Below, piece by piece: positions 1-32,401 of a stretch of 32,401 bases of DNA. A model generated the notes under the pieces. That model was not told the DNA's origin. It searched no databases and saw nothing but the letters and a program-made list of their open reading frames with translations. Source of the stretch: an uncultured Thiodictyon sp. (GTDB lineage: Bacteria; Pseudomonadota; Gammaproteobacteria; Chromatiales; Chromatiaceae); assembly GCF_903946935.1 (NCBI RefSeq), contig NZ_CAJAXH010000019.1, forward strand, positions 1 through 32,401, written 5' to 3'. The position numbers were made by a program, and so were the translations under genes. Each line of letters starts with the position of its first letter. Position 1 is the first letter of the stretch.

Positions 1-3000
1 CACCGGGGACGTCACCCTTGAGTTGCTCGATGCGGCGGGAACGAGGCTGCGTTACGTCTACGGGATTTCAAGCGACGTGACGAAAGAGATCGTCGCGCCG
101 ATCTATGCCGACGGGCTGTATTACCTTCGCGTGTCCGGCTCGGGTAGAGGCGGTTATGCTCTCAATGCCTCTCTACACGAGACGCCCACTCAGACATCTG
201 CTTCTCTAGACCCTTACGACCCCTTGCGGCTCGCCAGCCTGGTTGCCGATCCGGTCGATGTCTCCACCGGCGCTCATGTCCTCACTCGTACCGTCATGCA
301 GATTGACGGTGCCTTATCGCTGGGCGTCAACCTGAACTACAGCTCCCGCGACCCATTGGATAGAGGAGTTGGATTTGGCTGGAGCCACAGCTATCAAATG
401 CAGATGGTTGTCGAGAGCGACGGCTCACTGACCATCTACTGGCCGACAGGGCGTATCACCCGTTACCAAACACCCACCAACGGACTCTATCGAAATATTG
501 ATGGTGACTCGCGTGATGAGATGCGCAGCATCGCTAACGGCTACGAACTGATTGATGAGCGTCATAGTCGCTACACCTTCACCGGCAGCGGAGAGTTGAC
601 GCAGCAGCGCAATAAAACAGGGCTCGCCATTAACTACAGCTACAGCAGTGGTCGGCTCAGTACGGTCACTGAACCCCTGTCGGCTCGATCGATTCACTTC
701 AGCTACAACGGCAGTAACCGACTGTCGACCATCAGCGCTGACGATGCAGGCAGTGTCACCCTAAGCTACGACAGCAATGGGAATCTGGTGACCATTACCG
801 ATGCCATGAACGCCAGCGAACAGTTTAGCTATGATGCAAACCATCGTATCTTGACCGGAACCGACCCGCTCAATGTCATTTTCTTCAGCAACACCTATGA
901 CGTGCAGGGACGGGTGATCGAACAGGAAGATGGCCGCACCGGCAACCTGGCAGGCACCTTCACCTATACCGATAACGGCAACGGCACCACCACTCAGGTC
1001 TACTCTGACCGAACTGGTGCGACCAAAACCTATGTCCACGACAGCCAGTATCGCCTCACCGCACTCACCGACGAACTGGGGTATACCAGCCGATACACTT
1101 ATGATGTTCAGGGCAACCGCATTAGTGAAACGGATGCCAATGGCAACACCACCCATTACTACTACGACATCAATGGCAACCTGATACGCGCTGCCAACCC
1201 CTTTGGCGACAGTACCCATTTCAGCTTTGACGAAAGTGACGATCTGGTCAGCATTACCGGGCCGGATGGGACTAGAACTACATTCAGTTACGACAGCAAT
1301 CACCGATTGACCGCAACGTCTGACCCGTCGGGTGCCGGCACTACCACCGAATACGACAGCGATGGCCTGGTGATCGCCAGCACCAACGAGCGCGGTGGCC
1401 GTACCACCTACACCCTAGTCAACGGGCAGCCGCAAAGCGTTACCGACTCAACCAACCACAGCGTGAGCATGACCTACGACAATGCTGGTCGAGTGCGCAC
1501 CCTGACAGACGGCGATAGCAATGCCACGCAATATCAGTACGACCTGAAAGGCCGAGCGGTTAAAACCATTAACCCGCTCAGCCAGGAAACTGTCAACGTC
1601 TATGACGCCAAAGGACGACTGATCAGCCACACCAATGCGCGTGGATACATCACCACTTATAGCTATGATAATAATGACAAGCTGATCGCAGAAACCAATT
1701 CGCTCAACGGCGTGACGCGCTATACCTACGATGGTGAAGATCGCGTTAAGACCATCACCGATGCGCTCAATCAGGTCACGGCGACCTTTACCTACGACGC
1801 AAAAGGACAAGTAACTTCCATTACTGATGCCCTGAATCGAACAACCCACTTCGGTTACGATAAGGTCGGAAATCAAATCAGTGCAACTGACCCAGCCAAT
1901 CAGACCAGTCAATCGCGTTATGATGCACTGAACCGGGTTATCGAAGAGATTGATGCGCTCAATCGTGAGCAGCGTTATAGCTACGACCAACGGGGCAACC
2001 TCAGTAGCCATACGGCGCCGGGCGAACGCCAGTCGCAATACAACTACGACGCAGTGGGTCGCTTGACCAAAACCACCGACCCATTGGGTGGTACGGTAAA
2101 GCAAGAGTTTGATGCAGCCGGCCAACGCATTCGCCTGGTTGACCCCAACAACCAACCACTCCAACTCAGCTACGATAGCGAAGGAAGGTTGCTGAAAGTA
2201 ACAACCGCCGACGGCCACTTCTGGCAAGCCAGCTACACCTCGCGCGGAGAGATGGCCCAGTTAATCAATGCCCGGAGCCATGTCAGCCAATACGCCTACG
2301 ACAAAGTGCAGCGGCTTTCAGAAACCAGTGAATCGGGCAGCGTTATCAGCTACAGCTACGATGCCAACGGCAATCGCACTCAGGTCACCACAGAACAGGG
2401 CATCTGGAGCTATAGCTACGATGCACTGGACCGTCTCACCAGCCATACCGACCACAATGGTCAGACCCTGCAATATGGCTACGATGCGATCGGTCAACTC
2501 AAGACCCTCACCTATCCCGATGGAAAAATAGTCAATTACAGCTACGACGCGGCCGGGCAGTTAACCCAGGTTACCGACTGGGCCAATCGCACCACCCGCT
2601 ACAGCTACGTCAGCCTGGGCAGACTGCAAACCACTAACCACAGCAATGGTTTGGCCACCCACTACAGCTACGATAGTGGCAATCAACTCCTAACCAAGCG
2701 TACCGTCGACGCCAGCGGTCAGGAATTGATTCGATACGACTACAGCTATGATTCGCGGGGTCAACTCATCCAGGAGAGTGGCTTTGACAGCCTGCAACCA
2801 ATACACGTCGGCGCCAGCATGAGTTATGGCCATGACAATATTCTGACAACGTTCAACAACCAAAAACTCAGCTACGATGCCGATGGCAACATGACGAATG
2901 GCTGGTTGCAGGGAGCTGTGCAAAGTTTCAGTTACGACAACCGTAACCGCTTGACGCAAGTCGGCACGACCAATTATCACTACAACAGCGATAACCACCG

Positions 3001-4096
3001 TATCGCCAGGATTCAGAATGGCAGCGAAGCCCGTTATGTGATCAACCCACTGCCCTCCCTAGAACAAGTGCTGATGGAGACCAATGGCAGCAACACGCCA
3101 ACCGCCTGGAATGTCTACGGCCTGGGACTGATTGGGCGCCAACACAGCGATGGCAGTTACCACACCTACCACTATGACTATCGGGGTAGCACCATAGCGC
3201 TGACCAACAGTAGTGGAGCCATCAGCGATCGCTACTACTACTCCCCCTTTGGACAACGGGTCGGGCAGCAGGGAACCACAGAGCAACCCTTTGCCTACAA
3301 CGGCCGTGATGGCGTATTGACCGATGGCAATGACCTCTACTACATGCGTGCTCGCTATTACAACCCGGATTTTGGCAGGTTCATCAATCGGGATTTACTC
3401 TTGGGTAACCCGACGCAGAGCCAGTCGATAAACCGCTATGCGTATGTGCAGGGTAATCCTGTGATGGCAATAGATCCGACTGGAGAAACTATTGAAAGTG
3501 TAAATCGAGCATTTTTTGGGGCAATGAAAAGCTCCGCGGAGCCATTGATTAGTGATTTACAATTAATTGGGGGGGTAGGAGAAGGCATTGCTAAGAAGTG
3601 GTATCGTAACTTAGTTGAACCTTCGGCTTATTATATTCAGGATACATCGTTGCCTGAATTCAAAAGGGATATGGATAATCTGATAATGAACATTGGCGGC
3701 TTAGGCTGGGATGGCTTAAGAGCAACAGCATGGGCAAGTCAAAGGGCATGGAAGAATAGAGTCGAAATTGGGGGTGGTATAAAGGATTTTAGCATTAAGC
3801 TAATAACCAATATGGATAAATTCCCTGACGCAATGAAAAAATCACTTAAAGATTTGGTTGATGTCGAAGCGCACAAGGAAAGAGTGTTGGCTTTATATGG
3901 TGGAGCGGAATACTTGGTAAAGGGGTATATGTATATGGTCGATAACAACTTGGAGAGACGTGTTGGTAATGCGGTTGGTAGCTTAGTGTATGGAAAAATT
4001 CCTGTTTTGGGACAGATAAACAAGGGGATGTTTGCGCTTGATGCTATAAATGGATACGGGAAAGCGAGAAGTGCCGTCTATGGTTTTTTGAAGTAG
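1..4096 (+). CDS. RHS/YD-repeat protein with variable C-terminus, 5'-partial
   Basis: The reading frame is open from base 2, so the gene starts upstream; the first in-window start-like codon (TTG at 23) is not trusted. The visible N-terminus resembles a pre-peptidase C-terminal (PPC) beta-sandwich (YYLRVSG, YALNASL). A DUF6531-like segment follows (DPVDVSTGAHVL, GFGWSHSY), then roughly 1000 residues of tandem YD repeats of the YDxxGN/YDxxNR type. The RHS core signature YYNPDFGRFINRD lies near residue 1110 (counted from base 23) and NRYAYVQGNPVMAIDPTG ends near 1155. In the family, such proteins form a shell around a C-terminal toxin or effector, exported or surface-displayed. The last ~200 residues (from about base 3487) are AT-richer and unrelated to the repeats, as expected of a swapped tip. 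I see no recognisable nuclease or other catalytic motif there. No immunity-like gene follows directly. Confidence 0.9.
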   Translation, partial: TGDVTLELLDAAGTRLRYVYGISSDVTKEIVAPIYADGLYYLRVSGSGRGGYALNASLHETPTQTSASLDPYDPLRLASLVADPVDVSTGAHVLTRTVMQIDGALSLGVNLNYSSRDPLDRGVGFGWSHSYQMQMVVESDGSLTIYWPTGRITRYQTPTNGLYRNIDGDSRDEMRSIANGYELIDERHSRYTFTGSGELTQQRNKTGLAINYSYSSGRLSTVTEPLSARSIHFSYNGSNRLSTISADDAGSVTLSYDSNGNLVTITDAMNASEQFSYDANHRILTGTDPLNVIFFSNTYDVQGRVIEQEDGRTGNLAGTFTYTDNGNGTTTQVYSDRTGATKTYVHDSQYRLTALTDELGYTSRYTYDVQGNRISETDANGNTTHYYYDINGNLIRAANPFGDSTHFSFDESDDLVSITGPDGTRTTFSYDSNHRLTATSDPSGAGTTTEYDSDGLVIASTNERGGRTTYTLVNGQPQSVTDSTNHSVSMTYDNAGRVRTLTDGDSNATQYQYDLKGRAVKTINPLSQETVNVYDAKGRLISHTNARGYITTYSYDNNDKLIAETNSLNGVTRYTYDGEDRVKTITDALNQVTATFTYDAKGQVTSITDALNRTTHFGYDKVGNQISATDPANQTSQSRYDALNRVIEEIDALNREQRYSYDQRGNLSSHTAPGERQSQYNYDAVGRLTKTTDPLGGTVKQEFDAAGQRIRLVDPNNQPLQLSYDSEGRLLKVTTADGHFWQASYTSRGEMAQLINARSHVSQYAYDKVQRLSETSESGSVISYSYDANGNRTQVTTEQGIWSYSYDALDRLTSHTDHNGQTLQYGYDAIGQLKTLTYPDGKIVNYSYDAAGQLTQVTDWANRTTRYSYVSLGRLQTTNHSNGLATHYSYDSGNQLLTKRTVDASGQELIRYDYSYDSRGQLIQESGFDSLQPIHVGASMSYGHDNILTTFNNQKLSYDADGNMTNGWLQGAVQSFSYDNRNRLTQVGTTNYHYNSDNHRIARIQNGSEARYVINPLPSLEQVLMETNGSNTPTAWNVYGLGLIGRQHSDGSYHTYHYDYRGSTIALTNSSGAISDRYYYSPFGQRVGQQGTTEQPFAYNGRDGVLTDGNDLYYMRARYYNPDFGRFINRDLLLGNPTQSQSINRYAYVQGNPVMAIDPTGETIESVNRAFFGAMKSSAEPLISDLQLIGGVGEGIAKKWYRNLVEPSAYYIQDTSLPEFKRDMDNLIMNIGGLGWDGLRATAWASQRAWKNRVEIGGGIKDFSIKLITNMDKFPDAMKKSLKDLVDVEAHKERVLALYGGAEYLVKGYMYMVDNNLERRVGNAVGSLVYGKIPVLGQINKGMFALDAINGYGKARSAVYGFLK

Positions 4097-4110
4097 CGAA
4101 GCCCGGTAGG

Positions 4111-4241
4111 GTGGGCACGTTGTTTGTGCCCACGCGGACATACCGCGATTGTGATGCGCGATGATGAATCGGCAATGCCGATGCCGTGTGATCGGTGGCG
4201 TGCCGACGATATATTCCGCCCCCGGCGGTGTCGCGTGGGCA
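4111..4241. repeat. Intergenic inverted-repeat element downstream of the RHS gene
   Basis: A perfect 8-bp hairpin (GTGGGCAC, 7-nt loop, GTGCCCAC) occupies 4111-4133. Its right arm plus three bases (4127-4136) is also an exact inverted copy of 4232-4241 (CGCGTGGGCA). Alternative long-range and local stems are therefore possible. The layout fits a non-autonomous palindromic intergenic element and could also stop transcription leaving the RHS gene. There is no gene between 4097 and 4303. Confidence 0.5.
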
Positions 4242-4303
4242 AAAAACCAGGGCTCACCCAACAACAGGGTCGCGCCTGGCCTCCCGACGATGGAGCAAAC
4301 TGA

Positions 4304-4888
4304 ATGAACGTGAACAAGATTGTGGCGATGGCGATTGCCGGGCTGTTGGCGCTGCTGCTTCCCCAAGTGATTTGCGCCGGAACGGTCAGCTATGAATACG
4401 ATGCGCTGTATCGCCTGCTCCGGGTGGCCTATTCGGACGGCCGAAGTATCGATTATAGCTACGACTCCGCTGGCAACCTCACCGGAACGGTCGTGACCGG
4501 CGAGCCCGATCAGGACGGCGACGGTGTGCCGGATGTCAGCGACAACTGCCCGAACGTGCCCAATGCGGACCAGGCCAACCACGACACGGATGCCAACGGC
4601 GATGCCTGCGACACGGACGACGACAATGACGGTGTCCCGGATACGCAGGATGCCTTTCCGTTTGACCCCACCGAGCAGGTCGACACGGATGGTGATGGGA
4701 TCGGTGACCGGGCGGATCTCGACGACGACCAGGACGGCGTGGCGGATGCCAGCGATAATTGCCCTTTGGTCAGCAATCCTAATCAGGCCGATGACGATCA
4801 TGACGGCATCGGAGATGTCTGCGATTCCTCGCGGTTCTGCTGGAAATGTCTGCCAAACCGCGGTGGATGGCGGGCGATCCTGCACTGA
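4304..4888 (+). CDS. Exported YD-repeat/thrombospondin type 3 repeat protein with Cys-Trp-Arg C-terminal tail
   Basis: 194 residues. Residues 1-25 are a signal peptide (basic start, long Leu/Ala core, cleavage probably after VICA). Residues 29-64 are two YD motifs (YEYDALYRL, YSYDSAGNL), like one unit of the RHS protein just upstream. Residues 69-175 are acidic thrombospondin type 3 repeats (DGDGVPDVSDNCP, DNDGVPDTQD, DGDGIGDRAD, DQDGVADASDNCP, DHDGIGDVCD), which bind calcium in this family. The final residues 178-193 read F-C-W-K-C-L-P-N-R-G-G-W-R-A-I-L, nearly the same as the end of the GH44 protein at 29056-31233. No enzymatic domain is visible, so a structural or adhesive surface role is inferred. 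The ATG at 4304 is chosen because it gives a complete signal peptide. Confidence 0.85.
   Translation: MNVNKIVAMAIAGLLALLLPQVICAGTVSYEYDALYRLLRVAYSDGRSIDYSYDSAGNLTGTVVTGEPDQDGDGVPDVSDNCPNVPNADQANHDTDANGDACDTDDDNDGVPDTQDAFPFDPTEQVDTDGDGIGDRADLDDDQDGVADASDNCPLVSNPNQADDDHDGIGDVCDSSRFCWKCLPNRGGWRAILH
4835..4885 (+). other. C-terminal tail motif, copy 1 (FCWxCLPxRGGWRAI)
   Basis: Encodes the last 17 residues of the thrombospondin-repeat protein. It matches the end of the GH44 protein (29059-29106) at F, C, W, C, L, P, R, G, G, W, R, A and I. The two copies use different codons for C, L, P, both G and R, so the match is held at protein level. DNA similarity ends at the stop codons. It lacks the transmembrane helix and basic cluster of PEP-CTERM, GlyGly-CTERM or LPXTG signals. 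Function unknown; a sorting, anchoring or crosslinking signal is inferred. Confidence 0.6.
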
Positions 4889-4902
4889 CAGCAGCCCTGA
4901 AG

Positions 4903-5300
4903 CATGGGGACATCGGCGTGTTCGTAGCCAGCGAACGGGCCGCCGAGCGGGTGCTGGGACGCCTGACGCGGCGGCTGCACCAGCCCTTGACCTGGAAGTC
5001 AACGCCGCCAAGAGCGGCGTACACCGCACCGAGGAGACGGCGTTGCTGGGCTTTCGTATCCACCCGGGTGGACACGTGAGCCCCGCGCCGAAGGCCATCG
5101 AGCGGTTAAAGGACAGGGTGTGCGCGCTGTGGGATGCCCGGCAAAGCGTGACCACCAAGCAACTGCGCGATCAGTGGCAACGCTACATCACCGGATGGTG
5201 GAACTACTACGGCTATGCCAACTGACGCCGCGAGGTGGATGCGCTCTCCGGCTGGATCAGACGGCACATGCGAAAATGCTTCCCCGATCAGGCCGTCGCC
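4903..5300 (+). pseudogene. Decayed group II intron reverse transcriptase/maturase, C-terminal fragment
   Basis: Conserved pieces of a group II intron-encoded protein are spread over two frames. Frame 1 carries DIGVFVASERAAERVLGRL, the strand and helix that normally follow the catalytic YADD, which is degraded to HGD here. After a frameshift near 4990, frame 3 carries LDLEVNAAKSGVHR, LLGFRI and the maturase/X region ending WWNYYGYAN. An in-frame TGA (5223-5225) then interrupts the sequence, which continues as RREVDALSGWIRRHMRKCF, the usual family C-terminus. The N-terminal fingers and palm are missing, and I could not recognise intron RNA domains around it. It is dead and begins 15 bases after the stop of the thrombospondin-repeat gene. 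Confidence 0.75.
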
Positions 5301-5330
5301 GGTAGGCGAGCTGCCGTCCTTGGCCTGGAT

Positions 5331-5945
5331 TCAGGCGTCCCGGTCGGAATGACGCGCCAAGCCCGCGGCATCCTGCGGGCTGTTGATGTTGATGAAGCAA
5401 CCGGGGCGGTCGCTTAAATCGGCCAGGGCGACCCGATGGCGGGCATACCACAGGGTCGGCTTGCGCTCGCCGCCGCCCAAGAAGGCCTCCAGATCGGCGG
5501 CCAGGGCGAGCGGGAGGAGGGCATGGACTGGCTGCATGCGCTGGCCGTCGGTGGCGACCGCAAGCTCGCCGCCTTGATCGCGTAGGGCCTGGACGAGTCG
5601 CTCGACCAGGTCGGGGGCGGGGTAGAGGCCGTCGCAGGGCAGGGTGACGATCCAGTCGGTGCGGGCCGCCCGCAGGGCGCTGCGCACACCGGCGAGCGGT
5701 CCCTGAAAGCCCGGGTCCAGATCGGCGACCACTGGCAGACCATAGCCGGCATAACGCTCGAGGTTGCGGTTGGCGCTGATCAACAGGGTATCGACCTGCG
5801 GGGCGAACGCGGCGATGACCCATTCCACCAGCGGGCGACCGCCGAATGGCCACAGCCCCTTGTCCTGCCCGCCGAGACGGCGCGCTGCACCGCCGGCCAG
5901 GATGACGCCGGTGATGGCGCCGCGGTGAGGGTAGGGGGTCGGCAT
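5331..5945 (-). CDS. mobA: Molybdenum cofactor guanylyltransferase
   Basis: 204 residues, usual MobA length (about 190-215). The enzyme transfers GMP from GTP to molybdopterin-Mo to give the bis-MGD cofactor of DMSO-reductase-family enzymes; it is cytoplasmic. Residues 16-31 hold the nucleotide signature LAGGAARRLGGQDKGL. Further family motifs are DLDPGFQGPLAGV, LPCDG (metal-binding Asp) and the C-terminal FININSPQD, matching the usual F-N-x-N-T/S-P. The ATG at 5945 is chosen because family similarity begins right after it; the upstream extension (to 6092) lies in palindromic repeat sequence. It diverges from mprF. No molybdoenzyme gene is in the window. Confidence 0.9.
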   Translation of the reverse strand: MPTPYPHRGAITGVILAGGAARRLGGQDKGLWPFGGRPLVEWVIAAFAPQVDTLLISANRNLERYAGYGLPVVADLDPGFQGPLAGVRSALRAARTDWIVTLPCDGLYPAPDLVERLVQALRDQGGELAVATDGQRMQPVHALLPLALAADLEAFLGGGERKPTLWYARHRVALADLSDRPGCFININSPQDAAGLARHSDRDA

Positions 5946-6004
5946 CCGGCGATGATCCCAGAACGCGCCGGTGCGCCGCAAGTCGTGGGCACCGCCCCTG
6001 GAGT

Positions 6005-6046
6005 CCAAGGCTTCAGCCTTGGCGTGACACCGCGCAGCGGTGTCAC
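6005..6046. repeat. Two adjacent perfect palindromes (REP/BIME-like)
   Basis: CCAAGGCT-TC-AGCCTTGG (6005-6022) is followed after one base by GTGACACCGC-GCA-GCGGTGTCAC (6024-6046). Both stems are perfect. They lie in the mobA-mprF divergent intergenic region and resemble tandem REP units rather than operators, though a role in either promoter cannot be excluded. Confidence 0.6.
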
Positions 6047-6155
6047 GAGACGGCGACGAAAAGGGGCCGCATTGCGCCGCCCTGCCGGGCATGGGAGCAT
6101 GGCGGTATGCTTATTCGCCACGCGCCGACACGGCTGCGAGTCGCCCAAGGTCACC

Positions 6156-8837
6156 ATGGCCCGTCCCCCCAACCCCCTGCCTATTGAACCCGCCGCGGTA
6201 CCCGCCAGCGCCTCGCGCGATACCAATCGCCGCGCCGCCACGCTGCTCGCCTGGCTGCGCCGCGGCGTGCCGCCGCTGCTGATCGTCGTCACTGCACTGG
6301 CTGCCTGGTATGAGATCAAGGGCTTCGACCTCGGCGCCTTGCAGCGGGGCGTGCGCCGCATCCCCGTGGGCACGCTGCTGGGGCTTCAGGCCCTGGCCCT
6401 GGTCGCGGTCTTCGAGATGGTCCTGTACGACTGGTGGGTCAGCCGCTGGCTCCAGATTCGGCTGTCGGCGGATCGGTTGATCCGCTATAGCTGGGTCGCC
6501 AACACCACCAACAACCTGATCGGGCTGTCGGGGCTCGCGGGCTCCGGCATCCGCATCCTGCTGCTCGGTCGCGACGGGGTGGCGACCCGGATCGCCTCGC
6601 TCTACTCCGGGGTGATCATGCTGTCGGTGCCGGTAGGGCTGTCGGTGCTGGTGCTCGTCGCCCTCGTCCTGGGCCGCGCCGACCTGGTGCCGGGGGTGCT
6701 GCCGCACTGGGCGGTGCTCGCAATCCTGATCGGCTATGCCGCCTATCTGCCGGTGTTCCTGACCCTGGCGGCGAGCCGGACGGTGCTGCACCGGGTCTTG
6801 AGCGGCGCCGCCCACCTCGGCCTCAGCGGGGGGCTCGCGCTGGTCGCGATCTCGGTGCTCGACTGGCTGCTGGCGGTGGCGATCGCCTGGTGCTGCCTGG
6901 CGGCCTGCGGTACCCAGGTCGCCCCTGGGCTCTTTCTGGCCGCCTTCACCTTCGCCGCCACCCTGGGGGTGCTGAGTCTGATCCCCGGGGGGATCGGGGT
7001 CTTCGACGCCTCGCTGCTGGTGATGCTGACGCGCTCCGGGGTCGCGGCCGAGACCGCGGCGGCGGGGCTACTGATCTTCCGCCTGGTCTATTATCTGGTG
7101 CCCTGGCTGATCGGGTTGACGCTCGGGACCGGCCTGTTGACCCAACCCACGGCGCCGCTGGTGGCGCGGATCGCCCAGTTGTGGAAGAGCAATCCACTGC
7201 TCGGCCTGCTGCGCCTGCCGCTGTATCTCATCGCCTCCGTCGGGGTGCGCCTGCTCGGGCTGCTCACCTTCGCTACCGGGCTCGTGCTCCTGATCTCTGC
7301 CGCCTTGCCGGGGGTGGAGGCCCGGGTGGAGCGGCTGCTCACGGTGCTGCCCCTGCCGGCGCTCGAGCTCTCCCACTTCCTCTCGGTGGGGGTTGGCGTG
7401 CTGCTGATCGCCTTGTCGCGGGGCATCGACCAGCAGGTGCGCAGCGCCTATCGGGTGGCGATGCCGCTATTGTTGGCTGGCGCACTGCTCAGTGCGCTGA
7501 AGGGGGCGGCCCCGGGGCAGGCGCTGTTCCTGCTCGCGGTGGCGGGGCTGCTGTGGCAGCGGCGCGACGCCTTCTATCGCCTCTCCTATCCCTTCCTGAG
7601 CCGGCGCAATCTGCTGTGGATGCTGGCCCTGGTGGCCAGCGTGGCGGCCTATGTCCTGCTCGCCCCCTGGGTGGAGGGGGATGCGTTCACCTGGCGCGAG
7701 CTCTGGTTCCAGTCCGAGCCGCACCTGCACGCCGCCCGGTATCTGCGCTCACTGCCGTTGGCGGTGCTGGCCCTGACGGGCTGGCTCGCCTGGGGGACCT
7801 TCCGGATGCCCAGGCCCAAGTTCCCGCCGACCGACGCCGGCGCCCTGACGCAGGCGCGGGACTGGCTGGAGGCCAACAGCGGCGGCACCTTCGCCCATCT
7901 GCTGTTCATGGGCGACAAGCACCTGCTGTATGCCGCGCAAGGGCGCTGCCTGATCCAATACCAGCGGGTGCGTGGGCGTCTGATCGCCCTGGGCGACCCG
8001 ATCGGCGACCCCGCGGCCTTCGGCGAGGCCCTGCTGGAGTTCCGTGACCTGGCCGACCGCCACGACCTGGACCCGGTGTTCTACGAGGTCGCCCACGAGC
8101 ACCTGCACCTCTATCACGACGCCGGTTTTGCGCTGTTCAAGGCGGGTGAGATGGGCCTGGTCGCCGCGGCCGACTTCACCCTCTCCGGCCGGCGTAATCA
8201 GACACTGCGCACCGGGGTCAATCGGGCGATGCGCGACGGGCTGACCGTGGAGCGGTTGGAGCCGCCGCTGGACGAGGCCACCTGGGCGGCGCTCGCCACC
8301 GTCTCCGCCGCCTGGTTGCGCGAGCGGGGCGGGGGTGAGAAGGGCTTTTCTCTGGGTGCCTTCAAGCGCGACTACCTCGCCTGGTCGCCCATCTATGTGG
8401 TGCGGCAGGGACCGCGTATCATCGCCTTTGCCAGCCTCACCCCCTCGTATCGCGGGCGCCTCGAGCTGGGGGTGGACCTGATGCGTCAGGTCCCTGACGC
8501 CCCGACCGGCACCATGGACTTCCTCTTCACCCGGATGATCGAGGGTGCGCAGGCCGAAGGCTACACCTGGTTCAATCTGGGGATGGCGCCCTTGAGCGGC
8601 GTGGGCAAGACCCGCTATGCCCGCGCCGATGAGCGCCTCGCCGGGTTGGCCTATGCCTCGGGCAGCCGTTTGTACAACTACAAGGGTGTGCGCAGTTTCA
8701 AGGAGAAGTTCCATCCGGTGTGGCAGAGCCGCTATATTGCCTATCCGTTGTATCGGCCGCTGCCGACCCTGCTGGTGGATATCGCCGCCCTGATTGCCGG
8801 GGGCTACCGGCAGATTCTCACCAGGCCTGAGTCCTAG
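6156..8837 (+). CDS. mprF: Bifunctional phosphatidylglycerol aminoacyltransferase/flippase (MprF/LpiA family)
   Basis: 893 residues, within the family range. MprF proteins transfer lysine or alanine from aminoacyl-tRNA to phosphatidylglycerol and flip the product outward, lowering surface negative charge and giving resistance to cationic peptides or acid. The N-terminal ~560 residues are a long run of hydrophobic helices (flippase module). The soluble C-terminal third is the DUF2156/GNAT-like synthase domain, with GDPIGDP, FYEV, YRGRLELGVDLMR and, near residues 785-815, FLFTRMIEGAQAEGY-WFNLGMAPLSG. The ATG at 6156 has AAGG six bases upstream. An ATG at 6099 preceded by GGGAG would add 19 residues and remains possible. 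The stop codon TAG lies inside the end of the MITE-like repeat at 8834. The downstream acvB-like gene suggests shared lipid metabolism. Lys versus Ala specificity cannot be read from sequence. Confidence 0.9.
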   Translation: MARPPNPLPIEPAAVPASASRDTNRRAATLLAWLRRGVPPLLIVVTALAAWYEIKGFDLGALQRGVRRIPVGTLLGLQALALVAVFEMVLYDWWVSRWLQIRLSADRLIRYSWVANTTNNLIGLSGLAGSGIRILLLGRDGVATRIASLYSGVIMLSVPVGLSVLVLVALVLGRADLVPGVLPHWAVLAILIGYAAYLPVFLTLAASRTVLHRVLSGAAHLGLSGGLALVAISVLDWLLAVAIAWCCLAACGTQVAPGLFLAAFTFAATLGVLSLIPGGIGVFDASLLVMLTRSGVAAETAAAGLLIFRLVYYLVPWLIGLTLGTGLLTQPTAPLVARIAQLWKSNPLLGLLRLPLYLIASVGVRLLGLLTFATGLVLLISAALPGVEARVERLLTVLPLPALELSHFLSVGVGVLLIALSRGIDQQVRSAYRVAMPLLLAGALLSALKGAAPGQALFLLAVAGLLWQRRDAFYRLSYPFLSRRNLLWMLALVASVAAYVLLAPWVEGDAFTWRELWFQSEPHLHAARYLRSLPLAVLALTGWLAWGTFRMPRPKFPPTDAGALTQARDWLEANSGGTFAHLLFMGDKHLLYAAQGRCLIQYQRVRGRLIALGDPIGDPAAFGEALLEFRDLADRHDLDPVFYEVAHEHLHLYHDAGFALFKAGEMGLVAAADFTLSGRRNQTLRTGVNRAMRDGLTVERLEPPLDEATWAALATVSAAWLRERGGGEKGFSLGAFKRDYLAWSPIYVVRQGPRIIAFASLTPSYRGRLELGVDLMRQVPDAPTGTMDFLFTRMIEGAQAEGYTWFNLGMAPLSGVGKTRYARADERLAGLAYASGSRLYNYKGVRSFKEKFHPVWQSRYIAYPLYRPLPTLLVDIAALIAGGYRQILTRPES

Positions 8838-8955
8838 CAGCCTGTCGGACTTGATGGCGTAACCGATTGATTAAACAGGAAAACGACTTTTTGGCGCAAA
8901 AGAGGAAACTCTTTGCATTCAATCGGTTGCATCACTAAGTCCGACAGCCTGCTAG
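8834..8955. mobile_element. MITE-like element with 19-bp terminal inverted repeats
   Basis: The ends 8834-8852 and 8937-8955 are inverted copies matching at 18 of 19 positions (CTAGCAGCCTGTCGGACTT on the left). Imperfect inverted similarity continues inward through an AACCGATTGA / TCAATCGGTT pair. At 122 bp there is no room for a transposase. The left end supplies the TAG stop codon of mprF, so insertion may have reset that protein's last residue. The transcript would fold into a long hairpin between mprF and the acvB-like gene, which could attenuate or stabilise the message. Confidence 0.75.
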
Positions 8956-8973
8956 AAAGCACATTCGCCGCCA

Positions 8974-10395
8974 ATGAACGCAAAGCGCATAATGCCATTC
9001 GCCACCCGCTATCTCCTTCGCTCGCTGCCAGCGTTGCTCTGCACCCTGCTGCTGGCCCGCCCGGCGTTCGCCGAGGTCACGCAGGAGCAGGTCGCGAGCC
9101 CCGTCGGGACCGTCCACCTGGTGCGTCCTGACGGCGAGGCCAAGGGCCTGGTCCTGTACCTGCCCGGAGCGCGGGGCTGGGATGCGCAGGCCGCCGCCAC
9201 CGCGCGGGAGGTCGCCGAGCAGGGGCACCTGGTCGCCGGGCTCGAGTGGTCAGGGTCGGCCCCGGCGGCGGGACAACCCGCACAGTGCTGGGACCTGGCG
9301 GATGAGTTGGACCGCCTGGCCCACTGGGTGGGGGCGCGCGAGACCCTGCCCAAGGACGCACTGCCCACGCTGCTCGGTGAGTCGGAGGGCGCCGCCCTGG
9401 TCTATGGCGCCTTGCTGCAATCGCCCGCGCACCGCTTTCATGCTGCGATCACCCGGGGTTTTTGTCCGCGCTGGCCGGCGGTCGCGCCGCCCTGCCAACG
9501 CGAGGCCCTGACCGCAGCCATGGTCCAGGGCGACCGGCTCCTGCCCGCCACGCGGGTATCGGCCGCGTGGTTCCTGTTCGACGGCGCCGCCGCCTGTCCC
9601 GCGGACCAGGTCGCCGCCTTTGCCAACCAGGTGGCGAACGCCCGGGTGTCGGTCGACCGCGCCAAGCCCAGCGAGACGGATGGCGAGGACTTGAGTCCCA
9701 TGGCCTCGTTCATGCAGTGGCTCGATCCGACGATTCACGACCAGATTGCCGAGGGCGCGGCCGATGAGGACATCGCCGGCCTGCCCCTGATCGAGGTCCG
9801 TGCCCCCCAGGAGGCCCCCAAGACCTTTGCAGTCATGCTCTCAGGTGACGGCGGCTGGGCCGCCATCGATCGCGGGGTGAGCGCGCAACTGGCCGCCAAG
9901 GGGATCAGCACGGTCGGTTGGGACTCGCTCAGTTATTTCTGGAAGCCCCGCACCCCGACCGAGGCCGCGGAGGACTTGGCGCAGGTGGTGCGCCACTATT
10001 TGGCCGCCTGGCACAAGGAGCGGGTGATCCTCATCGGCTATTCCTTCGGTGCGGAGGTGCTGTCCTTCATGGCCAACGGACTGCCGGCCGACCTGCGCCC
10101 AAGGGTCCAGGTTGCCGCCTTCTTGGGCCTCGGCCGAACCGCTATGTTTGAGTTCCACCTGGGTGATTGGCTCAACACCGAGCGCGGCGCCAAGGCCCGG
10201 CCGGTATTGCCCCAGATGCAGGCACTGGGCTGGACCCGCGGCCTGTGTGTCTACGGCGCGGACGAGGAAGAGAGCCTCTGCCCGGACCTGGCCGGACTCG
10301 GGATCAAGGTCCACAAGGTCGCCGGCGATCACCACTTCGACGACGACTACCCGAAGGTGGCGGACCTGATCCTGGCGTCCTTGGCCACTCCATGA
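8974..10395 (+). CDS. acvB: AcvB/VirJ-family periplasmic alpha/beta hydrolase
   Basis: 473 residues with a signal peptide ending ARPAFA and a two-part layout typical of AcvB. The C-terminal VirJ domain shows GDGGW (near residue 290, oxyanion region), the nucleophile elbow G355-Y-S-F-G-A (Ser357) and the terminal GDHHFDDDY (His453 or 454). AcvB of Agrobacterium is established as a hydrolase of lysyl-phosphatidylglycerol, and its orthologue AtvA in rhizobia is encoded with the lysyl-PG synthase LpiA. The position directly after mprF fits the same synthesis/turnover pair. The ATG at 8974 lies within repeat-like sequence also found at 17572; the ATG at 8992 (MPFATRY) leaves an intact signal peptide and may be the real start. 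Neither has a strong ribosome binding site. Confidence 0.85.
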   Translation: MNAKRIMPFATRYLLRSLPALLCTLLLARPAFAEVTQEQVASPVGTVHLVRPDGEAKGLVLYLPGARGWDAQAAATAREVAEQGHLVAGLEWSGSAPAAGQPAQCWDLADELDRLAHWVGARETLPKDALPTLLGESEGAALVYGALLQSPAHRFHAAITRGFCPRWPAVAPPCQREALTAAMVQGDRLLPATRVSAAWFLFDGAAACPADQVAAFANQVANARVSVDRAKPSETDGEDLSPMASFMQWLDPTIHDQIAEGAADEDIAGLPLIEVRAPQEAPKTFAVMLSGDGGWAAIDRGVSAQLAAKGISTVGWDSLSYFWKPRTPTEAAEDLAQVVRHYLAAWHKERVILIGYSFGAEVLSFMANGLPADLRPRVQVAAFLGLGRTAMFEFHLGDWLNTERGAKARPVLPQMQALGWTRGLCVYGADEEESLCPDLAGLGIKVHKVAGDHHFDDDYPKVADLILASLATP

Positions 10396-10432
10396 CCGAA
10401 ATCGCCAGTCCAAGGCGGCAACCTTTGAGGCG

Positions 10433-10456
10433 CAAGGCGGCAGTTCCGCCGCCTTG
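10433..10456. terminator. Perfect 9-bp hairpin between convergent genes
   Basis: CAAGGCGGC-AGTTCC-GCCGCCTTG. It sits 38 bases after the acvB-like stop and 58 bases before the stop of the leftward DUF533 gene, where a bidirectional terminator would be expected. There is no T-tract on either side, so it could equally be a REP-type palindrome. Confidence 0.45.
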
Positions 10457-10514
10457 GAGCAGTCGCGCGCCGCTGCGGCCGCGCGCGTCCTGGGTCGGTT
10501 TGAGCGCCGCAGCC

Positions 10515-11297
10515 TCAGACCTTGACCCCCAGGGTCTGCTGGATGTTCTGGACCACCGCGGCATCCAACCCAGTCTTCTTGGCCAGGTCCGCCAGGTAGG
10601 CCTGCTCTTGGGGGGTGTCGACCTCGATCGCCAGGAGCGAGGCGGCATAGACCTGGGCCGCCACCTCCTGGTTGGGGATGGCGGCGGCGAAGGCGTCCAG
10701 GTCCAGTGGTTGCCGCAGCTCCTTCATGATCCAGGCCTCCGCGTCGCCATCCATCCCGGCCTCCTTCAGCTTGCCGACGATGCGGATGATCTCATCCGCA
10801 GTGACCTCACCATCGGCCTTGGCGGCATTGATCATACCCCTGATGACCAGTTCCGCGGTATTGGCCAATACCTGGTGATCCGCTGGGGTCGGTGCCGCCG
10901 TCATGGCGACCGGCACCGCGCCGCCGCTGAAGGCCGGGGCGGCCCCACCCTCGGCGCCCTGACCGGCGCTGGTCAGGGCCTTGTAGGCGACGCCCGCGAG
11001 CAACGCGAGCGCCCCGCCCTTCACGGCACCGGAGACTGAACTGCCACCCCCGCCGAGCACAGACCCCAGCACGGCGCCGAGGCCGGCCGCCTGCGTCGGG
11101 TTGGTAGCCGCATTGCCCAACGTGGTCTTGGCCGTCTCCAGCACCGTGTTCAGGATGCCGCTTGCCCCGCCCTGGCGATCGACCATGTTGCCGATATTGG
11201 CCTGCAGGTCTTGAAGGACATTGCCGACACGTTGCCCGCCCGATTGACCCATCGCATTCTGGATAAAGGTCCCGACTAGCTCGCTTAGGTTCGCCAT
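10515..11297 (-). CDS. DUF533/TerB-like (YebE-type) protein
   Basis: 260 residues. The N-terminus (MANLSELVGTFIQNAMGQ) and Gly/Ala-rich middle (residues ~85-125, with a candidate hydrophobic segment GGALALLAGVAYKAL) precede a C-terminal TerB-like helical domain (residues ~145-255: LVIRGMINAAKADGEVTADE, then repeated helices ending in QNIQQTLGVKV). The architecture matches the DUF533/YebE family, whose biochemical role is not established; YebE of E. coli is an inner-membrane protein of stress regulons. The ATG at 11297 is chosen for its GGAGAGA ribosome binding site five bases upstream. The longer frame to 11684 runs into insertion-sequence remnants and is not used. Confidence 0.8.
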   Translation of the reverse strand: MANLSELVGTFIQNAMGQSGGQRVGNVLQDLQANIGNMVDRQGGASGILNTVLETAKTTLGNAATNPTQAAGLGAVLGSVLGGGGSSVSGAVKGGALALLAGVAYKALTSAGQGAEGGAAPAFSGGAVPVAMTAAPTPADHQVLANTAELVIRGMINAAKADGEVTADEIIRIVGKLKEAGMDGDAEAWIMKELRQPLDLDAFAAAIPNQEVAAQVYAASLLAIEVDTPQEQAYLADLAKKTGLDAAVVQNIQQTLGVKV

Positions 11298-11633
11298 AGG
11301 TCTCTCCGCTTCGTTGTGGTGGTCTGGTCGATTCGGCACGCCGTTTGCGTCGAGGCCGAGTAGACGGATGAGCGTCCACGCGGCTTGAGTGTTTCCGATC
11401 TGGGCGCCGGGGGAGGTTAGCCCGAGCGTTGCGCTCCGTCTATGCAATTTCCGCAACCAGGAGAGCACCGTTGCAGGCGCCCAGACAACCACCGGTCGCC
11501 GCTCGCAAGGCCGCGAAACCAATGGCCTTCGTTGTCGTTCAGGACAACGACGACCCCGGCGTTTGGGAGGCGGGGAAGTCGTCGTTTCACCCATCGGGTG
11601 CGCCCCTCCTTGAGGTGGGCGCGCGCCGCGGGG

Positions 11634-11683
11634 GCGGACATTTCTAACTTGCACAAACCGGACATTTGAATCTTGCGCTGACA
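11634..11683 (-). mobile_element. Solitary insertion-sequence end, probably IS21-like
   Basis: Two similar 17-mers, GGACATTTCTAACTTGC (11636) and GGACATTTGAATCTTGC (11660), are spaced 24 bp apart and the block ends in CTGACA, so the minus strand begins TGTCAG. Repeated terminal motifs of this kind and a TGTCAGCGC start are typical of IS21-family ends. No transposase genes remain. The rest of 11298-11949 holds only this remnant and the palindrome at 11806; no gene is seen there. Confidence 0.45.
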
Positions 11684-11805
11684 CCGCGATAGCCGATAAG
11701 ACTGATTATGTAAAGTAGCGCAACGGCGGGCAGTGCGCAGGGTGACCGACCAGACGAGTACGAGGGCCGCCAGCGTCCATTGAGCCTAGAAAAAGCAGTT
11801 GTCAC

Positions 11806-11854
11806 GCCAAGCTCGCCAAGGCTTTAACCGATTGTATTTCTTGGCGAGCTTGGC
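11806..11854. repeat. CGCCAAG-type palindromic repeat, copy 1
   Basis: Perfect 15-bp inverted repeat GCCAAGCTCGCCAAG (11806-11820) and its complement (11840-11854) around a 19-nt loop, flanked by CACGCCAAG/CTTGGCGTGAG. It is the same family as 16320-16433, and is located past the 3' end of the GNAT gene. Confidence 0.65.
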
Positions 11855-11949
11855 GCCTTGGCGTGAGCAATTCCCGGGTTTAGGTTGAGCGCACCGCGTA
11901 TCGAACCTCACCCGACAACCGCCGCAGTCCACACGACCGCGCTCGGACA

Positions 11950-12822
11950 TTAGCCCAACTCGAAGGTCGTGACACCGAAGATGCGCTGGTGGGCAAGCGC
12001 GGGCGGCGGTCCCAGATACATCCGGGCGCAGCCGAAGACCTCGATCATCTGGTGCCGATGCACGAGCGCGAGGGCGGCCGGGTTGTTTTCCGGCGCGTCG
12101 AGAAACAGCGGGCCGCCGACGGCGAACCCGGCCAGTTGCGCGTAAAGTGCCATGGCGGCTGGCGTATCGTCAGCGAACAAGGGACCGATCTTGCAGCCGG
12201 CGCGACAACGGCGGACCGCCCCGTATCCGCTTAGTTTACCGCCGCGCCGGCAACCCAGTGCAAGCGCATCGGGCTGGGCAATCCACTTGCCCAAGAAGGT
12301 CGGACGCGGGGCGGGAAAGCAGGTGCGGTCATAGTCAATGACCTGATCGAAAGGAATCTCGGCCAACGGGACAATCTCTTCGTCACCAATTGGGGCGGTG
12401 GCTGGATGGTCCGGAATGTCGGCGCGAAAACGGATGTCGCGATGCGAGAATACAAAGCCGCCCTTGGCGTAGTAGTCCTGCATCGCGAATACACCGTCCA
12501 TGCCGATGCTCGCCCCCGGATTCAGGCGTGCCAGCAGGCGTTCGCGGCGGGCGTGCCAGAGGGTATTGCCGAGCCCCTGGCCGCGAAACTCAGGCCGGAC
12601 GATAAAGAAGCCCATAAAGCCAAACTCACCCTGGTAGGAGGTGATGGCGCCGCCCCCAATCAAGACGCCGTCGCGCTCCGCGGCGATGAAGGCGTCCGGG
12701 TCGGTGGCCCAGAACAGCTCGGCATCATGCAAACCGGGGTTCCAACCCTCCCGCGCGGCCCATTCGACCAGCTCGCCCACCTCGGGACGGGTCATGTTAC
12801 GGATCACCAGCGCATTGGTCAT
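11950..12822 (-). CDS. GNAT-family N-acetyltransferase with C-terminal YitH/HolE-like domain
   Basis: 290 residues. Residues 1-130 form a GNAT fold, with [18 protein letters not shown] at residues 72-89 containing the acetyl-CoA pyrophosphate loop R80-G-Q-G-L-G85. The second half (from about residue 150, [19 protein letters not shown], ending in YLGPPP and FGVTTFELG) matches the Acetyltransf_18 domain seen in YitH-type two-domain GNATs. The substrate is unknown. The ATG at 12822 has GAGGG eight bases upstream. The neighbours give no clear functional link. Confidence 0.85.
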
Positions 12823-12874
12823 TATGCAGCCCTCATTGGTTGATCATTGCGGATACAGCAACCGGCTATTCTCG

Positions 12875-12896
12875 TTCCCACGCTCCAGCGTGGGAA
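12875..12896. repeat. REP-like perfect palindrome
   Basis: TTCCCACGCT-CC-AGCGTGGGAA, a 10-bp perfect stem with a 2-base loop, in the 321-bp gap between the divergent GNAT and ABC transporter genes. This palindrome type recurs widely in gammaproteobacterial intergenic DNA. I see no gene in the remainder of 12823-13143; promoters for both flanking genes must lie here but none is convincing by eye. Confidence 0.65.
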
Positions 12897-13143
12897 TGCC
12901 GTGCGGGCGCTCCGCGTCCGGTTTCAGCACGGGACGCGCAGCCCCCGCGCTTGCGCCCAGGCTGAGGCATAGGAGCCAGCCCGTAGGGTCCGTTGTGCGA
13001 ACCGACGACCTCGCCGTTAGCGCTGTGGCCGAAATTATGACCGAGGCCCTCGCAGAGACCATCAGCCTGCCTTCCAGACGGTTGGATCGCCCCCAATATG
13101 TGGTGAAGTGGAACCACCGGCAACCGATCCCCCCTGACGCCCT

Positions 13144-13797
13144 ATGCTCGAGCTCACCAACCTCTCCCGCCAGTTCAACGGGCGCCGTGTCCTGCAAGAC
13201 ATCTGCCTGCGCCTGCACCCGGGTGAATATGTGGCCATTGTCGGTGAGTCCGGCGTCGGCAAATCAACCCTGCTCAACCTGATCGCCGGGCTGGACCGGC
13301 CTGACAGCGGGCAGTTGGCGCTCGATGGCGCCCACTATGCGGACCTGAGCGAGGACGCGCTCACCCACCTGCGCCGCGACAAGCTGGGTTTCGTTTTCCA
13401 GGCCTTCCATGTGCTGCCGCATCTGACGGTACGCCAGAACGTCGCCCTGCCCTTGTGGCTCAAGGGCCTCAGCGGCGCGGCGGCAGACGGCCCGGCGCAG
13501 CAACTGCTGGAGGCGGTGGGCCTGGGCGCGCGCGCCGCCAGTTGGCCGCGGGAGCTCTCGGGCGGTGAGATGCAACGGGTGGCGATTGCCCGCGCGCTGG
13601 CCCATGGCCCACGCCTGGTGCTGGCCGACGAGCCGACCGGCAATCTGGACCCGGCCAACGCCGCGATGGTGCTGGCGCTGCTCGCGGAGCGCATCCGCGG
13701 GGCGGGCGCGATCGGCATCCTGGTCACCCATTCGCTGGAGGGGGCCAAGACGGCCGACCGGGTCCTGCATCTGACGGCCGCGGGGCTGGACGGATGA
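13144..13797 (+). CDS. ABC transporter ATP-binding protein (LolD/MacB-like)
   Basis: 217 residues, typical single ABC domain. Walker A is G34-E-S-G-V-G-K40-S-T42, the signature motif is L138-S-G-G-E-M-Q-R and Walker B is LVLAD162-E163-PT. It has an H-loop-like LVTHSLEG. It most resembles ATPases that work with FtsX/MacB-type permeases, which move or extract substrates from the periplasmic face (lipoproteins, peptides) rather than import nutrients. Its TGA stop overlaps the start of the permease gene (ATGA at 13794), so the two are translationally coupled. With the downstream lipocalin-like gene it forms an AttE/F/G/H-type operon. Confidence 0.9.
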   Translation: MLELTNLSRQFNGRRVLQDICLRLHPGEYVAIVGESGVGKSTLLNLIAGLDRPDSGQLALDGAHYADLSEDALTHLRRDKLGFVFQAFHVLPHLTVRQNVALPLWLKGLSGAAADGPAQQLLEAVGLGARAASWPRELSGGEMQRVAIARALAHGPRLVLADEPTGNLDPANAAMVLALLAERIRGAGAIGILVTHSLEGAKTADRVLHLTAAGLDG

Positions 13798-16301
13798 CCC
13801 TGGCGCCGGTCTTTTTCGGGTCGCTCGCCCGGCGGCGGGTGGCGACCCTGTTCTCCTTTGCCGCCATCGTACTGGGGGTCGCGCTGGGGATGGCGGTCGA
13901 GGCGGTCCACGATGCCGCGCTCACCGAATTCGGCCGCGGCCTGCGTGCCATGGCCGGCGCGGCGGACCTGCAGGTGGTGGGGCCGCGCGGCGGTTTTGAT
14001 GAGGCACTCTATGCCCGGCTCGCCGCCCGGCCGGAGGTGGCCGAGGCGAGTCCGGTGGTGGAGGTGGAGACCCAACTGGTCGACAGTCTGGACACCCTGC
14101 AACTGCTGGGGGTCGATGTCTTCACGCTGGCACGCGTAACCCCGGCACTGCTGCCACGCCCGGCGCAGACGGGCGCGGCAGAGGGTGACGCACGCTTCTC
14201 CATCCTGGCGGAGGACCGCGTCTTTCTCAGTGAGGCGGCGCAACAGGCGCTCGGGTTGAAACCCGGCGACCAGTTGCGGCTGCACGCGGGCAGCCAACCC
14301 CTGGAACTGCGGATCGCTGGCGACCTGCCGGGGGCCGCGGAGAATCGCCGCCTGGCGGTGATGGACATCGCCGCCGTGCAGCAGCACTTCGCCAAACTCG
14401 GGCGGCTGACCCGCATCGATCTGCGCCTGACCGAGGGCGTCGCACCAGCGGCGGCGCGGGTCGCCTTGCAAGCGATGCTGCCGGCCGGGGTGCTGATCGA
14501 GGCCCCGGCGGCGGCGGAGAACCAGGCGGCCAACCTGTCGCGCGCCTATCGGGTCAATCTGACCATGCTGGCGGCCATCGCGCTCGTCACCGGCGGCTTT
14601 CTGGTCTTCTCGGCCCAGGCGTTGTCGGTGGTGCGCCGCCGCACCGAGTTCGCCTTTCTGCGCGCCATCGGCCTTTCGCGCCGCAGTCTGTTCGCCTGGC
14701 TGCTGGCGGAGGGCGCACTGGTGGGACTGGCGGGCGGACTGGTCGGCGTGGCCGTTGGTCACGCGCTGGCATGGGGCATGCTGGCCGTCCTCGGCGGCGA
14801 TCTGGGCGCCGGGTTTTTCTCCGGGCTGACGCCGCAGCTCCAGTTCCAGCCCTGGACGACCGCACTGTATGTGGCGCTGGGCGTGCTGGCCGGCATGGCC
14901 GGCGCCTTTCTGCCGGCGCGCGAGGCGGCCACCGTATCGCCGGCCCAGGCGCTGAAGGCTGGGGACGAGGCGGCGCTGCTCGGCGGGCGCGGGCATCCGC
15001 GGCTGGGGTTGGCGATCCTGGCGGCGGGGCTAGCCGCCTGTTGGCTGCCGCCCATCAATGGCCTGCCGCTGGGCGGCTATCTGGCCGTCGATTGTCTGCT
15101 GGCAGGTGGGGTGCTGCTGTTGCCGGTCATCGCCTCCGCCCTCGCCTGGCTGTTGCCGACGGGCGGCCCGGTGCCGTCCCGGCTCGCCGCGGCCCGCCTC
15201 GGCGCCGCGCCTGGTCACGCGGTGGTGGCGGCGGCCGGGGTGCTGACCAGTGTTGCACTGGCGGCGGCGATGGCGATCATGGTCGCCTCCTTTCGCGATT
15301 CGGTGGATGAATGGCTGGGCCAGGTCCTGCCCGCCGACCTCTATCTGCGGGTCGGCAAGATCAGCAGTTCCGGCTTTCTGGACGAGCCCCAGCAGGGACG
15401 GATCAAGGCCGTGCCGGGCATCCGCGAGATCCGTTTCACACGCGAGGACAGCCTGCGCCTGGCCCCCGGGCGGGCGCCGGTGGCCCTGCTGGCCCGGCCA
15501 ATCTCGGGCGACGGGCACGAGGTGCCCCTGATCGCCGCCGCGCGGCCCGGCGGCGGCGCGCCGGCCATCTGGGTCTCCGAGGCGATGCAGGACCTCTACG
15601 GCTGGCGACCCGGCCAGTCGGTCGAGGTGCCGCTCGCCGGGCGGCCGGTCGCGCTGCGCGTGGGCGGCGTTTGGCGGGACTACGCGCGCCAGACCGGGAC
15701 GTTGATGATCGATCTGGAGGACTACCGCCGGCTCACCGGCGATCGGCTCGCCAATCACGCGGCCATCTTTCTCGCCCCCGGGGCGGTGGCGGACCAGGTG
15801 GCCGCCGCGCTCAAGGCCACCGGTGAGCCAGGTGCGCTGGAGGTCACCGACCCGGGGTTTATCCGCGGCATGACGCTGCGCATCTTCGATCGCACCTTTG
15901 CGGTCACCTATCTGCTGGAGGCGGTCGCGGTGGGCATCGGGCTCGCCGGGGTGGCCGCGAGCTTTGCCGCCCTGGCAGCGGCGCGGCGGCGCGAGTTCGG
16001 GATGTTGCGCCACCTGGGGCTCACGCGCCGCCAGATCGGTTGGATGCTCGCCCAGGAGGGGGCCTTGGCGGCCGGGGTCGGGGTGCTCGGCGGACTATTG
16101 ATCGGCGGGGCCATCGGCCTGGTGTTGATCGAGGTGGTCAATCGGCAGAGCTTCCATTGGAGCATGGACATCCACGTCCCCTGGGGGTCGCTCGCCTGGT
16201 TCGCCGGCGGTCTGATCGCCCTGGCGGCCCTGGCCGCGGTGCTCGCCGGGCGCCAGGCGATGCGGCAAGAGGCGGTGCTGGCGGTGCGGGAGGATTGGTG
16301 A
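13794..16301 (+). CDS. ABC transporter permease, duplicated FtsX domains
   Basis: 835 residues. The N-terminal helix (RVATLFSFAAIVLGVALGMAVE) is followed by a periplasmic MacB_PCD-like domain (~residues 40-245). Three helices of the first FtsX domain follow (from about 250, with RRRTEFAFLRAIGLSRRSLF), then central helices and a second periplasmic domain. The final FtsX domain is from about 700 (AARRREFGMLRHLGLTRRQIG). The paired REFxxLRxLGxxRR cytoplasmic motifs are diagnostic of FtsX-type permeases and mark the ATPase contact sites. It is the inner-membrane partner of the ATPase overlapping its start. The substrate is unknown; association with an AttH-like lipocalin suggests a lipid or hydrophobic ligand (inference). 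Confidence 0.9.
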   Translation: MTLAPVFFGSLARRRVATLFSFAAIVLGVALGMAVEAVHDAALTEFGRGLRAMAGAADLQVVGPRGGFDEALYARLAARPEVAEASPVVEVETQLVDSLDTLQLLGVDVFTLARVTPALLPRPAQTGAAEGDARFSILAEDRVFLSEAAQQALGLKPGDQLRLHAGSQPLELRIAGDLPGAAENRRLAVMDIAAVQQHFAKLGRLTRIDLRLTEGVAPAAARVALQAMLPAGVLIEAPAAAENQAANLSRAYRVNLTMLAAIALVTGGFLVFSAQALSVVRRRTEFAFLRAIGLSRRSLFAWLLAEGALVGLAGGLVGVAVGHALAWGMLAVLGGDLGAGFFSGLTPQLQFQPWTTALYVALGVLAGMAGAFLPAREAATVSPAQALKAGDEAALLGGRGHPRLGLAILAAGLAACWLPPINGLPLGGYLAVDCLLAGGVLLLPVIASALAWLLPTGGPVPSRLAAARLGAAPGHAVVAAAGVLTSVALAAAMAIMVASFRDSVDEWLGQVLPADLYLRVGKISSSGFLDEPQQGRIKAVPGIREIRFTREDSLRLAPGRAPVALLARPISGDGHEVPLIAAARPGGGAPAIWVSEAMQDLYGWRPGQSVEVPLAGRPVALRVGGVWRDYARQTGTLMIDLEDYRRLTGDRLANHAAIFLAPGAVADQVAAALKATGEPGALEVTDPGFIRGMTLRIFDRTFAVTYLLEAVAVGIGLAGVAASFAALAAARRREFGMLRHLGLTRRQIGWMLAQEGALAAGVGVLGGLLIGGAIGLVLIEVVNRQSFHWSMDIHVPWGSLAWFAGGLIALAALAAVLAGRQAMRQEAVLAVREDW

Positions 16302-16319
16302 TCGGCGCAGGAAGAGTTA

Positions 16320-16433
16320 TCACGCCAAGGCGCCAAGAACGCCGAGCGGAAGGTCGTCCCCAAGTCACTAGCAGAGGCCCGCGATGATTGATATCACATT
16401 GAGAACGCTTGGCGTCTTGGCGCCTTGGCGTGA
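16320..16433. repeat. CGCCAAG-type palindromic repeat, copy 2
   Basis: Perfect 18-bp inverted repeat: TCACGCCAAGGCGCCAAG (16320-16337) and its complement (16416-16433), separated by 78 bases. It lies between the permease gene and the lipocalin-like gene, and its right arm ends 20 bases before the latter's start codon. The long stem could influence expression of that gene relative to the transporter. Confidence 0.7.
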
Positions 16434-16453
16434 GACCTTCCGGAGCTGGAGCA

Positions 16454-17548
16454 ATGAATAGGCGCACCTGCCTCCTGGCTTTGGCGAGCCTGCCGGTCTG
16501 GCGGATCGCGGCAGCAGCGGAGCCGGATCAGGCCCCGCCGGTCACCTTCGACCCGGTACTACCCGGCCGCACCCTGACCTTCCCGGCCGATCACGGCGCC
16601 CACCCCGGGTTTCGCACCGAGTGGTGGTATGCCACCGGCTGGCTAGCCCTGCCGGACGGCAGCCCGCTGGGCTTCCAGACCACCTTCTTTCGCGTGCGCA
16701 CCGGCCTGGGGGAGGAGAACCCCAGTGCCTTCGCGCCCCGCCAATTGATCCTGGCGCACGCGGCCATCGCCGATCCACGCCTGGGGCGGCTGCGCCATGA
16801 TGAGCGCGCCGCCCGAGTCGGTTTCGGGCGCGCCGGATTTGAGTCGGGGCGGACCCGCGTGTGGGTCGGCGACTGGCGATTTGAGCAGACGGACGATCGT
16901 TATCACGCGCAGGTGAGCGGCGATGGGTTCGGCTATTCGCTCTCACTGGTCCCGGCCGGCCCGCCGCTGCTCAATGGCGCCGCCGGGTTCAGCGCCAAGG
17001 GGCCAGGCCCACGCGACGCGAGCTATTACTATAGCCGACCGCAACTCAAGGTCAGCGGCAGCGTGACCCTGGATGGCCGGACCCAATCAGTCACCGGTCT
17101 GGCCTGGCTGGATCACGAATGGTCGAGCGAATACCTGCCGCAAGGGGCCAAGGGCTGGGATTGGATTGGCGTGAATCTCGCTGACGGCGGCGCACTGATG
17201 GCCTTCCGGATGCGCGGCAATGACGGCCAGGCGATCTGGTCCGCCGCCACCCTCCAGCCGGCGGGCGGCCCGGCCCAGGCGCTACCGCCGGAGGCGGTTA
17301 CCTTTGAGCCGCTGCGCCACTGGCGCTCGCCGCGCACCGGTATCGACTACCCGGTCGAATGGCGGGTGCGTATCAATGAGCGCCGCTTTCTACTCCAACC
17401 GCTGATGGACGACCAGGAATTGGACAGCCGGCGCTCCACCGGTGCCGTCTATTGGGAGGGCGCGGTAGGGGTGACTGAAAACGGCCGGGAGGTCGGGCGG
17501 GGGTATCTGGAGATGACCGGGTATGGGGAGAAGATCCGGGTCGGATAA
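16454..17548 (+). CDS. AttH/CrtC-like lipocalin-domain protein
   Basis: 364 residues. The start at 16454 has GGAG nearby and gives an export signal MNRRTCLLALASL...AAAA with a twin-arginine-like NRRTCLL, so Tat export is possible. The mature part shows FPADHGAHPGFRTEWWYATGWL, GFQTTFFRVR, YYYSRPQLKVSG, GLAWLDHEWSSEYL, GWDWIGVNL and GRGYLEMTGY. These are the signature blocks of the CrtC/AttH family with two lipocalin-like barrels. The family includes carotenoid 1,2-hydratase, but most members lie beside FtsX-type ABC transporters, as here, and have no proven reaction. A periplasmic ligand-binding or hydratase role is inferred. It is the third gene of the transporter operon. Confidence 0.85.
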   Translation: MNRRTCLLALASLPVWRIAAAAEPDQAPPVTFDPVLPGRTLTFPADHGAHPGFRTEWWYATGWLALPDGSPLGFQTTFFRVRTGLGEENPSAFAPRQLILAHAAIADPRLGRLRHDERAARVGFGRAGFESGRTRVWVGDWRFEQTDDRYHAQVSGDGFGYSLSLVPAGPPLLNGAAGFSAKGPGPRDASYYYSRPQLKVSGSVTLDGRTQSVTGLAWLDHEWSSEYLPQGAKGWDWIGVNLADGGALMAFRMRGNDGQAIWSAATLQPAGGPAQALPPEAVTFEPLRHWRSPRTGIDYPVEWRVRINERRFLLQPLMDDQELDSRRSTGAVYWEGAVGVTENGREVGRGYLEMTGYGEKIRVG

Positions 17549-17566
17549 ACCTGGAAAGAGCATTTT

Positions 17567-17718
17567 GCCGCAAATGAACGCAAACGAACGCAAATAAATA
17601 CGAGAGGTTACTCCTTGGTCGCTGAAGCGGATAGCTCACCCTACAGGTGCGCCGACTGTACGCGCAGAAAACGAGTAACCAACTGCTTTATTTTGCGTTT
17701 TTTGCGTTCATTTGCGGC
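17567..17718. mobile_element. MITE-like inverted repeat of the GCGTTCATTTGCGG family
   Basis: GCCGCAAATGAACGCAA (17567-17583) is exactly complementary to 17702-17718, and imperfect inverted similarity continues inward (ACGCAAATAAATA against TTTATTTTGCGT). The element is 152 bp with no coding capacity. Its right part (17693-17717) is identical over 25 bases to 20307-20331. It separates the lipocalin-like gene from the convergent lipoprotein gene. Confidence 0.7.
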
Positions 17719-17737
17719 TTAACTGCTGTTCTTGCGT

Positions 17738-18097
17738 TTACTGTTGCTTGAAGATGCAATCCAGGGCCGGCTGATTGGTGCCAGTGACATAGAAGGCGTT
17801 GATCCCGTCGGTATAATCCTTGCGCGAGAACTGACCGAGATAGAGCTTGCTCGTCATATCGACAAAGGTCACGTCATTGCTGCTGGTACTGAGCAGAAAA
17901 TTGATCGGCGAATCGCCGACCGATAATTTTCCACAGTTCTGTTGTATCCGGTCGAGAAATCCCTCGGCACCCTTGCTCTCGACCACTGAGTCCCGGGCGA
18001 ACCCGTTGGGACCGCAGCCCGTTAGGGCGAACAGCGCGGCCGCCAGCAGCGCCCCGCCGGCCATCTGGAAACGACCACCGACCTTATCGTCTTGCAC
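17738..18097 (-). CDS. Small hypothetical lipoprotein
   Basis: 119 residues. A lipoprotein signal peptide (ALLAAALFALTGC) places the lipidated cysteine at residue 28 with a classic L-T-G-C lipobox, so the product is membrane-anchored. The mature region is about 90 residues with a second and third cysteine (QNCGKL, LDCIFKQQ) and mixed strands (NFLLSTSSNDVTFVDMTSKLYLGQF). I do not recognise a family. An internal start at residue 12 would also give a complete signal peptide; neither start has a strong ribosome binding site. It lies alone between two rightward operons. The 235-bp gap 18098-18332 upstream holds no other visible gene. Confidence 0.65.
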   Translation of the reverse strand: MQDDKVGGRFQMAGGALLAAALFALTGCGPNGFARDSVVESKGAEGFLDRIQQNCGKLSVGDSPINFLLSTSSNDVTFVDMTSKLYLGQFSRKDYTDGINAFYVTGTNQPALDCIFKQQ

Positions 18098-18332
18098 TGT
18101 TATATCTCGGCTTTTAGAGGCTTGAACATTGTTGAGAGTGTGCGATCAGACCGCCGGCCTGTCAACGATCGGCGAATGGCGGGGCCGGTCGTCGCGGGGG
18201 TGCTCCGCCACTGGCAGGGGTCAGCAACCGGATAGGAGAAAAATTCGCTGGCGGCACGTCCAAGAATTTCCTGCGTTGCCGCATAATCTAACGCGAGTCG
18301 CCCTTCTGCAGTTTCGGTAACACGCCCACCCC

Positions 18333-19310
18333 ATGACCAGCCGCCCTGCCCCATCGATCCACGTGGACGCCCCCGCCCGGCTGCACCTGGGGTTTTTGGA
18401 CCTGCACGGGGGCCTGGGCCGGCAGTTCGGCAGCTTGGGGCTGACGATCGATGCCTTTGCGACCCGCCTGCGGGCGGAGCGCGCCGACACGCTCAGCGCG
18501 CAGGGGCCGGGGGCCGAGCGTGCCCTGGCCTATGCCCGCGCCTTCGCCGCAGCGCGGGGACTGACGGGCGGGGCGCGAATCCAATTGAGCGCGGCGATCC
18601 CCGATCATGCCGGTCTGGGCTCCGGCACCCAGATGGCCCTGGCGGTGGGGACCGCACTGGGGCGACTACTGGACCCGGCGGCCGGGGATCGGCCGACCGA
18701 CTGCCGCGGGATCGCCCAGGCGTTGGGGCGGGGCCAACGCTCCGGGATCGGCATCGGCGCATTCGAGCAGGGCGGATTCATCTGCGATTGCGGGCGCGGC
18801 GAGCGGCCGGAGGTGCCGCCGGTGGTGATGCGCCTGCCCTTCCCGGCCCATTGGCGGGTGCTCTTGCTGCTCGATGAGCGGGCACAGGGGCTGCACGGGG
18901 AGCCCGAGTCGCGCGCCTTCGGGCAATTGCCCGAGTTCCCGGCGGCCACCGCCGGGCACCTGTGCCGCCTGCTCCTGATGCAGTTGGTGCCCGGCCTGCT
19001 GGATGGACACTTGGCGCCGGTGGCGGAGGCAATCGGCGAGATCCAACGCGCGGTCGGCGGGCATTTCGCGCCAGTGCAAGGCGGCTGTTTCGCCTCACCG
19101 GCGGTGGCCGCCGCCCTGGCGTGGGCGACCGATCAGGGATTCCCGGGCAACGGCCAGTCATCCTGGGGGCCCACCGGGTTCATCCTGGCGGCGGATGAGT
19201 CACAGGCGCGCTGGTTGGAGTCGGGGCTCAAGTCACGGTTCGGCGCGTCGTCACCCCTGGGTTACCGCATCGCTGCGGGGCGCAATCTGGGCGCCCAGAT
19301 TGCGACCTGA
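18333..19310 (+). CDS. mptG: Beta-ribofuranosylaminobenzene 5'-phosphate synthase
   Basis: 325 residues. The enzyme condenses p-aminobenzoate with phosphoribosyl pyrophosphate, losing CO2 and pyrophosphate: the first committed step of methanopterin synthesis. The N-terminal VDAPARLHLGFLDLHGGLGRQFGSLGLTID and the GHMP-type glycine loop IPDHAGLGSGTQMALAVG (residues ~88-105) are the family hallmarks. Further blocks are GQRSGIGIGAFEQGGFI, QGGCFASP and WGPTGF. It heads a tight run with the CitG-like gene (4-base gap), fae and pabB. The nearby pabB makes the precursor of its substrate, which supports the assignment. Confidence 0.9.
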   Translation: MTSRPAPSIHVDAPARLHLGFLDLHGGLGRQFGSLGLTIDAFATRLRAERADTLSAQGPGAERALAYARAFAAARGLTGGARIQLSAAIPDHAGLGSGTQMALAVGTALGRLLDPAAGDRPTDCRGIAQALGRGQRSGIGIGAFEQGGFICDCGRGERPEVPPVVMRLPFPAHWRVLLLLDERAQGLHGEPESRAFGQLPEFPAATAGHLCRLLLMQLVPGLLDGHLAPVAEAIGEIQRAVGGHFAPVQGGCFASPAVAAALAWATDQGFPGNGQSSWGPTGFILAADESQARWLESGLKSRFGASSPLGYRIAAGRNLGAQIAT

Positions 19311-19314
19311 CGCC

Positions 19315-20229
19315 ATGCCACCGAGCGCCGACGCAGTCGGGCAGCGGCGGGGGCTGATCGCCGCCGCCTACCGGGAGGCTTCCGCCCTGGAACTTGAGGC
19401 GCTCAAACCGGGCAACGTCCACCGCCAGTCCGCCGGGCACGGCATGACGGTGGCCGATTTTCTGTTGAGTGCGCAGGTCAGCGCCGGTCCCCTGACCGCG
19501 CCCGGACTGGGGCTCGGGGAGCGGGTCTACCGCGCGGTGGTCGCCACCCGGGAGGCGGTGGGCTGTAACACCAACCTGGGGATCATCCTGCTCTGCGCCC
19601 CCTTGCTCCAGGCCGCCCTGGACCCGGCGGCCCCGGGAGGGTTGCGCACCCGCGTGGCGGCGGTGCTGCAGGCGGCGGATCGGGCGGACACGCAGTGGCT
19701 CAACCAGGCCATCCGGCTCGCCGCCCCGGCCGGGCTGGGGCGGTCGGCGCGGTACGACGTCGCCGAGTCGGCCACCGCGACGCCACTCGAGGTGATGACC
19801 CTGGCCGCCCACCGCGACCTGATCGCCCGCCAATACGCTGAATGCTTCAAGGACCTGTTTGAACGGGCGGTGCCCCTGCTCGAGCGGCTTCAGACACGCT
19901 GGCAAGACCCGGCCTGGGCCGCCGTCGGCCTTTACCTGGATTTTCTGAGGCGCTTCCCGGATACGCACATCGCCCGTAAACTGGGCGTCGATCAGGCGCT
20001 CGCGGTCAGTCGGCGGGCCGCGCCACTGGCCGCCGCCCTCAACCAGGCGGCGCGCCCGCAGCCCCACCGCGCGGCGCTCCTGACATTCGATCGGGAACTC
20101 AAGAACGCCGGCATCAACCCCGGTACCATGGCGGATCTGACGGTCGCCTGTCTGCTGATCCCCAGACTCCAACGCCTGCAACCCGCTTCATCATCCGAGA
20201 AAGAGCCGTCCGTCCGCAAATTAACTTAA
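19315..20229 (+). CDS. CitG-like (triphosphoribosyl-dephospho-CoA synthase family) protein of H4MPT cluster
   Basis: 304 residues from the ATG at 19315, four bases after the mptG stop. Family motifs are ALELEALKPGNVHR near the start (Glu plus K-P-G-N-V), MTVADFLLSA, GCNTNLGIILLCAPL and RYDVAESATA. CitG proteins make the prosthetic-group precursor of citrate lyase, but no citrate or malonate decarboxylase genes are here. Homologues are repeatedly found in bacterial tetrahydromethanopterin clusters of methylotrophs, where a role in cofactor synthesis is suspected. The position between mptG and fae supports that reading; the actual reaction is unknown. A longer in-frame start at 19003 would overlap most of mptG and is rejected. 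Confidence 0.8.
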   Translation: MPPSADAVGQRRGLIAAAYREASALELEALKPGNVHRQSAGHGMTVADFLLSAQVSAGPLTAPGLGLGERVYRAVVATREAVGCNTNLGIILLCAPLLQAALDPAAPGGLRTRVAAVLQAADRADTQWLNQAIRLAAPAGLGRSARYDVAESATATPLEVMTLAAHRDLIARQYAECFKDLFERAVPLLERLQTRWQDPAWAAVGLYLDFLRRFPDTHIARKLGVDQALAVSRRAAPLAAALNQAARPQPHRAALLTFDRELKNAGINPGTMADLTVACLLIPRLQRLQPASSSEKEPSVRKLT

Positions 20230-20306
20230 ATAATCAGCGGCTTGGATCGGGCCGACGGTCCACCTCGCGGGTGATGACGGGACTGAGGCCAAGCGTCTAA
20301 TCTTAT

Positions 20307-20331
20307 TTGCGTTTTTTGCGTTCATTTGCGG
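20307..20331. repeat. 25-bp copy of the GCGTTCATTTGCGG repeat
   Basis: Identical over 25 bases to 17693-17717. It is a solitary arm without an inverted partner, lying 52 bases upstream of the fae start codon in the leader of that gene. Confidence 0.7.
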
Positions 20332-20382
20332 ACAATGACCCTTTCCAGGCTGAAACAGCTCAACTCAATAGGAGAAAACACA

Positions 20383-20895
20383 ATGGCAAAGATTAACAAA
20401 ACCCTGGTCGGCGAATCCGCGGTCGGCGACCACAATGAGGTCGCCCATATCGACCTGATCATGGGCCCGCGCGGCTCCGCCGTTGAAACCGCCTTCTGCA
20501 ACGCACTGGTGAACAACAAGGACGGCTTCACCAGCCTGCTCGCGCTGGTCGCACCCAATCTGCCGTGCAAACCCAACACGGTTATGTTCAACAAGGTCAC
20601 CATCAAGGGTCCCAAGCAGGCGAAGCAGATGTTCGGATCCGCCCAGCGCGGCGTCGCCATGGCGGTGGCCGACTGTGTGGCGGATGGCACCATCCCGGCC
20701 GACGAGGTGGACGACGTCTTCATCTGCGTCGGTGTCTTCATCCACTGGCAGGCCGAGAACGACGCCAAGATCCAGGAAAACAACTACGCGGCCACCAAGG
20801 AGGCGATCAAGCGCGCCATTACCGGTGAACCCAGGGTCGCCGAGATCGAGCAGCGCAAGGCCACCGCCAAACACCCCTTCGCCCCCCACCGTTGA
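20383..20895 (+). CDS. fae: Formaldehyde-activating enzyme
   Basis: 170 residues, exactly the usual Fae length. Fae catalyses condensation of formaldehyde with tetrahydromethanopterin to methylene-H4MPT in the cytoplasm. The N-terminus [32 protein letters not shown] contains the catalytic His at residue 22 and the conserved Asp in IDLI. Other blocks are [31 protein letters not shown] and the pterin-site region near [14 protein letters not shown] strong AGGAGA ribosome binding site sits seven bases before the ATG at 20383, so the longer frame from 20326 is not used. The C-terminus ends KHPFAPHR. With mptG and the CitG-like gene it points to an H4MPT-dependent C1 oxidation or detoxification route, whose later enzymes (mtdB, mch, ftr/fhc) are not in the window. 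Confidence 0.95.
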
Positions 20896-20901
20896 GCCTT
20901 G

Positions 20902-20936
20902 CTCGGGAGTGGGCGCTTGAGGCGCCCACTCCCGAG
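20902..20936 (+). terminator. Strong hairpin after fae
   Basis: A perfect 15-bp stem, CTCGGGAGTGGGCGC-TTGAG-GCGCCCACTCCCGAG, begins six bases after the fae stop. The sequence after it (TAGTAAATGG) has no T-run. It probably terminates or attenuates the highly expressed fae message before pabB, or protects its 3' end. Confidence 0.65.
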
Positions 20937-21040
20937 TAGTAAATGGGTGGGCCTTCCCCAAGAAAATACGGAAGTACGGGAAGAATGAGAGTTGAACTGA
21001 CTGGCGACGCTCCGCCCTATCCATTTCATCGTCGACCAAG

Positions 21041-22444
21041 ATGACCCGGCCCTGCCCGCTTCAGGTTATCGAGCTGCCCTATCGGCCCGACAGCGTCGCG
21101 CTGTGCGCGGCCCTGCTCGATCGCCCCTGGCCGGTCTTTCTGGACAGCGGTCGGCCGCACTGCACCCAGGGGCGCTACGATATCCTGAGCGCGGACCCCC
21201 GCGCGACTCTGGTCACCCGCGGACCCTGCACCAAGGTCCGCACCGCAGCCGGCGTGCGGACCTCCCTGGCCGACCCTTTCGATCTGCTACGCGAGGCCCT
21301 GGGGCCTATTCAGCCCGGGGTCCCGGACCTGCCCTTCAGTGGCGGGGCCATCGGCTGGTTCGCTTATGACCTGGCACGCCGCCTGATCTGCCTGCCGACC
21401 CCTGCGACGGACATCGAGGGCACCCCGGATTTGGCGATCGGCATCTATGACTGGGCACTGGTGGTGGACCATGAGACCAGGCGCACCCGGCTGGTCGCGC
21501 GCGACCCGACCACGGCCGCCGAGTATCGGACGCTGTTCGCCAACGCCCACGCCGTCCGGCCGCGGGTGCCGTTCCGCGTGCTGGACCGGGTGCGACCCAC
21601 TGTCAGCCGCGCCCAGTACCACGCCGCCATTGCCCGCATCCAACACTATCTGATCGCGGGGGACTGTTATCAGGTCAACCTGGCCCAACGCTTCGCGGCG
21701 CCGACCCAGGGAAACCCCTGGGACGCCTATCTGGACTTGCGCGTCATGAACGCGGCCCCCTATGGTGCCTACCTGAGCACCCCCGACGCTCAGGTGCTGT
21801 GCTCGTCCCCGGAGCGCTTCCTGCGCGTGCGCGACGGCCAGGTGGAGACCAAGCCCATCAAGGGCACTCGGCCCCGGGGGGCGAACCCCGGCGAGGATCG
21901 CCGGCTCGCCGAGGCCCTGCGCGCGAGCCCCAAGGACCGGGCGGAGCATCTGATGATCGTGGACCTGCTGCGCAATGACCTGGGTCGGGTCTGTGCCATC
22001 GGCAGCATTCAAGTACCCGAGCTGTTCGCGCTCGAGTCCTTTGCGCACGTCCATCACCTGGTCAGCACGATCCGCGGCCGGCTGGCGGCCGGCCGCACCG
22101 CGGTCGACCTGCTGCGCGCCTGCTTTCCCGGCGGGTCCATCACCGGGGCGCCGAAGCGCCGGGCCATGGAGATCATCGACGAGTTGGAACCGCAGCGCCG
22201 CGGCATCTATTGCGGGGCCATCGGCTACCTTGGCTTCGATGGGGCCATGGACACCAATATCGCCATCCGTACGATGGTACACTCCGCGGGGATAACCCGG
22301 CTGTGGGCCGGGGGCGGGATCGTCGCCGACTCGCACCCCGAGTCCGAATATCGGGAGACCTTCGACAAGGCCGCCCCACTCCTGGACCTGCTGGAACATC
22401 GACGGGTCGAGCAAGCGGCCGATCCCCGTGGGGTTGCCCCCTGA
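21041..22444 (+). CDS. pabB: Aminodeoxychorismate synthase component I
   Basis: 467 residues, close to E. coli PabB (453). With a glutaminase partner it converts chorismate to 4-amino-4-deoxychorismate, the precursor of p-aminobenzoate. The PabB-specific PIKGT motif is present with its Lys at residue 274, the position of the active-site Lys in E. coli PabB; anthranilate synthases have PIAGT. Chorismate-binding blocks follow: SSPERFLRV, HLMIVDLLRNDLGRVC, FPGGSITGAPKRRAMEIIDELE and GAIGYLGFDGAMDTNIAIRTM. The neighbouring mptG consumes pABA, so it may serve both folate and methanopterin synthesis. No pabA or pabC is visible nearby. Confidence 0.9.
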   Translation: MTRPCPLQVIELPYRPDSVALCAALLDRPWPVFLDSGRPHCTQGRYDILSADPRATLVTRGPCTKVRTAAGVRTSLADPFDLLREALGPIQPGVPDLPFSGGAIGWFAYDLARRLICLPTPATDIEGTPDLAIGIYDWALVVDHETRRTRLVARDPTTAAEYRTLFANAHAVRPRVPFRVLDRVRPTVSRAQYHAAIARIQHYLIAGDCYQVNLAQRFAAPTQGNPWDAYLDLRVMNAAPYGAYLSTPDAQVLCSSPERFLRVRDGQVETKPIKGTRPRGANPGEDRRLAEALRASPKDRAEHLMIVDLLRNDLGRVCAIGSIQVPELFALESFAHVHHLVSTIRGRLAAGRTAVDLLRACFPGGSITGAPKRRAMEIIDELEPQRRGIYCGAIGYLGFDGAMDTNIAIRTMVHSAGITRLWAGGGIVADSHPESEYRETFDKAAPLLDLLEHRRVEQAADPRGVAP

Positions 22445-22459
22445 TTGGAGACTTGATAG

Positions 22460-23713
22460 ATGAGCATAAGAAATAGTCGACGCGAGGGGCAGCCGGAATT
22501 ACTGTGGCTGTCTCTACTCATCGCAGTCCTTTTATCCGCTATAGTAATCTTTCAGGGCGCAGCAGAACCGGCTCCTCACCCATCGGACCAGGCGTTCTTG
22601 ACTTACGCCGACATGCGACTGCATCGAGCGTCAGACCATTGGGAATTTCAATACCCCCATCTACAGTGGTCAGGCGGCATCAGCTCTACCGGCGCCGTCG
22701 GTATCTACAAGCTATTAATTAATCCGTCAACAGAGCTCCTCAATTGGCACATCAAGCTTACAGCGATGGTGCTGTGGTTGGTGTCTGCACTGTATCTCAT
22801 CCGAAAACTGATAAACGATCGGTGGGTCGGCGCCTTGGCGCTACTCGGCACGGGCGCCTTAGGATTGCAATTCATTGAGCCGACCAGCGAGCTGATTGGC
22901 GCCACCTTCTTTAATCTTTTTGTGCTGCTAATCTGCCGGCAGCGCTTCCTGCTCGGCGGTATTTCGCTTGCGCTATTCGGACTGGCAAAGGTCGAAATGT
23001 TGCCCGCAAGCTTGCTGGTACTGAGCTATGCCGCTTGGCGGTATCGGCAGCCTGAGTCAATGCGTCTGCTGTTTGGTTACTGCTTTACGATAGTATTACT
23101 CGTTGCGCCAGCACTCTACATCCACGGCAGCGACGGTCTTCTCGGCGGACGTGCCTTAGCGGTTTTTCAGTTCCATTACGACCTGTATGGCATGGGAAGT
23201 TCTTTGGCAGGCGCGCACACGCCGTTCTCAGAAGCATTCAATAATCCATCGTCGGTGATGCAGGCCGTTTTATCAAACCCGCGAGAATACACGGTGTTTA
23301 TCGGACAGTCACTTATTGAATCGCTAGCAAACCTATTTATCTCAGAGCACTTCTATATCCTTGGGTTTCTGGTCATTTTTTGGTTTGGAAAACATTGGCG
23401 ACCGGAGCTTGGAGCGATGAGCGATAACTTGAACGCTGCCGCTAGCGTCACCTTCTTATTACTTATAATTACAGTCGCTGTTTCTACTATTTTCGCATTT
23501 GTCCATTTTAGGTACACAACTCGCTTCGCGGCCCTTGTAACCATTCTTTTTGCGGCTATGCTCGAGCGGACCTGTACTCAGCCCGAAAAATATTGTCGTA
23601 CGCCGCCCACTCCAGGTCGCTGCCTGAGCACCCTGCGGATCACACTGGGGGTGCTGGCGTTCGGCGGCATCTTACGGGTGCCTTGGATGATGGCGCATCC
23701 AATGAAATGGTAA
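22460..23713 (+). CDS. Polytopic membrane protein, GT-C-like, unassigned
   Basis: 417 residues with about nine to eleven hydrophobic helices, starting WLSLLIAVLLSAIVIFQGAAE and followed by an extracytoplasmic loop containing HPSDQAFLTYADMRLHR. An acidic/polar first loop after helix 1 resembles GT-C glycosyltransferases (PMT/ArnT superfamily), but I see no decisive motif and leave the function open. The ATG at 22460 has GGAG upstream, 15 bases after the pabB stop. The gene is visibly AT-richer, with rarer codons (ATA, TTA) than its neighbours, up to about 23570. The last ~45 residues return to GC-rich composition, suggesting an acquired gene or a fused new 3' end. Confidence 0.65.
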   Translation: MSIRNSRREGQPELLWLSLLIAVLLSAIVIFQGAAEPAPHPSDQAFLTYADMRLHRASDHWEFQYPHLQWSGGISSTGAVGIYKLLINPSTELLNWHIKLTAMVLWLVSALYLIRKLINDRWVGALALLGTGALGLQFIEPTSELIGATFFNLFVLLICRQRFLLGGISLALFGLAKVEMLPASLLVLSYAAWRYRQPESMRLLFGYCFTIVLLVAPALYIHGSDGLLGGRALAVFQFHYDLYGMGSSLAGAHTPFSEAFNNPSSVMQAVLSNPREYTVFIGQSLIESLANLFISEHFYILGFLVIFWFGKHWRPELGAMSDNLNAAASVTFLLLIITVAVSTIFAFVHFRYTTRFAALVTILFAAMLERTCTQPEKYCRTPPTPGRCLSTLRITLGVLAFGGILRVPWMMAHPMKW

Positions 23714-23768
23714 GGCGATCCGGCGCACCTCGCGGAGCTGGCGAATAGAACAAGGATCAATCGCCGAA

Positions 23769-23820
23769 AGGCGCCCGCCACGTTCATCGTGCGGGGTGGT
23801 GCGGCCGCCATGGCCGTTAG
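23769..23820. repeat. 52-bp dispersed repeat, copy 1
   Basis: Matches 28899-28950 at 45 of 52 positions, same orientation. It sits in the 208-bp gap between the membrane protein and Hsp70 genes, past the 3' ends of both. No gene is seen in this gap. Origin unknown; possibly the edge of a lost mobile element. Confidence 0.55.
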
Positions 23821-23921
23821 CCGCAAGGTCACAGTCCGGAACCCTCGGTGGACGCGCTGCGACGACGCGCCGGTCCAGTCGCAGCGTGACGCCCGCTCCC
23901 ACCGGGGAGCGGCGTCCCTGG

Positions 23922-25766
23922 CTAGGTCGCCGCCCCGCGGGTATTGAACGCCACCCGCCAACGCTCCGCACCCCCGGCAATGGGGATCGCCGTCAACTCC
24001 AAGGTGCCGACCTCGCTCACCAGCGCCTGGAGCCGCACCGGAACCACCTCGCCGCGCTTGCGGCCCTCGGGGGGGAGTTCGGTCTGGATCTCCTCGAGCT
24101 CCAACAGTGCGTCCGCGGGCCAGTCGGTCAGCAGTTCGCCGACCTGATCGTCGCGACGGACGTTGGAGCTGAAGAAGCGGAAGCGCACCAGCTCGCCCAC
24201 CACCAGCCCGAACTCCTGCGGCGGGCTGACCGGCCCGGACCCTTCCTCCAGACCGAAGGGCACCAGACAGAGCGCATGGATCTCCGGCTCCAGACCGGGA
24301 ACGGCCGGGAGCGCGGCCTCGATGCCGACATAGTAGGCATTGGAGGTGCCGCCGCGGATACGCACCCCGCCGTGGTTGCGCACATGGGCGTAAAAGGCCC
24401 CGCCCCGGGCGACGGCCAGGTCCAGATCGCGGGCGTCCAGGAGGCGCGCGGGCGGGGCCTGCTCGGCCGCCAGCCAGGCGTTGATGATCCGCATCACCCG
24501 GTCCCGCAGCACTGGGGGCTTGAAGACGCCGCCATTGAACAGGATCGCGGTGGGGTGCAGAAAGCTGCGCCCCGCGAGCTGTTCGGCGAACCCATCCAGG
24601 TCGTTGGTGGCATCCGCCTGGCGAGCGAGGAAGGCGGCCAGATGGCGGGTAACGGCCGGGTCCTGGGCATAGGGCAGGCCGACCTGGGTCAGTGCGCCAC
24701 GGGCGCGGACCAACGGCCGGGCGTCGGCCGCGACCTCCGGGAAGAAACCGGCGACCAGGGTCGTCGTCACCTCCTCCTGGGTGAGTTCGGTGCGGATACT
24801 GCCGCCGATCAGGCGCGCCCCACGGCTGGGCACCACCACCGGCACCGCGCTCAGTTGCGCGTCGCCCAGCAGGGTCTCCTTGGCCTGTCGGCAGCCATAG
24901 GTCAGGGCCTGGAACTGCCAGCGGTCGAGCTCCACCCCATCGGCCTTGAGCTTGGTCCGCACCAGGTGGGCCAGGGCCAGGTCCATGTTGTCGCCGCCCA
25001 ACAGGATATGGTCGCCGACCGCGATCCGCGTCAGCTCCAGTGCGCCCTGTTCCTCGGTGACTGCAATCAATGACAGGTCCGTGGTGCCGCCGCCGACGTC
25101 CACCACCAGGATGATGTCCCCGACCCGCGCCTGGGTCCGCCACTCCCCATGGCTGTCGTTGACCCAACTGTAGAGCGCCGCCTGGGGCTCCTCCAGCAGG
25201 ACCAGATTGCCGATGCCGATGGCGCGGGCGGCCTCGGCGGTCAATTCGCGGGCGGCCGGGTCGAAGGAGGCCGGCACCGTCACCGTCACCTCCTGGGTCT
25301 CCAGCGGCTCCGCCGGGTGGGCGGCGTTCCAGGCCTCGCGCAGGTGCGCCAGATACTGGACGCTGGCCGCGAAGGGCGAGACCTTGGTCACCTCCGGGGG
25401 GGCGCCGTCCGGAAGAAAGGCGGCGCGTCGGTCCAGATCCGGGTGACAGAGCCAGGACTTGGCGCTGGAGACCAGCCGGATCGGGGTCGTGGAGCCCTGG
25501 GCGCGGGCCAGTTCACCGGCGATGCGGCCCGGGTCGCTGGGCCAGGGCAGCGTCAGGTCGGCCGGGCGGAACTCGTCGGGGTGGGGCAGATAGAGAAAGG
25601 ACGGCAACAGCGCCCGCTCCATCACCGAGCCCGGCGCGGTCAGTTGGGGGATGGGCAGGATCGCCTCGACGATACTGTCCCCCTCGCTCTCCCAGGAGTC
25701 GATATAGGACAGGGCGCAATGGGTGGTGCCCAGATCGATACCGATTGAATAACGGGCCTTGCTCAC
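23922..25766 (-). CDS. Hsp70-family protein (DnaK-like, partner of DUF2760)
   Basis: 614 residues. The actin-like ATPase domain shows phosphate loop 1 (IGIDLGTTHCALSYID, residues 8-23), phosphate loop 2 (VVDVGGGTTDLSLI, near 215-228) and an adenosine-site-like FNGGVFKPPVLRDRV. The C-terminal ~180 residues do not look like the DnaK substrate domain and lid, and there is no EEVD-type end, so this is one of the divergent bacterial Hsp70s. It starts with GTG at 25766 overlapping the TGA of the DUF2760 gene, with GGAGG upstream. This coupling is a recurring arrangement for the pair. The client is unknown. Confidence 0.85.
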   Translation of the reverse strand: MSKARYSIGIDLGTTHCALSYIDSWESEGDSIVEAILPIPQLTAPGSVMERALLPSFLYLPHPDEFRPADLTLPWPSDPGRIAGELARAQGSTTPIRLVSSAKSWLCHPDLDRRAAFLPDGAPPEVTKVSPFAASVQYLAHLREAWNAAHPAEPLETQEVTVTVPASFDPAARELTAEAARAIGIGNLVLLEEPQAALYSWVNDSHGEWRTQARVGDIILVVDVGGGTTDLSLIAVTEEQGALELTRIAVGDHILLGGDNMDLALAHLVRTKLKADGVELDRWQFQALTYGCRQAKETLLGDAQLSAVPVVVPSRGARLIGGSIRTELTQEEVTTTLVAGFFPEVAADARPLVRARGALTQVGLPYAQDPAVTRHLAAFLARQADATNDLDGFAEQLAGRSFLHPTAILFNGGVFKPPVLRDRVMRIINAWLAAEQAPPARLLDARDLDLAVARGGAFYAHVRNHGGVRIRGGTSNAYYVGIEAALPAVPGLEPEIHALCLVPFGLEEGSGPVSPPQEFGLVVGELVRFRFFSSNVRRDDQVGELLTDWPADALLELEEIQTELPPEGRKRGEVVPVRLQALVSEVGTLELTAIPIAGGAERWRVAFNTRGAAT

Positions 25767-26413
25767 AGTTCGACCTCCGCCGGCGCCAGGATACTCAAGT
25801 CACGGCCGCTCGCCACCTGGGGCAGGCGCACCTCGGTGGCACGCCACCCGCCGTGGACCAGGGTACCGCGGAAGGGCGGCCCACCGACCAACTGGCCGCT
25901 CAGGTGGACCGCCGACGGGTCGAAGCCGGCCTGGAGGGTCACCCGACCACCCTCGGCCTCGGTGCGCACCGGGGCGACGGTGAGATACTCGTCCAGCACG
26001 CGGCGACACCCCTGATGGACCACCCGGGCCGCGGCGCCCACCTGTTGATCCGAGTAATCGCCGACCTCCTGCTGCAGAAAGTCCAACAGCCGCGCATCCT
26101 TCTGCAATAGACCGAGCAGGAGCAGGGCCGCGTCGGGCGGGGCCTTTTGCAGGGTCGCCGCTGGGGTCGGTGTAGGCGGCGCCGTCGGCGCGGCGACCGG
26201 CTGGAGCTGAGTCTCAACGGCGCCAGCGTTGAACCCGCGGTTGAAGGCGCTGGCAAACGCTGGATCGTAAAGGGCACGCCCGAAGACCAGCAGGCCGATA
26301 CCAAGGCGGCGAAGCGCCCGGCCGGCCCACTTGGCGGCAATGACCAGCCACTTCAGAAGTAGCTGGGCGGCCACACTGAGCCGCTGCGAAGCGTTTGACT
26401 GGGGGTCTGGCAT
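25763..26413 (-). CDS. DUF2760 domain protein
   Basis: 216 residues. A hydrophobic N-terminal stretch (LLLKWLVIAAKWAGRALRRLGIGLLVF) suggests membrane association. A Pro/Ala/Thr-rich linker follows (~residues 70-90). The conserved DUF2760 domain covers ~95-216, with DAALLLLGLLQKDARLLDFLQQEVGDYSDQQVGAAARVVH, GCRRVLDEY and the C-terminal GGWRATEVRLP. The function is unestablished; members typically precede an Hsp70-family gene as here, and likely act as its partner. The ATG at 26413 has GAGGA six bases upstream. It shares four bases with the Hsp70 gene. Confidence 0.85.
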   Translation of the reverse strand: MPDPQSNASQRLSVAAQLLLKWLVIAAKWAGRALRRLGIGLLVFGRALYDPAFASAFNRGFNAGAVETQLQPVAAPTAPPTPTPAATLQKAPPDAALLLLGLLQKDARLLDFLQQEVGDYSDQQVGAAARVVHQGCRRVLDEYLTVAPVRTEAEGGRVTLQAGFDPSAVHLSGQLVGGPPFRGTLVHGGWRATEVRLPQVASGRDLSILAPAEVEL

Positions 26414-26587
26414 GGGAAATCCTCAATGATGCCGGGAAGGGCGGCGGCAGGCGCCGCAGCAGACCGCCCATGATACCGCGGTCGCAACAGCCCGCAGAGC
26501 TTTTGCGACCGGTTTGAACAGCAGGGGCGACCGGCGCGGACGCCTCGGCGTTCAAGGCGCCACCGACGCGGACATTCGTCGCCCCCC

Positions 26588-26617
26588 CGGGCCGCTCCGG
26601 CCCTCGTAGGAGCGGCC
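26588..26617. repeat. GGAGCGGCCC palindromic repeat
   Basis: Perfect 10-bp stem GGGCCGCTCC / GGAGCGGCCC around a 10-nt loop, followed by CCGGCCGCGACCGGTCGCCGG, itself rich in palindromes. It resembles the TAGGAGCGGC...GCCGCGA intergenic repeats of gammaproteobacteria. The gap 26414-26727 otherwise shows no gene. Confidence 0.55.
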
Positions 26618-26727
26618 CCCGGCCGCGACCGGTCGCCGGAACAACGATCAAGGCCCATGGGACCTGACCCAGAATACGCGCTGACCCTGCTCATGGCCGA
26701 GCCTATCGAACTGCGCGGGGACTGCCC

Positions 26728-26967
26728 CTACACCAGGTAGAGTGCAATCAGTGGCACCAGATTGAGAAGCATGATCCCGATCTTGAAGACCGCCATGCCC
26801 GCGTAATTGATGGCATCAAAGGTTTGCGGCGACAACGTGAACCAGCGCGCATGCATGCGATACATCCAGTCATGCGCATAGGCGAAGGCTCCAAACCAGA
26901 TGAGCAACAGGCCGTAATTGAGCCCGAGACACCATAGCAGAACATGTTTTATCTCAATGATGGTCAT
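26728..26967 (-). CDS. Small two-helix membrane protein (DUF6868-like)
   Basis: 79 residues. Two hydrophobic helices (VLLWCLGLNYGLLLIWFGAFAYA and AGMAVFKIGIMLLNLVPLIALYLV) flank a loop with HDWMYRMHARWFTLSPQTFDAINY. This layout matches the DUF6868 family of short inner-membrane proteins of unknown role. The ATG at 26967 has a GAGG ribosome binding site eight bases upstream and is preferred over the upstream in-frame start at 26997. It follows the truncated kamA-like gene by about 100 bases on the same strand. Confidence 0.7.
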   Translation of the reverse strand: MTIIEIKHVLLWCLGLNYGLLLIWFGAFAYAHDWMYRMHARWFTLSPQTFDAINYAGMAVFKIGIMLLNLVPLIALYLV

Positions 26968-27068
26968 GACAGAACCTCGGGGCGATTTCGACGACATTGA
27001 TCGTCATTCCGGCCGGCGGTGAAAACATTAATTAAGCCTAGCCCAATCAATTTTGCCGCACCCCTACA

Positions 27069-27767
27069 TTATCCGATAGTCCGGACCTTGTCATTGTTCT
27101 GATCAAGCGTGATGAGGTGCGGATGGATAAATGAAATTAGCATAAACAACGGCTTGAACTGACTGAGCATCTCCACGAGCCGATCGTCGAACATCTGCGG
27201 CACATAAACCGGCGCCCTTGTGGTGATGCGAATGATTTCCACATGAGGAATACGGCGCACCTCTGCCAACGCATGTCCGAGTCGGTCAATATTGCCATAA
27301 AACGGATCGCCCCCGGTAAATACCACATCGCGAATCGATTCGTTTTCACGCAGATACTCGATCGCCCTGTCGAGGCGTCGTCCGCTCAGGGTGAAAACGA
27401 CTTTTTCGGATCGAAAACAGAAACGACAGTGCGCAAAACACCCTGTTGTGTACATCAACAAGACCTTGCCCGGATAGCGATGGATGATGCCATCGATCGG
27501 CTGGTATTTTGCCTCATCCTTATGGTTATCGACGATATCATCGTCGGGATAGATGGCCAGTTCGTCAGTCGATGGAATAACGATCCGCCTTAGAGGGTCA
27601 TGTGGATCATTTGGATCCAGCAACTTCGCATAGCTCCTGGTAATCTTCATCGGCATAATCGCCCGGCACTTGCGAATGCCCTCCTGCTCCTCGCTTGCCA
27701 ATTGAAGCAGTTCACCTAGTTGGTCTACTGTCGTTATAACTTCATTTTTCGACCGACCGTCTTTCAT
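27069..27767 (-). pseudogene. KamA-type radical SAM aminomutase, C-terminally truncated
   Basis: 232 residues. KamA proteins (lysine 2,3-aminomutase family, about 400 residues or more) use an iron-sulfur cluster, SAM and PLP. The N-terminal part and the cluster motif CFAHCRFCF (Cys110, Cys114, Cys117) are intact, with VVFTGGDPFYGN and ITTRAPVYVPQMFDDRLVEML. The frame ends after FIHPHLITLDQNNDKVRTIG. The second half, with the PLP-binding lysine and substrate carboxylate contacts, is missing and not found downstream. The start is the ATG at 27767 with GGAG upstream. It is probably a broken gene, though a stable half-barrel protein cannot be excluded. No ablB-type acetyltransferase partner is next to it. 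Confidence 0.7.
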
Positions 27768-27830
27768 GTGTTTCTCCGGTCTGTTTGGAGTTAAGCAGAT
27801 GCCGCATAATAGAATAATTTGAGAATAATG

Positions 27831-27883
27831 GGCCAGGCTCATTTACATCCCGCCAGCGGCGAAATCGTTAAGCGAGCCTGGCC
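27831..27883. repeat. 10-bp inverted repeat upstream of the kamA-like gene
   Basis: GGCCAGGCTC (27831-27840) and GAGCCTGGCC (27874-27883) are perfect complements with a 33-nt spacer. They lie 64 bases upstream of the kamA-like start and 68 bases past the end of the next gene. It could be a terminator of the upstream gene or an operator; no T-tract is present. Confidence 0.45.
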
Positions 27884-27950
27884 ACCTTCTCCGTGCAAGT
27901 TAGGCCAGATTTTCGCTTGAGCTCAGTACTGACCACTTTCCCCGCTGTCT

Positions 27951-28352
27951 CCTGCGCATCACCGACACCGAACGTAGCGTTCGCCCTTTTCTTTGCCCTT
28001 AGAAAAAACCAAAGTATTGCCGGAAACAGTCATGCGAATTCGCTCCGTCCACGTCTCGCCTTCGCCGGAGCATTCCGCTTTGGCGGTCCAGGTGCTCGCA
28101 TTCTGCACGATGGACTTGAGATCACACCCACTCTCATAGAACCAGATCTTCCGCTCTTGGATCTTCATCGGCACTCTGTCACCCCCCGCTCGGCAGAGTT
28201 CTTGACTTGGCGCCCACTGACCCACATAAGGAGGCGCACCGAACGCCGGGAGCGTGAACACCGTCGCAGTGACCGCAAGCAACCATCTGTTCATAAATCA
28301 CCTCGGTTTCGAGCATACTTCGGAAAAGCAGTGGACAAGGGATAGATCAGCA
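27951..28352 (-). repeat. 400-bp segmental duplication, copy A
   Basis: Closely matches 31736-32134 in the same orientation. It covers a whole small gene with its ribosome binding site and about 60 bases of leader. The edges are abrupt. The two copies bracket the GH44 region. Confidence 0.8.
27959..28294 (-). CDS. Small secreted four-cysteine protein, paralogue A
   Basis: 111 residues. The signal peptide is MNRWLLAVTATVFTLPAFGA, giving a mature protein of about 91 residues with four cysteines (34, 57, 75, 110) that could form two disulfides in the periplasm. The mature start YVGQWAPSQELC and the pattern C-AGGDRVPMKIQERKIWFYESGC look like a small beta-barrel of the G-x-W type found in uncharacterised proteobacterial secreted proteins; the function is unknown. 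It differs from paralogue B (31744-32076) by nine substitutions and one residue insertion. AGGTGA lies just before the ATG. Confidence 0.75.
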   Translation of the reverse strand: MNRWLLAVTATVFTLPAFGAPPYVGQWAPSQELCRAGGDRVPMKIQERKIWFYESGCDLKSIVQNASTWTAKAECSGEGETWTERIRMTVSGNTLVFSKGKEKGERYVRCR

Positions 28353-28358
28353 GATCGA

Positions 28359-28465
28359 CCTTGATCGTCATTCCGGCCCGGACGCCGGAACCCAGGCCAT
28401 GGACGGCAACTTCCCGCCGCCGCGGGCTCGCAGAACTTGCGGACTGGCAGAAACGACGATCAAGG
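28359..28465. mobile_element. Possible MITE-like element with CCTTGATCGTC ends
   Basis: CCTTGATCGTC (28359-28369) and GACGATCAAGG (28455-28465) are perfect 11-bp terminal inverted repeats bounding 107 bp. The left end continues ATTCCGGCC, and related strings occur near 26998 (TTGATCGTCATTCCGGCC) and 26643 (ACGATCAAGGC). It abuts duplication copy A. Confidence 0.5.
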
Positions 28466-28553
28466 CCAGCAGTTCTGTGCCAGTTTTTCCCTCCGCGCCT
28501 AATCCTAAGCCAGCCTGCGGGCACCGACGTAACGAGTCAGGTTGGGCGCCGCG

Positions 28554-28830
28554 TTATGTCTCATGGTTTCGATGCTTCTTTGCCAGGCCGTCCAAGTGGA
28601 CCTTTCTTGCCTCTTCCTTTCGCGTCTTTTCCTTCATTTCTGCCTTTCGGCCGGCCACACCTCTTCCGTTTTGCATTGCCGGAAGACAACGACTTTGTCC
28701 ACATAAAACCGTGGCAGTCGGCCATAGGTGTTATTGTGTGCGAGATCGCTTTGACCGGCGATTATGGCGCCGGGCGGCACCTCGCTATTCGGGTCACACG
28801 GGTCGATGTCCGCCAACGTTTTGCGGTGAC
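28554..28830 (-). pseudogene. Decayed zinc-ribbon protein gene
   Basis: The minus strand encodes, in one frame (28634-28830), KTLADIDPCDPNSEVPPGAI followed by AHNNTYGRLPRFYVDK and CKTEEVWPAERQK. In another frame (28554-28650) it encodes KAEMKEKTRKEEARKVHLDGLAKKH. Together these match the start, ribbon and basic C-terminal tail of the small 'probable zinc-ribbon' proteins, which normally carry two CxxC pairs and a WWYEVAKG core. Here that core and the second CxxC are deleted and the frame is shifted; the first CxxC has lost a cysteine. The initiation region is also gone. Confidence 0.6.
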
Positions 28831-28898
28831 AGTCGCGCCGGGAGCGCGGTCCCATTCTCCCTCCCCTATTGGGGGATGGCGGGGTGGGGGAACGGCCA

Positions 28899-28950
28899 AG
28901 GCACCCGCCACGTTCATCTTGCGGGTTGGCGCGGGCGCCATGGCCGTAGG
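28899..28950. repeat. 52-bp dispersed repeat, copy 2
   Basis: 45 of 52 positions match 23769-23820. It lies between the zinc-ribbon pseudogene and the 3' end of the GH44 gene. No intact gene is seen in 28300-29055. Confidence 0.55.
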
Positions 28951-29055
28951 CCCTGACGAGCTGGCTGTCTTTCAGCCGGCGGCTTTTGGTTTTCTCGCTG
29001 GTCATGTCCGGTTGATATGTGGTCCGTCGCCTATTCTTCCAGGCGGCTCTCCCCG

Positions 29056-31233
29056 TCAGAAGATCGCACGCCAGCCGCCGCGGCCGGGCAAACAATCCCA
29101 ACAGAACTGCGGCACGCGGTAGAGGGTGATGGAGTTGCCCGGATAGCTATCCGTGAATGTAGCACCGCTGAAGGTTCGGTCAGCCAGGCGCACGATCGCA
29201 GTCAACTGCGCAGAACTGTAGCGCCAGCCCTGCAGGGTACCGGCGGGCGCGAAGTGGCTCAGGGTCAGTGGCGCCGACAGCGCGTCCGCGGTCTTGTTGA
29301 TGACGATCAAGGTCAAGGCGCCCGTGGCGGTCTCTTCGGCGGCATAGCAAGCAAGCCGGTCCTGGGCGTTGCTGCTGGCACTCACACTGGTCTCACCAAA
29401 GCGGCCTCCAGCCCCATCATAGTTTCGGTATATGCGAAATGCAAAGGCGGCCGGCTCGGTGCTCGCCGGGGGAGACCATAGGGTTGCAAAATCCAACCCT
29501 TCACGACCGAAAATACCCAATACGTCCGCTTGCGCCAGGGCACCATTGATGTGCTCGGGCGCTCCCCAATTGTACTCGGTGATCGCAAGCTTAGTTCCCG
29601 GGTAATTGCTGCGCACCCACTCGCGCATACGCGGGATCAGCCGCACGATGCCACCGTCGGGACCGGCGGCGGCGATCCAACTCTCATCAACATAGGTCGG
29701 GTCCCACAGGGAACGGGTACTGTTGAGACGCAGCGCCTGGGTGGTGGCGTCACCGGCCACGCTCAAAGCGACGCCGGGCGCGGCAGTATAATAGTGCAGA
29801 TCGAGGAAATCCAGAATACGCGTACCGTGCGCCTGCTCATATGCCTGCATCTGCTGGAGGTACCAGGGTACCAAGGGCGTGCCGCCATGGGCATTGCGAT
29901 CATCCGGGGTACTCCAGTCCCCCCGCTGTCCGTCCCACGGGGAATTCCAGTAATAGGTCCAGCCCATGACAACCGGACCCAGGGTTTGGGCCGTCGGATC
30001 AGCGGTCTTGATAGCCGCAGCGTATTGATAGGTGCGGTCGCGCAATTGGTCATAGTTAAGGGCGACCGGCGCCACATCGGCGTGGGTACTCCACCAGATA
30101 TCCGGCTCATTATCCAGGTTGTAATAGCGCACGCCGCCATTGCTCGCCGAGCCGTAGCGGTTGACCAGATAGGTCACCCAGGTTTGGACGAATCCGGGGT
30201 CGATCACAAGACTGGTGTCCGCGGGGTCATTGCCCGCTACCAAGCTGCCATCGGTCTTGACACCATTGCCGCAGTCGGGACGCCAGGCATCGACTTGCTG
30301 TTGCGGACCGTATTTCGCAACGCTGAATCCGCAAGTCGACAAGTCGCCGTTCTTTGCGACATAACCAATCATGGGTAGGGTCAGCGCCGTCTCTACGCCT
30401 AAGGGACGTCCCTGAGCGATCAGGCGATTGGTAGCGGAATCGTCCGGCGGGCCGGCCGCATCACTCAATCTGACGTTCTCGTAGTACCAGTCGTTGGCCG
30501 TGTTGCCGGCGTCGAGCATCCAATTGTAGCGCGTCGTATTGTTGCCTCCCCAGCGACGTACCGACACCCCGAGGCTAGTCAGGAAGGCCGCGTCGGCAGA
30601 CGTTGCACTTTGGCCGTTGACGCCGTAGATCAGTGGGCTGATGGGCTTGCGCTGCGCCGCCGCATCGACCGTCAGTGCCAGTGGCGGCAGGTCAATTCCG
30701 ATCAGGCGCAGGGTGTCGAGGTTATAGGTCGGCGGAACGGCGCCGGTTCGGTCCTGGATATTGATCCGGGCGATCTCGGTGGGGTTACCCAAGGCGCTAA
30801 GAGGCACGTCGACGACACTCCACACGTCCGGGGTGGGGGTAAACTGGAAACTGGCGCTGTTGGCGCCGTTATCGGTCGGCTGTGTGAAGAGCGAGAGTGC
30901 CCCGCTCCCCGGTCGCCCGTAAACGGAAAAACGCAGCCCAGAATAACCGGCGGTGGCGATCGCAGGGCTGGTCCGCAGCGACAGCCCGCCCCAGCCGGCG
31001 CTATAGGTCACGGCCAGCGACGAGGCGCCAGTGACCTTGATGTCCGTGGCGACCGCCGCTGTCGTACTCCAGGACCAGTCCTCCCAGCCGCTCGCCAGGC
31101 CGTCCTCGTAGATCATCAGATCGGCAGCCCGGGCCGGCAAGGCGGTCACCGCACTCAGGATCAACCAGACGATGAGACTGCCCCTGAGGACAGGGGGGCC
31201 GCGACGAGACCGCTCGAAAAGGAATGCAACCAT
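29056..31233 (-). CDS. Secreted GH44-family glycoside hydrolase with C-terminal tail motif
   Basis: 725 residues. A signal peptide ends near residue 36 (TALPARA). Residues ~38-180 form a carbohydrate-binding-like jelly roll (YEDGLASGWEDWSW ... YNLDTLRLIG). Residues ~185-620 are a GH44 catalytic domain: ISPLIYGVNGQ, RRWGGNNTTRYNW, the acid/base Glu376 in LDNEPDIW, DFLDLHYY and the nucleophile Glu553 in ITEYNWGA. A C-terminal beta domain runs ~620-706. GH44 enzymes are endo-acting on beta-1,4-glucans such as cellulose and xyloglucan. The last 16 residues read F-C-W-D-C-L-P-G-R-G-G-W-R-A-I-F, the tail also found on the thrombospondin-repeat protein at 4304. The ATG at 31233 has GGAGAGA upstream. 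Dockerin and PEP-CTERM features are absent. Confidence 0.88.
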   Translation of the reverse strand: MVAFLFERSRRGPPVLRGSLIVWLILSAVTALPARAADLMIYEDGLASGWEDWSWSTTAAVATDIKVTGASSLAVTYSAGWGGLSLRTSPAIATAGYSGLRFSVYGRPGSGALSLFTQPTDNGANSASFQFTPTPDVWSVVDVPLSALGNPTEIARINIQDRTGAVPPTYNLDTLRLIGIDLPPLALTVDAAAQRKPISPLIYGVNGQSATSADAAFLTSLGVSVRRWGGNNTTRYNWMLDAGNTANDWYYENVRLSDAAGPPDDSATNRLIAQGRPLGVETALTLPMIGYVAKNGDLSTCGFSVAKYGPQQQVDAWRPDCGNGVKTDGSLVAGNDPADTSLVIDPGFVQTWVTYLVNRYGSASNGGVRYYNLDNEPDIWWSTHADVAPVALNYDQLRDRTYQYAAAIKTADPTAQTLGPVVMGWTYYWNSPWDGQRGDWSTPDDRNAHGGTPLVPWYLQQMQAYEQAHGTRILDFLDLHYYTAAPGVALSVAGDATTQALRLNSTRSLWDPTYVDESWIAAAGPDGGIVRLIPRMREWVRSNYPGTKLAITEYNWGAPEHINGALAQADVLGIFGREGLDFATLWSPPASTEPAAFAFRIYRNYDGAGGRFGETSVSASSNAQDRLACYAAEETATGALTLIVINKTADALSAPLTLSHFAPAGTLQGWRYSSAQLTAIVRLADRTFSGATFTDSYPGNSITLYRVPQFCWDCLPGRGGWRAIF
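29059..29106 (-). other. C-terminal tail motif, copy 2 (FCWxCLPxRGGWRAI)
   Basis: Encodes residues 710-725 of the GH44 protein. Thirteen residues are identical to the thrombospondin-repeat protein tail (4835-4885), with silent differences at Cys, Leu, Pro, both Gly and Arg codons. Sequence after the stop codon is unrelated between the copies. Confidence 0.6.
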
Positions 31234-31289
31234 GGGATCTCTCCGCTAAGGCAACTGGAACTCGTTTCGCCGAGCATAACAACAGGACT

Positions 31290-31508
31290 CCGGACGATAC
31301 GCGGCAACCGGCGTCGACAGTAGATGCACATGATTCGACATGAGCACATAGGCATGAATTTCCACTGAGTTCAGCCTCGCAAGCCCTGCCAGGTCATCCA
31401 GATCGACTCCGCGGTCTGCGTCGGAAAAAAACAGGCGCCACAATCAATGCCGCGTGTGATCACATGAACCGGCACGTCGGGCAGCATTATCCTCGCACGT
31501 CGCGTCAC
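31290..31508 (-). pseudogene. REP-associated tyrosine transposase (RAYT/Y1) fragment
   Basis: From a GTG at 31508 with GAGGG upstream, the minus strand reads TRRARIMLPDVPVHVITRG...CGACFF. A frameshift near 31430 then moves to a frame reading FFSDADRGVDLDDL and VEIHAYVLMSNHVHLLSTP. The last contains the HUH motif (H-V-H) of Y1 transposases, and the first is the standard RAYT N-terminus. The catalytic tyrosine and the rest are gone. RAYTs mobilise REP palindromes, which are common in this window. It lies directly upstream of the GH44 start. Confidence 0.75.
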
Positions 31509-31735
31509 CGAACTGCCCTCAGGTCGCGCACCAGTTGCGATGCCACGTTAGCCGAATAATGTTGGCCTGTCCCCTATTGCTCCTTCCTGGCTGAACGAAT
31601 TAAGTAAACTGTCCCAGGAACTGGCTGCATAATCGCCGGAGACGCAATAGAGACGGGCGGTTTCAATCATTTTCCGAGCGAGATGGCGCCCCATTTTCCG
31701 ATATATCGCGCGTACCTCGTGCTCCGTCGCTGACG

Positions 31736-32134
31736 CCTGCGCATCACCGACACCGAACGTAGCGTTCGCCCTTTCCTTTGTCCTTAGAGAAAACCAACGT
31801 ATTGCCGGAAACGGTCATGCGAATGCGCTCGGTCCAGGTTTCTCCTTCACCAGCGCATTCCGCTTTGGCGGTCCAGGTGCTCGCATTCTGCACGATGGAC
31901 TTGAGATCACACCCACTCTCATAGAACCAGATCTTCCGCTCTTGGATCTTCATCGGCACTCTGTCACCGCCCGCCCGGCAGAGTTGTTGACTCTGTGCCC
32001 ACTGACCGACATAGGGCGCACCGAACGCCGGGAGCGTGAACACCGCCGCAATGACCGCCGGCAACCATCTTTTCATGACTCACCTCGGTTTCGAGTACAC
32101 TTCGGAAGCGATGTGGACCAGGGATATATCAGCA
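31736..32134 (-). repeat. 400-bp segmental duplication, copy B
   Basis: Direct-orientation copy of 27951-28352, including coding region, ribosome binding site and leader. The central coding part is almost identical in DNA, so the duplication is recent or kept alike by conversion. Recombination between copies would delete the GH44 gene. The preceding gap 31509-31743 holds no gene. Confidence 0.8.
31744..32076 (-). CDS. Small secreted four-cysteine protein, paralogue B
   Basis: 110 residues, 101 of 110 aligned positions identical to paralogue A (27959-28294). The signal peptide is MKRWLPAVIAAVFTLPAFGA. All four mature cysteines are kept, and the block from CRAGGDRVPMKIQ to TWTAKAEC is unchanged. 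Most differences fall in the signal peptide and the C-terminal Lys/Glu-rich stretch. An AGGTGA ribosome binding site precedes the ATG. Function unknown. Confidence 0.75.
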   Translation of the reverse strand: MKRWLPAVIAAVFTLPAFGAPYVGQWAQSQQLCRAGGDRVPMKIQERKIWFYESGCDLKSIVQNASTWTAKAECAGEGETWTERIRMTVSGNTLVFSKDKGKGERYVRCR

Positions 32135-32190
32135 ACGCTGCGGATAAGGAGGCAGGCTCAATTAAGTCTGGCGGAGGGAAAAGGTTAAAA

Positions 32191-32227
32191 GGATTCGAAA
32201 GGATTCGCGGGATTCGCGCGGGATTCG
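32191..32227. repeat. Four GGATTCG units at 9-11 base spacing
   Basis: GGATTCG starts at 32191, 32201, 32210 and 32221, roughly one helical turn apart. It may be slipped-strand sequence or a small phased binding array; there is no further evidence for either. Confidence 0.5.
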
Positions 32228-32249
32228 GGTCAGGTTTTGACTTGTACCC

Positions 32250-32399
32250 GAGGCACAAGTCGCCGCTGAGCGCTTCTTCGGCCGCGCCCACGAAACGCTG
32301 TTCGCGCAGGTGCTCCAGCGCATGCCGTTGCCTCCGTCACCAGCGCGCCGACGGCCCCGTCCGCCCAAGTCGTCCGCGCTCCTGCTGGTGGCGGCGTAA
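32250..32399 (+). pseudogene. C-terminal remnant of a transposase-like gene
   Basis: The frame ending in TAA at 32397-32399 reads EAQVAAERFFGRAHETLF and then QVLQRMPLPPSPARRRPRPPK. The A-A-E-R-F-F-G start followed by a Pro/Arg-rich tail resembles the end of DUF6399-type transposases. No upstream coding sequence in this frame is found, so only about 50 codons survive. Family assignment is tentative. Confidence 0.4.
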
Positions 32400-32401
32400 C
32401 C

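What the first reader, a model, noticed from the sequence alone, without database searches (positions are those of the whole stretch)
4835..4885. Candidate novel C-terminal signal F-C-W-x-C-L-P-x-R-G-G-W-R-A-I on unrelated exported proteins
The last residues of a signal-peptide-bearing thrombospondin/YD-repeat protein (here) and of a GH44 hydrolase (29059-29106, opposite strand, 24 kb away) share 13 identical positions. The rest of the two proteins is unrelated. Differences between the two DNA copies are mostly silent, and similarity stops at the stop codons. This argues for selection on the peptide rather than a mobile DNA repeat. The tail lacks the hydrophobic helix plus basic end of known CTERM tags, but has a CxxC pair, two Trp and two Arg. 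It could direct sorting, lipid or disulfide anchoring, or export by a dedicated machinery encoded elsewhere. I do not recognise it from catalogued signals.
Basis: partly seen in the sequence, partly recalled or inferred. Interest (0 to 1): 0.82.

Follow-up and report, generated by a model that had tools for sequence, protein, structure and literature searches.

The report
C-terminal tag with toxin-carrier-like partner
Many unrelated exported proteins of some purple sulfur bacteria end in the same short tail, and that tail travels with a small secreted protein predicted to resemble the carrier ring of AB5 toxins, so it may be a docking tag of a new multi-cargo system.

Summary
FCWxCLPxRGGWRAI ends both window proteins; the window's genome has 8 pattern hits, all 8 in frame at the C-terminus. 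I collected 51 tails from 13 Chromatiaceae genomes of known tag status by pattern, two more genomes by neighbourhood, and one Competibacteraceae contig. Cargoes include S8, M23, GH44, a serine hydrolase, ice-binding and TSP3 proteins. DNA similarity stops at the stop codon. GH44 orthologues in five relatives end at the same point without the tail, so it is a modular add-on. GWR near the end is the constant core; five of 51 tails lack the CxxC-LP pair.

The tail travels with two uncatalogued families. 'CysP' is a small secreted protein with four invariant cysteines: 17 of 21 CysP genes follow a GWR-tailed gene, and tag and CysP co-occur (11 both, 2 tag only, 4 CysP only, 177 neither). 'EIG', a repeat protein, is fused behind the tail once. 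Two AlphaFold models of CysP match AB5-toxin B subunits best, with weak E-values.

Best reading: a docking tail, like that of AB5 A subunits, letting many cargoes share one B-like carrier. Association is strong; binding and ring assembly are inferred.

The parts
4304..4888 (+). Tagged protein 1: N-terminal hydrophobic signal, RHS/YD repeats, TSP3 repeats, C-terminal tail
   Evidence: ORF; Pfam TSP_3 1.1e-25 and RHS_repeat 1.2e-6; signal heuristic 2.85
4835..4885 (+). Tail FCWKCLPNRGGWRAILH (GWR core near the C-terminus)
   Evidence: no-mismatch pattern hit
29056..31233 (-). Tagged protein 2: GH44-type glycoside hydrolase with C-terminal tail; orthologues in five relatives end without it
   Evidence: Pfam PF12891 4.2e-73; NCBIfam EPS_EpsB 411.9 bits, below its 1250 cut-off; orthologues
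29059..29106 (-). Tail FCWDCLPGRGGWRAIF
   Evidence: no-mismatch pattern hit

Best explanation
The tail is a C-terminal docking tag. Exported proteins of unrelated kinds carry it so that they can be taken up by one shared small carrier, CysP, encoded once or a few times per genome next to one of the tagged genes. CysP is predicted to have the OB fold of AB5-toxin B subunits. The proposed mechanism copies the AB5 plan: CysP subunits form a ring in the periplasm, the GWR tail of one cargo enters or caps the ring as the A-subunit tail does in AB5 toxins, and the complex is exported or held at the surface. EIG, a protein with an N-terminal hydrophobic segment and repeated EIGxxLDAD motifs, would be an anchor or scaffold for it. 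Shown: the tail, its modularity, its gene-level link to CysP and EIG. Predicted: the CysP fold. Inferred: binding, ring formation, tail in the pore, role of EIG, surface display.
For: Many-to-one: the window's genome has 8 tails and one CysP gene. Linkage: of 21 CysP matches in 15 of 194 family genomes, 17 have a gene with a GWR-type tail just upstream on the same strand, or fused; from tail-gene stop to the CysP profile match is 43-75 bases in seven loci including the Competibacteraceae contig L071, the A-then-B gene order of AB5 operons. Co-occurrence: 11 both, 2 tag only, 4 CysP only, 177 neither, Fisher p 3.7e-13, not corrected for kinship. Two of the four CysP-only genomes (G157, G112) have a diverged tail (PAPGGWRAILQ, GSGGWRHAISLQ) on the gene before CysP, and a third (G137) has a subtilase fused to LPSRGGWRAAV followed by EIG repeats, next to CysP. 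Fold: two AlphaFold models, from CysP rows 34% or so identical, pLDDT 86.5 and 87.8; the top 20 and top 13 Foldseek hits are all AB5 B subunits, with TM up to 0.69 of the target. Modularity: tagged versus untagged GH44 orthologues. Cargo includes two subtilases, a class that also serves as A subunit in one known AB5 toxin (SubAB, abstract in the listing). In AB5 toxins the A tail sits in the B pore (PMC8749428, passages), and fusion to the tail alone suffices for assembly with B (PMC6107655, passages).
Against: No Foldseek E-value reached 0.001 (best 0.013 and 0.0083), and the second model's list also holds generic OB folds (21 of the 50 rows shown). No Pfam or NCBIfam hit links CysP to B subunits. 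Tag without CysP: G119 (3 tails, 89% complete) and G127 (1 tail). CysP without a GWR tail beside it: G137 C3 and C14, G165 (a fragment), G142 C494 (contig edge), and G257 outside the family, whose neighbour's tail lacks GWR. Many cargoes look structural, unlike AB5 A subunits. The tail is shorter than the A2 parts of AB5 toxins. The CysP helix that would line a pore is well conserved (mean 0.81) but two strands are more so (0.88, 0.86). No complex was modelled.
Confidence: 0.52

Rival explanations
1. A sorting signal read by an export or processing enzyme not yet found; CysP and EIG are accessory factors or merely privileged cargo neighbours.
For: Many-to-one layout like GlyGly-CTERM/rhombosortase (PMC3237569, passages); tail at a fixed distance from the end (Trp 5-7 residues from the C-terminus in 45 of 51); basic last residues.
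Against: No hydrophobic segment. Exosortase (PF09721) is not co-distributed: no match in tagged G119, G139, G188, G192, but present in untagged G107 and G168. Rhombosortase exceeds its cut-off in 4 of 21 genomes. The type II secretin GspD exceeds its cut-off in 19 of 21, tagged or not, so it does not discriminate. Only these three families were tested.
Confidence: 0.27
2. EIG, not CysP, is the receptor: its acidic repeats bind the basic tail and hold cargo at the membrane.
For: EIG genes lie beside the tail-CysP pair in L037-L041, L043, L044, L054, L071, L110, L111, L156, L160, diverged forms in L155 and L154, and one tail-EIG fusion; repeats are acidic and tails basic.
Against: No EIG was seen near the tail and CysP in L042 (G192), L128 (G190) and L131 (G079). 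Fusion places tail and EIG in one chain, which can also mean both bind a third partner.
Confidence: 0.12
3. Disulfide, lipid or metal attachment through the CxxC of the tail.
For: C..C[LM]P is present in 46 of 51 tails.
Against: Missing in five tails and in the fusion while GWR remains.
Confidence: 0.06
4. A mobile DNA repeat or gene-end cassette without function.
For: Copies are dispersed; a group II intron remnant follows the stop of the window copy.
Against: Mean pairwise identity in own-genome copies is 0.73 over the tail and 0.25-0.27 beyond the stop; invariant Gly and Arg positions use many codons.
Confidence: 0.02

Closest known systems
AB5 toxins (A-subunit C-terminal tail in the pore of a B pentamer)
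   Same: Tailed protein gene followed closely by a small secreted protein with a predicted OB fold nearest to B subunits; C-terminal tail as the shared element; subtilase cargo as in SubAB.
   Different: Many unrelated cargoes share one carrier; shorter tail; an extra partner (EIG); purple sulfur bacteria; no detectable sequence homology; no toxin function indicated.
CTERM sorting signals (LPXTG, PEP-CTERM, GlyGly-CTERM, MYXO-CTERM)
   Same: Strictly C-terminal, many cargoes per genome, sporadic distribution, on exported proteins.
   Different: No transmembrane helix; partner is a small secreted protein, not a membrane peptidase.
Orphan or exchangeable AB5 B subunits (PMC9120245, passages; PltB/PltC, PMC8749428, passages)
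   Same: B subunits that evolve apart from A subunits.
   Different: There two B subunits share one A set or B stands alone; here one B-like protein would serve many tailed proteins.

Membership tests
AB5 toxin | B subunit with OB fold | tested here: inconclusive
   Top Foldseek hits of two models are AB5 B subunits, probability about 1, but E above 0.008
AB5 toxin | B subunit forms a pentamer | not testable with these tools
   single-chain prediction only
AB5 toxin | A tail inserts in the B pore | not testable with these tools
   no complex modelling
AB5 toxin | A gene directly upstream of B gene | tested here: met
   tail gene upstream of CysP in 17 of 21 family matches (one as a fusion); EIG lies between them in some
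AB5 toxin | sequence homology to known B subunits | tested here: not met
   no Pfam hit at E 1, no NCBIfam hit, no PDB sequence hit at E 10
AB5 toxin | enzymatic, toxic A subunit | tested here: inconclusive
   some cargoes are enzymes (S8, M23, GH44, PF00144), others have no enzyme domain; toxicity not testable
LPXTG/PEP-CTERM/GlyGly-CTERM type signals | motif, transmembrane helix, basic end | tested here: not met
   no hydrophobic helix in the tail; column counts; no NCBIfam hit for two typed tails
PEP-CTERM/exosortase | co-distribution with exosortase | tested here: not met
   no match in 4 tagged genomes, present in 2 untagged
GlyGly-CTERM/rhombosortase | co-distribution with rhombosortase | tested here: not met
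   above cut-off in 4 of 21 genomes, one of which (G257) has no tail by pattern
Type IX secretion CTD | Por-type C-terminal domain and Por machinery | not tested
   no search made; tail is far shorter than such a domain (recalled)

The most novel reading that the evidence does not exclude
Purple sulfur bacteria run a non-toxin AB5-like cargo platform: one B-like ring, tethered by a membrane-anchored repeat protein, carries 8 to 16 different exoproteins that share one interchangeable C-terminal tail. That would turn the toxin plan into a general docking system for secreted or surface proteins.
Probability: 0.33. Interest if true: 0.9.

Novelty: new variant of a known kind. Interest (0 to 1): 0.77.

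Why it matters
If true, the AB5 assembly principle, known from toxins with one or two dedicated A subunits, also serves as a many-to-one display or export platform in free-living phototrophs, with a short natural docking tail. It would give function to two uncatalogued protein families and to hundreds of residues of unannotated C-termini, and it offers a third kind of C-terminal signal beside sortase-type and secretion-domain signals. It is directly testable with one small protein and one peptide. Even if the AB5 comparison fails, an uncatalogued C-terminal signal with a clear partner remains.

Tried and rejected
Rejected: mobile DNA repeat; CxxC anchoring; exosortase and rhombosortase as the machine. 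The type II secretin is present nearly everywhere and says little. An O-antigen-ligase-like gene beside the mini-tag genes looked like a candidate machine, but it was seen in two loci only and the copy in the window's genome (L044) lacks a middle part, so I dropped it. The EIG DNA pattern hit 28 of 194 genomes, but on translation most were other proteins such as isoleucyl-tRNA synthetase; genuine EIG hits by pattern were in G000, G023, G102, G139, G142, G153, G188 and, with one exact repeat, G137 (L037-L041). G156, G157 and G112 have EIG-like genes that the pattern missed. Seven matches of the scan of named genomes lay in unrelated bacteria and were not tails.

Literature: one search searched six letter strings of the motif and found no paper in the held library; some searches were broader. 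Papers outside that library were not searched.

Full report
1. The observation. Both window proteins end in the stated tail at the stated places. The window's genome (5,995,245 bases, 321 contigs) has 8 hits to the DNA pattern of the tail with up to 2 mismatches and none for the backward pattern. All 8 are in frame and 15-17 residues before a stop. One belongs to a frame of only 44 codons (L047) and one to a 63-aa protein made of little more than a signal peptide and the tail (L044).

2. Distribution. Of 194 genomes of the family, 21 match the pattern; 13 hold true tails: G000, G023, G079, G102, G119, G127, G139, G142, G153, G156, G188, G190, G192. The other 8 hold chance hits only. G142 gave 15 hits, of which 14 are tails and one (C343) has a stop codon inside the motif; two more G142 tails (L111, and the GH44 orthologue in L164) came from elsewhere, so at least 16. 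All 10 hits of G156 are tails. G035, G107 and G168, of the window's genus and rated 100% complete, have none. A scan of named genomes gave 22 stretches: 15 in Thiodictyon, Lamprocystis, Thiocapsa, Halochromatium and a Competibacteraceae bacterium, of which 14 are read as tails 16-18 residues before the stop and one (L073) runs to a contig end where the same tail is complete in L120; 7 in unrelated bacteria, none a tail. Handles were tied to names by equal contig lengths, which is inference. None of 330 other class genomes has a tail by this pattern.

3. Anatomy. I gathered 51 distinct tails: 8 from G000, 15 from G142, 10 from G156, 8 from Thiocapsa-like genomes, 3 from G119, 2 from G079, and 1 each from G127, G190, G112, G157 and L071. 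This set was chosen by motif and by nearness to a stop. Trp-Arg was required by most of the expressions used. Pro occupies position -5 in 50 of 51, Gly position -1 in 49, Gly -2 in 42, Cys -10 in 47, Cys -7 in 46, Arg -3 in 35. Trp lies 6 residues from the end in 35, 5 in 1, 7 in 9, 8 in 4, 10 in 2. Six frames are under 80 codons, one of them the mini-protein; the others may be broken genes. A search without position filter in 54 stretches finds no internal copy.

4. Selection on the peptide. In the 8 own-genome copies mean pairwise DNA identity is 0.73 over the tail, 0.33-0.35 upstream and 0.25-0.27 beyond the stop; differing codons are silent 165 times and change the residue 117 times, variable positions included. 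GH44 orthologues: the window and G142 copies (86% identical) end in the tail, while those of G079, G107, G127, G168 and G033 (74-77%) end ...LYRVPGRRL or similar at the same point, without it. A more distant G156 homologue (about 45-49%) has another C-terminus and no tail; G035 holds fragments. DNA after the untagged stops shows no tail remnant in three frames.

5. Cargo. Pfam was run on 23 tagged proteins. They include S8 subtilases (L046, L111), M23 peptidase (L119), PhoPQ-related protein (L043), a PF00144 serine hydrolase (L049), GH44 (window), ice-binding (L110), Lcl_C (L055), SBBP (L123), LVIVD (L126), fn3 (L037) and TSP3 proteins; several have no hit. A crude signal-peptide score passes 34 of 51 tagged frames and 223 of 557 other frames. 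The score is not validated and many frames are incomplete at the start, so export is likely but not shown for each.

6. Partners. Clustering of genes around tails brought out CysP, found in 11 independent tail or EIG neighbourhoods. Its mature part is about 95 residues with four invariant cysteines. A profile finds 21 matches in 15 of 194 family genomes (15 of 210 in the order), one more (G257) in a class sample of 369 including G000, and none beyond G000 in 239 phylum genomes. The tool scored only the best candidates per genome, so distant relatives may be missed. Next to the tail or fused with it: 17 of 21. Without: G137 C3, G137 C14, G165 (fragment), G142 C494 (contig edge). EIG, a second partner, has an N-terminal hydrophobic segment and repeats such as EIGPPMDAD; it lies in the same cluster in most loci. 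In G137 a subtilase continues into ...SLPSRGGWRAAV... and then EIG repeats, beside CysP: one natural chain holding cargo, tail and EIG. In G257 CysP and an EIG-like gene (TGEFIDVDDP repeats) flank a large protein whose end lacks GWR, either a diverged tail or a counter-example.

7. Co-occurrence. 11 genomes have tag (by pattern) and CysP, 2 tag only, 4 CysP only, 177 neither, p = 3.7e-13 by Fisher's test. Genomes are related, so the figure overstates. Within the window's genus, tag-rich G000, G142 and G156 have CysP; G079 (2 tails) has it; G127 (1 tail) and the tag-less G035, G107 and G168 do not.

8. Fold of CysP. Two models with different first rows have the order strand-strand-strand-helix-strand-strand. 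Foldseek against the PDB ranks AB5 B subunits in places 1-20 (42 of the 50 rows shown) and 1-13 (29 of 50), but no E-value reaches 0.001. The rest of the rows are other OB folds. No sequence search links the families.

9. Mechanism. In AB5 toxins the C-terminal helix of A enters the pore of the B pentamer (PMC8749428, passages), and a fused tail is enough to assemble foreign cargo with B (PMC6107655, passages). The gene order, the modular basic tail, the constant small partner and its fold fit that plan. Steps shown: tail, modularity, gene linkage. Predicted: fold. Inferred: ring, docking, anchoring by EIG, and export route, for which type II secretion is a candidate only because it exports some AB5 toxins (recalled) and is present here.

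10. Verdict. A real, uncatalogued C-terminal signal with a strongly linked partner; probably a docking tag. Odds are my own judgement: real C-terminal signal 0.97, CysP its functional partner 0.85, AB5-like fold 0.8, ring with tail in the pore about 0.35-0.4.

Noticed in passing
window 4889-5225 (+): Directly after the stop of tagged gene 1 lies a remnant of a group II intron maturase (Pfam GIIM 22.8 bits, just under its cut-off).
   Followed up: partly
window 2-4096 (+) with 4304-4888 (+): A large RHS/DUF6531 protein precedes the small tagged TSP3/YD gene; a similar large gene precedes a tagged TSP3 gene in L051, and a shared gene cluster links the window with L048, L051, L112, L114, L118, L124.
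   Followed up: partly
window 27959-28294 (-) and 31744-32076 (-): Two near-identical small secreted-looking proteins (111 and 110 aa) flank the GH44 gene, suggesting a local duplication.
   Followed up: no
L044:14602-15378 and L054:9613-10827: An O-antigen-ligase-like gene (Pfam Wzy_C 1.2e-15 in L054) precedes the mini-tag genes; the L044 copy lacks a middle part and has no Pfam hit.
   Followed up: partly
L118 (G142:C343:14247-14281): A tail motif with an in-frame stop codon inside it, apparently a decayed copy.
   Followed up: partly
L056:5102-6595 (+): A Halochromatium-like genome without detected CysP has a variant tail AMLPSIGGWRVILGNP near two other tails.
   Followed up: no
L159:9906-10397 (-): A CysP gene in G137 with neither a GWR-tailed gene nor EIG beside it, perhaps an orphan carrier.
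   Followed up: no
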